From: an alpha proteobacterium HIMB114
Lineage (GTDB): Bacteria > Pseudomonadota > Alphaproteobacteria > Pelagibacterales > Pelagibacteraceae
Assembly: GCA_000163555.2 (NCBI GenBank)
Contig: ADAC02000001.1
Location: 620,001-684,000 of the forward strand
Length of the DNA: 64,000 nt
Direction: 5' to 3'
Position numbers and translations under genes: made by a program. This document shows positions 1 through 64,000 of the stretch, piece by piece. The first letter of the stretch is position 1. Every line of letters begins with the position of its first letter. A model generated the notes under the pieces. The model worked only from the letters and a program-made list of their open reading frames with translations, was not told where the DNA came from and did not search any database.

Positions 1-1272
1 TGGAATTTGTTCTAGTGACCATAGATTAGTTTTTTTTAATTTTTTAACATAAATAACATCTCCAACATTAAAAACATCTTCCATATTTTTTGGAAAACCT
101 TCGTGTAAATCTTGGGTTATTCTTTTTTTTGCCCATTTAGTATTTTCAAATAAAATAATTCCTTCTTTATCTGTATCAGTAAAAATTTTAGCTTTATTTT
201 GATCAATATTTTCTATTAAGGCTAAATTAAAATCTCTTGATTTAAGTTTTCCATTTTTTTTGAGTTGGTTAAATTTTTCTCTAGTATAGTTTTTATATAA
301 AGGTCCAGTCCAACCGTGTCTTTTGGAATATAAAATAATATTTTTTTTTAATGCTGAGCTTGTAACTTCTTGAATTTTTTTATTTAATGAAGTTTTTACA
401 AACAAACCTTGCCTGTAAAGTTTTTTATCTCCATACTGATCTATTAAATTTTTTCTCACTTCTTCAACAAAAAATGCGGGCGAAGTATCTATATTTAGAT
501 CTCTCTTTTTTAATTTAATTTTATAATTTAAAGATTTTTGCAACTCTTCCTTGGATATAAAACCATTATCTTGCATACGTTTTAAAACCCAATCTTTTCT
601 ACCCTTAACCGTTTTAAAATTTCTGTATGGATTATATTTACTTGGGGCTTTAGGAAGTGATGCTAACAAAGCAGCCTCAGCATTATTAATATCTTTAATT
701 GATTTATCAAAGTATGTCATGCTTGCAGAAGCTATTCCATAAGATCTTTCGCCTAAGTAAATCTCATTTAAATATAGTTCTAATATTCTTTTTTTTGATA
801 ATACCTTTTCAATTCTAAAAGCTAAAATTGCTTCTTTTACTTTTCTTGCAAGTGATACATCAGAGGTTAGTAAAAAATTTTTTGCAACTTGTTGGGTAAT
901 AGTGGAAGCGCCCTCTAGCCTATTTCCTGAAATTATGTTTTGAACATTTTTTATTACCGCTCTTGTAATTCCAATTGCATCTATACCAGGGTGTTCATAA
1001 AAATTTTTATCTTCTGCTGATAAAAACGCATTGATCACTGTCTTAGGAACTTGATCAATTTTTACAAATGATCTTCGCTCCCTAGAAAAGTCTGCGATCA
1101 CATCTCCATCAATATCATAAACTTTCGTAGATACTGGTGGCTTATAAGTTTTTAAAAAACCAAAATCTGGTAGATCGTTTGAAAAATACCAAAACAGGGA
1201 GAAAATTAAAAAAAGACCTAAAAATGAAAAGATTAGAAATAAAGCGATAATCTTATTTAAGTAATTTCCCAT
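1..1272 (-). CDS. mrcA: Penicillin-binding protein 1A, bifunctional peptidoglycan synthase (3' part outside window)
   Basis: Inner-membrane class A PBP that polymerises lipid II and cross-links peptidoglycan. Only the first 424 codons are present; the frame stays open to base 1. A single N-terminal membrane anchor (about residues 8-30) precedes a GT51 transglycosylase domain with SAEDKNFYEHPG (catalytic Glu about residue 87), GASTITQQVAKN and ELYLNEIYLGERSYG. The last part resembles the OB-like insert of PBP1A. The transpeptidase SxxK motif would lie beyond the edge. The start is the ATG at 1270-1272, just ahead of the hydrophobic anchor. It is divergent from the RNase E gene, sharing a 112-base intergenic region. 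The 1A assignment, rather than another class A PBP, rests on overall resemblance. Confidence 0.93.
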   Translation of the reverse strand, partial: MGNYLNKIIALFLIFSFLGLFLIFSLFWYFSNDLPDFGFLKTYKPPVSTKVYDIDGDVIADFSRERRSFVKIDQVPKTVINAFLSAEDKNFYEHPGIDAIGITRAVIKNVQNIISGNRLEGASTITQQVAKNFLLTSDVSLARKVKEAILAFRIEKVLSKKRILELYLNEIYLGERSYGIASASMTYFDKSIKDINNAEAALLASLPKAPSKYNPYRNFKTVKGRKDWVLKRMQDNGFISKEELQKSLNYKIKLKKRDLNIDTSPAFFVEEVRKNLIDQYGDKKLYRQGLFVKTSLNKKIQEVTSSALKKNIILYSKRHGWTGPLYKNYTREKFNQLKKNGKLKSRDFNLALIENIDQNKAKIFTDTDKEGIILFENTKWAKKRITQDLHEGFPKNMEDVFNVGDVIYVKKLKKTNLWSLEQIP

Positions 1273-1384
1273 AAATTTTCTTTAAATAATATTTAAATGA
1301 TATAAATATGGCAATTATTACTATGTTCAAAAATTTTATCAAAAAAACAATGCAAACAAATTTAAAATTTAAGAGAGATTTATT
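1273..1384. other. Divergent intergenic region between PBP1A and RNase E genes
   Basis: This 112-base, very AT-rich spacer must hold promoters for both divergent genes. A purine-rich AGAGAG stretch lies just before the RNase E ATG and probably acts as its ribosome binding site. I see no convincing hairpin or operator. Short overlapping reading frames across it look like chance products of the AT-rich sequence. Confidence 0.5.
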
Positions 1385-3217
1385 ATGGATAAAAAGATTC
1401 TTATTGATGCTTCGCAAGAGAAGCAAACAAGGGTTGCGATCACAAATAACGGTAATGTTGATGGCTATGAATTTGAAAACATCAATAAAAAGCAACTAAA
1501 AGGAAATATTTACTTAGGGAAAGTAAGTCGAATAGAACCATCTCTGCAAGCAGCTTTTGTTGACTTTGGTAATGAACGTCATGGGTTCCTAGCTTTTAAC
1601 GATATTCAATCTGAATATTATCAACTACCACAGTCTGACAAGGATGCTTTGAAGCAAGAAGAAGAGGAAATCAGAGAAGAATTAAACAAAGCAACAGAGA
1701 ATATTGAAGAAAGCCAGAATGAAGATCAAGAAGCATTAGATGAAAATGCACAAGTAGATCTTCAATCCAATACTGACGAAGAAAATCAAGTAAGTAATGA
1801 AATTTCCGAGGTAGAAAATATCGAAAACAAGAATGCTCTAAATGAGAACCAACTCGATAAAAAAATTGAAAAAATTAGAAGTAAAAGGAAAAAAAGATAT
1901 AGAATTCAAGAAGTCATTAAGCCTGGGCAAGTAATTTTAATTCAAATTGTAAAAGAAGAGAGAGGAAAAAAAGGAGCTGCTCTTACAACTTATATTTCGC
2001 TTGCGGGAAAATATATTGTTTTGATGCCAAATACTGCAAAAGGTGGTGGTATATCTAGAAAGATTTTTAACTCGCAAGATAGAAGACATATAAGAGAAAT
2101 CATTAACTCACTAGAAATTCCAAAATCTATGGGTTTAATTGTAAGAACTGCTGGAGCTAAAAAAACCCAAAATGATATAAAAAATGACCTAGAAGTTTTG
2201 ATTGGCATTTGGGATAAAATTAAAGTTAAAACTTTAAAATCAAACGCACCAAATTTAATTCATGAAGAAGGAGATTTAATCTATAGATCTATAAGAGATT
2301 TTTTAACCTACGATACTGAAGAAATAATTATTGACGGTGATGATGCTTATGAAAAAGCAAAAAATTATGCGGATATAATCGCAAAAGATTCTTTGAAAAA
2401 AATAAAAAAGCATAAAAATAAAATCCCACTTTTTCATTCAACAGGAATAGAAAAATATTTGAATAAAATTTATGACTCTAGAGTAACTCTTAAGTCTGGG
2501 GGTTATTTAATTATCAGTCCTACAGAAGCTTTAGTTTCAGTTGATGTTAACTCGGGTAAAGCAACAAAAGAGAGGAATATTGAAAAAACTGCACTTGCAA
2601 CAAACATTGAAGCTGCTGAAGAAGTGGCTAGACAAGCAAAACTAAGGGATCTTGCCGGTTTAATAGTTATCGATTTTATTGATATGGAAAATTACTCCAA
2701 TAGAAGATTAGTAGAAAGAAAAATGAAAGAATCTTTAAGATCAGATAAAGCAAGAACTCAAGTTGGAAGGATAAGTAATTTTGGCTTACTTGAAATGACA
2801 AGGCAGAGATTGAGAGAAAGCTATATTAAATGGGAGACCGTACTATCAAAAGAGTCTTTTTGTGAAAAGATACTTAGAAAAGTAGAAGAGAAAATATTTG
2901 ATATTCCAAAAGTCAAAAAAGTAGAAGTTGAATTGTCACCAAAAACCATTCTTTACATGAAAGAAAATATGAATGATGAGATTGATTTTTTTGAAAAAAA
3001 ATTCAAATTCAAAACTACTTTTACAAAAAATGAAAATCTTCTTTCAAGAGAGTTTAAGGTAAATTTCTTAAATAATAAAAATAAAATATTGGATACGTAT
3101 TCAGAGATTTCAATTAAATTAGAAGAGCCTGAGGTTCTAAAAGATAATAAAAAAAATAAGAAATTTAGAGGCAATAAAAAATATAAGAATACAAAAAAGA
3201 AAAAAGCAAAAAAATAA
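1385..3217 (+). CDS. rne: Ribonuclease E/G family endoribonuclease
   Basis: Endonuclease that starts mRNA decay and rRNA processing in the cytoplasm. The 610-residue protein opens with MDKKILIDA and an S1-type RNA-binding region (GNIYLGKVSRIEPSLQAAFVDFG). An acidic Glu/Asp/Asn-rich insert of about 100 residues (roughly 95-180) splits it, as is usual in alphaproteobacteria. The S1 region resumes at KERGKKGAALTTYISLAG, followed by the DNase I-like catalytic domain. The metal-binding aspartates are seen in VSVDVNSGKAT and IVIDFIDM. Two parts are missing. The zinc-link CPxC motif that normally follows MTRQRLR (residue 471 on) is replaced by a stretch with one Cys (about 493). There is also no long C-terminal degradosome scaffold, only a short Lys-rich tail. 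Confidence 0.93.
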   Translation: MDKKILIDASQEKQTRVAITNNGNVDGYEFENINKKQLKGNIYLGKVSRIEPSLQAAFVDFGNERHGFLAFNDIQSEYYQLPQSDKDALKQEEEEIREELNKATENIEESQNEDQEALDENAQVDLQSNTDEENQVSNEISEVENIENKNALNENQLDKKIEKIRSKRKKRYRIQEVIKPGQVILIQIVKEERGKKGAALTTYISLAGKYIVLMPNTAKGGGISRKIFNSQDRRHIREIINSLEIPKSMGLIVRTAGAKKTQNDIKNDLEVLIGIWDKIKVKTLKSNAPNLIHEEGDLIYRSIRDFLTYDTEEIIIDGDDAYEKAKNYADIIAKDSLKKIKKHKNKIPLFHSTGIEKYLNKIYDSRVTLKSGGYLIISPTEALVSVDVNSGKATKERNIEKTALATNIEAAEEVARQAKLRDLAGLIVIDFIDMENYSNRRLVERKMKESLRSDKARTQVGRISNFGLLEMTRQRLRESYIKWETVLSKESFCEKILRKVEEKIFDIPKVKKVEVELSPKTILYMKENMNDEIDFFEKKFKFKTTFTKNENLLSREFKVNFLNNKNKILDTYSEISIKLEEPEVLKDNKKNKKFRGNKKYKNTKKKKAKK

Positions 3218-3223
3218 TTTTTA

Positions 3224-3997
3224 TTACTTAATTTTTCTTTTATGAGTTGTTGAGTTTTTAGCTAAGAAAGACTTTTCCATAATTCCAGATAAATAAGATA
3301 ATCTTCCAGCTTCTACTGCTAATTTCATAGCCTCTGCCATCAAAATTGGTTTGCTCGCTTTAGCTATTGCAGAATTTACTAATACCCCGTCACAACCTAA
3401 TTCCATTGCAATACTAGCATCGGATGCACAACCAATTCCCGCATCAACTATTACTGGAACTTTAGAACGTTTTTTTATTAGTTTGATATTATTTTTATTT
3501 GGAATACCGTGCCCAGAACCAATTAAAGATCCAAGAGGCATTACTGCTACTACTCCTATTTCTTCAAGCTGTTTGCAAGCAATGGGGTCATCTGAACAAT
3601 AAACCATCACATCAAATTTTTCTTTTACTAAAATTTTAGCACACTTTAATGTTTCTTCCATATTAGGGTATAAAGTTTCTTGATCTCCTAAAACCTCAAG
3701 TTTAACTAAATTCCAACCCCCGCTATCTCTTGCCAACCTTAAAACTCTCAAAGCATCTTCAGAACTAAAACACCCCGCTGTATTTGGAAGGTATCTAATT
3801 TTTTTAGGATTAATATAATCCATTAATAGCGGCTCTTTTTTATTTGTAATGTTGACTCTTCTTACGGCAACTGTAACCATATCAGCTCCGGAAGCTTTAA
3901 TAGCTTTCGCTGTTTCAGAGAAATTTTTGTATTTCCCTGTTCCAACAATTAATCTAGATTTAAATTTGTATTTACCTACTCTAAATAAATCTTTCAT
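3224..3997 (-). CDS. thiG: Thiazole synthase ThiG
   Basis: Forms the thiazole phosphate moiety of thiamine from 1-deoxy-D-xylulose 5-phosphate, dehydroglycine and ThiS thiocarboxylate. The 257-residue protein is a complete TIM barrel. It carries LIVGTGKY near the N terminus, PNTAGC, the Schiff-base lysine in LVKLEVLGD (about Lys99), [12 protein letters not shown] and [11 protein letters not shown] for phosphate binding. Its start codon shares one base with the thiS stop (TAATG), so the two are translationally coupled. It ends six bases from the convergent RNase E gene. No other thiamine genes are in the window, so cofactor synthesis is either dispersed or incomplete. Confidence 0.96.
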
Positions 3998-4197
3998 TAA
4001 CCGCCCCCAATAAAAGTAACAACTTCAACTTTATCATTTTTTTTAAACTTAAAATCTCTATATTTTTCCTTTGGAATAACAACTTTATTTACTTCAATAG
4101 CTACTTTTGATGATTTAATATTAATTTTCTTTAAAAGAATATTAATTGTATCTTTTTCATTGATTGAAAATTTTTTGCCATTTAAAACAATATGCAT
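3997..4197 (-). CDS. thiS: Sulfur carrier protein ThiS
   Basis: Small beta-grasp sulfur carrier (66 residues) whose C-terminal glycine is adenylated and thiocarboxylated to donate sulfur to ThiG. The ubiquitin-like fold is suggested by the N-terminal [10 protein letters not shown] strand pair and by the C-terminal FIGGG tail, with the Gly-Gly end typical of ThiS. It lies directly upstream of thiG with a one-base stop/start overlap. The ThiF-type activating enzyme is not in the window. Confidence 0.95.
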
Positions 4198-4228
4198 TAT
4201 TAAAGCTTAATATTTTTCAATTAATAAA

Positions 4229-4669
4229 ATGTCAAAAAAAATAGAAATTATTAACGGACCAAATATAAATCTTTTAGGTAAAAGAGAGCCAGAAATTTAC
4301 GGTAATCTTACATTGGAAGATATAAATAACCAAATTAAAGACTATGCTAAAAAACTAGAACTAAATGTTTCTTTTTTTCAGTCTAATGTAGAAGGTGAAA
4401 TTGTGAACAAAATTCAAGAATGTGATAAATCAGATGGATTAATAATAAATGCCGCCGCTTTTACTCATACCTCTGTGGCAATTCATGATGCTTTAAAAAG
4501 TTTAAATATACCTAAAATAGAAGTTCATATTTCTAATATTTATAAACGCGAAGAATTTAGGCATAAATCATTAATCAGTAATGTGGTTGATGGAATAATT
4601 TGCGGTCTTGGAATTAATAGTTATAAATTAGCTCTGCAAGGTGTAAAAAATATCATAGATGAAAATTAA
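4229..4669 (+). CDS. aroQ: Type II 3-dehydroquinate dehydratase
   Basis: Catalyses dehydration of 3-dehydroquinate to 3-dehydroshikimate in the shikimate pathway. The 146-residue length is normal for the dodecameric type II enzyme. The N-terminal GPNINLLGKREPEIYG carries the active-site Arg (about 19) and general-base Tyr (about 24). INAAAFTHTSVAIHDAL and EVHISN (His about 100, general acid) complete the site. It leads the aroQ-accB-accC cluster conserved in alphaproteobacteria and overlaps accB by 11 bases. Confidence 0.97.
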   Translation: MSKKIEIINGPNINLLGKREPEIYGNLTLEDINNQIKDYAKKLELNVSFFQSNVEGEIVNKIQECDKSDGLIINAAAFTHTSVAIHDALKSLNIPKIEVHISNIYKREEFRHKSLISNVVDGIICGLGINSYKLALQGVKNIIDEN

Positions 4670-5072
4670 CAAAGATAAAATTAAAGAATTAGTTAAAATT
4701 TTAGATGAGCTTAATCTAACTGAATTAAGTTACTCTGATGGAAAAGAAAGTATCAAAGTAGGAAAAGGTACACTGTCAGCACCAAGTGTAGTTTCATCAA
4801 ACAATTTAGCTTCTGCTACAACAAAGTCTTCTGGAAAATTTAATGGAGTAAAAAGTCCAATGGTGGGTACAGCTTATCTTGCACCTGAGCCTGGGGCAAA
4901 ACCTTTTGTTACTGTTGGATCAAAAGTAAAAAAAGGAGATACAATTCTAATTATTGAAGCTATGAAAACAATGAACCATATACCTTCGTCACAAGATGGG
5001 ATTGTGGAAGAGATTTGCGTTAATGACGGTGAGTCTGTTGAGTTTGATCAAGAATTAATCAAAATTAAATGA
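4659..5072 (+). CDS. accB: Biotin carboxyl carrier protein of acetyl-CoA carboxylase
   Basis: Carries the biotin that shuttles carboxyl groups between biotin carboxylase and the carboxyltransferase to make malonyl-CoA for fatty acid synthesis. The 137-residue protein has an N-terminal helical region, a Ser/Ala/Thr linker (about 40-60) and a C-terminal biotinyl domain. The biotinylation motif is EAMKTMN, with Lys about residue 103. The start overlaps the end of aroQ and the stop overlaps the accC start by four bases, so the three genes form a tight operon. Confidence 0.97.
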   Translation: MKINKDKIKELVKILDELNLTELSYSDGKESIKVGKGTLSAPSVVSSNNLASATTKSSGKFNGVKSPMVGTAYLAPEPGAKPFVTVGSKVKKGDTILIIEAMKTMNHIPSSQDGIVEEICVNDGESVEFDQELIKIK

Positions 5073-6415
5073 TAAAAAAAATACTCATCGCAAATCGCGG
5101 TGAAATTGCTGTAAGAGTAATAAGAGCTTGCAAAGAACTTGGTATTAAAAGTGTAGCTGTCCATTCATCAGCAGATAAAGATGCAATGCATGTTCAGCTG
5201 GCTGATGAGAGTGTTTGCATTGGACCACCAAGAGCAAGTGATAGTTACCTTAGTATTCCAAATTTATTATCCGCTTATGAATTAACAGGGTCTGACTCAA
5301 TTCATCCTGGGTACGGTTTTTTATCTGAAAACTATGAGTTTGCTAAAATCCTAGAAGATCACAAAATTAATTTTATTGGTCCATCTTCAAGTTTAATAAA
5401 AAAAATGGGTGATAAAATTGAAGCAAAAAAAATTGCCAAAGAATTAGGTCTGCCAATAATTAAAGGTTCGGATAAAGGTATTACGGACATTAACGAGGCT
5501 AAAAAAATGGCAGAAGAAATTGGTTACCCAGTGCTAATTAAAGCCGCTGGTGGTGGTGGTGGAAAGGGTATGAAAATTGTTTACGAAAGTAAGGATTTAG
5601 AAAAAAATGTAATTGATGCAAAAAGTGAAGCAAAAAAATTTTTTAACAATGATGAAGTTTTTATTGAAAAATTCTTTCAAAATCCAAGACATATAGAAGT
5701 TCAAATTTTATCAGATGGAAAAAAAGTTGTTCATCTCGGTGAGAGAGATTGTACTGTCCAGAGAAGATATCAAAAACTAGTTGAGGAAAGTCCAAGTCCT
5801 GTTTTAACAAATGAGGAGAGGAATAAACTTTTGGAAAATTCTGTAAATAGTATTTCAAAACTTGGGTATAAAGGTGCAGGTACTTTAGAGTTTATTTATG
5901 AAAATGGTGAATTCTTCTTTTTAGAAATGAATACCAGACTTCAAGTTGAGCATCCAGTTTCAGAAGCAGTAACAGGAGTTGATTTAGTAAAAAGACAAAT
6001 TGAAATAGCATCAACTGGTAATTTAGAACTAGATCAATCACAAATAAATTTTAATGGTCATGCAATTGAGTGCAGAATTAATGCAGAAAATTATAAAAAA
6101 GATTTTCAACCTAGTGCTGGAAAAATAACATCTTGCCATATTCCTTCGGGGCCAGGAACTCGAGTAGACTCCGCAATTTATCAAGGATATATTGTGCAAC
6201 CATTTTATGACAGTATGATTGCAAAGCTAATTTCTCACGGAAGAGACAGAGAGTCAGCGTTGGCAAGATCACTTAGAGCTTTAGATGAATTTGTAATTTC
6301 TGGTATCGATACCACAATTGACTTGCATCAAGAAATATTAAAACATAACGATTTTTTAAGCTTCAATTATGATGTCAATTGGTTGGCGAAATCAGACATC
6401 TTAAATAAAAATTAG
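5069..6415 (+). CDS. accC: Biotin carboxylase subunit of acetyl-CoA carboxylase
   Basis: ATP-dependent carboxylation of the biotin on AccB, the first half-reaction of acetyl-CoA carboxylase. The 448-residue length is normal. It starts MIKKILIANRGEIAVRVIRA and has the ATP-grasp glycine loop KAAGGGGGKGM. EMNTRLQVEHPV supplies metal and bicarbonate ligands, and the C-terminal biotin carboxylase domain contains FQPSAGKI. It is translationally coupled to accB. In many alphaproteobacteria aat follows accC; here the convergent DUF2155 gene overlaps the accC end instead. Confidence 0.97.
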   Translation: MIKKILIANRGEIAVRVIRACKELGIKSVAVHSSADKDAMHVQLADESVCIGPPRASDSYLSIPNLLSAYELTGSDSIHPGYGFLSENYEFAKILEDHKINFIGPSSSLIKKMGDKIEAKKIAKELGLPIIKGSDKGITDINEAKKMAEEIGYPVLIKAAGGGGGKGMKIVYESKDLEKNVIDAKSEAKKFFNNDEVFIEKFFQNPRHIEVQILSDGKKVVHLGERDCTVQRRYQKLVEESPSPVLTNEERNKLLENSVNSISKLGYKGAGTLEFIYENGEFFFLEMNTRLQVEHPVSEAVTGVDLVKRQIEIASTGNLELDQSQINFNGHAIECRINAENYKKDFQPSAGKITSCHIPSGPGTRVDSAIYQGYIVQPFYDSMIAKLISHGRDRESALARSLRALDEFVISGIDTTIDLHQEILKHNDFLSFNYDVNWLAKSDILNKN

Positions 6416-6795
6416 TTACAGCTTTTTAATGAAATATCATAATTTGGATGCTCAATTTCATTAATTGATGAATTTGAGGCAAACATCCAATTATTAAATA
6501 AAAAAACCCTGTCTTTAGTTTGATTTTTAACATCTTTAATTTGCACTAAAGCAGAGGTTTCTAAAAACCCTTTCCTGGTATCAAGAACACACTTATCAAT
6601 AAAAATTTCAAAATCTTTAATATTTTTTAAAGTTTTTAAATTAATTTTTTTAGTGCTTAATCTTGAAGTTATTTTGTCAATAATTTTTATCTCAGCATAA
6701 TTATTATCATTTTTTAAAACTTTTACTAATTCATTTCCAAATGATGAAAAGCTAAAAATAAATAAATAAATAAATATAATTATTTTGGTTGCCAT
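6412..6795 (-). CDS. DUF2155 family exported protein
   Basis: A 127-residue protein with an N-terminal signal peptide (a hydrophobic run ending at about SSFGNE, near residue 22), so probably periplasmic. The C-terminal NNWMFASNSSINEIEHPNYD with a final Cys matches the pattern of the DUF2155 family, which is common in alphaproteobacteria and has no known function. It overlaps the NDUFA12-like gene upstream by 16 bases, and its 3' end overlaps accC by four bases. Linkage of DUF2155, an NDUFA12-like gene and accBC is widespread in this class. The function is unknown. Confidence 0.8.
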   Translation of the reverse strand: MATKIIIFIYLFIFSFSSFGNELVKVLKNDNNYAEIKIIDKITSRLSTKKINLKTLKNIKDFEIFIDKCVLDTRKGFLETSALVQIKDVKNQTKDRVFLFNNWMFASNSSINEIEHPNYDISLKSCN

Positions 6796-7133
6796 CTTTT
6801 GTAAGGCAATTTTTTTTCGTGCTGAGGAACATAAGCTTGACTAGTACCAGTGAAGTTTTTTTTGTGTTCTTTCTGCCAATTAAAATTATTAAACTTTACT
6901 TGATCTGGTGTAGTTTTAATTATTTTATGTAACCAAGAATGCCACTCAGGGGGTATTGATGAAGCATCAACTGTACCATTGTAAATGACCCATCTTTTTG
7001 TATCATCTTTATTTTGATAATATTTATTTCCATAATGATCTTTTCCGACCATGTTACCATAAACTAAAGTTTGCAAGAATGTTCCAAATGTTTGTCCATT
7101 CCACCAAGAAAAAATAATTTTAAATAAATTCAT
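6780..7133 (-). CDS. NDUFA12-like NADH:ubiquinone oxidoreductase accessory subunit (17.2 kDa family)
   Basis: Small protein (117 residues from the chosen ATG) related to the NDUFA12/B17.2 accessory subunit of complex I, which mitochondria and alphaproteobacteria share. The evidence is the SWWNGQTFGTFLQT opening, GKDHYGNKYYQNK, RRW-like KRWVIYNG, and VDASSIPPEWHSWLHK. The C terminus is basic and proline-containing (YKRWQPK). An in-frame GTG two codons upstream is a possible alternative start. It is cotranscribed with DUF2155. It probably acts at the inner membrane with the Nuo complex, although no nuo gene is in the window. Confidence 0.9.
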   Translation of the reverse strand: MNLFKIIFSWWNGQTFGTFLQTLVYGNMVGKDHYGNKYYQNKDDTKRWVIYNGTVDASSIPPEWHSWLHKIIKTTPDQVKFNNFNWQKEHKKNFTGTSQAYVPQHEKKLPYKRWQPK

Positions 7134-7139
7134 TAACAC

Positions 7140-7226
7140 AATTGAAAGTTGTTTTTTTTTAAATGGACTTATAACAAAGAGTCACTTAGAAAACTATTTT
7201 AATATTAACGATTCTTAAAGGAAAAT
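7140..7226. other. Divergent intergenic region before the TSCPD-domain gene
   Basis: This spacer lies between the divergent NDUFA12-like and TSCPD-domain genes. An AAAGGA sequence about six bases before the ATG at 7227 is a good ribosome binding site and supports that start. No hairpin or operator stands out. Confidence 0.5.
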
Positions 7227-8045
7227 ATGAGCAAATTTGTAGCTGAAAGTTTTTATACGTGTCTTTTCAAAATAAGTCATAAATTAAATGAAATAAGTAA
7301 CGATTCTCTTAAAGAAATAGACAAAAGAGATGATGGAAAATTTGAAATTATTGATGTTAAATTTAATAAAAGAAAAACTAAAGCGATAGGGGATATTAAA
7401 AATACTTCAAAACAGGCTCAAACTGAAGACCTTAAAGATTTAATTCAAAACAGTGTAAATGAAGCTCCAAAAAGCTCAGGTGTAGAAAATAATTTAAACG
7501 ACAAGAATTTTAACTTCAGAAGAAGAATGCCTGATAGAAGAAAGGCATATATTCAAAAGGCAACAATTGATGACAATAAGGTTTATTTACATATTGGAGA
7601 GTATGAAGACGGTAAGATTGGAGAAATTTTCATTGATACTAATAAAGAAGGCGAACTTGTAAAATCAATGATGAATAATTTTGCTATAGCAATATCACTA
7701 GGTCTACAATACGGAGTTCCTTTGGAAGAATATGTTGATGCATTTATTGATACCAAGTTCGAGCCATCTGGAAAAGTGCATGGTAATGACCGTATTTTAA
7801 GTGCAACCTCTATATTGGATTATATCTTTAGGGAATTAGCAATCTCTTATTTGGGTAGAGAAGATTTGGCCCACACTCCATCAATTAAAAAGGCTGAATC
7901 TGCGGAAGCTTCAAGCCCAGAAGAAGCCAAATTTCTTGATGTGCTTAAAAATGTTACAAGTAAGGGATTTGTAAGAAATCAATATAAAGAAAAGTTAGTA
8001 GATCTTACAAATGTGAGATTAAATATTAAAAGTAAAAAAGCCTAA
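7227..8045 (+). CDS. Stand-alone TSCPD-domain protein resembling the C-terminal region of B12-dependent ribonucleotide reductase
   Basis: A 272-residue protein. Residues about 98-217 ([70 protein letters not shown]) match the C-terminal TSCPD-type domain of adenosylcobalamin-dependent ribonucleotide reductase NrdJ as I know it. The whole catalytic barrel with its active-site cysteines is absent, as is a C-terminal CxxC pair. The first 97 residues are charged and not recognised. The start is supported by a good ribosome binding site, and the 3' end overlaps convergent aspS by four bases. This is either a retained and repurposed fragment or a regulator or partner of another reductase; the role is not known. 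Confidence 0.8.
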
Positions 8046-9829
8046 TCTTTTTTTATTGTTTTAATATTAAGATCTTTTAATTGGCTTTCTTTAACTGATG
8101 ATGGCGCGTTCATCATTAAATCTTGTGCATTTTGATTCATAGGAAACATAGTAACTTCTCTGATATTTTTCTCATCAGCAAGTAACATGATAATTCTATC
8201 AATACCAGGGGCTATACCTCCATGTGGTGGCGCTCCATAACTAAAAGCATTTATCATACCTGAAAATTCTGTATCTACTTCTTCTTTTGAGTAACCAGCA
8301 ACTGAAAAAAGTTTATACATTAAATCAGGTTTATGGTTTCTAATTGCACCAGAAGATAATTCTATTCCATTACAAACAATATCATATTGATAAGCTTTAA
8401 TATTAAGTGGATCATTAAAATCTAAATTTTCAATATCACCTTGTGGCATAGAAAATGGATTATGACTGAAAGTTATTTTTTTCGTTTTTTCATCGACTTC
8501 ATACATTGGATAATCAACAATCCAACAAAAGGCAAACTCATCTTTATTAATCAAATTTAATTCTTCAGCAATTTTTGTTCTGGCAAGCGATAAAATTCTT
8601 TCAACTTCACTTTGAGAACCGCATGCAAAAAATATACTATCTCCAATTTCAGCATCAGTAATCTTCATGATTTCTTTTAACGAGTCCTCTGAAAACAATT
8701 TCCCAATTGTGCCTTTACCAGAAATTTTGCCATCACTTTCCTCAAAAGAAAAATAAGCCAAACCAGATGCACCTTCACTTCTTGCCCATTTATCAATTCC
8801 ATCAAAAAAACTTCTGGGTTTTTCTACTGTTTGTTTTGTTACAATTGATCTTACAATATTTCCTTTGGAGACTAGTTTTTTAAATATTTCAAATTTAACA
8901 TCCTCGCGCTTAAATATCTCACTTACATCTAAAATTACTAATGGGTTCCTCAAATCTGGTTTATCAGTTCCATACTTTAGCATTGATTGTTCATAAGGAA
9001 TTCTTGGAAAAACTTTATTAATTATTTTTTTATTAGAAAATTTTTCAAAAACACTCGAAAGTAACTTTTCTAAAATATCAAAAACCTGATTTTGATTAAC
9101 AAAAGACATCTCAATATCCAATTGATAAAACTCCCCTGGGCTTCGGTCAGCTCTTGCATCTTCGTCTCTAAAACATGGTGCAATTTGAAAATACTTATCA
9201 AAACCAGCAACCATTATAAGTTGCTTAAATTGTTGTGGAGCCTGTGGTAGCGCATAAAATTTTCCAGGATTTAATCTACTTGGAACTAAAAAATCTCTTG
9301 CCCCTTCTGGACTTGATGAGGTTAAAATTGGAGTTTGAAATTCTAAAAAACCAAATTTTTTCATTTCATCTCTTATAAATGAAATCACCTCTGATCTTAA
9401 GATAATATTTTTATGAATTCTTTTTCTTCTTAGATCTAAATACCTGTACTTTAACCTAATATCTTCGGAATAATCTTCATCTAAAAATACCGGCAATGGT
9501 AATTCTTTTGCTGATCCAAGTATTTCAAAATTATTTATCGATATTTCAATTTCACCGGTTTTTAAATCTTTATTAATAGTTTCACTTGATCTTTCTAAAA
9601 CTAGGCCTTCAATCTTAACAACTGTCTCCAATGAAGTTTTTTCAATATTTGAAAAACTTTTATGACCCTTTTCAATTACACACTGACTAATGCCATAATT
9701 ATCTCTCAAATCTATAAAAAGTAAATTTCCGTGATCTCTTTTTTTATGTATCCATCCAGATAAAATCACATTTTTATCTTTATGGGATTTATTTAATTCT
9801 CCACAAGTATGTGTTCTATAAGTTATCAT
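8042..9829 (-). CDS. aspS: Aspartyl-tRNA synthetase (bacterial type, probably non-discriminating)
   Basis: Class II synthetase charging tRNA-Asp. The 595 residues comprise an N-terminal OB anticodon-binding domain, the catalytic core and the bacterial GAD insertion. Visible motifs are [61 protein letters not shown] (motif 2) and [10 protein letters not shown] (motif 3). In the anticodon domain the sequence is KKRDHGN, with His at about position 33. Bacterial AspRS enzymes that also charge tRNA-Asn carry a His here, and strictly discriminating ones usually carry Leu. The start lies 51 bases from the divergent rnd start chosen here. Confidence 0.96.
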
Positions 9830-9879
9830 TTAGGATAAATCCTAATATATACAAAAAATACAAAAAACAAGAAAATATA

Positions 9880-10938
9880 ATGATTGTAAATAATCAAAAA
9901 AAATTAGAATTATTCAAAAAATATTTTAACAAAAAAAATTGTTTATGTGTTGATACTGAATTTGAAAGAAAAAAAACTTATTATTCAAAGCTATCAATAA
10001 TTACAATTTCTGATGGACAAAAGGTTTTCATTTTTGATTTATTAAAATTTCCAGATCAAATTAAGACCATTAGAGAAATCTTTAAATCAAAGAAAAAGAT
10101 CAAAATAATACATGGGGGGATGCAAGATATAGAAATTTTTCTTAATCATAATGTGAATATTGAACCATTCTTTGATACTCAAATAGCAAGTGGATTCTTA
10201 GGATTGGATAAAAATATTTCATACGCAAACTTAGTAAAAAAATATTTTAAAAAAATTTTAGATAAAAAACATCAAAATGAAGATTGGTTGAAAAGACCAC
10301 TGCTAAATTCTCAAATAAAATATTTAGAACGTGATGTAAAATATTTAAAAAAAATGTACTTAATACAAAACAAATTGCTAAAAAAAGAAAAAAAACTTAA
10401 TTTTGCTAAAGAAGAATTTTCTCTAATATTGAAAAAAATAAAAAATAATAATGGGATTAATTCAAAATTTAAAAAGAAATTAGGTATTCAATTATATAAT
10501 AATAAAAATTTTATAAATCTTATTAAAATAAGAGATGATTTAAGTAAGAAAAAAAACTTACCAAAAAATTGGATATTAAAAGATGAGGAAATCATTACAA
10601 TAATTAAAAATAAATCTTTTCATATAATAAAAAAAAATAAAATTTTTTCTCAAAATCAAATTAAAGATATTGCTAATTTATTAAAAAAACTTTCAAAAAT
10701 AAGGGTTAAAAAAGAGAATAATGAAATTCAAATTAAGAGTTTAGAATTTTTTAGATTTTTAGTTTCAAAAAAATATTCTATTGATCAGAATTTGATTGCA
10801 TCTAAATTTGATATTGCTGAATATAAAAGTATTAAAAAAAATTCCAAATGGAGAAATAAAATTTTTTATGATTTATATGAAAAAATTATTACAGGTAAAA
10901 AAAAATTCCTTATCAAAGATTTCAAACCGTTTCATTAA
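9880..10938 (+). CDS. rnd: Ribonuclease D
   Basis: 3'-5' exoribonuclease of the DEDD family involved in 3' trimming of tRNA and other small RNAs. From the chosen ATG (MIVNNQKKLELF) it is 352 residues. The exonuclease motifs are CVDTEFERK (Exo I), HGGMQDIEIF (Exo II) and YLERDVKYL (Exo III), followed by HRDC-like helical segments. An upstream in-frame ATG at 9811 would overlap the divergent aspS start and adds a basic tail lacking family features, so I reject it. The 3' end overlaps convergent hdaA by 17 bases. The C-terminal half is very Lys/Asn/Ile-rich. Confidence 0.92.
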   Translation: MIVNNQKKLELFKKYFNKKNCLCVDTEFERKKTYYSKLSIITISDGQKVFIFDLLKFPDQIKTIREIFKSKKKIKIIHGGMQDIEIFLNHNVNIEPFFDTQIASGFLGLDKNISYANLVKKYFKKILDKKHQNEDWLKRPLLNSQIKYLERDVKYLKKMYLIQNKLLKKEKKLNFAKEEFSLILKKIKNNNGINSKFKKKLGIQLYNNKNFINLIKIRDDLSKKKNLPKNWILKDEEIITIIKNKSFHIIKKNKIFSQNQIKDIANLLKKLSKIRVKKENNEIQIKSLEFFRFLVSKKYSIDQNLIASKFDIAEYKSIKKNSKWRNKIFYDLYEKIITGKKKFLIKDFKPFH

Positions 10939-11578
10939 GAACTTCATTGATTAATTTATAATCTATTTTTTTTTTCTTAATTATACTCTGATCATTTAGT
11001 TTAATTAAAAATTTTTCAATACTTGAATATGACCTATCTATTTTTTTTACAATATATTCTACTAAATCTTTTTTTATAACAATTTGATTATCAGAAAAGT
11101 ATTTTAAGATTAAAGAATATATAAGATCATCGCTTGGATTTTGTATTTCAATTAATAAAAACTCTTTCAATCTTGATTTCAAATCTAGTAATTTGATTTC
11201 TAATATAGTCAAAGGTTCTCTTGATGATATAATTAAATATTTCTTATGAAGTATAAAATGATTTATTAATGAAAAAAACTTATCTTCGTTAATTTGAAAA
11301 CCATCTAAAATAAGTTTATCAACAAGAAAAAGCTCATCATATTTCCTTTCAAAATCTTCTTTGTTACTTATGTAATTAAATTGATTTTTTTTTCTAAATA
11401 ATTGTAAAATAAATGATTTTCCAGATTTTTTTTCACCAACAATATTAATTAATTTGGTATCCCAATTTGGAAATTTATCTAGGAAATTTAATACATTGCT
11501 GTTTGATGTATCTCTTATTAAGTTCTCTTCAAAAAAATTTTTAGTATTATTAAAATTAAATATACGTTGTTCAGTCAT
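10922..11578 (-). CDS. hdaA: HdaA-like regulator of DnaA (DnaA-related AAA+ protein)
   Basis: Short DnaA-like ATPase (218 residues) expected to promote hydrolysis of DnaA-bound ATP at replication forks and so limit re-initiation. A Walker A-like GEKKSGKSF is visible, and LFLVDKLILDGFQINE sits at the Walker B position. SSREPLTILEIKLLDLKSRL resembles the sensor 1/box VII stretch of DnaA/Hda. The DNA-binding domain IV of DnaA is absent, as in Hda. The call is supported by its place immediately downstream of a DUF2066 gene beside purM, a common alphaproteobacterial arrangement. It overlaps DUF2066 by eight bases. Confidence 0.85.
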   Translation of the reverse strand: MTEQRIFNFNNTKNFFEENLIRDTSNSNVLNFLDKFPNWDTKLINIVGEKKSGKSFILQLFRKKNQFNYISNKEDFERKYDELFLVDKLILDGFQINEDKFFSLINHFILHKKYLIISSREPLTILEIKLLDLKSRLKEFLLIEIQNPSDDLIYSLILKYFSDNQIVIKKDLVEYIVKKIDRSYSSIEKFLIKLNDQSIIKKKKIDYKLINEVLNETV

Positions 11579-12608
11579 TTTTTTTTAAATTTATATTTCC
11601 ATTTTTATTTTCAATAATTAAATTAAATTCTGCCAAAGATTCTATGAAATTGACCTTTGAACCTGAAAAAACTAAATTTCCTGAGTATTTGCTATTTGTC
11701 ACCTCAATATCATTCAACGAAATAGTATTTTTATTTTTTTCTAAAATTTTTTTAATTTCAACATAATCAGATAATTTTTTTAAAGTATAATGAAATACAA
11801 AATTATTATTTTTTAATGGTGATAAGATTTGAATTTCTTTCCATGAATTATTTAATTCTATAATTAATTTATCTAATAATTCATCAATATTTGTTTGGTT
11901 AAATTCTTTAAGTTTAAATTTATTCGAAAATTTTAATTCATTAAATTGGTATTTGACAAAAACATTTTCTTTTTCTTTATCTAAATCCTGGTCTAAAACT
12001 ATAAATATAAAATCTCTAACACCATAGTTTACTGTTAATCGGTCAACTCTGGTAATTTGATAAGATTTTAAGTCTATTTCTTTTAAAAAATTAATATCAG
12101 TCAAATCCTCATTTGGAGGAAATGCATTAATAAGATTATTTGATTTTTTACTCCAGTTTTTTTCAAAACTGTCATTTAACCAATAATTTATTTCATTATT
12201 TTTCTTTTCAACAACTATGGTTAGAACAGGGTCACTTTTAAAATTTATATATTTAATATTTTGTGATTTTAATAAATCATCAATTTTAAATTTATCAAAT
12301 TCAATTTTGCAAATAACTTCATAGACTTTGTCTGTTTTCAATTCATCTTTGACAATAAAATATTTAAAATAATTTTGATAATTATTAATTTTTTTAATAT
12401 TCTTATAATCTGACTGAATTGTAATTGATCTTAAAAAGTCATTTAATGATTTTTTCTTTATATCCTCAATAACTTTATTTCTATTATTTTTTATTTTTTT
12501 TAGTGAAGTTTTAAAAGAATAATTATCAACAATATAAATACTAGAGTTTGCCTTAACAGAGAATAATATTACAAACATCAATATTAAAAATATTTTAAAT
12601 AAATGCAT
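11571..12608 (-). CDS. DUF2066 family exported protein
   Basis: A 345-residue protein with a clear signal peptide (MHLFKIFLILMFVILFSVKA, then NSS), so periplasmic or membrane-associated. The assignment to DUF2066 rests mainly on context: this family commonly sits between purM and hdaA in alphaproteobacteria. The sequence is too divergent for me to name motifs. It is rich in Asn, Lys, Asp and Ile, with alternating beta-like segments. The start codon abuts the purM start codon on the other strand within ATGCAT, so the genes overlap head to head by six bases. The function is unknown. Confidence 0.72.
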   Translation of the reverse strand: MHLFKIFLILMFVILFSVKANSSIYIVDNYSFKTSLKKIKNNRNKVIEDIKKKSLNDFLRSITIQSDYKNIKKINNYQNYFKYFIVKDELKTDKVYEVICKIEFDKFKIDDLLKSQNIKYINFKSDPVLTIVVEKKNNEINYWLNDSFEKNWSKKSNNLINAFPPNEDLTDINFLKEIDLKSYQITRVDRLTVNYGVRDFIFIVLDQDLDKEKENVFVKYQFNELKFSNKFKLKEFNQTNIDELLDKLIIELNNSWKEIQILSPLKNNNFVFHYTLKKLSDYVEIKKILEKNKNTISLNDIEVTNSKYSGNLVFSGSKVNFIESLAEFNLIIENKNGNINLKKND

Positions 12609-13637
12609 AAAAAGACCTTAACATACAAGCAAAGTGGAGTTGATACATCAAATACTAATAAATTGGTAAAATATATATCAAACCTATCTAATAAAACAAA
12701 AATTAAAGGCTCAACAATATCTGGTTTTAAAAATATTGGAGGCTTTGGCTCCTTATTTGATTTAAAGCCTCACAAAATTAAAAATCCTGTTTTAGTTTCA
12801 GCTACTGACGGTGTTGGCACTAAATTAGAGTTGGCAAATAAATTAAATAAATTTGATACAATTGGAATAGATCTGGTAGCGATGTGTGTTAATGATCTGA
12901 TCGTTCAAGGTGCGAGACCGTTATTTTTTTTAGATTACATTGCAATAGGAAAAGTTGAAAAAAATAAATACAAAAAGTTATTAAAAGGAATTGCTAAAGG
13001 CTGTGAAATTTCAAAATGTTATTTAGCCGGAGGAGAAACAGCTGAAATGCCAGGGATATATTCAAATAATAAGTTTGATATGGCAGGTTTTTCAGTTGGA
13101 ATAGTAGACAAATTTAAAATTTTGGACGGAAAAAAAATACAAAAAGATAATTTAATTTTAGCTATTCCATCATCTGGGTTACATTCAAATGGTTTTTCAC
13201 TTGTTAGACATGTGTTAAAATTAAAAAAATTTAAAAATAAAACTATTCTTAAAAAATTATTAGTACCTACAAAAATTTATACAAATGAAGTTTTGAAAAT
13301 CCACTCAAAAAATTTATTAAATGGATGCTGCAATGTTACGGGTGGTGGTATCACTGAAAATTTACCAAGAGTATTGCCAAAAGGAAAGGCCGCAAAGATA
13401 AATTTAGATAAAATTAAAACCTTAAAAATTTTCAAATTTTTAAAACAAAACAATATCTCTGATGACGAAATGTTAAAGACATTTAACTGTGGTGTAGGGT
13501 TTTGTCTAATAATAAACAAAAATAATCTTAAAAAAGTACAAAGTTTTTTTAAAACAAAATATAAACCCTATCCTATTGGTAAAATTGTAAATTCAAATAA
13601 TAAAAAAATTATTTTTAATGGCGGTATTAAATTCTAG
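12603..13637 (+). CDS. purM: Phosphoribosylformylglycinamidine cyclo-ligase (AIR synthetase)
   Basis: ATP-dependent ring closure of FGAM to aminoimidazole ribonucleotide, step five of purine synthesis. The 344-residue length is normal. The N terminus LTYKQSGVDTSNTNKLV is typical of the family, and GGFGSLFDLK, SATDGVGTKLELA, AGGETAEMPG and IPSSGLHSNGFSLVR follow as expected. The ATG at 12603 is the only start giving the conserved N terminus, and it lies back to back with the divergent DUF2066 start. The 3' end overlaps purN by 20 bases, so purM and purN form an operon. Confidence 0.97.
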   Translation: MHKKTLTYKQSGVDTSNTNKLVKYISNLSNKTKIKGSTISGFKNIGGFGSLFDLKPHKIKNPVLVSATDGVGTKLELANKLNKFDTIGIDLVAMCVNDLIVQGARPLFFLDYIAIGKVEKNKYKKLLKGIAKGCEISKCYLAGGETAEMPGIYSNNKFDMAGFSVGIVDKFKILDGKKIQKDNLILAIPSSGLHSNGFSLVRHVLKLKKFKNKTILKKLLVPTKIYTNEVLKIHSKNLLNGCCNVTGGGITENLPRVLPKGKAAKINLDKIKTLKIFKFLKQNNISDDEMLKTFNCGVGFCLIINKNNLKKVQSFFKTKYKPYPIGKIVNSNNKKIIFNGGIKF

Positions 13638-14184
13638 ATTAAAAGTAGCTGTATTTATTTCTGGAAGAGGTTCAAATCTAAAAGCTTTGATCAAGAATTC
13701 AAAACTTAAAAAAAGTAAATATAAAGTCAGTCTTGTATTGTCAAACAAATCAGATGCGAGAGGATTAAGTTTTGCAAAAAAAAATAAAATAAAAAATTAT
13801 TTCATTGAAAAAAAGCTTTCAGTTTTTGAAAGTAGAGCATTAAAACTGATTAAAGCAAATAAGATAAAAGTAATATGTTTGGCTGGATTTATGAAGATAT
13901 TATCTCCAAATTTTATAAAAAAAACAAAAATACCAATTTTAAATATTCATCCTTCTCTTCTGCCGAAACTAAAGGGGCTAAATACTCATGAAAGAGCTAT
14001 TAAAGCAAAGCATAAATTTTCTGGATGCACGGTACATTATGTGAACGAAAAACTTGATTCTGGTAAAATAATAATTCAAAAAAAAGTCAAAATACTCAAA
14101 TCAGATACTACTAATAGTTTGGCAAAGAAAATTTTAAAGCTAGAACATAAGGCCTACACTGAGGCCCTTGAAAAAATTTTTTAA
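13618..14184 (+). CDS. purN: Phosphoribosylglycinamide formyltransferase PurN
   Basis: Transfers a formyl group from 10-formyltetrahydrofolate to GAR in purine synthesis. The 188-residue protein has the N-terminal VAVFISGRGSNLKALI phosphate-binding loop, CLAGFMKILSPNFI, the catalytic NIHPSLLPKLKG (Asn-His) and GCTVHYVNEKLDSG with the catalytic Asp. It starts inside the end of purM, implying coupled translation, and its stop overlaps convergent ndk by four bases. Confidence 0.97.
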   Translation: MAVLNSRLKVAVFISGRGSNLKALIKNSKLKKSKYKVSLVLSNKSDARGLSFAKKNKIKNYFIEKKLSVFESRALKLIKANKIKVICLAGFMKILSPNFIKKTKIPILNIHPSLLPKLKGLNTHERAIKAKHKFSGCTVHYVNEKLDSGKIIIQKKVKILKSDTTNSLAKKILKLEHKAYTEALEKIF

Positions 14185-14585
14185 TCTTTAAAAAATAAAT
14201 CTATTTCGATTTTAGCGTTTTCAACCGAATCTGATCCATGTACTGAGTTTTTATCTATTGAAATTGCGTAAAGATTTCTAATTGTACCAGGCTTTGCTTC
14301 CTTGGGGTTTGTAGCGCCCATTAAGTCTCTATTTTTTTGAACCGCATTGTCACCTTTTAAAACCATCGCTACCAATGGACCAGAACTTATATAGCTACAT
14401 AAATCATTGAAAAAGGGTTTATCAGAATGGACGGAGTAGAATTTTTTTGCAAAATTTATATCAACATGAATTTTTTTCATTTTTTCTACAATTAAACCAT
14501 TGTTTTCAAAAACTTGAATTATTTTACCAATTAAATTTCTTTCAACTGCATCCGGTTTAATTAACGACAATGTCATCTCACTCAT
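14181..14585 (-). CDS. ndk: Nucleoside diphosphate kinase
   Basis: Equilibrates nucleoside di- and triphosphates through a phosphohistidine. The 134-residue protein is a few residues shorter than the usual 140. It begins MTLSLIKPDAVERN-like after a three-residue lead and has VHSDKPFFNDLCSYISSGP, the nucleotide loop GATNPKEAKPGTIR and the catalytic histidine in NSVHGSDS. The start overlaps the end of pepA by eight bases, so pepA and ndk are probably cotranscribed. It converges on purN. Confidence 0.97.
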   Translation of the reverse strand: MSEMTLSLIKPDAVERNLIGKIIQVFENNGLIVEKMKKIHVDINFAKKFYSVHSDKPFFNDLCSYISSGPLVAMVLKGDNAVQKNRDLMGATNPKEAKPGTIRNLYAISIDKNSVHGSDSVENAKIEIDLFFKD

Positions 14586-16035
14586 AATATTCCTCCACTA
14601 ATCTATTTAAAAGTTTAACTCCATAACCAGTTGCACCAACTGGTATAGTTTTTGTATTTTTTTTAGTCCATGCCATACCCGCAATATCTAAATGAGCCCA
14701 CGGAGTTTTTTTTAATATAAATCTTTGTAAAAATTGTGCTGCAGTTATTGATCCAGCGCCCCCTGAATAATTGATGTTTTGGACATCGGCGATTTGAGAG
14801 TCAATTAAAGAGTCAAAATTTTGATTTAATGGTAGTCTCCAAGCTTTTTCATTTTCTTTATAACCTACTTTATTTATTCTTTCAGCAAGCTGATCATTAT
14901 TTGAAAATAAACCTGCAAACTCATTTCCTAGCGAAATTATTATTGCACCGGTCAAAGTAGCAAGATTAATCATTAACTTTGGCTTAAACCTTTTTTCAGT
15001 ATAAGTGAGTAAATCAGCAAGGACCAATCTTCCCTCTGCGTCAGTATTAAAAATTTCAATTGTTTTTCCACTATAAGATTTAACTACATCACCAGGTCTT
15101 TGAGCATTTCCATCTGGCATATTTTCAACCAATCCAACAATACCTATTGCGTTCACTTTCGCATTTCTAACTGCAAGTGTTTTCATTAATCCAGTGACAG
15201 TGCCTGCGCCAGCCATATCGTATTTCATTTCTTCCATAAATCTAGCAGGTTTTAAAGATATACCACCAGTATCAAAACATACTCCTTTTCCTATAAAACT
15301 AATTGGTCTTGAATTTTTTTTCCCGCCATCCCATTTCATTATTGCAACATAACTTTTATTGTTACTACCTTGACCGACACCAAGTAACGCGTGCATACCT
15401 ATTTTTCTTAATTTTTTTTCATCTAAAATTTCTATTTTAAGTCTAGTTTTTTTTAGTTTTTTAATTTCATTTACAAATTGAGCTGGGTTTAAAATATTTG
15501 CTGGTGCAGTAACCAAATCCCTTGTTTGAAAAACACCTGTACAAATATTTAATGCATACTTAGTACAATTTTTAATTAATGATTTTTTGGATGAAATTAT
15601 TATGATTTTTTTTACTGTTTTAACATTTTTTTTAGATTTATAGTTATCAAATACATATCCTCTTGAAATCATTCCAATCAATATGTTTTTAATAATATTC
15701 TCTTTAACTAAAAAATTAGGCAAAGTGTCTATTGACAGTTCAATACTTTCTTTTTTTAATTTTAAAGACTCCTGAATTATCAATCCGCCTAATTCTTGAT
15801 ATTCAAAATCTTTTAAATTTTCTTTTACATTAAAAAAAAATAAATTAGAAAACTTATTATTTTTTATTTCAGATACAAATGTAAACCCTGCTTTGTTATT
15901 ATAAGCTTTAACTTTAAGTTCATTTGAAGATTTTATATCTATAAAAGATTTAATTTTGCTTAAATTTGATTTTTTATTTGTTAATATGGCTCTAAAATCA
16001 AAACTTTTACTGTATTTTGTTGAAAAGCTAATCAT
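14578..16035 (-). CDS. pepA: Leucyl aminopeptidase (M17 family)
   Basis: Cytosolic dinuclear-metal aminopeptidase of 485 residues that releases N-terminal residues during peptide turnover. The catalytic domain contains GKGVCFDTGGISLKPA with metal-binding Asp and catalytic Lys, MKYDMAGAGTV and the signature NTDAEGRLVLADLL. The N-terminal regulatory domain is poorly conserved and Lys-rich. It is divergent from lptF with a 27-base gap, a neighbourhood shared with many Gram-negative bacteria where pepA adjoins lptF-lptG. Confidence 0.96.
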   Translation of the reverse strand: MISFSTKYSKSFDFRAILTNKKSNLSKIKSFIDIKSSNELKVKAYNNKAGFTFVSEIKNNKFSNLFFFNVKENLKDFEYQELGGLIIQESLKLKKESIELSIDTLPNFLVKENIIKNILIGMISRGYVFDNYKSKKNVKTVKKIIIISSKKSLIKNCTKYALNICTGVFQTRDLVTAPANILNPAQFVNEIKKLKKTRLKIEILDEKKLRKIGMHALLGVGQGSNNKSYVAIMKWDGGKKNSRPISFIGKGVCFDTGGISLKPARFMEEMKYDMAGAGTVTGLMKTLAVRNAKVNAIGIVGLVENMPDGNAQRPGDVVKSYSGKTIEIFNTDAEGRLVLADLLTYTEKRFKPKLMINLATLTGAIIISLGNEFAGLFSNNDQLAERINKVGYKENEKAWRLPLNQNFDSLIDSQIADVQNINYSGGAGSITAAQFLQRFILKKTPWAHLDIAGMAWTKKNTKTIPVGATGYGVKLLNRLVEEYYE

Positions 16036-16062
16036 ATAAAATAAAAGGTTATTACACTTTAA

Positions 16063-17145
16063 ATGATTAAAAACAAGGTATACCGTTATTTTTTCATTGA
16101 GTTTTTTAAACTTTTTATTTTAATTAACTTATCCTTATCTTTGCTTATTTGGTTCACACAAGCTGCACGCTTACTAGAGCTTGTGACAGATTATGGAAAT
16201 CCTATATCTGTATACGCCAAATATCTGCTTCTAATATACCCAAAAATTTTAGATAATACTTTTTTACTGAGTTTTATTATATCTCTATTTTTTTTATACT
16301 CTAAATTTGAAACCGATAATGAGTTGCAAATATATTGGTTATCTGGAATTAGTAAATTTAAAATTCATCAACTCTGCATATATATTGGGATAGTTTCTTT
16401 AATAATAAATTTAAGTTTCTCAATATTTATTGCGCCATGGTCCTCTTATCAAGGGCGGATGATACTAGGTAATTCCAAATTCACTCTAATAAACGCTGTC
16501 GTTAAAGAAAAAAATTTTAATTCCCCACTTAAAGGACTCACAGTCTATGTAGAAAAAAATAATAAACAGGGAAATATAGAGGGCATTTTTATATATGAAA
16601 AAACAAGAACAATAACTGCCGAAAAAGGAGAAGTGCTTTCGGATGAAAACGGCTCGTATCTAAAATTAATAAATGGTACAACTCAGGAAAAAACTGGTAG
16701 CAAAGTTAATTTTTTAAAATTTCAAAATACAATTTTCGATTTTTCAAAATATCAAATCAAAAATACAACTGCTCCAAAATATAGTGAAAGAAATTTATAT
16801 TGGTTAATAAATAACTTAGATAACAAAAAAATATCTAAAGCTAGAAAGATTGAATTGAGAGAAGAAATTAATTCTAGAATTATAAAACCTTTTATGATTT
16901 TGATTTTAACCTCATTAATAAGTTTCTTGATTTTTACAAATAACGAAAATATAAATTCAAAAAAATTCAAATTTTATATTTACTGTTTTTCTGTTTTAGG
17001 CATAATTTTAAATGAAATTTTAGTAAGATTAAGTGGAGAAAGTATTATTTATACATATGTATATTGCGGGATATTAATCTCCCTATTTATAATTATAAAT
17101 CTAATTTTCATAAAGTTTTATAAAAATGAAAAGATATACACCTAG
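16063..17145 (+). CDS. lptF: LPS export permease LptF
   Basis: Inner-membrane permease of the LptB2FG complex that extracts LPS and passes it to LptC/LptA. The 360-residue protein has two N-terminal membrane helices (YFFIEFFKLFILINLSLSLL region and about residues 60-80), a third after about 100, a periplasmic beta-jellyroll middle and three C-terminal helices. LLELVTDYGNPI follows the first helix, as in LptF relatives. It overlaps lptG by 20 bases and heads the lptF-lptG-lptD-surA-pdxA-rsmA operon. Confidence 0.93.
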   Translation: MIKNKVYRYFFIEFFKLFILINLSLSLLIWFTQAARLLELVTDYGNPISVYAKYLLLIYPKILDNTFLLSFIISLFFLYSKFETDNELQIYWLSGISKFKIHQLCIYIGIVSLIINLSFSIFIAPWSSYQGRMILGNSKFTLINAVVKEKNFNSPLKGLTVYVEKNNKQGNIEGIFIYEKTRTITAEKGEVLSDENGSYLKLINGTTQEKTGSKVNFLKFQNTIFDFSKYQIKNTTAPKYSERNLYWLINNLDNKKISKARKIELREEINSRIIKPFMILILTSLISFLIFTNNENINSKKFKFYIYCFSVLGIILNEILVRLSGESIIYTYVYCGILISLFIIINLIFIKFYKNEKIYT

Positions 17146-18223
17146 AACATTAATAAAATATTTAATTAAAGAGTTTAGTTTCTCATTAATGATATTTACA
17201 GTTATATTTTCATCTTTAATAATTTTAACCACTTTCATTCAAGAAATAACTTTTTTTCAAGAAAAAGAGGTGAGTGATAATTTTTTATTAAGAATGTTAC
17301 TTTTAACTTTTATAAAGTCACCAACTTTAATTATTAACTCATCCTCATTTATATTTCTTTTTGCAGGAATTTTTTTCTATGTAAAATTTATGAAAAATAA
17401 TGAGATTGTTCCTATAAGTTTATCTGGATTTTCAATGAACTTTATAACTTTGGTTCCAGGTATATTTTCTTTTTTCTTAGGAATAGTAATTATAATTATA
17501 TTTTCTCCTATCTCATCTGAATTATCAAAATATTATGAGAGTATAAAAAAAAACTATTCAAAAAATGATAATCTTATTGTTATGAGTGCAACTGGAATTT
17601 GGATAAAAGAAAAGAAAAATGATAATATATATATAATTAGAGCTGATAAATTATCTGGAAATGACTTTGCTAAATTAAAAAATATTTCAATTTACACTTT
17701 TAGTATGAACAAATTTAAAGAAAGAATAAATGGTGATAATGGAATTATAGTCAAAAATAATTTGAAAATCACACCTGCAAATTTAGTTTCAGATGTGCGA
17801 AATATATCTCTTAATAGCTATACATATATAAGCAAAATAAATTTAGAAAATATAAAAAATTACTTTGTAAATGCTGATACGTTTTCTATTTGGAGTGTAA
17901 AAAATGCTTTAAATGACGTTAGGAAAATGGGTTACTTTGGTGAAGAAATAATTATTAAATTTCATAAATATTTGTCATTACCTTTTTTACTTTTTGCTAT
18001 GATTGTTTTATCTACTTTTTTTACAATAAAAATGAATTTCACTTTTAATAATTTTATTTATGCATTTTTAGGCATTTTAACCGGTATAATAGTTTATTTT
18101 TTTTACGATCTATCCATTGCTGTTGGAAAAAGTGGTAAATTGCCACTTATTCTATCAGTGTGGATGCCTGTTATATTGATAAATGTATTCTCAATATATA
18201 TTTTAATTAATAATGAAGATTAA
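17126..18223 (+). CDS. lptG: LPS export permease LptG
   Basis: Second permease of the LptB2FG transporter (365 residues), paralogous to LptF. It starts MKRYTPRTLIKYLIKEF, a basic lead before the first membrane helix. Paired helices lie in the first 110 residues, then a periplasmic domain, then three C-terminal helices (about 280-360). The start overlaps the lptF end, and its own end overlaps lptD by 11 bases. The F versus G assignment follows gene order. Confidence 0.92.
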   Translation: MKRYTPRTLIKYLIKEFSFSLMIFTVIFSSLIILTTFIQEITFFQEKEVSDNFLLRMLLLTFIKSPTLIINSSSFIFLFAGIFFYVKFMKNNEIVPISLSGFSMNFITLVPGIFSFFLGIVIIIIFSPISSELSKYYESIKKNYSKNDNLIVMSATGIWIKEKKNDNIYIIRADKLSGNDFAKLKNISIYTFSMNKFKERINGDNGIIVKNNLKITPANLVSDVRNISLNSYTYISKINLENIKNYFVNADTFSIWSVKNALNDVRKMGYFGEEIIIKFHKYLSLPFLLFAMIVLSTFFTIKMNFTFNNFIYAFLGILTGIIVYFFYDLSIAVGKSGKLPLILSVWMPVILINVFSIYILINNED

Positions 18224-20549
18224 AAAATCCCTAATAAAAAAATCGAAAGTTTTATCTATAATTTTTCTAATTATAATTTTTGGCAAAAATACATCCAGCT
18301 CATCTGAAAATTTTGAAATTATGGCAAAAAAAGTTGAATTTATAAAGAGTGAAAACCTGGTTATCGCAAATGGTGACGCCAAAGCAATACATACATCTGG
18401 TAAAAAAATTTTAGCAAATAGAATACTATATTACAAAAACAAAAATTTAATTAAAACAATTGAAAATTCATTATTTACTGATGGAGATATTAATATTTCT
18501 GCAAAACAGTTTTTTTATGACACAAAGCTAAAAATCATAAAAGCAAGTGGAAATGTTGTGCTAACAGACAAAAATAAAAATAAATTTTTTTTTGAAGAAT
18601 TTGAATATGATCAAATAAAATTAATTGGAAAAGGTAAAAGAGTTAGGGCAAAAACCTCTGAAGGAATTTATTTGCAGTCTAAAGATGCTGTGATAAAAAA
18701 ATCTAATGACACAATTGAGTTAAATTTTACTGATTTTACAACTTGCAATAAAATAAAGAATGACAACAATGAATTTTGTCCCTCTTGGAATATTAATAGT
18801 AAAAAAACTATTCATAATAAAAAAAAGAAAAAAATTTCACACAAACATGCTGTTTTAAAATTAAAAAATATACCAGTATTTTATACACCATATATCACTC
18901 ATCCTGATCCGTCAGTAAAGCGCCAAAGTGGTTTCTTGCCTCCAATTGTCAAAACTTTAACCAACATCGGAAGAACTATTCAGGTACCATACTTTTGGTC
19001 ATTAGATGTAGATAAAGACATTACAATTACTCCAACATATTATTTTAATGAGCATGATTTGTTAAAAACTTCTTATAGACAAGCCTTTAAAAATGGATTT
19101 TTAAATATCGAAACTGGATACAGTAAAGGTTATAAAAGATTGAATAAAACAGGTAGAACCAAAGGTTCAAGAAATTATTTTTTTACTGAATATAATAAAA
19201 AATTACCCAACTTCATTTTTGATAATAGTGATATTAAAATAAAAATTCAAAAAATATCTCAACAAAATTTTGTACGAGTGAATAAGATAAATACAAAATT
19301 ATTTAAGAACGACATAAGAATATTAGAGAATACTTTGCAAATTTCCTCTAATAAAAAAAATAAAAGATTTAATTTAAAAATAGGTGCGTTTGAAAATATG
19401 GATGTTTTTGATAATGCTAAGTATACATATTACCTTCCCGATGGAGCTTACCTGCAAAATAAAAACTATAAAAAATTTAATCTTAACTTTAATAGTTTTT
19501 TTCAAGGAAAAAAATTCGAAAAAAATCAAAAACAAGGAAAAGTTAGAAATTCTGTACTCATTGACACAAAAAAATTAATATTAAAAAAAAATGGCATTGA
19601 CACAATGTTAAAATTTGCACTTCATAATAACAATATCTATAATGATAACGTCGTAGGTTTGAAAAATAATTTGAATATTGATAATTATTTTACTTTAGCA
19701 TCTGATAATTCTTTACCATTAGCTAAGTTTTCAAAAAAACATTATCAATTAATCAAACCAAGAGTTTTTATTAAATACACTAGCGGTAAGATGCAAGACG
19801 CTTCTAGTAATGAAAAAATTATAAATTATTCAGACATTTTCTCTATGAATAGGACAAATAATTTAGATACACCAGAAGTAGGTACATCGGCAGGATATGG
19901 GATAGATTATGTATTTTCAGAAAATAATTTAAGCAAAATAGGGATATCTAAAAAACTCTCCTCAGGTTTTGGGCAAGTGTATAGAACTAAAGCACAGAGT
20001 TTAATGCCAAATAAATCATCATTAAATAATAAGAGCTCTGACTTTGTAGGTTATGTGAAATATGATTTATATGGTCAAAATAATAATTACAAAAATAATA
20101 AAGATGACAAAATTAAGTTTTTGAGTAATTTTGAAAAAAATTTTCTTACTTTTAATTATAATTTTAATTTAGAAAATGATTTCTCTGAATTTTCTAAAAA
20201 TAGTGTTGAGTTAACGAGTAACTACAAAAAATTCAACACTTCTTTAAAGTTTGAGGAAAAGAATAATCATATTGGTTCAAATAGAAGCGGTAATTTAAAT
20301 ATAAAAAAATTATTTAAAGATAATTATTATATGAGCTTTGATGGAAAGAAAAATTTAAAAGACTCTTCTTCAGAATACTTGAGATATGGAATAAATTTTG
20401 AAAATGATTGCTTAATAACGTCTTTAACTTTTTCAAGAGATTTTTATACTGACAAAGATATCACATCATCGAAAACATTAATATTTGGTATAGTTCTAAA
20501 ACCATTTGCAGATAATTTTGCTCCAGATTTAAGCAATTTTATAAATTAA
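18213..20549 (+). CDS. lptD: LPS assembly outer-membrane protein LptD
   Basis: Outer-membrane translocon that inserts LPS into the outer leaflet together with LptE. At 778 residues it is near family size. A basic signal peptide (about residues 12-30) leads an OstA/LptA-like jellyroll ([39 protein letters not shown]). The conserved segment YTPYITHPDPSVKRQSGFLPP starts the 26-strand barrel domain. Barrel strands show alternating aromatic patterns rich in Asn/Lys. Cysteines occur near TTCNKIKN and NEFCPSWN and late at ENDCLITS, so a disulfide as in other LptD proteins is possible. Confidence 0.94.
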   Translation: MKIKKSLIKKSKVLSIIFLIIIFGKNTSSSSENFEIMAKKVEFIKSENLVIANGDAKAIHTSGKKILANRILYYKNKNLIKTIENSLFTDGDINISAKQFFYDTKLKIIKASGNVVLTDKNKNKFFFEEFEYDQIKLIGKGKRVRAKTSEGIYLQSKDAVIKKSNDTIELNFTDFTTCNKIKNDNNEFCPSWNINSKKTIHNKKKKKISHKHAVLKLKNIPVFYTPYITHPDPSVKRQSGFLPPIVKTLTNIGRTIQVPYFWSLDVDKDITITPTYYFNEHDLLKTSYRQAFKNGFLNIETGYSKGYKRLNKTGRTKGSRNYFFTEYNKKLPNFIFDNSDIKIKIQKISQQNFVRVNKINTKLFKNDIRILENTLQISSNKKNKRFNLKIGAFENMDVFDNAKYTYYLPDGAYLQNKNYKKFNLNFNSFFQGKKFEKNQKQGKVRNSVLIDTKKLILKKNGIDTMLKFALHNNNIYNDNVVGLKNNLNIDNYFTLASDNSLPLAKFSKKHYQLIKPRVFIKYTSGKMQDASSNEKIINYSDIFSMNRTNNLDTPEVGTSAGYGIDYVFSENNLSKIGISKKLSSGFGQVYRTKAQSLMPNKSSLNNKSSDFVGYVKYDLYGQNNNYKNNKDDKIKFLSNFEKNFLTFNYNFNLENDFSEFSKNSVELTSNYKKFNTSLKFEEKNNHIGSNRSGNLNIKKLFKDNYYMSFDGKKNLKDSSSEYLRYGINFENDCLITSLTFSRDFYTDKDITSSKTLIFGIVLKPFADNFAPDLSNFIN

Positions 20550-20551
20550 AT

Positions 20552-21115
20552 ATGAAAAGTATTCCAAAATTTATATTTTTTTTTTTCTTATTATTATTTT
20601 TTTTTGAAATTAATTTAAACTCTAAAGAGATAAAAACTTTAGCAAGAATTAATAATCACTCTATTACAAACTACGATTTGTTTAAAGAAATTGAAATTCT
20701 TGAAAAAATAAAAAATATAAAAATTCACCCAAATCAAAAAGTTTTAATACTTAATAAACTAATAGATCTTAAAATAAAAGAGCTTGAAGTCAAAAATAAT
20801 AATATAAATACAGATGATATAGAATTAGATAAGAAATTAAATGAACTCAGTTACTATAAAAATTCTCCAGAAGAAATTAAAAAATATATTAAAAAAGAAT
20901 ATCAAATTAATTTTCAGTGGAATAAGCTAATAAATTTTAAATTTAGAAATAAATTAGAAATCAATATGGATGAAGTAAATATGATAATTAATTCAAAAAA
21001 AAAATTAAAAGAAGAAGATGTTATAAAAATTAGCAGAGAGAAAAAAATAAAACTGATATCGACTAATTTTTTTAATCAAATAAAAAAAAACTATCTGATT
21101 AAAATTTATTTATGA
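20552..21115 (+). CDS. surA: Minimal SurA-type periplasmic chaperone (N-terminal domain only)
   Basis: At 187 residues this is far shorter than typical SurA. A hydrophobic signal sequence (about residues 5-23) is followed by a SurA_N-like region: LARINNHSITNYDLFKEIEILEK, then Lys/Asn-rich helices to the C terminus. No parvulin PPIase domain can be seen. Position between lptD and pdxA is exactly that of surA in E. coli and many alphaproteobacteria, which supports the call. It probably escorts outer-membrane proteins such as LptD to the BAM complex using the chaperone domain alone. The residual C-terminal helix could pack on the N-domain as in SurA. Confidence 0.82.
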   Translation: MKSIPKFIFFFFLLLFFFEINLNSKEIKTLARINNHSITNYDLFKEIEILEKIKNIKIHPNQKVLILNKLIDLKIKELEVKNNNINTDDIELDKKLNELSYYKNSPEEIKKYIKKEYQINFQWNKLINFKFRNKLEINMDEVNMIINSKKKLKEEDVIKISREKKIKLISTNFFNQIKKNYLIKIYL

Positions 21116-21999
21116 ACTCAATTTGCATATTGTTGACTGACCATGAAAGTATAAATGAAAGTTTAATAATTAAATCAAAAAAAAAATTAATTCTAAGTAA
21201 ATTAAAAAAAATTTATTTTATAGGTGATGCAAAAAACTTTAATAAAATATACCTTTTTCATAAAAAATATCAAAAAAAATTTGAATTTATTAGAATAGAA
21301 CTTAAGAAAAAAAATTATTTTCAATATTTAGAAAAGATCACTAAGGAAGGTATAAATTTATTTAAAAAAAAAAAAATTAAATATTTAATAAATATGCCAC
21401 TAAATAAAAAAAAATATTTAAATAATAGATATTTTGGGTTTACTGAATTTTATTCAAAAAAAATAGACAATAAAAACAACGAAAATATGTTGTTATTTAA
21501 TAATAATTTTTCTGTGTGCCCGTTAACCACGCACATTCAAATTAAAGACGTTGATAAAAAAATTACACACTATAAAATTAAAATTGCATTAAATAATATT
21601 ATAAATTTTTATAAAAAAATTATAAAAAAAAAAATTAATATTATAGTTTTAGGTTTAAACCCCCACGCAGGTAAAGATTTTAATAATAACTCAAAGGACA
21701 AAAAAATTGAAAAACTTATTTTCTCAAAATTTGCAAATAAAAATAACATAAAAGGTCCAATCTCTGCAGATACTGCTTTCACAGACACTTCTAATAAAGT
21801 TTTTTTAGGAATGTATCATGATCAGGTATTAATACCTTTTAAAATGAAAAACAGATTTAATGGCATTAATATAACAATCGGTAAAAAATTTTACAGACTG
21901 TCGCCTGACCATGGAACAGCTTCAAAATTGAAAAATAATAAAAAAAAAATAAATAATCAAAGTTTAATTGAATGTATTAAATTTTGCGAAAAATACTAA
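21112..21999 (+). CDS. pdxA: 4-hydroxythreonine-4-phosphate dehydrogenase PdxA (divergent, short)
   Basis: NAD-dependent oxidation step of the DXP-dependent pyridoxal phosphate pathway. The 295-residue protein is about 30 residues shorter than usual. The metal-site histidines are seen in PLTTHIQI, GLNPHAGKDF and MYHDQVLIPFK, and RLSPDHGTAS is conserved. The N-terminal GDPAGIGPE-type motif is replaced by LLTDHESINESL, which is unusual for the family. Its stop shares a base with the rsmA ATG (TAATG), and it overlaps surA by four bases. I judge it a real PdxA-family member, but activity with the altered N terminus is uncertain. Confidence 0.88.
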   Translation: MNSICILLTDHESINESLIIKSKKKLILSKLKKIYFIGDAKNFNKIYLFHKKYQKKFEFIRIELKKKNYFQYLEKITKEGINLFKKKKIKYLINMPLNKKKYLNNRYFGFTEFYSKKIDNKNNENMLLFNNNFSVCPLTTHIQIKDVDKKITHYKIKIALNNIINFYKKIIKKKINIIVLGLNPHAGKDFNNNSKDKKIEKLIFSKFANKNNIKGPISADTAFTDTSNKVFLGMYHDQVLIPFKMKNRFNGINITIGKKFYRLSPDHGTASKLKNNKKKINNQSLIECIKFCEKY

Positions 22000-22766
22000 T
22001 GGCTAAAAAAAAATTTGGTCAAAATTTTTTAATAAACAAAAACTTATGTGAAGAGATTTTAAAGTACGAAAAAATTAATAATAATAATATTTTAGAAGTT
22101 GGCTCTGGTAATCTTGCGTTGACTACAAAAATTATAAATAAAAATCCAAAAAAGTTTTTTTCATTAGAAATTGATGATGATTTAATTGAGAAACATAAAA
22201 ATTCATTAATATCAAAATATATTTATAAAGGTGATGCTTTAAATATAAATGAACTTGACCTATTCAATAAAGATAAGTTTTCAATTATTTCTAATTTACC
22301 ATTTAACATTTCATCAAAATTATTAATCAAATGGCTGAGACTTCAGAATGATTATAAGTGTATTCAAAGTATGACGTTAATGTTTCAGAAAGAATTAGCT
22401 GATAGGATCTTGGCAAAAGAAAATGAAAAAAAATACGGTAGAATTACAGTGCTGGTAAATGCTTTTTTTGCTTTGAGTAAAATAGTTGAAGTTAATAAGA
22501 AAGATTTTTATCCAAGACCTAAAGTTGATGCTACTGTTATAAAATTTTCTTCACTTAAGAAGAATAAAATTAAAAAAGAAAATTTTCAAAAACTAGAAAA
22601 AATAACTTTTTCTTTTTTTAATGAAAGAAGAAAAAAAAATATCAATAAAATAAAAAAAATTTTTAGTAAAGAACAAATAAGAAAAGAAGAACTCGATAAA
22701 TATTTTTCTTTGAGACCTGAAAATCTTAACCCAAATATATATTATTTATTTTCGGAAATTATTTAG
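21999..22766 (+). CDS. rsmA: 16S rRNA (adenine-1518/1519 N6) dimethyltransferase RsmA/KsgA
   Basis: Dimethylates two adenines in the 3' hairpin of 16S rRNA late in 30S assembly. The 255-residue protein from the ATG at 21999 begins MAKKKFGQNFL, the classical KsgA start. It continues with the SAM motif LEVGSGNLALT, LEIDDD and the catalytic NLPFNISSKLL. A longer TTG start at 21984 adds only five residues and is rejected because the ATG is coupled to the pdxA stop. The 3' end overlaps convergent gmk by 21 bases. Confidence 0.96.
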   Translation: MAKKKFGQNFLINKNLCEEILKYEKINNNNILEVGSGNLALTTKIINKNPKKFFSLEIDDDLIEKHKNSLISKYIYKGDALNINELDLFNKDKFSIISNLPFNISSKLLIKWLRLQNDYKCIQSMTLMFQKELADRILAKENEKKYGRITVLVNAFFALSKIVEVNKKDFYPRPKVDATVIKFSSLKKNKIKKENFQKLEKITFSFFNERRKKNINKIKKIFSKEQIRKEELDKYFSLRPENLNPNIYYLFSEII

Positions 22767-23375
22767 TTTTTTAATTTTTTTATACAAAATATCAGTTTCT
22801 TTTTTTTCTACTAATAATGCCTTAATTTTTTTTAAGATTAAATTTAAACATTTTTCTAAATTATCATTTATGAAAACAAAATCATACTCATTCCAGTGTG
22901 AAATATCCTTTTTTGCAGATGAGAATCTTTTTATTGCAGTCTTAGGATCATTTTTATGTCTTTTGATGAGTCTTTTTTTTAAGACACTAGTACTGGGTGG
23001 AAGTAAATAAAAGGAGTAACAATTTTTATTAATTTTTTTTTTTATAGATCTCGATCCTTGCCAATCAACATCAAATAAAATAATTTTTTTATTTTTTAAG
23101 TTTTTATTTACTTCACTTTTTAAGGTTCCGTAAAAATTATCATATACTTTAGCGTGTTCTAAAAATTTATTCCTTTTTTTGAAAAACTGAAATTTTTTTT
23201 TAGAAATAAAAAAATAATCTAATCCATGTTTTTCACCTATTCTAGGTTTTCTTGTCGTGCAAGAAATAGATAGATATGATTTTTTAATTTTTTTTAATAT
23301 CTTTTTTGTGATCGTAGTTTTTCCAGCCCCTGATGGGGATGAAATTATTATCGAAATTCCTCCGTTTAAAGACAA
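22746..23375 (-). CDS. gmk: Guanylate kinase
   Basis: Phosphorylates GMP to GDP. The 209-residue protein has the P-loop SSPSGAGKTTITKKI, the GMP-binding SISCTTRKPRIGEKHG(L)DY region, ILFDVDWQGSRSIK and a lid segment. It is the last gene of a minus-strand run fabD-fabG-acpP-gmk, starting only seven bases after acpP. In most alphaproteobacteria fabF, mltG and yicC lie between acpP and gmk, so this junction looks like a deletion. Confidence 0.97.
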   Translation of the reverse strand: MSLNGGISIIISSPSGAGKTTITKKILKKIKKSYLSISCTTRKPRIGEKHGLDYFFISKKKFQFFKKRNKFLEHAKVYDNFYGTLKSEVNKNLKNKKIILFDVDWQGSRSIKKKINKNCYSFYLLPPSTSVLKKRLIKRHKNDPKTAIKRFSSAKKDISHWNEYDFVFINDNLEKCLNLILKKIKALLVEKKETDILYKKIKKLNNFRK

Positions 23376-23382
23376 TTAAAAA

Positions 23383-23619
23383 TTATTTAGAGTTGCTTTC
23401 AATATATTTAATTGCATCACCAACGGTTAATATTTTTTCAGCTTCACTATCTGATATTTCCGAACCAAACTCTTCCTCAAAAGCCATAACTAGTTCAACT
23501 GTATCTAAACTATCTGCTCCGAGATCATCTATGAAACTTGCCTCGTCAGTGACTTTTGCCTGATCTACTCCTAAATGATCTACTATGATTTTTTTTATTT
23601 TTTCTCTTACGTCGCTCAT
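23383..23619 (-). CDS. acpP: Acyl carrier protein
   Basis: Carries growing acyl chains on a 4'-phosphopantetheine arm. The acidic 78-residue protein contains the attachment motif [12 protein letters not shown] (the Ser of DSL). [14 protein letters not shown] precedes it, and helix III and IV sequence follows. The start has a good AGGAGAA ribosome binding site directly upstream (read on the minus strand). It lies downstream of fabG and upstream of gmk. Confidence 0.98.
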
Positions 23620-23668
23620 AAGTTCTCCTTTTTGTTTGATATCCCTTTAAATGATTAATTTAACTTAA

Positions 23669-24403
23669 TCAAGCCATATACATCCCGCCATTTACATGTA
23701 TTGTCTCACCCGTAATATATGAAGAGTTATCAGAGCATAGAAAAATTACAGCATTTGCAATATCATTACCTGTCCCCAATCTATTAATTGGAATATTTTT
23801 TAATAGCTCATTTTTGTACTCTTCTTTTAAATCTTTAGTCATATCTGTAGCTATAAAACCTGGAGACACACAATTTACTCTAATATTTTTTTTTGCATAT
23901 TCCTTAGCAAGTGATTTTGTCATCGCAACAACACCTGCTTTTGAGGCTGTATAATTAGCCTGGCCAGCATTACCTGTGTGTCCTACAACAGAAGTTATAT
24001 TGACTATACTACCCGATTTATTTTTAATCATAGCTTTAATTGCTATTTGGCATGTAAAAAAAACTGAATTTAAGTTAACATCTATTACATCCTTCCACTC
24101 TTCTTCTTTCATTCTTAAAGTAAGATTGTCTTTAGTAATTCCTGCGTTATTAATTAAAACATCAATACCTCCGAGAGTTTCTATAAACTTTGGAAATTGT
24201 TTAACTATATCATTCTGATTTTTTAAATTTAGTTGTTCTACTATAATATTAGGAAAATTTTTTTTTAAATTTTCTAAATTATTTGAATTAGAACCAATAG
24301 TTAATATTTTTGCATCATATTTATAAAGTGCTTCTAACACTGATAGCCCTATACCTCTTGATCCTCCTGTAATAATTACTTTTTTGTTTTTCAAGTTATT
24401 CAT
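23669..24403 (-). CDS. fabG: 3-oxoacyl-[acyl-carrier-protein] reductase FabG
   Basis: NADPH-dependent reduction of beta-ketoacyl-ACP in fatty acid elongation. The 244-residue SDR has the cofactor loop ITGGSRGIGLSV, NNAGIT, the catalytic Ser-Tyr-Lys set (NITSVVGHTGNAGQANYTASKAG) and a C-terminal ITGETIHVNGGMYMA. It overlaps fabD by eight bases and is followed by acpP. A related SDR at 61.6-62.4 kb is assigned to PHA synthesis by its neighbours. Confidence 0.96.
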   Translation of the reverse strand: MNNLKNKKVIITGGSRGIGLSVLEALYKYDAKILTIGSNSNNLENLKKNFPNIIVEQLNLKNQNDIVKQFPKFIETLGGIDVLINNAGITKDNLTLRMKEEEWKDVIDVNLNSVFFTCQIAIKAMIKNKSGSIVNITSVVGHTGNAGQANYTASKAGVVAMTKSLAKEYAKKNIRVNCVSPGFIATDMTKDLKEEYKNELLKNIPINRLGTGNDIANAVIFLCSDNSSYITGETIHVNGGMYMA

Positions 24404-25322
24404 AATTTTTAATGTCTTCTAAATTATCAAGCTTTAAACATTTAATCTCAAATTCAAATCTTTTAAACATATTTGTTAAAGCTTTTCCAGGACCACATTC
24501 TACAGCTTCTAATATTTTATTGTCTGAAAAAAAACTAACTGTATCTCTCCATTTAACTCTTGAAAAAATGCACTTAATTAATAGATTTTTTATTTCGTCA
24601 CTTAAATGCTCTGCTTTTGCACTCACATTTGATACTAAAGGTATCTTAGGATTACGAAAGTCAAAATCTGCCATAAAATCTTTTAGTTCTTCAGCTGCAG
24701 GCTTCATCATATTGCAATGGAAGGGAGCGCTGACTGGCAAAGGTATAGATTTTTTTTTTAATTCTTTTTTTAATAAAATCACTATCTCATCAATCTCTTT
24801 CTTTGCTCCACTTATAACACATTGTCCTGGGCAATTATCATTTGAAATCTCTACAGTTTGAAAATTTTTTTCTATAATAAATTTTTCCAGACTCTCTATA
24901 TCCATATTTAAAACTGCCGCCATCCCCCCTTCTCCAACTGGTACTGCATTTTGCATAGCCTGGCCTCTTTTTTTTAAAATTTTTGCTGCATCAGAAAGGT
25001 TGATTGACTCAGAGGCTACTAGGGCACTATATTCTCCAAGAGAGTGACCAGCGCATAAATTAAAATTATCAATATTTATGGCTTTTTCTTTTTTTAAAGC
25101 TTCAAAGGTGGCTATACTTACTGCCATAATCGCAGGTTGTGTATTTTCAGTTAAATTTAATTTTTTAATGTCATTGCCAAAAATTATTTCGCTTAAATTC
25201 TGATTTAATGCATTATCAATTTCTTCAAATACTCGCTTAGAAACATCAAAATTCTCTTTTAAATACCTTCCCATGCCTAAATATTGAGACCCCTGTCCTG
25301 GAAAAACTATACATTTAGTCAT
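24396..25322 (-). CDS. fabD: Malonyl-CoA:ACP acyltransferase FabD
   Basis: Loads malonyl groups onto ACP. The 308-residue protein shows FPGQGSQYLGMGRYL, the nucleophile elbow CAGHSLGEYSALVA (catalytic Ser) and the catalytic His in VSAPFHCNMMKPA. It is the first gene of the minus-strand fabD-fabG-acpP-gmk run and is divergent from rpsF across a 78-base region. Confidence 0.97.
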   Translation of the reverse strand: MTKCIVFPGQGSQYLGMGRYLKENFDVSKRVFEEIDNALNQNLSEIIFGNDIKKLNLTENTQPAIMAVSIATFEALKKEKAINIDNFNLCAGHSLGEYSALVASESINLSDAAKILKKRGQAMQNAVPVGEGGMAAVLNMDIESLEKFIIEKNFQTVEISNDNCPGQCVISGAKKEIDEIVILLKKELKKKSIPLPVSAPFHCNMMKPAAEELKDFMADFDFRNPKIPLVSNVSAKAEHLSDEIKNLLIKCIFSRVKWRDTVSFFSDNKILEAVECGPGKALTNMFKRFEFEIKCLKLDNLEDIKNYE

Positions 25323-25400
25323 TTTAATAAGAATATATCTATTGAATAAAAATTAATACTCTTATATCAAACCATTTTTTTAAATTAAATAATTATAATT

Positions 25401-25727
25401 GTGAATATTTACGAACATACATATATCGCTGCCCCTGAGGCAAATAAAAAAGACCTGGAAAATATTGAGAAAAGAATTGAAGAAATTTTAAGCAAATCGT
25501 CAGGTAAAATTTGCAAAATAGAAGATTGGGGTCTGCGAAACCTAGCTTATCCAATAAAAAAGAATAGCAAAGGACATTATAGAAACCTATATCTAGAAGG
25601 GAATAATAAAGCAGTGAGAGCAATTGAAGAGTTTGAAAAATTTAATGATAAGGTTATTAAATATTTATCTATGAAAATTAAGAATCTTCCTAAAGAAGAG
25701 TCTGAACTTGCAAAAGAAAAAAAATAA
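25401..25727 (+). CDS. rpsF: 30S ribosomal protein S6
   Basis: Component of the 30S platform that pairs with S18. The 108-residue protein starts MNIYEHTYIAAPEA and has SGKICKIEDWGLRNLAYPIKK and the basic RNA-binding turn. It uses a GTG start at 25401; no in-frame ATG lies close by. The gene ends directly before rpsR, with the rpsR ATG following the rpsF TAA with no gap. Confidence 0.97.
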   Translation: MNIYEHTYIAAPEANKKDLENIEKRIEEILSKSSGKICKIEDWGLRNLAYPIKKNSKGHYRNLYLEGNNKAVRAIEEFEKFNDKVIKYLSMKIKNLPKEESELAKEKK

Positions 25728-25994
25728 ATGAAAAAAAAACAATTTAAGAAAAAAAGTAGTTTTGGTTTACAGTCTAAATTATCTATGATGGGTAAAAAAA
25801 ATTGTCCCTTAGCAAAAAAGAGTGACGAAGAAATTAATTATAAAAATATAAAACTATTAAAAAAATATATTTCTGACTCTGCAAAAATATTGCCCACTCG
25901 AATTACAAATGTTTCGCATGGTAAACAAAAAATCCTAGTAAAAGAAATAAAAAAAGCGAGAGCATTAGCTCTTTTGCCTTATGTAGGAAATTAA
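25728..25994 (+). CDS. rpsR: 30S ribosomal protein S18
   Basis: Small subunit platform protein and partner of S6. The 88-residue protein has a Lys-rich N terminus, NCPLAKKSDEEINYKNIKLLKKYISDS (the normal CPL opening and helical core) and the C-terminal ILPTRITNVSHGKQK. It sits immediately after rpsF and three bases before rplI. Confidence 0.97.
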   Translation: MKKKQFKKKSSFGLQSKLSMMGKKNCPLAKKSDEEINYKNIKLLKKYISDSAKILPTRITNVSHGKQKILVKEIKKARALALLPYVGN

Positions 25995-25996
25995 AT

Positions 25997-26446
25997 ATGA
26001 AGGTAATTTTACTAGAGAATATAAAAAAACTTGGAACTATTGGACAACAAGTAAATGTAAAAGATGGCTTTGGGCGAAACTACTTACTAAAAAAAGGTAA
26101 AGCCCTGCTTCCAACTAAAGATAATCTCGCTCATTTTGAAAGTAAAAAAGCAGAGATAATAAAAAAAAATGAAATTGAAAAAAATAAAGCAATTGAAATT
26201 TCAGAAAAATTAAAAAAAATAAAAATAACTTTAAAAAAAGAAGTTATGGAGAATGGAAATCTATATGGTTCAGTTAACATAAAGGAGATATGTAATGAGA
26301 TTTTAAATACTTCAAATATCGATATAAAAGCAGAGCAAATCGAAATAACCACAAATATCAAATCAAAAGGTGAGTACAAGTTTGCAGTAAATCTTCACGC
26401 AGAAGTTCAATCTGTAGTTTCATTAGAAGTCATTTCAAAAGAATAA
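25997..26446 (+). CDS. rplI: 50S ribosomal protein L9
   Basis: Large subunit protein with two RNA-binding domains joined by a long helix. The 149-residue sequence begins MKVILLENIKKLGTIGQQVNVKDGF and continues GRNYLLKKGKALL, diagnostic for L9. A long Lys/Glu helix (about 45-80) follows, then the C-terminal domain (NGNLYGSVNIKEI). It is the third gene of the rpsF-rpsR-rplI operon and precedes dnaB by 72 bases. Confidence 0.97.
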   Translation: MKVILLENIKKLGTIGQQVNVKDGFGRNYLLKKGKALLPTKDNLAHFESKKAEIIKKNEIEKNKAIEISEKLKKIKITLKKEVMENGNLYGSVNIKEICNEILNTSNIDIKAEQIEITTNIKSKGEYKFAVNLHAEVQSVVSLEVISKE

Positions 26447-26499
26447 TTGTAAACTTTTCCACACTAAAAAAATTATTTTTTAAAATGATAAATTTTTTA

Positions 26500-26520
26500 A
26501 TGAGTATACTAAATACTCAT
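26500..26520 (+). promoter_or_regulatory. Perfect hairpin enclosing the dnaB start codon
   Basis: The arms ATGAGTAT (26500-26507) and ATACTCAT (26513-26520) are exact reverse complements separated by ACTAA. The dnaB ATG occupies 26519-26521, so two of its three bases are in the stem. No purine-rich ribosome binding site is visible upstream. The structure is seen directly; an effect on dnaB translation is inference. Confidence 0.55.
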
Positions 26521-27940
26521 GAGTTCACAGTTAATCAATTTAGAATTAAATAATAATCAAATACCTAAAAATATTGAAGCAGAGCAGACGATTCTAGGTT
26601 CAATACTTGAAAATAACGAATTATTTGATGAAATCACTGATGAAATAAATGAAGGTCATTTTTACGACACTATACATCAAAAAATTTATAAAGTTATTTC
26701 AAATTTAATATCAAAAGGGTTGCTTGCAAACCCAGTAACTATAAAAAATTTTTTTAATAATAATGAAGAGTTAACAGAAATTGGAGGAATAGAATATCTT
26801 TTAAAATTAACAAAAGTCTCTACAACAAAAAATCAAATTAAACACTACTCAAAACTACTATCTGATCTTTATATCAGAAGACAATTGATTAAAATAAGTG
26901 AAGAAACGCTTGAAGATAGTAAAAATAAAGAATTAGATATTACTGGAACAAATATTTTAGAAAATACCGAAAGAAAACTTTTTGAAATTGCTGAACGTGG
27001 GGAATTTCAAAGAAGTTTTATAACATTTAAAGATGCTCTTAAAGAAACAATTGATATGGCAACCGCAGCATATAAAAATGATCAAGGAATAGTTGGTGTG
27101 CCATCTGGCCTAACAGATCTTGACGACAGGTTAGGTGGGCTGCACAAACAAGATCTAATAATAATCGCTGGCAGACCATCAATGGGTAAAACTGCTCTAG
27201 CGACAAATATTGCATTCAATGCAGCTGAAAATATTCAGAAAAAAGATAAAAAAACATCAGTAGCATTTTTTTCTTTAGAAATGTCATCAGAGCAACTATC
27301 TACAAGAATTTTATCTGAGCAATCTAGAATAAAGTCAAATGACATTAGAAGAGGAAAAATTAATCAGGAAGATTTTGAAAAATTCATTGAAGCATCAAAA
27401 AATTTAGAAAATTTACCTTTGCATATTGATGATACACCAGCAATAACAATTTCTGCACTTAGTAACCGTGCTAGAAGACTCAAAAGAAAACAGGGATTAG
27501 ATTTAATTGTAATTGATTATATTCAATTAATGAAATCATCTGGATATAGAAATGAAGGCCGTGTCTTAGAAATAGCTGAAATTACCCAAGGTTTAAAAGC
27601 TTTGGCTAAAGAGCTTGATGTACCAGTATTAGCACTATCACAATTATCAAGACAAGTGGAACAAAGAGAAGATAAAAAACCTCAATTAGCTGATTTAAGA
27701 GAATCGGGATCAATTGAACAAGATGCTGATGTAGTAATGTTTGTATTTAGAGAACAATATTATCTTGAAAAGCAAGAACCCAAGCTAGGGACTGCAGAGC
27801 ATGTAGAATGGCAAGAAAAAATGAATCAAGTACATAATCAAGCAGAAATAATTATTGGCAAACAAAGGCATGGGCCTACGGGGCTAATCAAGCTTGAATT
27901 TGAAAGCGCATTTACTAAATTTAAAGATGCAAGTAATTAA
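26519..27940 (+). CDS. dnaB: Replicative DNA helicase DnaB
   Basis: Hexameric 5'-3' helicase of the replication fork. The 473-residue protein has an N-terminal helical domain (IPKNIEAEQTILGSIL), a linker, and a RecA-like C-terminal domain with Walker A GRPSMGKTALATNIA and FFSLEMSSEQL. IVIDYIQLM (Walker B) and LSQLSRQVEQREDKKP with DLRESGSIEQDAD complete the domain. No intein is present. The rplI-dnaB-alr order is conserved in alphaproteobacteria. The start codon lies in a perfect hairpin. Confidence 0.97.
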   Translation: MSSQLINLELNNNQIPKNIEAEQTILGSILENNELFDEITDEINEGHFYDTIHQKIYKVISNLISKGLLANPVTIKNFFNNNEELTEIGGIEYLLKLTKVSTTKNQIKHYSKLLSDLYIRRQLIKISEETLEDSKNKELDITGTNILENTERKLFEIAERGEFQRSFITFKDALKETIDMATAAYKNDQGIVGVPSGLTDLDDRLGGLHKQDLIIIAGRPSMGKTALATNIAFNAAENIQKKDKKTSVAFFSLEMSSEQLSTRILSEQSRIKSNDIRRGKINQEDFEKFIEASKNLENLPLHIDDTPAITISALSNRARRLKRKQGLDLIVIDYIQLMKSSGYRNEGRVLEIAEITQGLKALAKELDVPVLALSQLSRQVEQREDKKPQLADLRESGSIEQDADVVMFVFREQYYLEKQEPKLGTAEHVEWQEKMNQVHNQAEIIIGKQRHGPTGLIKLEFESAFTKFKDASN

Positions 27941-27991
27941 AAAATAGTTACTTTTTTTCTAATTAAATATATATACCAATCATCATTCAGT

Positions 27992-29071
27992 ATGAAATAC
28001 TCAACTCCAACTTTAGATATAAATTTAAACGCAGTTAAGCAAAATTATTTAACTATTAAAAAGTTTTGTAGTAAATCAGAAATATGCGGTACTGTTAAAG
28101 CTTCGAGTTATGGGCTTGGTGGGCATAATAAAATTGTAACAACTTTAAAAAATGCAGGATGTAAAAGATTTTTTGTTGCGAATATTAATGAAGGTATATT
28201 TATAAGAAAAAAATTTAAATCAATAATAATTAATATTTTAAATGGACTTAATCGAGGTGAAGAAAAGATTTTATATAAACACAATTTAAATCCAGTAATA
28301 AACACAATTTCACAACTAAAAAAATGGTTAATTTTTACAAAAAATAAAAGAAAAGATAAATTAGTCATCCATTTCGACACGGGCATGTGTCGTTTAGGAA
28401 TTCAAGAAGACCAAATTACAGAAGTATTAAAGTTAAAAGATCAAATTAATAAGTTTAAAGAAGTTATAATCATGAGTCACTTAGCATGCGCAGGTGATAA
28501 AAAAAATAATTATAATGAAAAGCAAAGAAAAAAGTTTGAGAAAATAAGAAGGACTTTTCCAGGTTATAAATACAGTTTGGCTGCATCAGGTGGAATTTTT
28601 TTAGGTAAAAAATACCACTATGATTTAGTTCGTCCAGGTATAAATCTTTATGGAGGAAGTAAAAGTTTGAACAGTAAGATAAAACATGTTGTAAGTTTGA
28701 AAGCTCCTATTATTCAAATAAATAATTTAAAAAAAGGCGAGACCGCAGGATACTCAAGAACATTTAAAGCCAAAAGGGACTCTATAACAGCTACTATTCC
28801 AATGGGATACGCAGATGGGATTGGTATAAGATTGTCAAATAAAGGTTACGTTCATTTTAAAAATAAAAAAATCCCTATGATTGGAAGAGTGTCAATGGAT
28901 TTAATCATCTTAGATATAACTAAATTTAAAAATAAAATTAAAGTCGGAGATTTTGTAGAAGTATATAATGATAAATTTACAATTGATAATTTTGCAAACC
29001 TTACTGGTACAATTCCTTATAGAATAATTACTTGTATTTCAAAAAGGTATTTAAGAAATTATAAAAATTAA
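27992..29071 (+). CDS. alr: Alanine racemase
   Basis: PLP-dependent interconversion of L- and D-alanine for peptidoglycan. The 359-residue protein has TVKASSYGLGG with the PLP lysine at about residue 36, where the usual form is KANAYGHG. FDTGMCRLG, MSHLACAGDK, RPGINLYGG, the second-site Tyr in AGYSRTF, and GRVSMDLIILD are also present. The last base of its stop is the first base of the next gene's ATG. The deviation in the KANAYGHG loop is conservative, so activity is likely. Confidence 0.94.
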   Translation: MKYSTPTLDINLNAVKQNYLTIKKFCSKSEICGTVKASSYGLGGHNKIVTTLKNAGCKRFFVANINEGIFIRKKFKSIIINILNGLNRGEEKILYKHNLNPVINTISQLKKWLIFTKNKRKDKLVIHFDTGMCRLGIQEDQITEVLKLKDQINKFKEVIIMSHLACAGDKKNNYNEKQRKKFEKIRRTFPGYKYSLAASGGIFLGKKYHYDLVRPGINLYGGSKSLNSKIKHVVSLKAPIIQINNLKKGETAGYSRTFKAKRDSITATIPMGYADGIGIRLSNKGYVHFKNKKIPMIGRVSMDLIILDITKFKNKIKVGDFVEVYNDKFTIDNFANLTGTIPYRIITCISKRYLRNYKN

Positions 29072-31536
29072 TGTTTGGAAAATTTTATAATAAAATTTTA
29101 CAATATCCTTTCTATATTCTTTTAATTTTTTCTACGTTATTTGTATTCTCAATCTATCAATCTAAAAATTTTGAATTAGATGCCTCTGCAGATACACTAT
29201 TAATCGATAATGACCCTGATTTAATTTATTTAAGAGAACTTAATAAAAGATATAAATCTGAAGAATTTTTTATTATTACCTATACGCCTAACAACCCAAA
29301 TAAAAAAGAAACAATTAAAGAATTAGAAAAATTAGTTACAGAAATTAATAATTTTAAATGGATAAGTAAAACTATATCGATAATCAATGCTCCTTTGCTT
29401 CAATCTACGAATGAGCCTTTAATGGACAGAATAAAAAATTTAAAGTACATCATAAATGAAAATATTGACACTGATAAGGCTTTAAAAGAATTAACTACAA
29501 GTCCTGTTTACAAAAATTTAATTATAAGTGAAGACTCCAAAACATTTGGTATTGTGGCCTTCCTTAAAGATAACAAGCCTTATTTAGAGACTATAGATAC
29601 TAAGTCTAAATTATTGCTATCAAAAAAAATAAATAAACAAGATTTAGAATTGATTAATCAAAAATTAAAAAAAATACAAAAACAACATTCGAATAATATA
29701 AGTGAATATAATGCCTCTATAAAAAAACTTATAAATAATTATCAATCTAATGCAGAAATTAGATTGAGTGGAATACCTATGATTGCCGATGATATGATCT
29801 CATTTATAAAAAATGATATAATTATTTTTGGTTTTGGAGTTTTTTTATTTATTATTTTTACCCTTTGGTATGTTTTTAAAAATATAAATTGGGTAATTTT
29901 TCCATTATTAAATTGTTTACTTGCCATTACATTGATGGTTGGCTTTCTAAGTACGGTTGGATGGAAAGTAACTGTTATATCATCGAACTTTATTGCACTT
30001 ATGTTAATTTTAACTATGTCGATGAATATTCATTATTTAGTAAGATATATGCAAGTTAACATAAGTGATTTTAATTCTGAAGAAATGATAGATCGAGCTA
30101 ACTTTAGAATTAAACAAACTTCAAGTTCAATATTTTTTCCCATCCTTTATGCTGTCTTAACTACAATATGTGCGTTTTTATCCTTAGTATTTAGTGAAAT
30201 AAAACCTGTTATAGATTTTGGCTGGATGATGACAATTGGATTACTCATATCTTTCGTGACTACCTTTTTATTTCTTCCAGTTTTAATAAAAATCTTTAAT
30301 CCTCCTATCTCAGAAAATTTAAAATCATCAGATTCTAAGATTGCAAAAATTTTTCTAAATTTTTCAAATAAAAATAAATTTATATATTTAACTTCGATAT
30401 CTCTAATTATTATTTCATTCATAGGAATATCTAAACTTAAAGTTGAGAATAGTTTTATAAATTATTTTGATAAAGATACTGAAATTTACAAAGGCATGAA
30501 AAATATTGATGAAAAGCTTGGAGGCACAACTCCTTTGGAGATAATATTAAAATTTAAAACTAAAAAAACAAACAATGATGATGATAGTTTTTTGGGTTCA
30601 AACACAAATAAAGAGGATGATTTTCTTGGAGGACAAATATCACAAAGCGATAATTCAAAGTATTGGTTCACCAGAGACAAGATAGATAGGATAGTAAATA
30701 TACATAACTATTTAGAAAGCCAACCTGAAATAGGAAAAGTTTTATCATTTTCTTCAATATTAAGCATAGCTGAGAGCTTAAATAATAATAAAAAGCTTGG
30801 AAGTCTTGAGATGGGTGTGTTGTATGAAAAACTCCCTGAAAATATTAAAGAACAAATAATTAAACCTTATATTTCAATTAAAGATAATGAAGCAAGAATT
30901 ACTATGCGAATTAAAGACTCTCAAAAGGACCTTAGAAGAAAAGAATTAATAAATAGAATTGAAAATGACCTTAAAACAAAATTTAAAATAAATAGTGATG
31001 AGTTTAAATTGGCGGGTGTTTTAATTATTTTTAATAATTTATTACAGAGCTTATTCGACTCTCAAATTAAAACTTTAGGAATAGTTATGGCTGGAATTTT
31101 TTTAATGTTTTTAGTGTTATTCAGATCAATAAAGCTATCTATCATTGGTATAGTTCCAAATTTTATTGCAGCTACTTTTGTATTAGGTTTTATAGGTATT
31201 TTAAATATTCCTTTAGATATGATGACTATAACAATTGCAGCAATAACCATTGGAATTGCTGTTGATAATAGTATTCATTACATTTATCGATTTAAATTTG
31301 AAAAAGAAAACAACAATATTGAAGACAGGCAAATCACTAGTAACTGTCATCAATCTGTAGGAAAGGCAATAATTAGTACTTCTTTTACAATTATATTTGG
31401 TTTTTCAATTTTAGTTTTGTCGAACTTTATTCCTACTATTTATTTTGGTCTGTTCACAGGATTGGCAATGTTGACTGCATTATTTTTAGTTTTGACACTA
31501 TTGCCTAATCTACTAAATAAATTTTATACAGGTTAA
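29071..31536 (+). CDS. MMPL/RND-superfamily exporter
   Basis: An 821-residue membrane protein with one N-terminal helix (about 12-30), a periplasmic loop of about 220 residues, and a cluster of helices (about 255-415). A second helix at about 440 follows, then another periplasmic loop and a C-terminal helix cluster (about 660-815). TITIAAITIGIAVDNSIHYIYRF in the second cluster is typical of MMPL proteins with proton-relay acidic residues. Such proteins move lipids or hydrophobic compounds toward the outer membrane; the substrate here is unknown. It lies between alr and cvpA, abutting both, where radA is found in many relatives. Confidence 0.88.
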   Translation: MFGKFYNKILQYPFYILLIFSTLFVFSIYQSKNFELDASADTLLIDNDPDLIYLRELNKRYKSEEFFIITYTPNNPNKKETIKELEKLVTEINNFKWISKTISIINAPLLQSTNEPLMDRIKNLKYIINENIDTDKALKELTTSPVYKNLIISEDSKTFGIVAFLKDNKPYLETIDTKSKLLLSKKINKQDLELINQKLKKIQKQHSNNISEYNASIKKLINNYQSNAEIRLSGIPMIADDMISFIKNDIIIFGFGVFLFIIFTLWYVFKNINWVIFPLLNCLLAITLMVGFLSTVGWKVTVISSNFIALMLILTMSMNIHYLVRYMQVNISDFNSEEMIDRANFRIKQTSSSIFFPILYAVLTTICAFLSLVFSEIKPVIDFGWMMTIGLLISFVTTFLFLPVLIKIFNPPISENLKSSDSKIAKIFLNFSNKNKFIYLTSISLIIISFIGISKLKVENSFINYFDKDTEIYKGMKNIDEKLGGTTPLEIILKFKTKKTNNDDDSFLGSNTNKEDDFLGGQISQSDNSKYWFTRDKIDRIVNIHNYLESQPEIGKVLSFSSILSIAESLNNNKKLGSLEMGVLYEKLPENIKEQIIKPYISIKDNEARITMRIKDSQKDLRRKELINRIENDLKTKFKINSDEFKLAGVLIIFNNLLQSLFDSQIKTLGIVMAGIFLMFLVLFRSIKLSIIGIVPNFIAATFVLGFIGILNIPLDMMTITIAAITIGIAVDNSIHYIYRFKFEKENNNIEDRQITSNCHQSVGKAIISTSFTIIFGFSILVLSNFIPTIYFGLFTGLAMLTALFLVLTLLPNLLNKFYTG

Positions 31537-32087
31537 TGAATTCCTTTTTTGAAATTTTTGAAGGAGCGGTAACACTTTTAGATGTAATGTTAATAATATA
31601 CATTCTATTTAATTTAATTTCAGGAATTAGAAATGGTTTTGTTGCTAGTCTAATATCTTTCTCGAAATGGATTATTGCATTATTATCTGTTAAGTTTTTA
31701 CTACCATTTCTTAGACCTTATTTAGACGGTATAGTTTCATCTGAACTAATGACTGATATAATCTTAGGTAGTACTATATTTTTTATCACCCTATTTACTG
31801 TTTTATTAATAAATAAAGGTTTAAAAAAAACAATTAAATGGGCTGGATTGGGTTCTATCGATACATTTTTTGGTTTTATTTTTGGAATAGTAAAAGGATA
31901 TATTTATTTTGTATCACTTTTTACCATTATAAATTTTTTACATCCAAATGATAGATGGCCAAATTATTTAAATAAAGGTTTAACTTTTGATTATATTATA
32001 TGGGGAAATGAGCTTGTTATTGAAGCTTTTCCAAATAGATATGAATATTTAGACAAAAGTAGAGAAAAGTTAGATAAAATTAAATAA
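31536..32087 (+). CDS. cvpA: CvpA family membrane protein
   Basis: A 183-residue integral membrane protein of the CvpA (colicin V production) family. Four hydrophobic segments are seen in the first 140 residues, with LLDVMLIIYILFNLISGIRNGF and FFGFIFGIVKGYI resembling family signatures (the helix starting about residue 18, and Gly-rich later helices). CvpA proteins affect envelope homeostasis; the precise role is unclear. It sits just upstream of purF, as in E. coli, and its first base overlaps the MMPL gene stop. Confidence 0.88.
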   Translation: MNSFFEIFEGAVTLLDVMLIIYILFNLISGIRNGFVASLISFSKWIIALLSVKFLLPFLRPYLDGIVSSELMTDIILGSTIFFITLFTVLLINKGLKKTIKWAGLGSIDTFFGFIFGIVKGYIYFVSLFTIINFLHPNDRWPNYLNKGLTFDYIIWGNELVIEAFPNRYEYLDKSREKLDKIK

Positions 32088-32138
32088 TTTATTACATGTA
32101 TAAATGACATTTAATAAATTTTATTATACTTAGAATTT

Positions 32139-33578
32139 GTGGACGATAGATTAAAAGAAGAGTGTGGAATATTTGGTGTGTATAATCACCCAGAAGCTTC
32201 TGCATTAGTAGCTCTTGGATTACATGCGCTTCAACATAGGGGGCAGGAGGCATGTGGAATAAATTCTTTTGATGGCAAAAATTTTTATTTAATTAAAAGA
32301 AGAGGTCTAGTCGGAGATAACTTTACAGACCCAAAAATAATAGAACAATTAAAAGGTCATACAGCAATTGGTCATAATAGATATTCTACTACTGGTGCCC
32401 CACTAATTAGAAACATACAACCTTTTTTTGCTGATCTTCATACCGGAGGTCTTGGAATTGCACATAACGGAAATTTAACTAATGCAATAAATATAAGAGA
32501 GAAAATGGTAAAAGATGGAGCAATATTTCAATCTACTTCAGATACCGAAACTCTTGTTCAATTAATAGCAAAATCAAAAAGATCAAAAACAATTGATAAA
32601 ATTATTGATGCAGTTTTTCAAGTTCAGGGCGGTTATGCATTAACTATTATGACTAATAAAAAATTAGTCGGAATTAGAGATCCATTTGGTATTAGACCGC
32701 TTGTATTAGGTAAATTAAAAGGCTCTTATATATTATCCTCTGAAACTTGCGCTCTTGATATTATAGGTGCTGACTTTATAAGAGAAATAGACAATGGAGA
32801 AATTGTTGTCATTGATAAAAATGGAATTGAGAGTATTAAACCCTTTCCAAAAGTAAAACCTAGGCCATGTGTCTTTGAATATGTTTATTTCTCAAGACCA
32901 GATAGTATTGTAGGTGGAAAAGCTGTTCATGAATATAGAAAAAATTTAGGCTCCGAATTAGCAAAAGAAATGCAAATCGATGCAGATATTGTCTCTGCTG
33001 TACCCGACTCAGGCATCCCGGCTGCAATCGGATATTCAAACCAATCAAAAATAAATTTTGACATGGGAATTATAAGAAATCACTATGTCGGAAGAACATT
33101 TATAGAGCCTACTCAACAAATTAGACAATTGGGCGTAAAGTTAAAACACAATGCAAATAAAGAAATTATTAAGAATAAAAAATTAATTTTAGTTGATGAC
33201 TCAATAGTAAGAGGGACTACATCAAAAAAAATTGTGGATATGCTTTATAATGCTGGTGCAAAAGAAATACACTTGTGTATTTCAAGTCCTCCGATTAAAC
33301 ATCCTGATTATTATGGAATTGATACACCAAATGTTAAAGATTTAATTGCCGCTAATCATTCTGTAGAAGAAATTAGAAAATTAATTGGTGTTAATACTCT
33401 TCAATTTCTCACTATTGAAGGATTGTATAAAGCGCTAGGGTTTAACGAGAGAGATAATATAAATCCACAATTTACAGACCATTGCTTTACAGGTGAATAT
33501 CCGGTCCAACCAATAGATCAATTAAATCAATTTGAAAAAAATAATCAATTATCTTTATTGAGCAACGTAAGGATTTAA
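32139..33578 (+). CDS. purF: Amidophosphoribosyltransferase
   Basis: Commits PRPP to purine synthesis by glutamine-dependent formation of phosphoribosylamine. The 479-residue protein starts at GTG (32139), giving an eight-residue propeptide before the nucleophile Cys9 (EECGIFG), as in propeptide-processed PurF. Glutaminase motifs LQHRGQEACGI and GHNRYSTTG are present, and LILVDDSIVRGTTSKKIV is the PRPP loop. Cysteines in the C-terminal part (ETCALDIIG, HCFTG) could support an Fe-S cluster in some family members, but I cannot assign one. It converges on der. Confidence 0.97.
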   Translation: MDDRLKEECGIFGVYNHPEASALVALGLHALQHRGQEACGINSFDGKNFYLIKRRGLVGDNFTDPKIIEQLKGHTAIGHNRYSTTGAPLIRNIQPFFADLHTGGLGIAHNGNLTNAINIREKMVKDGAIFQSTSDTETLVQLIAKSKRSKTIDKIIDAVFQVQGGYALTIMTNKKLVGIRDPFGIRPLVLGKLKGSYILSSETCALDIIGADFIREIDNGEIVVIDKNGIESIKPFPKVKPRPCVFEYVYFSRPDSIVGGKAVHEYRKNLGSELAKEMQIDADIVSAVPDSGIPAAIGYSNQSKINFDMGIIRNHYVGRTFIEPTQQIRQLGVKLKHNANKEIIKNKKLILVDDSIVRGTTSKKIVDMLYNAGAKEIHLCISSPPIKHPDYYGIDTPNVKDLIAANHSVEEIRKLIGVNTLQFLTIEGLYKALGFNERDNINPQFTDHCFTGEYPVQPIDQLNQFEKNNQLSLLSNVRI

Positions 33579-33582
33579 AAAA

Positions 33583-34395
33583 TTAAGAATAAGGATTCTT
33601 ATTATTCAAATATTTTATTACGGCAACTTGATTATAAATTTTTAGTTGAAGTAAAACTTGCTTGATGAAGAAATTTTTATAATCTTTGCTCAATGATGTG
33701 AGTTTGTTTCCAAATGCTTTAAATATTATTGGATTTGTATTAACATGCTTCAAAAATTTTATTACTGGTCTACTATTTTTTGAAAAAACTGGTTGATGCT
33801 TATCAAGTATATTTTTAAGAACATCATTAGTATCTTTATTTTTAATTAGATATTTAGAATTATAATAAATTTCATAAATTTTTTTTAATAAAAATTCTCT
33901 TTTAACATTTTTTAAAGCTGATATAAAAATTGGCTTTAATAATATATTTGGGTAGTTTTTATCAAAGAAAAATTTAAAATAATTTTCTTTTTTTTTTAAG
34001 TTCTCTTGAATCAAATCTGTTTTATTTATAATAACAATAACGCTTTTTAATTTATTTAAAATTAGTCTGAATAATTGCTTATCATTTTTAGTAATTACAT
34101 CACTACCATCTAGTACAAAAAAAACTACGTTTGACATATTTAGTTGCTTTATCGTGTAACTAGTTATCAATTTTTGCTTATTATCATGGGATTTAGATTT
34201 CTTTTTCAAACCTCCGAGGTCAATCAAATTAATGTTCAAATTATTAAATTCCTTTGGTGAAATTATTGGGTGAACCGTTGTTCCAGATATTTCACTTACA
34301 TCAGATATATTTTTTCCAAGTATTTTGTTAAAAATAGTTGATTTACCAACATTTGGCTTTCCTATAATACAAACATTAAAGACATCGCTCATCAA
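33583..34395 (-). CDS. der: Half-size Der/EngA GTPase: one G domain plus KH-like domain
   Basis: Der normally has two G domains plus a C-terminal KH-like domain (about 440-490 residues) and acts in 50S maturation. Here only 270 residues exist. One G domain has G1 GKPNVGKS (12-19), GTT (G2), DLGG (G3, in place of DTAG), NKTD (G4) and SAL (G5). A KH-like tail ends HQPVFSKNSRPVIKFLKHV ... NPYS, typical of Der. The switch II-like stretch LKKKSKSHDNKQKLITSYT resembles the second G domain of Der, so the first seems lost. The start overlaps bamB, so no upstream G domain is hidden. The bamB-der order matches other bacteria. Confidence 0.85.
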   Translation of the reverse strand: MMSDVFNVCIIGKPNVGKSTIFNKILGKNISDVSEISGTTVHPIISPKEFNNLNINLIDLGGLKKKSKSHDNKQKLITSYTIKQLNMSNVVFFVLDGSDVITKNDKQLFRLILNKLKSVIVIINKTDLIQENLKKKENYFKFFFDKNYPNILLKPIFISALKNVKREFLLKKIYEIYYNSKYLIKNKDTNDVLKNILDKHQPVFSKNSRPVIKFLKHVNTNPIIFKAFGNKLTSLSKDYKNFFIKQVLLQLKIYNQVAVIKYLNNKNPYS

Positions 34396-35648
34396 TATTG
34401 CAGGATTTGATTATTAGTTCTTATATAAAAATTATTTTTTAAAATAATCATTTCATTAAACCCTTTAAAATATTTTTTTTTAATTTTGATCTGATTTAAA
34501 TTTCTATTTTCTATAGAGATTAATGAACCTCCTTTATCAAATAAATAAATCAACTTTTCACTTACTAATAACTCTTCGAAATCAAAAATGTTATTATTTA
34601 ATTTTATTTGTTTATTAAATAAAATTTTACCATTATTTTTGTTGATTATAAAAAATCTATCTTCAAATACATTAAATAAGTATTTTTCTGATACAACAAA
34701 TCTTTTATTTGAATAAATTGGCAGTGCCCATTTTATTAAACCTGATTGGCTATCAATTGCATACGTATTTCCATTGTTATTAGAAATAAATATATCTCCG
34801 TTTTGATCAACTGTAATTGGACTTGATTTTGAAACAATTGGTATATTTACAAAATTTTCAGCTCCAAACGTTAAAGACCAAGTGACAGTATTATTTTTAA
34901 GATCTAAACAATAAATATTTGAACTATCATTTGTAAAAAAAATTTTATTTTTAAATATAGCAATTCGATATGAACTTTTATCATTTATTTTTTGGGATGG
35001 TGTTTCGTAGCTCCAATTTAGATTTCCATTAGAAGAATTAATGGAAAATATTTTGCTATTACTATTAATAATAAATAAATTATTCTTATGAATTTTTATA
35101 TTTGAATTAAAAGGGACACCGAAACTCTTAGTCCAAATTAATTTTAAATCATCTAAACTATAACAGTTAATATTTCCCAAATTATCTGAGATATATAAAT
35201 TTTTTTTATAAATAATAAGTGAAAAATTTAAAGAATAATTTTTATATATCTTTTTTTTATAAATTTTTTTTGAAATGAGTTTCCTAAAATCTTTATTATA
35301 AATTTTGATTTCTGACTGTTTATTAATTGTAATAATTTTATCATGATAAATAACAAAATTTTCTATTTTCTGATTTAAAGAATTTTTTTTATTTATAATA
35401 TTAATCTTTACTGGATAGATTAAATTTTTTGGGTTTTGATTTTTTTCTCTCCAATCTTTAAAAAATGAAAAATCTCTAATGCTTATTTTATTTATTATTT
35501 TTATATCTTTATTATTTAAATTTTTATTTTTAATTAAATCTATTTTTTTTCCTTGTTTGATAAAAGACTCATAGTCAACTAAAAATTCGTCTTCTTTATT
35601 GCTACATGAAAAACAAAGTAGCAGAAATATTAAAAAAAATTTATTCAT
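34392..35648 (-). CDS. bamB: BamB-like outer-membrane assembly lipoprotein (PQQ-type beta-propeller)
   Basis: A 418-residue protein with a short lipoprotein-like signal (FLLLCFSCSNKEDE, with a probable lipidated Cys at about 15). Repeated blade motifs of the PQQ-propeller type follow, such as SINSSNGNLNWSYETP, AIDSQSGLIKWALPI and IINKNNGKILFNK. BamB supports the BAM complex that inserts beta-barrel proteins. Gene order yfgM-like, bamB, der is that of E. coli and many alphaproteobacteria. The lipobox has Cys at -3, slightly atypical. Both ends overlap their neighbours by four bases. Confidence 0.87.
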   Translation of the reverse strand: MNKFFLIFLLLCFSCSNKEDEFLVDYESFIKQGKKIDLIKNKNLNNKDIKIINKISIRDFSFFKDWREKNQNPKNLIYPVKINIINKKNSLNQKIENFVIYHDKIITINKQSEIKIYNKDFRKLISKKIYKKKIYKNYSLNFSLIIYKKNLYISDNLGNINCYSLDDLKLIWTKSFGVPFNSNIKIHKNNLFIINSNSKIFSINSSNGNLNWSYETPSQKINDKSSYRIAIFKNKIFFTNDSSNIYCLDLKNNTVTWSLTFGAENFVNIPIVSKSSPITVDQNGDIFISNNNGNTYAIDSQSGLIKWALPIYSNKRFVVSEKYLFNVFEDRFFIINKNNGKILFNKQIKLNNNIFDFEELLVSEKLIYLFDKGGSLISIENRNLNQIKIKKKYFKGFNEMIILKNNFYIRTNNQILQY

Positions 35649-36217
35649 TTATCTTTTTTTAAAATTTGATTTGCTTTTATAAATTGATTATTTTTTATAT
35701 AAAAATCATATAATAATTTTTTTTTAATATTAATAAAAGTATCTGATTCTTGATCGATTTTAATAAGATTTAATATTTCTGCTTCATTTAAACTATCATA
35801 AAGAAGTAATGTTTTTTTTATCTTTATTAAATCATCTAATTCTTTGTTTTTGAACTTATGTTTTAATTCACTTATTTTTTTTATTGCTAAATTATAATTT
35901 TTTTTTTTAATATTTATATCAATCAATTTATTTACAGAAAGAGATACTATTGTATCATTATTACTTAAAATTAAATTGTTTAAAATTCTAATTGACTCAA
36001 CTAAATTTTCTTCCGATAATATTTCAGCTCTTAAATACTCAGTTATCAATTTTTCATTGTTTTTATTTTGGACATAAACAAATAATTGAAAGATAATTGG
36101 TATAAAAATAATAATAACAGCTAAAGATATTATTTTTTTTTTATTTATATTATAAAACTTCGATAACTTATCTTTAAAAAGCTCATCTTCAATAACTATA
36201 TCTATTTCTTTTTTCAT
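35645..36217 (-). CDS. YfgM-like single-pass tetratricopeptide protein
   Basis: A 190-residue protein with a basic cytoplasmic N terminus, one membrane helix (about residues 29-48, IISLAVIIIFIPIIFQLFVYV region) and a helical periplasmic part with TPR-like repeats (NYNLAIKKISELKHKFKN). YfgM proteins bind the Sec translocon and chaperones in E. coli. The call is supported mainly by its place directly upstream of bamB and der. It is Lys/Ile/Asn-rich and divergent. Confidence 0.68.
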   Translation of the reverse strand: MKKEIDIVIEDELFKDKLSKFYNINKKKIISLAVIIIFIPIIFQLFVYVQNKNNEKLITEYLRAEILSEENLVESIRILNNLILSNNDTIVSLSVNKLIDINIKKKNYNLAIKKISELKHKFKNKELDDLIKIKKTLLLYDSLNEAEILNLIKIDQESDTFINIKKKLLYDFYIKNNQFIKANQILKKDK

Positions 36218-36220
36218 ATT

Positions 36221-36988
36221 TTAATAATAAATATTTTTTCTTAGTGGAAAGATATTTTTCTTTACATCACTAACGAATTTTTTTACAGCTTTGCGAGCTT
36301 GGTTTTCAAAGTTCATATATTTTTTTACAAATTTAGGAACTTTATTGTAAAAACCTAGCATATCTTCTAAAACTAATATCTGCCCATCACATTTTTTTGA
36401 TGCACCAATTCCAATTATTGGTACAGAGCTTTTTTCAATCACTTCATTAGCCAAGTCTACCTTGACTGCCTCTAGCACTATTGCAAAAACTCCTAAATTT
36501 TGAATAGATATTAAATCTTTTAAAATTTTATTTTTTTCATGATTTTTTCTTCCCTTTACATGATAATCTTTTTTACTAACTACTCTTTGTGGCATTAAAC
36601 CAATGTGACCCATCACATTAATTTTATTTTTAATTATATGTTTAATAATATTTTGAATATTTTTTCCACCTTCTAATTTTACTGCATCAGCTCCTGTTTC
36701 TTTGATAATTTTTTTAGCATTCTTTATTGCTAATGTTTTTGTTTTATAGGAGTTGTAAGGCATATCGACTACCATGATAGATTTTTTAATACCTTTTCTG
36801 ACCGATCTAGCGTGCCTTATAATATCTTCCAATCTAACTGATCTAGTAGATGAGTACCCGTAATATGCCATCCCCAAAGAGTCTCCGACCAATATTAAAT
36901 CGCAATAACCATCTATTAACTCTGCAGAAAATTTATTATAAGCTGTTAGGCATGCTATTGGTTTATTTTTAAATTTTATTTTTTTCAT
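36221..36988 (-). CDS. panB: 3-methyl-2-oxobutanoate hydroxymethyltransferase
   Basis: First step of pantothenate synthesis, forming ketopantoate from alpha-ketoisovalerate and methylene-tetrahydrofolate. About 255 residues. Motifs include ACLTAYNKFSAELID, LILVGDSLGMAYYGY, MVVDMPYNSY, AVKLEGG, VMGHIGLMPQ and IIGIGASKKCDGQILVLEDMLG. The start at 36988 (MKKIKFKN) lies just after the guaA stop. An in-frame ATG at 37000 inside guaA would add four residues (MGIK) and cannot be excluded. It is cotranscribed with guaA upstream. Confidence 0.95.
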   Translation of the reverse strand: MKKIKFKNKPIACLTAYNKFSAELIDGYCDLILVGDSLGMAYYGYSSTRSVRLEDIIRHARSVRKGIKKSIMVVDMPYNSYKTKTLAIKNAKKIIKETGADAVKLEGGKNIQNIIKHIIKNKINVMGHIGLMPQRVVSKKDYHVKGRKNHEKNKILKDLISIQNLGVFAIVLEAVKVDLANEVIEKSSVPIIGIGASKKCDGQILVLEDMLGFYNKVPKFVKKYMNFENQARKAVKKFVSDVKKNIFPLRKNIYY

Positions 36989-36990
36989 TT

Positions 36991-38556
36991 TTATTCCCAT
37001 TCAATAGTTCCAGGAGGTTTGGAAGTTATATCATATACTACTCTATTTATTCCATTTACTTGGTTAACTATTTTATTAGAAATTTCCGATAGATCTTTAT
37101 TTTTAAAATTATAATAGTTTGCTGTCATACCATCTTGAGACGTTACCGCTCGTAATGCACAAATATAATCATAAGTTCTACTATCGCCCATCACACCAAC
37201 AGTTTTTATGGGTATTAAAACTGCAAATGCTTGCCAAATATAATCATAAATTTTTTTTCTTTTAAGCTCATCAATAAAAATTTTATCAGCCTCTTTTAAA
37301 ATTTTTATTTTAGTATGATTAATTTTTCCTGGAATTCTTATAGCTAAACCAGGCCCAGGAAAGGGATGTCTGTTAATCAAAAATTTATTTACCTTTAAAG
37401 ATTTTCCAATTTTTCTCACTTCATCTTTGAACATTTCATTAAAAGGTTCAATTAATTTTAGCTTCATTTTTTTTGGAAGACCACCAACATTATGATGAGA
37501 CTTAATTATTGATGTTGGGCTGCCAGAAAAACTTTTACTTTCAATTAAATCTGGGTATAAAGTACCCTGTGCTAAAAACTTAATATTTTTCTTTCTTTTT
37601 GTAAAATTTTCAAAAATTTTAATAAATGTGTTACCAATTATTTTTCTTTTTTTTTCTGGATCATGAATGTTTTTTAATTTTTTCAAAAAAATTTTTTTGG
37701 CATCTATTTTATAAAAAATTTTTTTAAATTTTTTACTAAATATTTTATTTATTTCTTCTGTTTCTCCTAAACGCATTAATCCAGTATCAACATAAACACA
37801 TACGAGATTTTTTTTTACAGCTTTTAAAAGTAGATGGGCAAGAACACTACTGTCCACACCTCCAGATAAAGCGCATAAAATTTTTTCATTCTTTTTTACA
37901 GATAATCTTATAGACTTTATTATTCTTTGGATTTTATACTTATCAGTCCATTCTTTTTTTACTTTACAAATATTAAATAAAAAATTTGAAAAAATAATCT
38001 TTCCGTTTCTTGTATGAAAAACTTCAGGATGAAATTGAGTGGAATATATATTCTTTGAATTATGCTCCAAAATTGCAAATTTGGAGTTTGAACTACTTGC
38101 GACTACGTTAAAGTTTTTTGGTTTGCTCTTCACTGAATCAGAATGACTCATCCAAACTATATTTTTTTTATTTTTAAAAAAACCAGATGTTAATTTAGAT
38201 TTTTTTTTCTCAATTAATTCGGCGCTTCCGAATTCTTTTTTTTTGGAATATTTTGTTTTTCCTCCAAATAAATTTGAAATTAATTGATGGCCATAACATA
38301 TTCCAAGAACTGGTATGTCTGAGCTTATTAATTTTTTATTAATGGATGGAGCAGATTTGTGTAGTGTTGATTTGGGTCCACCAGATAAAACTATTCCTTT
38401 TACATTACTGCCGATGGGTTGATTTTTGTTAAATAATTTATAATTAATTAATTCACAGTAAACCCCGAGCTCTCTAATTTGTCTTGCTATTAGTTGAGTA
38501 ACTTGAGATCCAAAATCAACAATAATTATTTTTTGAACATTATTTTTGCTCATCAA
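36991..38556 (-). CDS. guaA: GMP synthase (glutamine-hydrolysing)
   Basis: Converts XMP to GMP. The 521-residue protein has a class I glutamine amidotransferase domain (GICYGHQLI with the catalytic Cys, QFHPEVFHT with His-Glu) and an ATP-pyrophosphatase domain (ALSGGVDSSVLAHLLLKA). A C-terminal dimerisation domain ends PPGTIEWE. It lies downstream of guaB with one TPR gene between them, so the two steps from IMP to GMP are in one transcription unit. It overlaps the TPR gene by four bases. Confidence 0.97.
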   Translation of the reverse strand: MMSKNNVQKIIIVDFGSQVTQLIARQIRELGVYCELINYKLFNKNQPIGSNVKGIVLSGGPKSTLHKSAPSINKKLISSDIPVLGICYGHQLISNLFGGKTKYSKKKEFGSAELIEKKKSKLTSGFFKNKKNIVWMSHSDSVKSKPKNFNVVASSSNSKFAILEHNSKNIYSTQFHPEVFHTRNGKIIFSNFLFNICKVKKEWTDKYKIQRIIKSIRLSVKKNEKILCALSGGVDSSVLAHLLLKAVKKNLVCVYVDTGLMRLGETEEINKIFSKKFKKIFYKIDAKKIFLKKLKNIHDPEKKRKIIGNTFIKIFENFTKRKKNIKFLAQGTLYPDLIESKSFSGSPTSIIKSHHNVGGLPKKMKLKLIEPFNEMFKDEVRKIGKSLKVNKFLINRHPFPGPGLAIRIPGKINHTKIKILKEADKIFIDELKRKKIYDYIWQAFAVLIPIKTVGVMGDSRTYDYICALRAVTSQDGMTANYYNFKNKDLSEISNKIVNQVNGINRVVYDITSKPPGTIEWE

Positions 38557-38981
38557 TTTTTAGATTTTTTAACTAAATTGCTTAATTCTATTTTTTTATC
38601 ACATAATTTTTTGCAAGATTCTTTGAAGATTTCAAATTTTCTTTTTGCTAAATCGTAATCTCCATCGGCCAATTTTTTAGATACTAACATGTATAAAGCA
38701 TCTTCATTTTTGGGCTCCAAAAGTAAGGTTGTATTTAGATTTTTTTCGTATTCATCATTTATTTTTTTAATTTTATAAATCTTGGATAAGTATAAATAAC
38801 TTTTAAAATCTTTAGGATTTCTAACTATATTTTTTTCAAAATTAATTTTAGATTCATCATATTTTTCTTTTTCAAAATCTTTTTTACCCTGATCGAAGAA
38901 TCTTAAATTTTCTTTAGAATTAACATCAATATTATTATCAAAAAAAATTAATATGAATAAAATAATAATTTTTTTACTCAT
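38553..38981 (-). CDS. Exported TPR-repeat protein between guaB and guaA
   Basis: A 142-residue protein from the ATG at 38981 (MSKKIIILFILIFFDNN...), whose hydrophobic N terminus suggests a signal peptide or anchor ending near NSKEN. TPR-like helices follow: FFDQGKKDFEKEKYDESKINF, SYLYLSKIYK and ALYMLVSKKLADGDYDLAKRKF. Cysteines occur at ESCKKLCDK. A longer frame start at 39107 lies within guaB, encodes no signal peptide and is rejected. It overlaps guaB by eight bases and guaA by four. I do not recognise a specific function. Confidence 0.75.
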   Translation of the reverse strand: MSKKIIILFILIFFDNNIDVNSKENLRFFDQGKKDFEKEKYDESKINFEKNIVRNPKDFKSYLYLSKIYKIKKINDEYEKNLNTTLLLEPKNEDALYMLVSKKLADGDYDLAKRKFEIFKESCKKLCDKKIELSNLVKKSKN

Positions 38982-40434
38982 TGACAGGATAATTGGGTGA
39001 TTGTTTGGTAATTTGAACATCGTGAACATGCCCTTCTTTAATTCCTGAATTTGATATTTCAACAAATTTAGCATTTTTTTTAAATTCATTAATATTTTTT
39101 GCTCCAAGGTATCCCATTGATGATTTTAAACCACCAGCAAGCTGATCTATAATATTTTTTACCGGACCTCTATAAGGTACTCGACCTTCTATGCCCTCTG
39201 GAACAAGTTTTAATTGATCTTTTACATCCTGTTGAAAGTATCTATCTGCTGAGCCTCTTGACATTGCTGCAATAGAACCCATGCCTCTATAAGATTTATA
39301 TGATCTACCTTGATAAAAAAATATTTCACCAGGAGTTTCATCCGTACCAGCCAGTAATGATCCTATCATGACGGCATCAGCTCCAGCTCCAATAGCTTTA
39401 GCAATATCACCTGAGTATCTTATTCCGCCATCTGCAATTACTTTTACATCTTTAAATTTTTTTAAAGCTTTTTTAACATTTAAGATTGCAGAAAATTGTG
39501 GGAACCCAATACCGGCAACTACTCTAGTTGTGCAAATTGAGCCCGGTCCAATTCCAACCTTTACCGCATCAACTTTTAATTTGGCAAGATCGATCGCGGC
39601 TTCTTCCGTTGCAATATTTCCAGCAATTAAAGTGATTTTCTTACTTAAATTCCTTATTTTTTTAACAATATCTAATACTGCTTTGCTATGACCATGCGCA
39701 GTATCAACAACTAAAAAATCACAATTTGCAGAAATTAGAGATTTAGCTCTTTTTAATCCATCTTCACCTACACCAACAGCTGCACCTACTATTAATGATT
39801 TTTTTTTATCTTTGGAGGCCAAAGGGAATTTTTCTGATTTCTCAATATCTTTTACTGTTATCAAACCCAAACATTGATTTTGACTATTGGTTACAATTAA
39901 TTTTTCTATTCTATGTTTATGTAACAGTTTTTTTGCTTCATTACTTGAATATCCCTGTCTAATGGTAATTACGTTTTTTGTCATAAGGTCTTTTACTTTA
40001 GCTTTGTCATTTCTACTAAATCTAAGATCTCGATTTGTAATTATACCAAGGATTTTGTTTTGACTATTGACCACAGGAATACCTGAAATATGTTTTTCCT
40101 TAATTATTAATCTAACTTCTGAAATCAAATTATCTGGACCAATAGTAATTGGATTAATAACCATTCCAGACTCATATTTTTTAACTTTCAATACTTCCTC
40201 TACCTGTTGATCTATGGACATATTTTTATGTAAGCAGGAAGCGCCTCCCAACTGCGCCATGGCAATAGCAAGTTTCGATTCTGAAACTGTATCCATTGCA
40301 GCAGATAAAATTGGCACTTCTAACTTTATATTTTTAGATAAATTTGTTGTTGTGCTGCATCCACTAGGTTGCACACTGCTTTTTTGCGGTATTAAGAGGA
40401 CATCATCAAATGTATAGGCTTTGGATATTTCCAT
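38974..40434 (-). CDS. guaB: IMP dehydrogenase
   Basis: NAD-dependent oxidation of IMP to XMP, the first step to GMP. The 486-residue protein has the N-terminal AYTFDDVLLIPQKSSV, tandem CBS domains (about 95-205), the catalytic loop GPGSICTTRVVAG (Cys), ADGGIRYSGDIAKA, and GSLLAGTDETPGE. The flap GMGSIAAM with SADRYFQQ is also present. The start at 40434 fits family N termini. A TTGACA element lies so close upstream that the mRNA may have little or no leader. Confidence 0.97.
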   Translation of the reverse strand: MEISKAYTFDDVLLIPQKSSVQPSGCSTTTNLSKNIKLEVPILSAAMDTVSESKLAIAMAQLGGASCLHKNMSIDQQVEEVLKVKKYESGMVINPITIGPDNLISEVRLIIKEKHISGIPVVNSQNKILGIITNRDLRFSRNDKAKVKDLMTKNVITIRQGYSSNEAKKLLHKHRIEKLIVTNSQNQCLGLITVKDIEKSEKFPLASKDKKKSLIVGAAVGVGEDGLKRAKSLISANCDFLVVDTAHGHSKAVLDIVKKIRNLSKKITLIAGNIATEEAAIDLAKLKVDAVKVGIGPGSICTTRVVAGIGFPQFSAILNVKKALKKFKDVKVIADGGIRYSGDIAKAIGAGADAVMIGSLLAGTDETPGEIFFYQGRSYKSYRGMGSIAAMSRGSADRYFQQDVKDQLKLVPEGIEGRVPYRGPVKNIIDQLAGGLKSSMGYLGAKNINEFKKNAKFVEISNSGIKEGHVHDVQITKQSPNYPVNE

Positions 40435-40439
40435 AGATG

Positions 40440-40468
40440 TAATTATGATATTTGAATTTTTTTGTCAA
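40440..40468 (-). promoter_or_regulatory. Candidate guaB promoter with near-leaderless spacing
   Basis: On the minus strand an exact TTGACA (40463-40468) is followed after 17 bases by TAATTA (40440-40445); CATAAT (40442-40447) gives a 15-base spacing. The guaB ATG (40432-40434) begins only five to seven bases downstream of these -10 candidates. Transcription from them would give an mRNA with almost no leader. The hexamers are seen directly; promoter use is inference. Confidence 0.45.
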
Positions 40469-40482
40469 ATACTTACTTCTTT

Positions 40483-41100
40483 CTATTTTTGAGCAAAAAC
40501 ATACATCTCTTTCGAGTCTTTTCTACTAGATTTGGGTTTAATAATTTTACTTTTGCTAAAATTGTTTCGAGAAAATTCAATTATATCTTTATCAAGTTCT
40601 CCGTTAAAATATTTAGCAAGAACACACCCGTCATTTTCAAAGTTTTTGTTAGCAAAATCAAGAACATCTAAACAGATAGAATTTGTTTTAAAAGAATCTA
40701 ATTTTTTATTACCTGTAGTATTAGTTGCGATATCAGAGATTATAATATCTATTTTTTTAAATTGTTCAAAAATTTTTTTTTTAATATCCTCATTTGTAAA
40801 ATCTCCTAAAATGAATTTAACATTAGATACATTATTCATTTCCAAGACATCAATAGCTATTATTTTTTTAAAGCCTTGTTTTGATAAATATTGTGACCAA
40901 CTACCGGGCGCAGCTCCAAGATCTAATATATTTTTATTTTTATTTAAAAAAAGAAATTTGTTATTTATTTCTTCAAGCTTGAATATTGCCCTTGATCTAT
41001 AACCTAATTTTCTTGCTTTATTGACCAGATCGTCATTATGATGTCTTTGTATCCATCTTTTTGAACTTCCACTTAAGCTTTTTTTTTTAAACTTAACCAA
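40483..41100 (-). CDS. rlmE: 23S rRNA (uridine-2552 2'-O) methyltransferase RlmE/FtsJ
   Basis: SAM-dependent methylation of 23S rRNA U2552 at the A loop. The 205-residue protein has SSKRWIQRHHNDDLVNKA, GYRSRAIFKLEEI (catalytic Lys in FKL), the SAM motif LDLGAAPGSWSQYL, DIIISDIATNTTG with the catalytic Asp, and a late Lys/Glu region (KIIKPKSSRKDSKEMYVFA). The usual ending matches RrmJ/FtsJ. It overlaps the upstream glycosyltransferase gene by eight bases. Confidence 0.95.
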   Translation of the reverse strand: MVKFKKKSLSGSSKRWIQRHHNDDLVNKARKLGYRSRAIFKLEEINNKFLFLNKNKNILDLGAAPGSWSQYLSKQGFKKIIAIDVLEMNNVSNVKFILGDFTNEDIKKKIFEQFKKIDIIISDIATNTTGNKKLDSFKTNSICLDVLDFANKNFENDGCVLAKYFNGELDKDIIEFSRNNFSKSKIIKPKSSRKDSKEMYVFAQK

Positions 41101-42016
41101 TAGATGAAAACCTTAAACTCTTTAATAAAGTTTCATTGTTTAATGTTAAAATATTAACTTTGACATTTTTATCATCTCTTAAATCAATATTTTTTTCATT
41201 ATAAATTCCACCTGCTAAATGCAAAATTCCTATTCTATTATTTGGTAAATTAGGCTCTACAAATACTGAATTCTTTTCATCATACTTTGGCAAAAGGTGA
41301 CTTGCTATCCAATTGCAAGAATTTGGTAAAAATTCTGTATCTAATCCATCAACATAAACACTTATATTTATAGCTAGACCTTCTGAACCAAAAATCCGAC
41401 CTTTTAATAAAGCTTTTTTTAAATTTTTTTGCCATAAATTCCAACCTTTACTATTTCCTTTCATAGAAAAAACACCAATATTTAAATGAGGTGCAAACGC
41501 TATTTTTCTTGCAATTTTATAATCGAAACCAGATCGTATGGCGTGTTTAAAATTTTGTGTTTTAACTATAGCAAAACTACCTAAAAACCATTTTACCTTA
41601 CCTACATCTTTATAACCTGGTGCAATTGTCTGAGTAATAGCTAAACTTTTTTGTTCACACCCTCTAATTAATAAATCTATAGCAACCCAATCATTGATCC
41701 AAGCATCAGAATCTATCCAAATATAGTTCTCATAATCGGGAAAATATTTTGGCAAAAACGCTCTACTTATTTGACTTTTCAGCCACTCTCTATTTTTTAT
41801 TTTACTATCTGGTACCGCTATATCCCATTCTGCTTTTTTTATTTCTGTAACCTTTGATTTTAATATTTCTAACTGGCTATCATTCATTCCTGCATCCAAG
41901 ATACATATGTCTACTTCATTACTTTGACTAAAACTTTTTATAGAGTCTATTAGCTCATTCAACAAGTGAAAATATTTTTCATCAGACAAGCTAATTATTA
42001 CTGTTTTATTTTTCAT
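41093..42016 (-). CDS. Putative glycosyltransferase (GT-A type)
   Basis: A 307-residue soluble protein with VIISLSDEKYFHLLNELIDSI at the N terminus (nucleotide-sugar binding strand-helix) and a DXD-type motif in YIWIDSDAWIND. NIGVFSMKGNSKGWNLW and a His near the C terminus (GILHLAGG) resemble metal ligands of GT8-like enzymes. No membrane segment or signal is visible. It sits between pssA and rlmE in a minus-strand run and overlaps both. Substrate and acceptor are unknown, and assignment to a precise GT family is uncertain. Confidence 0.6.
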   Translation of the reverse strand: MKNKTVIISLSDEKYFHLLNELIDSIKSFSQSNEVDICILDAGMNDSQLEILKSKVTEIKKAEWDIAVPDSKIKNREWLKSQISRAFLPKYFPDYENYIWIDSDAWINDWVAIDLLIRGCEQKSLAITQTIAPGYKDVGKVKWFLGSFAIVKTQNFKHAIRSGFDYKIARKIAFAPHLNIGVFSMKGNSKGWNLWQKNLKKALLKGRIFGSEGLAINISVYVDGLDTEFLPNSCNWIASHLLPKYDEKNSVFVEPNLPNNRIGILHLAGGIYNEKNIDLRDDKNVKVNILTLNNETLLKSLRFSSIG

Positions 42017-42746
42017 ATCTTTTATTGAGTTTTAAATAGTGAATTAAACTTACGGGTATAGAAAATAAATAAATAAACCCAATTACAGTAAGTGTCTCAA
42101 AAGTATTTTTAAATAAAAAACCAAAAAATAATACGGTACTCATTGCAATCAAAATAAAAACACTCCTTGAAATTTTAATTTGTTTAACCGCATAAGTTGG
42201 TATTTTGCTAATCATTAAAAAAGACACCAGTATTACAATAACTAAAATTACTATTGGTTCCATTTGAATAATCTGCTTAAAATTTGAGAAACTAATTATC
42301 ATTGGCAATAAAACTAAGCCAGCTGCAGCTGGAGCTGGAACTCCAGTAAAAAAATTTACTTTCCAGTTATTTTTTTCAATTTTTTCGCTAATATCTAAAT
42401 TAAATCTTGCAAGTCTTAAACAGCAGGCAACTACGAAAATTAAAGAAACTAACCAACCATAGAATCCAAAACTATTTAAAATCCATAAATACAGAATAAT
42501 ACCTGGACAAACACCAAAATTAACAAAATCAGTAAGAGAGTCCAATTCAGCTCCAAATTTAGAAGTACCTTTTATTAATCTTGCAATTCTCCCATCTAAT
42601 GCATCAAGAATAGATGCAAGCACAACAAAGATTAGTGCTTTTTCAAAATCACCTTCAAAAGCATGTTTCAAAGAATTTAAACCTAAACACAAACCTAAAA
42701 TAGTAATTAGATTAGGCAAAGCTACTCTAAAATCTATTTTTTTCAT
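42006..42746 (-). CDS. pssA: CDP-diacylglycerol-serine O-phosphatidyltransferase
   Basis: Makes phosphatidylserine, the precursor of phosphatidylethanolamine, in the inner membrane. The 246-residue CDP-alcohol phosphatidyltransferase carries the family motif as DALDGRIAR ... GAELDSLTD with spaced Asp residues, and about six to eight hydrophobic helices. It is immediately downstream of psd (stop and start adjacent), giving a two-step phosphatidylethanolamine pathway in one transcription unit. Confidence 0.95.
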   Translation of the reverse strand: MKKIDFRVALPNLITILGLCLGLNSLKHAFEGDFEKALIFVVLASILDALDGRIARLIKGTSKFGAELDSLTDFVNFGVCPGIILYLWILNSFGFYGWLVSLIFVVACCLRLARFNLDISEKIEKNNWKVNFFTGVPAPAAAGLVLLPMIISFSNFKQIIQMEPIVILVIVILVSFLMISKIPTYAVKQIKISRSVFILIAMSTVLFFGFLFKNTFETLTVIGFIYLFSIPVSLIHYLKLNKRYEK

Positions 42747-43421
42747 TTAAGCTTTAACGGTTAATGTCTTTCTACCAGCTATCAGTGTTTCTCCACCTAC
42801 TACTGTTTGGCCCTTTTTAACTAAAATTCTAAATTGATCAGAAAAGAACATATCAACTCTGCTTCCAAATCTAATAATACCAAAACTTTGTCCTTGTTTA
42901 TATTCATCATCACTATTGCAATAAGAAACTATCCTTCTGGCGACTAAACCTGCAACTTGTGCAAGAATAATATTGTCATTACTGGTGGAGGTTATTTTAA
43001 TTAAATTTCTTTCATTTTTTAAACTAGCATCATCAAGTGAGGCATTTAAATACTGACCAGGTTTATAAAATACCTCATCTACCTTACAATCAATTGGAAA
43101 TCTATTTACATGACAATTAAAAACATTCATAAAAATACTAACTTTTGTAAATTTTTCATTCTCTAAAGAAAATTCTATCGGACCATTCACACCTTCTTCG
43201 ATCTGACAAATCATGCCATCAGCTGAAGCTAATAAAAAATTGTTATCTTGAATTGGAAATCTTTCTGGATCTCGAAAAAAATAAAATACCCAAATTGATA
43301 TTACGATTCCAATCAAACCTAAAAACTTTGAAAACAATAAGAATATAAATGTAATTACTAAACTTATTGTTAAAAATTTTTGTCCTTCTTTGTGTAACTT
43401 TGGTAATAAAATGTCTAACAT
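42747..43421 (-). CDS. psd: Phosphatidylserine decarboxylase (short, archaeal/alphaproteobacterial type)
   Basis: Decarboxylates phosphatidylserine to phosphatidylethanolamine using a pyruvoyl group made by self-cleavage. From the ATG at 43421 it is 224 residues: MLDILLPKLHKEG, a membrane helix pair (about 18-45), FRDPER, NCHVNRFPIDC and the cleavage site RFGSRVDMFF (Gly-Ser, where Ser becomes pyruvoyl). A start at 43487 would run into the divergent icd gene and adds no family sequence, so it is rejected. It forms an operon with pssA. Confidence 0.94.
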   Translation of the reverse strand: MLDILLPKLHKEGQKFLTISLVITFIFLLFSKFLGLIGIVISIWVFYFFRDPERFPIQDNNFLLASADGMICQIEEGVNGPIEFSLENEKFTKVSIFMNVFNCHVNRFPIDCKVDEVFYKPGQYLNASLDDASLKNERNLIKITSTSNDNIILAQVAGLVARRIVSYCNSDDEYKQGQSFGIIRFGSRVDMFFSDQFRILVKKGQTVVGGETLIAGRKTLTVKA

Positions 43422-43473
43422 TATGATTGATTGATTTTTAAATTTATATATAAGCCACCTTTTATTAACAAAA

Positions 43474-44688
43474 ATGGCAAAAATCAAAGTTAAAAATCCT
43501 GTAGTAGAGTTAGATGGAGACGAGATGACTAGAATAATATGGTCATTTATTAAGGAAAAATTAATTCTACCATATCTAGATATAGATTTAAAATATTACG
43601 ACCTCGGCATGGAAAGCAGGGATAAAACAGACGATCAAATTACAGTTGACTGCGCTAAAGCAATTCAAAAGTATAATGTAGGTGTAAAATGTGCAACTAT
43701 TACTCCAGATGAAGATAGAGTTGAAGAATTCAAATTAAAAAAAATGTGGAAGTCTCCAAATGGGACGATCAGAAATATTTTAGGTGGTACAATTTTTAGA
43801 GAGCCAATTATTTGTAAAAACGTTCCAAGATTAGTTCCACATTGGACAAGTCCAATTGTAATAGGAAGACACGCATTTGGTGATCAATACAGAGCAACAG
43901 ATTTTAAAGTACCTGGAAAGGGAAAATTAACCGTAAAGTGGGAATCAGAAGATGGCTCTCAAAATATTGAACATGAAGTATTCAACTTCCCTTCATCTGG
44001 AATCGCACTTTCAATGTATAACCTTGATGACTCAATTAAAGATTTTGCAAGAGCTTCGATGAATTACGGTCTCCAAAGGAAATGGCCAGTTTATATGTCG
44101 ACAAAAAATACAATTTTAAAAGCTTACGATGGAAGGTTCAGAGACATATTTCAAGAAGTATTTGATAAAGAATTTAAATCAGAATTTGAGAAAAATAATT
44201 TAACTTACGAACATAGATTAATAGATGACATGGTGGCATGTGCATTAAAATGGTCGGGAAAATTTGTTTGGGCGTGTAAAAATTATGATGGCGATGTTCA
44301 ATGTGATACTGTTGCTCAAGGTTATGGTTCTTTGGGATTAATGACTAGTGTTTTAATGACACCAGATGGAAAAACAGTAGAGTCAGAAGCGGCTCACGGT
44401 ACAGTCACTCGTCACTACAGACAGCATCAGCAAGGTAAAGAAACTTCAACTAACCCAATTGCATCTATTTTTGCTTGGACACGAGGTTTGTTACATAGAG
44501 GTAAACTAGATGGAAATGAAGAATTAACTAAATTTGCAAATGCACTTGAAGAAGTTTGTATAGAGACTGTAGAAAACGGCGAGATGACAAAAGATCTTGC
44601 AATCTTAATAGACAAAAATTCAAAGTTTTTAACTACAAATCAATTTCTTGAAGCATTAGATAAAAACCTTCAAAAAAAATTAAATTAG
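43474..44688 (+). CDS. icd: NADP-dependent isocitrate dehydrogenase
   Basis: Oxidative decarboxylation of isocitrate to 2-oxoglutarate. The 404-residue protein is of the homodimeric type shared with eukaryotes: [71 protein letters not shown] and [16 protein letters not shown]. It is convergent with alaS (four-base overlap). The order recA-alaS-icd is common in alphaproteobacteria. Its codon usage looks less extreme than that of its neighbours, as expected for a highly expressed gene. Confidence 0.97.
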
Positions 44689-47363
44689 ATTTCCTCAGAT
44701 AATTTATTTAAGGCTTCTTTAGCTTTTTCTAATGTAGAAGTTCCACCACCTGCTTGTGCAAAATCCTTTCTTCCGCCACCACCTTTTCCACCAAGATAAA
44801 TAGATATTTTTTTTGCAAAATTTGCAGCATCATATCTGTTTGTTAAATTTTGAGAAATACCTACACCAATTGAAGTTTTTTGATCTTCCAAAGAAATAAT
44901 AAATATTATTGTATTATCTTTTGTTTTTGTTCCCTGGTCAACTAAACCTCTGATATCTTTTGAAGATAGTCCTATTAATATCTGATTAATTATCTCAATT
45001 CCATTTTTAGAATTTGAGGTAATGATATTTTTATTTTTATCGTCTAATATATTTTTGGCTCTAAGTTTATTTAAATAGTTTAAAGCATCATTAATTTGTT
45101 TTTCATTTTGGTATTCTGAAAAATTTTTATAATCACCTTTTAATTTTTTAATTTGATTAATGATCTCTTCAAATTTTAACTTATTTTTCTTTAAATTCTC
45201 TTGTTTAGATAAATTTTTGTTTTCCAAGTAAGTTTTTAATTCATCGCCTCTTAATGCCTCAATACGTCTAACGCCCGAAGCTATAGAACTTTCATTAATA
45301 ATTGAAAATTGTCCAATTTTTCCAGTATTTTCAACATGTGTACCACCGCAGAGTTCTAGCGAAAATATTTTGTCATTATTTTTCCCCATAGATACAACGC
45401 GAACTTCTTCACCATATTTTTCACCAAATAATGCCATTGCACCTTCTTTAATTGCTTTTTCTGGAGACATTAACCTAGTAATCACTTTATCATTTTTATT
45501 TATAAAATGATTTACTCTTGAATTTATTTTTTTTTGTTGTTCAGAATTTATTTGTTTGGAATAACTAAAATCAAATCTTAAACGATCAGGACCAACATAA
45601 GAACCTCTTTGAGCAACATGGTTACCCAATTCTTCCCTCAAAGCTGCGTGGAGTAAATGTGTTGCCGAATGATTTGATTTAATATTTTCTCTTCTTTCAA
45701 GATTTATTTCTAAATAAGAGTCTTGATTTTTCTCAATGTACCCCTCTTTTACAAAACCAATATGAATAAACAAGGAACCGAAGAATTTTTGCGTATCTTC
45801 TACTTCAGCAGTTCCTGTTTCAGTTTTAATTATTCCGCTATCGCCAACTTGACCGCCAGACTCTGCATAAAAGCAAGTTTGATTTGTTATTATCTTTATT
45901 TTATCTTTCTCTTTAGCTTTTAAAATTTCTTCTCCATCTTGATTTACTATTGAATTAACTTTTGCTTCAGTTTTTTCAGAACTATAGCCTACAAATTCTG
46001 TCGAACCATGCCTATCTTTTAGATCAAACCATATCTTATCAATTGAATCTGAACCAGAACCTTTCCAAGATTTTCTAGCTTCTTGTTTTCGTTTTTCCAT
46101 TAATTGATTAAACTTTTCCGTATCAACTTTTATTTTTAAAGGTTTGAAATAATCTTCAGTTAAATCTAATGGGAAGCCATAGGTATCATATAATTTAAAC
46201 GCAACCTCTCCACTTAATGTATTGTTTTTAATTTTATTTTTTTCATCATGTATAATTTTCATTCCGTTCGATAGCATTGATTGAAATTTTTCTTCTTCAT
46301 TTGTAATAGTTTCTTTGATTAAATCTTTAGCTCTATCTAACTCGTTATACTCTGAAGACATTTCTTTTATTAAATGATCAATCATTTTTGACAGAACATG
46401 ATCTTTTGAACCTAAAGTATTTGCATGCCTCATTGCTCTTCTCATTATTCTTCGTAGCACGTAGCCACGACCTTCGTTTGATGGCATCAATCCATCTGCA
46501 ATTAAAAAACATGAAGCTCTTAAATGATCAGAAATTACTCTATGACTTGGAATGGTATCGTTGTTAATTCGTGTTTTTGTAATATCGGCACTTAAATCAA
46601 CTAATTTTTGAAACAAATCAATTTGATAATTATCGTGAGTTCCTTGTAATACTGCAGCCATCCTCTCTAAACCCATACCTGTATCAACAGAAGGTTTTGG
46701 TAAATTAACTCGTTTATCTTTTGAAATTTGCTCATATTGCATAAAAACTAAATTCCAAATTTCAATAAAACGATCACCATCTTCATCTTTTGAACCTGGA
46801 GGTCCTCCAAATAAATGTTCGCCATGATCATAAAAAATTTCTGAACATGGTCCGCACGGTCCAGTCTCTCCCATTGACCAAAAATTATCAGATGTAGGAA
46901 TTTTAATTATTTTATCTTCACTGAAACCTGCAATTTTTTTCCATAAGTCATATGCTTCCTGATCTTCTGAAAACACGGTTACACATAATTTATTTTTTGG
47001 TAGAGCAAAGTCTTTAGTTATTAGTTCCCAAGCATATGCAATTGCTTGTTCTTTAAAATAATCACCAAAAGAAAAATTACCCAGCATTTCGAAAAAAGTG
47101 TGGTGTCTTGGTGTATATCCAACATTTTCAAGATCATTATGTTTCCCACCAGCCCTTACACATTTTTGTGAAGTAGTTGCACGATTATAATCCCTTTTTT
47201 CAACACCTGTAAAAACATTCTTAAATTGAACCATACCTGAGTTTGAAAACATTAAAGTCGGATCATTTTGTGGAATAAGTGAGCTAGAACTTATTACTTT
47301 ATGATCATTTTTTTTAAAAAAATTTTTAAAAGTTTCTCTTGTATCTCTTAGAGTTTTTTTCAT
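44685..47363 (-). CDS. alaS: Alanyl-tRNA synthetase
   Basis: Charges tRNA-Ala and edits mischarged Ser or Gly. The 892-residue protein has the class II catalytic core ([51 protein letters not shown]), the editing domain with HxxxH ([13 protein letters not shown]) and CGGTHV. A C-terminal oligomerisation/DHHA1 domain contains [15 protein letters not shown]. It lies downstream of recA, behind a factor-independent terminator. Confidence 0.97.
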
Positions 47364-47408
47364 TTCTAAGATAATTACAACTTTTACTGTATATGTCTAG
47401 TAATGGAA

Positions 47409-47437
47409 AAGGCGCTATCATTTATAGATAGCGCCTT
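47409..47437 (-). terminator. Factor-independent terminator after recA
   Basis: An 11-base perfect stem AAGGCGCTATC/GATAGCGCCTT (47409-47419 and 47427-47437) encloses a seven-base loop. On the minus strand the second arm runs into TTTT followed by CC. It lies 19 bases beyond the recA stop and 46 bases before alaS. The stem is unusually GC-rich for this sequence, which supports a role in ending recA transcription. Confidence 0.9.
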
Positions 47438-47455
47438 AAAGAGATGGTTAATTAT

Positions 47456-48586
47456 TTAATCTTTTTTCTTATCAGCTGATTTTGCTTTATCAGTAACTTC
47501 ACTAACTTCTTCAGTTTTTTCTTTAGCTATAGGATTACCTTCAAGCTTTTCACTTATTAAGCCAGCATTTGCACGGATTGCCATTTCAATTTCAGCTGCA
47601 ATATTCAAATTATTTTTTAAATACTGCTTTGCGTTTTCTTTTCCTTGGCCAATCTTTTCTCCTTTATAAGAGTACCATGCACCACTTTTTTCGATAATAT
47701 TTGCTTTAGCACCTAGGTCAATTAATTCACCCATTTTGCTGATTCCTTCACCATACATTATATCGAACTCTACTACTTTAAATGGTGGAGCAACTTTATT
47801 TTTGACAACTTTTACTCTTGTTTGGTTACCAATAATCTCATCTTTTTCTTTGATGGCACCAATTCTTCTAATATCCATTCTTACAGATGAATAAAATTTA
47901 AGAGCATTACCGCCCGCAGTTGTTTCTGGACTTCCAAACATTACACCAATCTTCATTCTAATTTGGTTAATAAAGATAACCATAGTATTAGATTTAGAGA
48001 TACTACCTGTAAGTTTTCTTAAAGCCTGACTCATTAATCTTGCTTGTAAACCTACATGTGTGTCACCCATGTCACCTTCTAATTCTGCTCTTGGTGTCAA
48101 GGCCGCAACTGAATCAACAACTAAAACTGATACTGCGCCAGATCTAACTAATGTATCTGCAATTTCTAACGCCTGTTCCCCTGTATCAGGTTGAGATATT
48201 AATAATTCAGAAGTATCTACACCCAATTTTCTTGCATATGTTGGGTCTAATGCATGTTCAGCATCCACAAACGCACAAACTCCTCCTGTCTTTTGTGCTT
48301 CAGCAATTACTTGTAAAGCCAAAGTAGTTTTTCCAGATGATTCTGGGCCATAAATTTCTACTATTCTGCTTTTTGGCAATCCGCCAATTCCCAAAGCGAT
48401 GTCTAAACTTAAAGAACCCGTTGAAATAGCTTCAATATCTAATGCCTGGTCTTTTTGACCAAGTTTCATTACTGAACCTTTTCCAAAATTTTGATCTATT
48501 TGACCAATGGCTGCTTCTAGAGCTTTTTGTTTATCTTTATCTAATTCTTGTGGGCTGTTTACCACTTTCAAATTACTTTTAGTCAT
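47456..48586 (-). CDS. recA: Recombinase RecA
   Basis: ATP-dependent strand exchange and SOS co-protease. The 376-residue protein has an N-terminal extension, [22 protein letters not shown], Walker [34 protein letters not shown] (Walker B) and [17 protein letters not shown]. The C-terminal tail is acidic and Lys-rich. The RBS AGGA lies seven bases before the ATG. Upstream, an SOS-box-like sequence (GTAC-N7-GTTC) suggests LexA control. Confidence 0.98.
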
Positions 48587-48634
48587 TATGCATCCTTTTG
48601 TTTAATTTTTTTTAAACGACTCATTATGAAAAAT

Positions 48635-48649
48635 GTACATATTTTGTTC
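48635..48649. promoter_or_regulatory. SOS-box-like site upstream of recA (one mismatch)
   Basis: The plus-strand sequence is GTAC ATATTTT GTTC, one mismatch from the alphaproteobacterial LexA box GTTC-N7-GTTC. It lies 49-63 bases upstream of the recA start. The N7 sequence and spacing resemble the perfect box at 55631-55645 before umuD; on the minus strand both contain GAACAAAATA. LexA binding is inferred from known alphaproteobacterial regulation. Confidence 0.6.
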
Positions 48650-48693
48650 TCATTTACAATAATTTAAATAAGTTATTGATTTAATTATATTTA

Positions 48694-50028
48694 TTAAAAA
48701 ATATGCCTAATCCAATTGGTTTTTGGATTAATTTGTTTTGTTTCAAGTTTTAAATGTAGTGATGTTAAATTGCCAGTCACTTGTAACAATTTAAATCTTG
48801 AAGTTATTTCGTCTCTTTCAACGTCAATAAAGTTAAGCCTAGCTATTAATAAAAGCGATCTAGAATTAAGCACATCTAAAGTATCTCTAGTACCACTTTC
48901 ATACTCCTGAACAATACCTTCGTATGCAATCTCGGCCGCTTGCAATTGTGCTTTAGCTAAATTTAACTCACTTTTTTTTAACTGATATTCAGACCAAACA
49001 TTAGTTGCATTTTTTTTAGTTTCATTTTGCTTATCTTGATAATCTAGTTCTGCACTCACTTTGAGAGCTTTTTTCTGCTGATAAAATGAATAATTTTTAC
49101 CTCCAGAATATAATGGGATTTCTACTTTTGCTTCAAATTGAGACTGATCCCTTTCGCTTATTGTAGAGCTAACATCTTCATTTTCAGATACCTCAAATGA
49201 AAGAGATGCTTTAGGTGCAAATTTTTCTGCTGCCCCTTTTAATAAATAATTAGATTTTTCAAAATTAAGCTTTGAAATTAATAGTTCAGGATTATTTAAA
49301 GAAGCCAATTCCAAAGTTTCTTCTAAGCTTTTTGGTAAATTTAAATCAAGGTTTTTTATCGTTTCTAAATTTTTTGGTAAATATCCGATGATATTTTCAT
49401 AGTCTTTTTCAGATACTGCAAAACTATTTTCCGATCTTATAAATTTTGCTTTTGCATCTGCCAAAGATGATTCGGATTGTGCAAGATCAGACAATTTAAT
49501 TACACCCCTCTCATACCTGCTTTTATCTAATTCGACTTGTTTGTCTGCAAGATCAAGATTATCTCTTGTGATATCTAATCTTTTCTTAGAGGCTAGAACA
49601 GAAGTATAGGCAGTTACAGCTTTAAGCAGGACATTTTGCTCGACAAATTTTAGTTCATTGCTTGATATCTTCACATCGGTTTTTGATGCTAAAATATTAG
49701 GTATGCCTTGTAATATTTTTTGTTCAACTTTTATTGCCTTCTTTTTTGTTTGAAGGTTACTATCTGCAATTGAAGTGCCTGATTGATTTTTTTGCCCCTC
49801 ATTTAAATCATCAGATTGAGAAAAAGTTCCAGTAATCGAAGGCTTTAATATTGCATAAGATTGTATTAATTCTTCATTTACCGCTTTAGCTTTTTCACGT
49901 TGAGAATTAAGTTCTTTATTATTTATATAAGTTGAAATTAAAGATTGATACAAATTCTCAGATGATGCAACTCCACCGATTATAAAAAAAACTATATTAA
50001 AAACTAAAAACTGCTTTAAGGTTTTCAT
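48694..50028 (-). CDS. tolC: TolC-family outer-membrane efflux protein
   Basis: Trimeric outer-membrane channel for type I secretion and RND efflux. The 444-residue protein has a signal peptide (hydrophobic run ending near GGVASSEN), two OEP repeats with long coiled-coil helices (ELNSQREKAKAVNEELIQSYA, YERGVIKLSDLAQSESSLADAKA, and YESGTRDTLDVLNSRSLLL), and beta-strand segments such as LKPSITGTFSQSDD. The YERGxxxLxDLxQ and YxxGxxDxLDVL patterns are typical of TolC. It overlaps the downstream HCCA-isomerase-like gene by four bases at its start. Confidence 0.92.
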   Translation of the reverse strand: MKTLKQFLVFNIVFFIIGGVASSENLYQSLISTYINNKELNSQREKAKAVNEELIQSYAILKPSITGTFSQSDDLNEGQKNQSGTSIADSNLQTKKKAIKVEQKILQGIPNILASKTDVKISSNELKFVEQNVLLKAVTAYTSVLASKKRLDITRDNLDLADKQVELDKSRYERGVIKLSDLAQSESSLADAKAKFIRSENSFAVSEKDYENIIGYLPKNLETIKNLDLNLPKSLEETLELASLNNPELLISKLNFEKSNYLLKGAAEKFAPKASLSFEVSENEDVSSTISERDQSQFEAKVEIPLYSGGKNYSFYQQKKALKVSAELDYQDKQNETKKNATNVWSEYQLKKSELNLAKAQLQAAEIAYEGIVQEYESGTRDTLDVLNSRSLLLIARLNFIDVERDEITSRFKLLQVTGNLTSLHLKLETKQINPKTNWIRHIF

Positions 50029-50615
50029 TTAATTTTATCTTCTAAATAGTCTAACCTATCTTGACCCCAGTATAACTTATCTTCATAGATATAGGTGGGG
50101 GCACCAAATACATCTTCTTTGATCGCATTATTTGAATTTTCAGAATATATTTTTTCTACTTTCTCACTATTGGCTAGTGCTTCAACCTCGTTAAAATTTA
50201 ATTGTAAACTGTTACAAATTTCTTGTAAAACTTTTTTGTCAGATATATCTTTTTCATTAGCCCATAAATATTTTAAACATTCTTTTCCAAAGCTTAATTT
50301 ATTTCCAAGTTGAATTGCTGCAATTGTAAATTTTGCAGGTAAATGAGGATCAGAAGGTGGAAAAAATTTTGGTTGAGAATTAATGCTAACTCCATATTTT
50401 TTTCCAATTCTTTCAATTTCAACTAGACGATATTTTAATCTTGATGGATGTCTTTTGGGGACTGGAACTCCACCAGTATTTGGAAAAACTTGACCTACAA
50501 GATCAAAAGGCATTTCTTCAACTTCAATATTTTTTTTATTAACTAAATTAATAAACCTATCAATTGCTAAGTAAGAAAATGGTGAAGCAACACTATAGTA
50601 ATATTTTATTTTCAT
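50025..50615 (-). CDS. 2-hydroxychromene-2-carboxylate isomerase family protein (DsbA-like fold)
   Basis: A 196-residue thioredoxin-fold protein: YYYSVASPFSYLAIDRF at the N terminus (with Ser-Pro-Phe-Ser in place of the CxxC) and VPVPKRHPSRLKYRLVEIERIGKKYG. The C-terminal VFGAPTYIYEDKLYWGQDRLDYLEDKI is typical of kappa-class GST/HCCA isomerases. These use glutathione in isomerase or transferase reactions on aromatic or other substrates; the substrate here is unknown. It is divergent from the GST-like gene next to it. Confidence 0.87.
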   Translation of the reverse strand: MKIKYYYSVASPFSYLAIDRFINLVNKKNIEVEEMPFDLVGQVFPNTGGVPVPKRHPSRLKYRLVEIERIGKKYGVSINSQPKFFPPSDPHLPAKFTIAAIQLGNKLSFGKECLKYLWANEKDISDKKVLQEICNSLQLNFNEVEALANSEKVEKIYSENSNNAIKEDVFGAPTYIYEDKLYWGQDRLDYLEDKIK

Positions 50616-50663
50616 ATTATTTTTCTGCTATATATACCTTTAACTAAAATTGGATATAAAATT

Positions 50664-51290
50664 ATGTTTGAACTCTTAAGTGCCGATACACCTAATGGAA
50701 AAAAGGTGTCTATTTTATTAGAAGAATTAAATTTAAAATATAAAGTGACTAAAATTAATATATTAAAAGGCGACCAATTTAGTCCTAATTTTTCAAAAAT
50801 TAGTCCATTTAACAAAATTCCAGTTTTAAGAGATTTGAAAACAAAAAAAACAATTTTTGAATCTGGTGCCATACTTATTTATCTTGGAGAAAAATATAAA
50901 AAATTTTATGATAAAAAAGATAGGTTAAAAATATTACAATGGCTAATGGCTCAGATGGCATACGTAGGTCCAATGTTTGGGCAGCATCACCAGTTTCATC
51001 ATTATAATCATGGAAAAAGTAAATTTGGAGAAGAAAGATATTTTAGAATTTCAACTCAAATATATAAAGATCTTGATAGAAGATTAGCTAAATCAAAGTA
51101 TTTGGCATGTTCAAAATATACGATAGCTGATATTGCAACTTTCCCTTGGGTAGCTAGACATGAAATTCATGATATTGGATTAAAAAAATTTAAAAATCTT
51201 ACACGTTGGTTTGAATTAATTTCGAAAAGAAAAGCAGTTATTAAAGGATACGATTTTATGAATAGAGGTGAAACTATTCCAAAACCTTAA
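50664..51290 (+). CDS. Glutathione S-transferase family protein (YfcG/YghU-like)
   Basis: A 208-residue GST with an N-terminal thioredoxin fold (MFELLSADTPNGKKVSILLEE, SPFNKIPVLRD, FESGAILIYLGEKY) and a helical C-domain (LMAQMAYVGPMFGQHHQFHHY). The TPNGKK and SGAILIYL elements are typical of the YfcG/YghU branch that binds two glutathiones and reduces disulfides. The His-rich GQHHQFHHYNHGK stretch is typical of this branch. It is convergent with dksA, with a four-base overlap. Confidence 0.9.
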   Translation: MFELLSADTPNGKKVSILLEELNLKYKVTKINILKGDQFSPNFSKISPFNKIPVLRDLKTKKTIFESGAILIYLGEKYKKFYDKKDRLKILQWLMAQMAYVGPMFGQHHQFHHYNHGKSKFGEERYFRISTQIYKDLDRRLAKSKYLACSKYTIADIATFPWVARHEIHDIGLKKFKNLTRWFELISKRKAVIKGYDFMNRGETIPKP

Positions 51291-51703
51291 TCGTCGGCGA
51301 AAATTTTTTCTTGTTTTTCGTGTCTTTCCTGTGCCTCAACCGTCATTGTTGCAATTGGTCTGGCAATTAATCTTTTTAAACCAATTTCTTCTCCTGTCTC
51401 TTCACAATATCCATAAGTACCATCTTCAATTTTCTGAAGAGCAGAATCAATTTTTTTCATTAGTTTTTTGTGACGATTTACAGTTCTCATTTCAACAGAT
51501 TTGCTTGTAAAAGATGTTGCTTGATCTACTACATCTGCCGAAGCTGCATTGTCATCATCGTTACCAAAAATAATTCTGTTATTCTGTTCTATTAAATCGT
51601 TTTTCCATTCAGCAAGAGCTTTTCTAAAAAAAGCTTTATGTTTAGCACACATATACTTTTCCTTTGCTGATGGTACGTAAGTCTTTGAAATTTTTGTTGG
51701 CAT
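51287..51703 (-). CDS. dksA: RNA polymerase-binding transcription factor DksA (degenerate zinc finger)
   Basis: Binds the RNA polymerase secondary channel and, with ppGpp, tunes rRNA and amino-acid promoters. The 138-residue protein has the coiled coil with acidic tip region (DNAASADVVDQATSF) and the C-terminal globular part YGYCEETGEEIGLKRLIARP. Of the four zinc cysteines found in E. coli DksA, only the first (GYC) remains; the others are Thr, Thr/Val and Ala. Single-Cys DksA proteins are known in alphaproteobacteria. A good promoter lies directly upstream. Confidence 0.93.
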   Translation of the reverse strand: MPTKISKTYVPSAKEKYMCAKHKAFFRKALAEWKNDLIEQNNRIIFGNDDDNAASADVVDQATSFTSKSVEMRTVNRHKKLMKKIDSALQKIEDGTYGYCEETGEEIGLKRLIARPIATMTVEAQERHEKQEKIFADD

Positions 51704-51718
51704 AATTAATTTAAGGGA

Positions 51719-51749
51719 TGGAATATATGTTCCATATTTTTAGTGTCAA
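51719..51749 (-). promoter_or_regulatory. dksA promoter with an overlapping palindrome
   Basis: On the minus strand TTGACA (51744-51749) is followed by a 16-base spacer and TATATT (51722-51727). This places a start site about 15-20 bases upstream of the dksA ATG. The near-perfect palindrome TGGAATATATGTTCCA (51719-51734, one T/G mismatch) covers the -10 element and could be an operator. Promoter and operator use are inferred from sequence. Confidence 0.6.
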
Positions 51750-51778
51750 TTATTATGAATAATTATAAAAACTAAATA

Positions 51779-53104
51779 ATGGCAATTAATAGACTATTTC
51801 ACTATTTTTTACTCACACATTTAGCGGTTTGGACGCTAATACCAAGTATCACAAATCATAATTTACCTCTTGATACCATAGAGGCTTTAGCATGGGGAAG
51901 TAATTTAGATTGGGGATTTAACAAGCACCCTCCTCTGAGTGCTTTAGCAGTTGAAATATTTTATCAAATTTTTGGAACACAAGATTGGGTTTATTACTTT
52001 TTGAGTCAATTATTCGTTATAACCGCTTTCTACTTTGTGTTTAAATTATCAAAAGAAATTCTTAATACTGAGAAGCATGCGTTATTATCTGTTTTACTCT
52101 TAGAAGGAATTTATTTTTATAACTTTACTTCTCCAGAATTCAATGTGAATGTATGTATGTTACCATTCTGGGCAATGACTGGTTACTATGCTTATAAATG
52201 CCTAAAAGATAACCTTGTAAAAGATTATATTATTCTTGGAATTGTTGCTGCGCTTGGCTTTTTATCTAAATATCTTTTTATCTATTTATTAATTGGAGTA
52301 AAAATCTTTTTTATTTTTTATATAAGAAAGAATAATTTTAAAATTAATTATATCATTCCAGGAGTTATATTTTTGTTAATTCTAACTCCACATTTAATTT
52401 GGCTCACTGAAAACAATTATATTACAATTACATATGGTTTAAAAAGAACAGGAGAAATCAAAAGTTATCTTGATCATATTATTTTGCCATTAACTTTTTT
52501 AGGTAAGCAAATTGGAATTCTAATCCCTTTTTTTATTTTATTATTTATTCTGATAAAAAATTTAAAAATCAGCCTTTCTTTTAAAGACCAAAACCTCTTG
52601 TATTTATTGTCCATTTCAATAATGCCATTGCTTTTAATAATTTTAACATCTGTGATAATGGGGGCAAAAATTAGAACGATGTGGATGACACCATTCTATC
52701 TATATATTGGGGTATTTTTTATTTACCTTTATCAAAATAACATAGATCTTTATAAACTTAAAAATTTTAATTATATCTTTATTTTTCTATTTTTACTGTC
52801 TCCATTTTTATATGGATATATATCGGTTTTTAAAACCGACAAAAGAACAGATTATAATGGTAAAATGATAGCACAAAAAATTCAAAATCAATGGAATGAA
52901 AAAAATAATACAACAATTAACTTTGTTACAGGGAATGAATGGATAGGTGGTAACTTGTCATATCATTTGAAATCTAGACCAACATGGACAAATAAAATAC
53001 TATCTGATGACAAAATTTGTTTTGATAAAGAATATAAAGCCACTAGTTTTATTAAATCACAATTTTGTATTGCAAATAATTATAAAGAATTATCTAAATA
53101 TTAA
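51779..53104 (+). CDS. ArnT/PMT-like membrane glycosyltransferase (GT39/GT83 type)
   Basis: A 441-residue polytopic protein with about ten membrane helices. The first periplasmic loop contains DTIEALAWGSNLDWGFNKHPPLSALAVE, where the acidic residue and HPP motif resemble the catalytic loop of ArnT/PMT family enzymes that use polyprenyl-phosphate sugars. A C-terminal soluble part contains FVTGNEWIGGNLSYHL. It overlaps the downstream GT2 gene by one base (TAATG), so the two are probably a functional pair. Donor and acceptor are unknown. Confidence 0.85.
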   Translation: MAINRLFHYFLLTHLAVWTLIPSITNHNLPLDTIEALAWGSNLDWGFNKHPPLSALAVEIFYQIFGTQDWVYYFLSQLFVITAFYFVFKLSKEILNTEKHALLSVLLLEGIYFYNFTSPEFNVNVCMLPFWAMTGYYAYKCLKDNLVKDYIILGIVAALGFLSKYLFIYLLIGVKIFFIFYIRKNNFKINYIIPGVIFLLILTPHLIWLTENNYITITYGLKRTGEIKSYLDHIILPLTFLGKQIGILIPFFILLFILIKNLKISLSFKDQNLLYLLSISIMPLLLIILTSVIMGAKIRTMWMTPFYLYIGVFFIYLYQNNIDLYKLKNFNYIFIFLFLLSPFLYGYISVFKTDKRTDYNGKMIAQKIQNQWNEKNNTTINFVTGNEWIGGNLSYHLKSRPTWTNKILSDDKICFDKEYKATSFIKSQFCIANNYKELSKY

Positions 53105-53973
53105 TGAAAAAATATATTATTTTAATACCTGTTTATAATGATTGGCGTTCAGTCTTTAGATTAATTGAAAATATTGATTCACATATAAATAATGAAACTA
53201 TTGATATTGTAATTGTTAATGATGCCTCAACTGAAAGTTTTGATAATAATCAAAAACAATTTTCAAAAATTAATTCTGTAAAAATTATTAATTTAATTAA
53301 AAATGGTGGACATCGAAAAGCGATTGCAACTGGTCTAAAATATTGCCAAGAAAATCTAGATTACGATTATATCATTCCAATGGATGGTGATGGAGAAGAT
53401 AGGCCTGAGGAATTAAAAGATTTCTTTAACCAGGTTCAAGAAATACAACCTGAAGTTATCACTGCAACTAGAGTAAAAAGAAGTGAAGGTTTTTTATTTA
53501 AATTTTTATACTCAATTCATAAAATTTTTACTCACCTCATTACGGGTAAGCTTATTAAATTTGGTAATTACACTTGTTTATCAAAAAATGCTGTTTCAAA
53601 ACTTTTATCTGATGGGTCTGTGTGGTTAAGCTACTCTGGTTCCATTACCAAGCACTTTCCTCAATTTTCTACTATTCAATCCACTAGAGGTAATAGATAT
53701 TTCGGACCTTCAAAAATGAGTATTTTTGCACTTATTTTACACTCCTTGAGAATCTCAACAGTTTTTAGAGAGAATATTTTCATTCGAGTAGTGATTGTAA
53801 TTCTTTTTTTTGGATTACTTTCTTATTACTCCTCTTTATATTTTCTTATCCCTTCTCTTGCTGGTTGGGTATTTTTGTTCTTTATTATTTGTTTAGCTTT
53901 AGATGACAATATTAAAAAATTAAATAACTGCCTTAATAATATTAAAAGCCTATCTAATATTTATAGTCGGTAA
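53104..53973 (+). CDS. GT2 family glycosyltransferase (polyprenyl-phosphate sugar synthase-like)
   Basis: A 289-residue protein with a GT-A domain: ILIPVYNDWRSVFRLIENI, VIVNDAS, NGGHRKAIATGLKYC and the metal site PMDGDGEDRPEEL. Two membrane helices lie at the C terminus (about 225-265). The architecture resembles dolichyl/undecaprenyl-phosphate sugar synthases, which would feed the upstream ArnT-like enzyme. It overlaps convergent umuC by 24 bases. The sugar is unknown. Confidence 0.85.
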   Translation: MKKYIILIPVYNDWRSVFRLIENIDSHINNETIDIVIVNDASTESFDNNQKQFSKINSVKIINLIKNGGHRKAIATGLKYCQENLDYDYIIPMDGDGEDRPEELKDFFNQVQEIQPEVITATRVKRSEGFLFKFLYSIHKIFTHLITGKLIKFGNYTCLSKNAVSKLLSDGSVWLSYSGSITKHFPQFSTIQSTRGNRYFGPSKMSIFALILHSLRISTVFRENIFIRVVIVILFFGLLSYYSSLYFLIPSLAGWVFLFFIICLALDDNIKKLNNCLNNIKSLSNIYSR

Positions 53974-55251
53974 AAAATCATAACTAGAAGTGTCAATTTT
54001 TGAAGAATGCCCCCTTCTCATTCTCCAGTTGTTACAAAACCCAGTATCCGCAACTGTAATCATATTTCTTCCAAATTTAAAATTTGTTTTATCAATTGCT
54101 TTCATTAAACTTTGGGATTTTTCTTTCTTTTCATATGAAAATAAACCTTCATCATATTTTCCCTTTCTTGATAATCCTGAAAAAATTACACCGGCTTTTT
54201 GATAACGAGGACCTTTTAAAAATATTTCTTTTAAAGACTGAATACAAATTTTTGTTAACAAAATACTATCATCGCTGGGTATTGGTAAATCTACTTTCTT
54301 AGATCTAGAAAAAAACTTTTCACTCTTATCGAAAGGACTATTTCTTATAAAAACAATTACTGATTTTACAACTTGCCTATCAACTCTAATTTTTTCAGCA
54401 GCATTTAAACAATGTGCAACTACAGACTCTTTTAATGTATCATAATCTAATACTTTCTTACCAAATGATCTTGATACACAACAATTTTTTCTTGGATTTG
54501 AATTAGACTCAAACCCTATACAATTTATTCCTCTTAACTCCATAACTGTTTTTAAACCAAGAACATTTGTATTTTTTTTTATCCATCTATTACTTGCATC
54601 TTTTAAATCATAAGCACTTTTAATATTATTGCTTTTATATAATTTAGATATTTTTCTACCTACTCCCCAAATATCTTCAATTGGAAAATTTTTTAACAAA
54701 TCGTCAATTTCTTTTTCATCATTCAAAATAAAACTTTTAATTCCGATTTTTTCTTTTTTTGCAATATGATTTGCAACTTTTGACAATGTTTTTGTTTTTG
54801 CAACACCAATACTTACAGGGATACCTGTCCATTTTAATATTATAAATCTTAATTCACTAATAAAATTTTCTAGATCCTCATCTTTTATTAAACTTAAATC
54901 TAAAAAAGCTTCATCAATCGAATATATTTCAATTGTTGGGCAAAACTTTTTTAGAACATGCATTACTCTTCTTGAAATATCTCCGTATAGTGCGTAGTTA
55001 GAAGAAAATACCTGGACTTTATGAGATTTAATTAAATGCTTAACTTTAAAATAAGGCTCTCCCATCTTTATTCCTATTTTTTTTGCTTCTACCGATCTTG
55101 ATATAACGCAACCATCATTATTAGATAAAACAACAACAGGAAGGTTATTTATTCTTGGGTTAAAGAGTCTTTCGCAAGAAACATAAAATGAATTGCAATC
55201 AACTAGTGCTATTTTTTTTGAATTTTTATTTTTTAACTTTATGTATGACAT
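53950..55251 (-). CDS. umuC: Y-family DNA polymerase UmuC (Pol V catalytic subunit)
   Basis: Error-prone translesion polymerase activated by UmuD' and RecA. The 433-residue protein starts MSYIKLKNKNSKKIALVDCNSFYVSCERLF. It has NNDGCVISRSVEAKKIGIKMG, the catalytic YSIDEAFLDLS, VSIGVAKTKTLSKVANHIAKK (HhH/little finger boundary) and a C-terminal little-finger domain ending in the Gly/Ser/Arg tail. It overlaps umuD by 26 bases, so the two are translationally coupled. Confidence 0.95.
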   Translation of the reverse strand: MSYIKLKNKNSKKIALVDCNSFYVSCERLFNPRINNLPVVVLSNNDGCVISRSVEAKKIGIKMGEPYFKVKHLIKSHKVQVFSSNYALYGDISRRVMHVLKKFCPTIEIYSIDEAFLDLSLIKDEDLENFISELRFIILKWTGIPVSIGVAKTKTLSKVANHIAKKEKIGIKSFILNDEKEIDDLLKNFPIEDIWGVGRKISKLYKSNNIKSAYDLKDASNRWIKKNTNVLGLKTVMELRGINCIGFESNSNPRKNCCVSRSFGKKVLDYDTLKESVVAHCLNAAEKIRVDRQVVKSVIVFIRNSPFDKSEKFFSRSKKVDLPIPSDDSILLTKICIQSLKEIFLKGPRYQKAGVIFSGLSRKGKYDEGLFSYEKKEKSQSLMKAIDKTNFKFGRNMITVADTGFCNNWRMRRGHSSKIDTSSYDFLPTINIR

Positions 55252-55630
55252 AAGTTACCACTCCCCAAACTTGAGTTTCATTATCTTCGGTGATTTCAAT
55301 AAAATGATTATGATTACCTAATTTAGAAATTAGAAAAAATTTATTATTTTTTTTTACAATTTTTTTAACTACAAGTTGTCCTTGATAATTAAGAACTGCA
55401 ACTGAGTTGTGTTTAACATTAAGACTTTTATCGACGATTAATACATCTCCATCATAAATATGGTCTTCAACCATTGAATAGCCTGAAACTCTTATTAAAA
55501 AAGTTGATGCTTTGTTTGAAATTAACTCTTCATTAAGATTTATTTCATCTTCTAAGTAATCTGTTGCAGGAGAAGGAAATCCAGCACATACCTTTTGAAG
55601 AATAATTGGTAACTTTTCATGAATTTTCAT
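55226..55630 (-). CDS. umuD: UmuD-like SOS mutagenesis protein (S24 peptidase)
   Basis: Self-cleaving S24 family protein of 134 residues that matures to UmuD' for Pol V. The cleavage region CAGFPSPATDYLED (Ala16-Gly17 bond) parallels the Cys-Gly site of E. coli UmuD. The catalytic dyad is Ser52 (VSGYSMV) and Lys89 (QLVVKKI). No helix-turn-helix domain is present, so it is not LexA. The ATG at 55630 abuts a perfect SOS box, and umuC follows with overlap. Confidence 0.95.
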   Translation of the reverse strand: MKIHEKLPIILQKVCAGFPSPATDYLEDEINLNEELISNKASTFLIRVSGYSMVEDHIYDGDVLIVDKSLNVKHNSVAVLNYQGQLVVKKIVKKNNKFFLISKLGNHNHFIEITEDNETQVWGVVTYVIHKVKK

Positions 55631-55665
55631 GTTCTTATTTTGTTCTTTTTTTACAAATATTTCAA
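55631..55665 (-). promoter_or_regulatory. Perfect SOS box and promoter of umuDC
   Basis: The SOS box GTTC TTATTTT GTTC occupies 55631-55645 (plus strand), exactly the alphaproteobacterial consensus GTTC-N7-GTTC. It touches the umuD ATG. On the minus strand TTGAAA (55660-55665), a 17-base spacer and CAAAAT (55637-55642) form a promoter. Its -10 lies inside the box, so LexA binding would block the polymerase and the transcript would be nearly leaderless. The promoter is inferred; the box is seen directly. Confidence 0.85.
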
Positions 55666-55761
55666 CTAAATTATAGGTTGTATTTTGAGTCCAGAGCTGA
55701 ATCAGAACAGAATCAAACAGAGAACATTTAAACCTAAACGGTGCTCGAGTGTGGATAAAAA
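55646..55761. other. Spacer between bactofilin and umuD genes with a short repeat
   Basis: This spacer carries the umuD promoter and the end of the bactofilin transcript. It is less AT-rich in its middle. On the minus strand TGATTC occurs twice, 11 bases apart, around GTTC sequences. A 33-codon plus-strand frame with a TTG start (55685-55786) is present but unsupported. No clear terminator hairpin is visible. Confidence 0.4.
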
Positions 55762-56130
55762 TTATGAGGCTTTTCTTTTAAAATAATTACCAAGAATAGT
55801 TGCGCCAGGTTCGATACTAATAGAGTTGTAAGAAATTTTACCATGAACCTTTGCGGATGGACCTATTGCAACTCTATTTGCAATAATATCACCTTTAACC
55901 TCACCTAAAACAAAAACCCAATCTGAATTAATGTTTCCAGCAACTAAAGAGTTTGGTCCAATTTTAAGAAACTTGCATGTTAAGTTTCCATTTATAGTGC
56001 CATTGAAAAATAGGTTACCATCATACTCTACATCAGCATTACAATTAAAAATATTAGGCTTGCTTGGAAAAATTATATTAATTTCTTTGGTTTCCTTAGA
56101 ATAAAAAAGTGATTTAAAAAAATTAATCAT
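55762..56130 (-). CDS. Bactofilin family cytoskeletal protein
   Basis: A 122-residue right-handed beta-helix protein (DUF583) that polymerises into membrane-linked filaments. Regular six-residue repeats are seen: DGNLFFNGTINGNLTCKFLKIGPNSLVAGNINSDWVFVLGEVKGDIIANRVAIGPSAKVHGKISYNSISIEPGATILG in short units, each with hydrophobic strand positions and Gly/Asn turns. The flanking tails are short and basic. It overlaps the ferredoxin-NADP reductase by one base at its start. In other alphaproteobacteria bactofilins act in stalk or cell shape; here the role is unknown. Confidence 0.93.
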   Translation of the reverse strand: MINFFKSLFYSKETKEINIIFPSKPNIFNCNADVEYDGNLFFNGTINGNLTCKFLKIGPNSLVAGNINSDWVFVLGEVKGDIIANRVAIGPSAKVHGKISYNSISIEPGATILGNYFKRKAS

Positions 56131-57146
56131 TATTTAACACCTAATCTTTTTTGTATATCGCTAGATGATGTTGTAAATCTAAAAACATATTTTTCATCTG
56201 GTCTTGCTCTTTTAAAACATTCTTGAGCACATAAAGCGCTTTCATGAAATCCGCTTAAAATAAGTTTTAGCTTTCCAGGGTAAGTACAAATATCTCCAAT
56301 AGCAAATATGCCTTTTTCATTAGTTTCAAAATTTTGAGTATTCACTTTTAAAGATTTTGCTTCTAAATCTAGGCCCCAATTGGCAATTGGGCCAAGTTCC
56401 ATTTTTAAACCAAAAAAAGCTAATACACTGTCAGCAGATATTTCTTTTTGCTCTCCGCTATCATGCTTTAATACAACTTTTTCTATTTTATCATTACCTT
56501 CAAAATTAACTGGTTGATGGTTAGTTAATATTTCAACTTTTCCATTTTTTTCTAATTCTCTAGCAAGGTTAACTGTATGTTGCGCAGCTCTAAACTCTTC
56601 TCTTCTATGGATTAAAATAATTTTTTTCGAAATCTTAGAAAGTTCAACTGTCCAGTCTAAAGCAGAGTCTCCTCCTCCAAAGATACAAACAGTTTGATCT
56701 TTAAATTTATTTTTATCTTTCACTGAATAAAACAAGTTTGTTTTTTCAAATTTTTCAATATCCTTAATCGGAGGTTTTCTTGGCTCAAATGAACCAACGC
56801 CTGCTGCTATAATAATATTTGGAGTTTCAAATTGATTTTGATCACTAGTAGTTACTATCCAAGCATTATCTTTTTTTTCTAATTTTTCTACACGCTGGTT
56901 TAAATGAAAATTTGTTTTAAATGGATCTATTTGTTTAAGTAAATTTTTAGTTAAAGTTTCACCCGTACACTCAGGTAATGCTGGAATATCGTAAATAGGT
57001 TTATCGGGATAAAGCTCAATGCATTGGCCGCCAACTTTATCTAGATTGTCAATAACGTGAGCATTTAAACCCATAATTCCAAGTTCAAATACTGCAAACA
57101 AACCAACTGGGCCTGCTCCTACAATGACTGCATCTGTTTTAATCAT
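56130..57146 (-). CDS. Ferredoxin-NADP reductase (thioredoxin reductase-like type)
   Basis: A 338-residue FAD/NADPH flavoprotein of the YumC-like FNR group: GAGPVGLFAVFELGIMG (FAD), GGGDSALDWTVELS (NADPH) and GDICTYPGKLKLILSGFHE (second FAD region). The CxxC redox pair of true thioredoxin reductase is missing, consistent with electron transfer to ferredoxin instead. It lies directly downstream of a 2Fe-2S ferredoxin gene (adjacent stop and start) and upstream of bactofilin. Confidence 0.93.
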   Translation of the reverse strand: MIKTDAVIVGAGPVGLFAVFELGIMGLNAHVIDNLDKVGGQCIELYPDKPIYDIPALPECTGETLTKNLLKQIDPFKTNFHLNQRVEKLEKKDNAWIVTTSDQNQFETPNIIIAAGVGSFEPRKPPIKDIEKFEKTNLFYSVKDKNKFKDQTVCIFGGGDSALDWTVELSKISKKIILIHRREEFRAAQHTVNLARELEKNGKVEILTNHQPVNFEGNDKIEKVVLKHDSGEQKEISADSVLAFFGLKMELGPIANWGLDLEAKSLKVNTQNFETNEKGIFAIGDICTYPGKLKLILSGFHESALCAQECFKRARPDEKYVFRFTTSSSDIQKRLGVK

Positions 57147-57467
57147 CTAACCTTGTTTCTCTGGAAGATTAACCACAATACCATCGTGCTTATCTTCTAA
57201 TATTAATTGACAACTTAACCTGCTATTACTTTTAGTTTCAAAGGCAAAATCTAACATATCTTTTTCACTATCGCTTTGCTCTGATAACTTATCTAACCAC
57301 TCTTCTTTAACATAAACATGGCAAGTTGCGCACGCACATGCACCCCCACAATCTGCATCAATTCCTGGAACACCATTTTGAACTGCTCCTTCCATAATAG
57401 AAAGTCCTGATTCAACGCTAACTTCGTGCTGAGTTCCATTATGTTCGATATAAGTGACTTTTGGCAT
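57147..57467 (-). CDS. fdx: Adrenodoxin-type 2Fe-2S ferredoxin
   Basis: A 106-residue 2Fe-2S ferredoxin. Cluster ligands fit C-x5-C-x2-C in [13 protein letters not shown], and a fourth Cys lies in [24 protein letters not shown] is the usual N terminus, so I start at 57467; an in-frame ATG at 57521 would overlap the divergent gene. It probably gives or receives electrons from the adjacent FNR, for Fe-S assembly or another reductase. Confidence 0.95.
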
Positions 57468-57503
57468 AGGGACTTTATATTCATAGATATTTATAAAACA
57501 ACA

Positions 57504-58460
57504 ATGAAGTACAAAAGCCACACTATCAGTTATGAAAATAAAAAGTTTAAACTAAAAGAAGCTTTTAAAATTTCTAGAGGCTCAAAATCATCAATAAAAA
57601 CATTAAAAATTAAAGTAGAAAAAAATAATATTTTTGGACACGGAGAGTGCGTTCCTTACGCCCGATATGGTGATAAATTAGAAAAAATAACAAAAATTTT
57701 AAAAAGTAATAAAAATATTAATGATCTTAATGAAATAAAATTTTTGTCTCTAAGAAATGCAATTTCAAATGCCTATTACGATTTAAAATTGAAAGAAAAA
57801 AAAGTTCCTTTTAAAAAAATTGTAAAATACGCAAAATTCAAAACTGCAATAACTATTCCTATAGTTAATGAAAAGAAATTTAAGAAACAAGTTGTCAAAT
57901 ATAAAAATGTTAAATATCTAAAAATTAAACTAAATGAAAAAAATATTTTTAACTATCTAGATATTGTCAAAAAAAATTCTACCAAAAGTAAAATTATAAT
58001 TGATGCTAACGAAGGTTGGTCACTATCTTTTTTAAGAGCAAATGAAAAAAAATTAAAACAATATAATATTTTATTTATAGAGCAGCCGTTGAAATCAAGT
58101 AAAGATCATCTACTAAAAAGTAATTTACCTTTGTGCGCAGATGAAAGTTTTCATTTAAATAAAAATAATAAAAATATTAAAAAAATTTATAAATGGGTAA
58201 ATATTAAACCTGATAAATTTGGAACTGAGAAAGATATTATGAAAGCAATAAAATATGCTCGTAAAAATAAATTAAAAATATTTTTAGGTTGTATGGTGAG
58301 TAGCTCATTATCAATTATACCTTCCCTTCGATTTGCAAAATATTGCAACGTACTTGATCTTGATGGAGCAATGTTTTTATCTCAAGATTATAAATTTGGT
58401 TTAAAATATAAAAAAGATAATTTGATTTATAACAAAAGCTTTAATTTTGGGCACAATTAA
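57504..58460 (+). CDS. Dipeptide epimerase (L-Ala-D/L-Glu epimerase-like, enolase superfamily)
   Basis: A 318-residue enolase-superfamily enzyme (MLE subgroup). [14 protein letters not shown] and [12 protein letters not shown] are typical of L-Ala-D/L-Glu epimerases, which act in murein peptide recycling. Catalytic residues fit: KIKLN (Lys of the KxK pair), IIDANEGWS (Asp metal ligand), FIEQPL (Glu), CADESFH (Asp) and NIKPDKFGT (second Lys). GCMVSSSL is typical of this subgroup. The start at 57504 is chosen over 57426, which would lie in the ferredoxin gene. Other recycling genes are not in the window. Confidence 0.88.
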
Positions 58461-58485
58461 TGTTGCGGTGTAAAACACATTATCT

Positions 58486-58514
58486 TTGATTTTAATTTTA
58501 TTTTTAATTAAAAT
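58486..58514 (+). promoter_or_regulatory. Candidate prpE promoter
   Basis: TTGATT (58486-58491) and TAAAAT (58509-58514) with an exact 17-base spacer lie upstream of prpE. An AAGGG ribosome binding site at 58520-58524 precedes the TTG start at 58533. The flanking bases are Ala/Thr homopolymers, so chance resemblance is possible. Confidence 0.45.
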
Positions 58515-58532
58515 ACTAGAAGGGAAAATGAA

Positions 58533-60419
58533 TTGAGCAAATATCAAGAAACATTTAATCGTTCACTATCAAATCCAGATGAGTTTTGGTCTGAAGCTGC
58601 TGATCAAGTCAAATGGATTAAAAAATTTGACAAAGTAGTTCATTGCGAAAAAAAACCTTTCTACAGATGGTTTAAAGGTGGAAAGATTAATACATGCTAT
58701 AATGCTTTAGACCGACATATTGAGGAAGGAAATGGAGATAGGACTGCACTAATCTTTGATAGTGCAATGACTAATACGAAGAAAAAATTTTCATATAAAG
58801 AATTAAGAGATGCTACTGCAAAACTTGCAGGTGGGCTTCAAAGACAAGGTGTAAAAAAAGGTGACCGTGTCATCATATATATGCCAATGATACCTGAAGC
58901 AATTCAAGCTATGTTAGCTTGTGCAAGAATTGGTGCAGTTCATAGTGTTGTGTTTGGTGGATTTGCATCAAATGAACTTGCAAGTCGTATAGATGACAGT
59001 GGTGCAAAAGTTATTTTATCTGCATCTTGTGGTTTAGAACCTGGAAGAACTGTGGACTATAAACCGCTTCTTGAGGGTGCTTTAAAAGAGGCAAAACATA
59101 AAGTTGAAAAAGTTGTAATATTTCAAAGAGATACTCATAAAATTGATTTAGCTGAAGGTTTTGTTGATTGGAATAAATTTATTGATGGAGCTGATCATGC
59201 AGAATGTGTTGAGTGTGATGCAAATGATCCAGCATACATTTTATATACCTCCGGAACGACTGGAGTTCCAAAGGGAATTTTAAGAGATATAGCGGGTCAC
59301 ATTGTTGCATTAAAATGGACGATGCAAAATGTTTATGACATTAACCCAGGTGATGTTTGGTGGTCGGCTAGTGATATTGGTTGGATTGTTGGTCACTCTT
59401 ATATTGTGTATGGTCCTTTGTTTCATGGATGTACAACTGTAGTTTTTGAAGGAAAACCTGTTGGAACACCAGACCCTGGTGCTTTTTGGAGAATAATTTC
59501 AGAATATAAAGTTAAAACTTTATTTACTGCTCCTACTGCATTTAGAGCAATTAAAAAAGAAGATCCAAATGGTGAGTATTTTAAAAAATATGATTTATCA
59601 CATTTTGAAGCTTTGTATCTTGCAGGTGAAAGAGCAGATCCAGACACTATTCATTGGGCGGAAAAGTTATTACAAAAACCAGTCATTGATCATTGGTGGC
59701 AAACTGAAACAAGCTGGACAATTTCTGGCAACTTTAAAGGATTAGGATTATTCGATACCAAATACGGTTCTGCTGGAAAGCCAGCTCCTGGTTATGATGT
59801 AAAAGTTTTAAAAGAAGATGGTAGTGAGGCTAAACCTGGAGAGATGGGAGATATCTGTGTTAAGCTGCCTTTGCCACCAAGCACTTTTCCAACACTTTGG
59901 AATGCTGACGAAAGATATGAAGAAAATTATATGACTACTTATCCTGGATATTACCAAACTTACGATGCAGGTCATATTGATGAAGATGGTTACGTTTGGA
60001 TTATGTCTAGAACCGATGACATTATTAATGTTGCAGGACATAGATTATCAACGGGTTCTATGGAAGAAGTTCTATCTGAACATCCTGATGTTGCAGAATG
60101 TGCAGTTATTGGAATAGCAGATAAACTGAAAGGTCAAATGCCAGTTGGATTGGTAGTGTTAAAAGCAGGCGTTACAAAAACACCAGAAGATATTGAAAAA
60201 GAATGTGTAAAAATGATTAGAGAAAAGATAGGACCAGTTGCAGCCTTTAAAACTGCAATTGTAATCAAAAGACTACCAAAAACTAGATCTGGAAAAGTAT
60301 TAAGAGGGACAATGAGAAAAATTGCGGATAAAGAAGAATATAAAATGCCAGCAACAATCGATGATCCAGCAATTCTGGATGAAATCAAAGACTCTCTTAT
60401 GGTTGCTAAGATCTTATAA
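58533..60419 (+). CDS. prpE: Propionyl-CoA synthetase (acyl-CoA synthetase, AMP-forming)
   Basis: Activates propionate (or acetate) to the CoA thioester through an acyl-adenylate. The 628-residue ANL enzyme has YILYTSGTTGVPKGIL (ATP loop), DIGWIVGHSYIVYGPL, WWQTETSW and the acetylated-Lys motif TRSGKVLRG. MSKYQETFNRSLSNPDEFW matches PrpE starts, so the TTG at 58533 is used. The nearby ATG (58528) reads only Met-Asn-stop. It converges on phaA, and propionyl-CoA could give hydroxyvalerate units in PHA. Confidence 0.94.
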   Translation: MSKYQETFNRSLSNPDEFWSEAADQVKWIKKFDKVVHCEKKPFYRWFKGGKINTCYNALDRHIEEGNGDRTALIFDSAMTNTKKKFSYKELRDATAKLAGGLQRQGVKKGDRVIIYMPMIPEAIQAMLACARIGAVHSVVFGGFASNELASRIDDSGAKVILSASCGLEPGRTVDYKPLLEGALKEAKHKVEKVVIFQRDTHKIDLAEGFVDWNKFIDGADHAECVECDANDPAYILYTSGTTGVPKGILRDIAGHIVALKWTMQNVYDINPGDVWWSASDIGWIVGHSYIVYGPLFHGCTTVVFEGKPVGTPDPGAFWRIISEYKVKTLFTAPTAFRAIKKEDPNGEYFKKYDLSHFEALYLAGERADPDTIHWAEKLLQKPVIDHWWQTETSWTISGNFKGLGLFDTKYGSAGKPAPGYDVKVLKEDGSEAKPGEMGDICVKLPLPPSTFPTLWNADERYEENYMTTYPGYYQTYDAGHIDEDGYVWIMSRTDDIINVAGHRLSTGSMEEVLSEHPDVAECAVIGIADKLKGQMPVGLVVLKAGVTKTPEDIEKECVKMIREKIGPVAAFKTAIVIKRLPKTRSGKVLRGTMRKIADKEEYKMPATIDDPAILDEIKDSLMVAKIL

Positions 60420-61619
60420 TTATTTGTGATTTAAAAAGTCTCTCTCAATACACATGGCGATACCCATACCACCACCAATACAAAGAGTTGCTAAACCTTT
60501 TTTAACTTTTCTTTTTTGCATCTCATGAATTAAAGATACAAGAATTCTAGCACCAGATGCGCCAATTGGATGACCAAGAGCAATGGCGCCACCATTTACA
60601 TTTATTTTATCGGCAGTAAAACCAAGCTCTTTATTTACTGAGATTGCTTGTGCCGCAAATGCTTCATTAGCTTCGACTAAGTCAACTTGATCTTCACCCC
60701 AACCAGCTTTTTCTAAAGCTTTTTTTGATGCCGGTATTGGACCAGTTCCCATGATTGATGGATCTACTCCACATTGTGCCCAAGAAACTATTCTAGCTAA
60801 AGGTTCAATTTTTCTTTTCTTTGCTTCTTCAGCAGTCATTAACACAACTGCAGCAGCGCCATCATTAATTCCAGAAGCGTTACCGGCAGTAACTGTACCA
60901 TCCTTCTTAAATGCAGGTCTTAATTGAGATAATTTATCAACTGTTGTATCTGATTTTGGATATTCATCTGTATCAAATGTTTTTTCTTGTTTTTTAATTT
61001 TTACTTTAATTGGAACAATTTCATCTTTAAATTTCTTTTCATTAATTGCTTCAGTTGCTTTTCTTTGAGATGATGATGCAAAAGTATCCTGATCTTCTCT
61101 AGAAATTTTATATTTTTCAGCAACATTTTCAGCAGTGATACCCATATGATAATTATTATAAGCATCCCATAAACCATCAACGATCATACTATCTGTTAAA
61201 GTGCCAGGACCCATTTTGATGCCATTTCTTAAATTTGCAAAGTGCGGGGCATTACTCATACTTTCTTGACCACCAGCAACCATAACTTTTCCATCACCAC
61301 ATAATAATGAGTTGTATGCTAGAGCAACTGAGGCTAATCCTGATCCACACACCTGATTAATTGTTGTTGCAGTTTTATCTTTTGAAATACCTGCGTGAAT
61401 AGCTGCTTGTCTTGCTGGGTTTTGTCCAGCGCCAGTTGTTAACACTTGGCCCATGTAAACCATATCAACATCATCTGCTTTTAAGTGAGAGTGGTTCATA
61501 CATCTTTTAATAACTTCTGCTCCAAGTTGAGGTGCAGTTTGTGAAGCCAAAGAACCACCAAAAGATCCGATTGCAGTTCTAAAAGCACTTGTGATTACGA
61601 TATTAGTTTTATCTGACAT
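60420..61619 (-). CDS. phaA: Acetyl-CoA acetyltransferase (beta-ketothiolase)
   Basis: Condenses two acetyl-CoA to acetoacetyl-CoA. The 399-residue thiolase has the nucleophile NQVCGSGLASVALAY, ANEAFAAQAI, GGAIALGHPIGASGAR and the C-terminal CIGGGMGIAM with the second Cys. It is the second gene of phaB-phaA on the minus strand, with 19 bases between them and a strong AGGAG-type site. The PHA role is assigned by its neighbours phaB, phaP and phaC. Confidence 0.95.
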   Translation of the reverse strand: MSDKTNIVITSAFRTAIGSFGGSLASQTAPQLGAEVIKRCMNHSHLKADDVDMVYMGQVLTTGAGQNPARQAAIHAGISKDKTATTINQVCGSGLASVALAYNSLLCGDGKVMVAGGQESMSNAPHFANLRNGIKMGPGTLTDSMIVDGLWDAYNNYHMGITAENVAEKYKISREDQDTFASSSQRKATEAINEKKFKDEIVPIKVKIKKQEKTFDTDEYPKSDTTVDKLSQLRPAFKKDGTVTAGNASGINDGAAAVVLMTAEEAKKRKIEPLARIVSWAQCGVDPSIMGTGPIPASKKALEKAGWGEDQVDLVEANEAFAAQAISVNKELGFTADKINVNGGAIALGHPIGASGARILVSLIHEMQKRKVKKGLATLCIGGGMGIAMCIERDFLNHK

Positions 61620-61638
61620 TCATTTTCTCCTAATTAAA

Positions 61639-62367
61639 TTATTGATAATGTTGACCACCATTAATATTTAAAGTTGCTCCAGTCATAAAAGCTGCTTCAT
61701 CACTACATAAGTAACTTACTAGTGAAGCAATTTCTTTTGGATCAGCCAATCTTCCAACGGGAATTTGAGCTACGATACTTTCTAATATTTTTGGATCAAT
61801 TTTTTTAACCATATCTGTTCCAACATAACCAGGTGCAATAGCATTAACAGTAACACCTTTGTTTGCATTTTCTTGTGCAACAGCTTTTGTAAAACCTATG
61901 ATACCAGCTTTTGCAGCTGAGTAATTTGATTGTCCCATTTGCCCCTTAACACCGTTAATAGAACTAATAGAAACAATTCTACCAAATTTTTTTGCTCTCA
62001 TATTTTCGATAACATTTCTTGTCACATTAAACATTGAGTTTAAATTAATATTAATTACAGCGTTCCATTCTTCTACAGACATCTTGTGTAAAAATTTATC
62101 TTTTGTTATACCTGCATTATTAATTAAAATATCGATCGTCTTTCCAGACTCTTCTTCAATTTGTTTAATTGCTTTAACGCAATCTTCATAATAAGAAACA
62201 TCGAATTTTATAACTTTAATTCCAGTTTCTTTAGAAAATTCATTTGGACCTTCTGGTGTTCCAATATAACTTGCAACAACTTCATATCCGTCATCTTTTA
62301 ATTTTTTAGAAATTGCAGCACCAATTCCTCTTGTACCGCCTGTTACTAGTGCCAATCTATTTGTCAT
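61639..62367 (-). CDS. phaB: Acetoacetyl-CoA reductase
   Basis: NADPH-dependent reduction of acetoacetyl-CoA to (R)-3-hydroxybutyryl-CoA for PHA. The 242-residue SDR has VTGGTRGIGAAISK, NNAGITKDKFLHKM, the catalytic SSINGVKGQMGQSNYSAAKAG and AIAPGYVGTDMV. The VKGQxGQxNYSAAKAG stretch is characteristic of PhaB rather than FabG. It lies between phaA and phaP. A hairpin separates it from phaP. Confidence 0.93.
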   Translation of the reverse strand: MTNRLALVTGGTRGIGAAISKKLKDDGYEVVASYIGTPEGPNEFSKETGIKVIKFDVSYYEDCVKAIKQIEEESGKTIDILINNAGITKDKFLHKMSVEEWNAVININLNSMFNVTRNVIENMRAKKFGRIVSISSINGVKGQMGQSNYSAAKAGIIGFTKAVAQENANKGVTVNAIAPGYVGTDMVKKIDPKILESIVAQIPVGRLADPKEIASLVSYLCSDEAAFMTGATLNINGGQHYQ

Positions 62368-62399
62368 TGTGAAAACGCTTATATTACTTTCTTAAATTA

Positions 62400-62445
62400 C
62401 TACAAGGTTAGATATAAAATCTGGGGGAGAAACCTAACCTTGTAG
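62400..62445. promoter_or_regulatory. Perfect 12-base hairpin between phaP and phaB
   Basis: CTACAAGGTTAG (62400-62411) and CTAACCTTGTAG (62434-62445) are exact reverse complements around a 22-base loop. It lies 13 bases after the phaP stop on the minus strand and 32 bases before phaB. No T-run follows the stem, so it may be a processing or stabilising structure or a weak attenuator rather than a full terminator. Confidence 0.75.
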
Positions 62446-62458
62446 ATAAGTACTAAAA

Positions 62459-62926
62459 TTAGTTTTTAGTAGTTTCAGCTTTAACAGTAGCTTTAGCAGT
62501 TTCTTCAGAAACAACTTTTTTAAGCTCAGTTAAACCATCTAAAAATCTAGTATTTAGAATTTGGTATGCTTCGTTAGCAGTTTTTTCATTGATTTTAGAT
62601 AATTCAGCAACGTTTTTTTGTGCTTCTACGATTGCTTTTTTAACTAATTCAATTGATTTAGCTGCTTGATCTTGAGTATTACCTTTTGCAACTTCAGTAG
62701 TAGCTTCTTTTGCGCTAGAGATAGCAGTATTAAGAATTTCTACTTGTTTGCTTGCGAAAGCATTTACACCTTCGAAAACAGCTTTAGATGCACCAGCAAC
62801 TGCTTCAAGAGTTTTCTTTTGAGCATCAATGTAGTTTGCAGAATTTACATCTACATTTGGTAATTTTGTTGCTGATAATACTTTTTGAAAATCAAACATT
62901 TCAAATGGATTGTTAGCGTTGAACAT
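62459..62926 (-). CDS. phaP: Phasin (PHA granule-associated protein)
   Basis: Coats PHA granules and limits their coalescence. From the ATG at 62926 it is 155 residues: MFNANNPFEMFDFQKVL, then an all-helical, Ala/Lys/Glu-rich body with no Cys or Trp (LEAVAGASKAVFEGVNAFASKQVEIL is typical of Phasin_2). The start is decided by a strong AAGGAG six bases upstream; the upstream starts at 62959 and 62998 lie in the promoter region. It is divergent from phaC with an operator region between. Confidence 0.94.
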   Translation of the reverse strand: MFNANNPFEMFDFQKVLSATKLPNVDVNSANYIDAQKKTLEAVAGASKAVFEGVNAFASKQVEILNTAISSAKEATTEVAKGNTQDQAAKSIELVKKAIVEAQKNVAELSKINEKTANEAYQILNTRFLDGLTELKKVVSEETAKATVKAETTKN

Positions 62927-62969
62927 ATTGTTCTCCTTATTTTTAGTGTTATCGTTCATAACTGAGGGT

Positions 62970-62998
62970 GATATATATTGCGATGCGCAATATTTCAA
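62970..62998 (-). promoter_or_regulatory. phaP promoter with a perfect palindrome filling its spacer
   Basis: On the minus strand TTGAAA (62993-62998) and TATATC (62970-62975) are separated by 17 bases. The 19-base palindrome ATATTGCG ATG CGCAATAT (62975-62993) fills exactly that spacer and touches both hexamers. A protein bound here would block RNA polymerase. It contains TGC and GCA half-sites like those reported for the PHA repressor PhaR. Promoter strength is inferred. Confidence 0.65.
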
Positions 62999-63065
62999 TA
63001 GATAAAAACCTCATATATTATAAATTATTGATTTTATTGATTTATTTTTATGTGCGAAGCAAAAT

Positions 63066-63120
63066 AATATATTGCAATGTAAAAGAATATATTGCATTTG
63101 CTCATAAAAGCTATTTATAT
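63066..63120 (+). promoter_or_regulatory. Direct repeats and candidate phaC promoter
   Basis: AATATATTGCA occurs twice (63066-63076 and 63086-63096), exactly 20 bases apart (start to start), matching one arm of the palindrome upstream of phaP. The second copy overlaps TTGCAT (63092-63097), which with TTATAT (63115-63120) and a 17-base spacer forms a candidate phaC promoter. Both repeats could bind the same regulator as the palindrome; that is inference. Confidence 0.55.
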
Positions 63121-63145
63121 GCTTTTAACCTTAAGAAAGTGAATA

Positions 63146-64000
63146 ATGAAAAAAGAAAATAATACAACAGATTTTACAAAAATTCAGACACCAAATTTTG
63201 ATCAGTTAAACGACATATTTGAAAACAACTTAAAAATTTATAATAATTTTATTAATAATATGTCTGAGCCAAAAAAAGGTGATCAGAATGAAAAAAAGAA
63301 CAACAAAAATAAAGATAATTTTACCCCAGTAGATTTATTAAATTTAATTAACCCAACTACAACAAAGATCACAAATTCTTTATTTGATATTTCAAGTAAA
63401 ATGACAACTAAGCCAGATGCTTATTACCAAAATATTAATAAATGGATTCAGGAAATAACTTCTTTAAACTTTTATTTTATCTCGCGTTTATCTAATAAAC
63501 CTGCTGATCCAATAGCAGTACCCGATAAAACAGATAAAAGGTTTTCAACTCCAGAATGGTCTGAAAATATTTTCTTTGATTTTATAAAACAGTTTTATCT
63601 TCTTACTTCTCGTATGATGGATAGTATTGTAGATTCATTAGAACATATTGATCCAAAACAAAAAAAATTAATTAAATTTTATACCAACCAAATCAATGCA
63701 GCTTTTTCACCAACAAATTTTGTTGCAACTAACCCGGAAGTATTAAACCAAACTATAAAAGAAGGTGCTCAAAACTTAGTAAGAGGTTTTGAGAATTTCA
63801 GAAAAGATTATCTAAAACATCCAAATAAAATGTTTATTTCCCAAACAGCCGAGGAGTTCACTGTGGGTGATAATATTGCAAATACTAAGGGATCAGTAAT
63901 TTTTAAAAATAATGTTTTTGAATTAATTCATTATTCTCCAGAAACTAAGCAACAGTTTGAAAAACCAATGCTTATTATCCCTCCATTTATCAATAAGTTT
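63146..64000 (+). CDS. phaC: Class I polyhydroxyalkanoate synthase (3' part outside window)
   Basis: Polymerises (R)-3-hydroxyacyl-CoA into PHA. Only 285 codons are present; the frame is open at the window end. After a variable Asn/Lys-rich N terminus come RFSTPEWSENIFFDFIKQFY, NFVATNPEVLNQTIKEG and GDNIANTKGSVIFKNNVFELI, all typical of the PhaC N-domain. MLIIPPFINKF starts the alpha/beta-hydrolase domain. The lipase-box Cys is beyond the edge. The start is the ATG at 63146; an upstream GTG (63139) is out of frame. Confidence 0.95.
   Translation, partial: MKKENNTTDFTKIQTPNFDQLNDIFENNLKIYNNFINNMSEPKKGDQNEKKNNKNKDNFTPVDLLNLINPTTTKITNSLFDISSKMTTKPDAYYQNINKWIQEITSLNFYFISRLSNKPADPIAVPDKTDKRFSTPEWSENIFFDFIKQFYLLTSRMMDSIVDSLEHIDPKQKKLIKFYTNQINAAFSPTNFVATNPEVLNQTIKEGAQNLVRGFENFRKDYLKHPNKMFISQTAEEFTVGDNIANTKGSVIFKNNVFELIHYSPETKQQFEKPMLIIPPFINKF

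Follow-up and report, generated by a model that had tools for sequence, protein, structure and literature searches.

The der gene of the alphaproteobacterium HIMB114 encodes a Der GTPase that consists of a single G domain of the second type (GD2) followed by a KH-like domain, and lacks the first G domain (GD1) altogether. Der, Era and EngB are regarded as ribosome-assembly GTPases that almost all bacteria possess and that are mostly essential, and as drug targets. The gene, which lies in the stretch of DNA analysed here (64,000 nucleotides, hereafter the window), is unique in its genome and GD2-like rather than GD1-like; it is conserved and under purifying selection among relatives, and cleanly absent from a sister clade. 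The loss of GD1 is order-wide and constitutes a midpoint toward the full loss of der together with era, which goes beyond what an earlier note on this locus had envisaged. We interpret the protein, with a probability of about 0.68, as a functional natural half-Der: a product of ancestral GD1 deletion that would act as a stand-alone GD2-KH GTPase docking late 50S, and that was later lost with Era. Both the docking on 50S and the GTPase activity are inferred, with no experiments behind them.

The gene lies at 33583..34392 on the minus strand and encodes 269 residues. The earlier note had drawn the frame at 33583-34395 with 270 residues; its place stands, but not its start, since the ATG at 34392 is preferred over the TTG at 34395. 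The bamB stop codon (TGA, 34394-34392) and this ATG (34392-34390) form a TGATG overlap with one base common to both, which leaves no space for a first G domain ahead of the Der frame, in agreement with the earlier view that there was no room upstream. In the profile search, TIGR03594 is matched at positions 176-423 of 432 only (175.8 bits against a cut-off of 306.7), and its positions 1-170 find no match in this frame. Pfam recognizes one MMR_HSR1 domain (E 3e-21) and one KH_dom-like domain (E 1.5e-8), the latter of the EngA type (PF14714, 35.2 bits, above the cut-off of 27.3). The G domain comprises residues about 3-180 (33853..34386, minus strand) and the KH-like domain, also delimited in the predicted structure, residues about 185-263 (33604..33840, minus strand).

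All five G motifs are in place: GKPNVGKS (G1/P-loop, 34339..34362, invariant in A1 apart from V/S), GTT (G2), DLGG (G3), NKTD (G4, 34015..34026) and SAL (G5), all on the minus strand. G3 is accompanied by the basic switch II stretch LKKKSK (34192..34221 for both, minus strand), which fits the pattern G-x-R/K-R/K-x-x-K/R found in nearly all GD2 domains compared, whereas the same position is mostly acidic in alphaproteobacterial GD1 domains; the likeness of this stretch to the second G domain had been correctly recognized. Measured against what defines Der/EngA, the protein has a GD2 with G1-G5 and an EngA-type KH-like domain, and fails on the two tandem G domains and on the curated score of 306.7 bits. 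As a separate observation, G3 in the single-domain Ders of family f1 reads D-x-GG, like GD1 of several other bacteria, while switch II remains GD2-like. Assignment to Era was rejected (TIGR00436, 60.8 bits against a cut-off of 116.25, positions 3-166 only, with a separate Era present), as was assignment to EngB/YihA (TIGR03598, 52.2 bits against 124.45).

As to where the lone G domain came from, 28/28 single-domain proteins score higher with a GD2 profile, derived from full-length Ders, than with the GD1 profile. In trees, a branch with SH-aLRT 100 sets GD1 apart, and the single-domain proteins group together. The profile preference and the support of the GD1 branch together rule out a GD1 origin. 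The lone G domain is thus outside GD1; the trees do not decide between a position inside GD2 and one immediately beside it, given that a topology with GD2 alone on one side is not rejected (AU p 0.82) and that the root of the single-domain clade is unresolved when HIMB59-like domains are included.

Structural prediction, one of the checks that the earlier note had proposed, gave a confident AlphaFold2 model (pLDDT 89.7, pTM 0.87), whose best solved match is the ribosome-bound Der of B. subtilis (9bsl_W, TM 0.86, 3.0 A, 267 columns). The model is more distant from the free crystal forms of Der (TM about 0.77) and from Era (TM 0.57). The idea of a Der minus its first G domain is borne out by profiles, structure prediction, synteny and whole-genome search, with the trees excluding a GD1 origin.

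The same architecture recurs within Pelagibacterales (SAR11). A full Der over the cut-off occurs in 275/289 genomes drawn across the class and in none of the 298 sampled genomes of the order. A GD2-KH Der was detected at E<=1e-34 in 31 genomes of the order, belonging to genera g1, g6, g8 and g12 of family f1 and g15-g17 of family f2; the remaining genomes of the order, closed ones included, have no Der match at that threshold. At relaxed thresholds, the closed Der-less genomes G010, G023, G045 and G048 gave only matches of MnmE, IF-2, Obg or YchF length. Most of the genomes are drafts, and our claims lean on the closed ones, with der in G000, G006, G012 and G145 and without it in G010, G023, G042, G045 and G048. 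In one of the 31 genomes, G033 (L031, f2 genus g17), the single-domain der is split by a frame break, and whether this is an assembly error or a pseudogene is unresolved. Among named contigs, the matches were mostly full-length Ders from other groups; the only single-domain SAR11 loci (L049 and L050) came from the Pelagibacteraceae MAG CP.31 and the single cell SCGC AAA028-D10, an LD12 cell. CP31 has been placed in SAR11 subclade IIIa.3 (PMC10030771).

Some observations concern other small alphaproteobacterial genomes. No Der was found in G465 and G458 (99-100% stated completeness); another genome from the genus of G465 does have a full Der. In family f27, whose three genomes (G334 among them) are HIMB59-like, Der has both domains in one gene with a very low score (L043, L044, L045), and no NKxD can be recognised in its first G domain, a case of decay in parallel in a further small-genome lineage. 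Era was not found in the f27 genome G334.

Gene order records the loss of der. Upstream of der lie bamB (34392..35648, minus strand; TIGR03300/PF13360) and a gene for a TPR_21-like protein (35645..36217, minus strand; weak Pfam match), and purF (32139..33578, plus strand; named from our own reading of its sequence) converges on it from downstream, all three placements being supported by synteny. Those f1 genomes with der retain the arrangement panB-TPR-bamB-der facing a convergent purF, and in f2 bamB-der persists without purF. At the bamB/purF junctions L148 and L149 of Der-less genomes, der is cleanly missing and nothing is left: in G008 (L148) the end of bamB is at 7984 and that of purF at 7986, and in G024 there is a 4-base overlap between them. 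In closed genomes of g4, a genus inferred to be Pelagibacter, purF no longer adjoins bamB. Across this locus, identity to G006 is 46% for bamB, 72% for der and about 90% for purF, bamB changing much faster than its neighbours.

The distribution of Era follows that of the half-Der closely. Era was found in 20/118 genomes of at least 90% completeness, and 17 of the 18 Der-positive genomes of at least that completeness are in this Era list; the one outside it, G250, carries an ORF of 278 aa that gives an Era-like match. Three genomes with Era, G032, G035 and G088, have no Der match at 1e-34; all are drafts, and G035 has a partial Der. When the Era of the HIMB114 genome was used as query, Der-less genomes yielded nothing beyond cross-hits to G domains, most with the length of MnmE or Obg. 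Moreover, rnc and recO abut, with era missing, in 7/7 Der-less genomes inspected (L176-L182), and lepB-rnc-era-recO is intact in G145, G012 and G025. The seven genomes without Der and Era form one clade (100/100) in a seven-protein tree rooted on f2, which places the double loss of der and era on one branch, with the caveat that this tree includes few genomes and one outgroup.

EngB is over its cut-off in none of the 118 genomes of the order, and the EngB-profile matches listed with coordinates all fall at Der or Era loci, that is, they are cross-hits. Since YbeY and RbfA were detected in 29/32 and 32/32 of these genomes, respectively, the absences of Der, Era and EngB do not reflect a general failure of detection. 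We hold it to be very probable that the set was dismantled stepwise, with EngB and the GD1 of Der lost in the ancestor of the order and half-Der and Era lost jointly later in the Pelagibacter lineage, whose very abundant free-living members would build ribosomes without Der, Era and EngB by an unknown bypass.

What the half-Der might do can be approached from work on other species. When full Der sits on 50S, GD2 occupies the P site, the KH domain points toward the peptidyl-transferase centre and GD1 is found close to the L1 stalk (PMC13278734). In M. smegmatis EngA, 50S binding needs G4 of GD2 and not G4 of GD1; GD1 blocks this binding when GTP is absent, and EngA without GD1 keeps ribosome binding, freed from the nucleotide need (PMC3323550). 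GD2-KH of B. subtilis binds nucleotides normally and hydrolyses GTP about 150-fold more slowly than GD1 (PMC3466195), and YphC is reported to fulfil its function without requiring hydrolysis (PMC12560758). Slow hydrolysis and GD1-independent binding in those species point toward GD2-KH as a docking module without a gate, which for SAR11 remains an inference. In this reading, an ancestral SAR11 lineage would have deleted the first G domain, leaving GD2-KH as a stand-alone GTPase. This half-Der would most likely still dock on late 50S intermediates, with its G domain in the P-site space and its KH-like domain toward the peptidyl-transferase centre, and without the GD1 gate its docking should depend less on nucleotide. 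In the Pelagibacter lineage, the remnant Der and Era would both have been removed cleanly at a later stage. Against this docking view, GD2-KH of B. subtilis alone is a poor GTPase. The sister clade also manages without the gene, whose role may for that reason be minor or altered.

An altered role could mean that the protein no longer matures 50S and acts elsewhere, for instance on 30S like Era. Such neofunctionalisation seems to us unlikely, yet it deserves consideration: single-domain Ders change fast, with 25-50% identity between genera, they occur exactly where Era occurs, a protein that likewise combines one G domain with KH, and GD2-KH of M. smegmatis also binds 30S (PMC3323550). However, the profile and the structure of the protein are closest to 50S-bound Der and far from Era (TM 0.86 against 0.57), and these genomes still carry Era as well.

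The complete loss of the gene in the sister clade and the broken frame in the relative G033 might also suggest a non-functional relic, decaying on its way to the full loss seen in Pelagibacter. This is very doubtful, considering that dN/dS is 0.05-0.12 in close pairs of f2 relatives and pN/pS is 0.10-0.25 within the genus of the window (with synonymous sites near saturation), that all five G motifs are kept and that the gene is intact in two families. Judged by these substitution patterns, the single-domain Der is under purifying selection and is not a pseudogene.

There is practically no case for a split Der, with the first G domain encoded elsewhere and acting in trans, for which no evidence was found and which is already refuted for this genome: in the single contig of 1,237,371 bases (99.96% complete, the window being its bases 620001-684000), a whole-genome search with the Der profile at E <= 0.001 revealed neither a second Der nor a free GD1, either of which the earlier note had wished to see sought, and every other GTPase match belongs to another family (MnmE, Era, ObgE, IF-2, LepA, BipA and YchF, as named by NCBIfam) or is one of two further weak matches whose lengths fit elongation factors. 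Equally negligible, and equally without evidence found in its favour, is an assembly or annotation artefact, in which a frameshift or a lost segment would hide the first G domain; the overlap of bamB stop and der start speaks against it, and the recurrence of the same structure across dozens of separate assemblies, some of them of closed genomes, with this architecture seen in about 30 genomes assembled separately, refutes the assembly error that had been named as a possible refuter.

The half-Der shares with Der/EngA/YphC (TIGR03594; PDB 2hjg, 1mky, 3j8g, 9bsl) the GD2, the KH-like domain, G1-G5, the basic switch II, the bamB-der gene order and the ribosome-bound fold, and differs in lacking the first G domain, in its half length and in scoring under the curated cut-off. 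Its domain content is that of the laboratory constructs B. subtilis GD2-KH and M. smegmatis C-ter EngA, the latter of which binds ribosomal subunits without nucleotide (PMC3466195, PMC3323550); those are artificial truncations, whereas GD2-KH in SAR11 is natural and the only form in the whole order. In Era, too, a KH-type domain follows one G domain, but its KH domain and profile differ, and it is a separate gene in this genome, lost together with the half-Der in the sister clade. The HIMB59-like f27 Ders also come from small-genome Alphaproteobacteria and have a decayed first G domain, with both domains still in one gene. In CPR bacteria, der and era are also absent from reduced genomes (PMC12641178); SAR11, in contrast, are free-living Alphaproteobacteria in which this state is derived and the half-Der stage survives. 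A survey from 2025 reported losses of this kind in CPR bacteria alone, and its text does not mention SAR11 (PMC12641178). In the open-access literature, we found no description of a natural single-domain Der or of der/era losses in SAR11.

Our findings describe a natural half-Der that points to GD2-KH as the part kept longest, and offer a minimal protein for probing the role of GD1. They also indicate that the "essential" Der and Era can be shortened and discarded by free-living cells, and the co-loss with Era in a free-living clade runs counter to the published view of such losses as CPR-bound. Marker-gene sets with der or era would understate the completeness of SAR11 genomes. The clade without der and era comprises the most common ocean bacteria of the order, and this co-loss makes the assembly of both ribosomal subunits without these factors a testable question.
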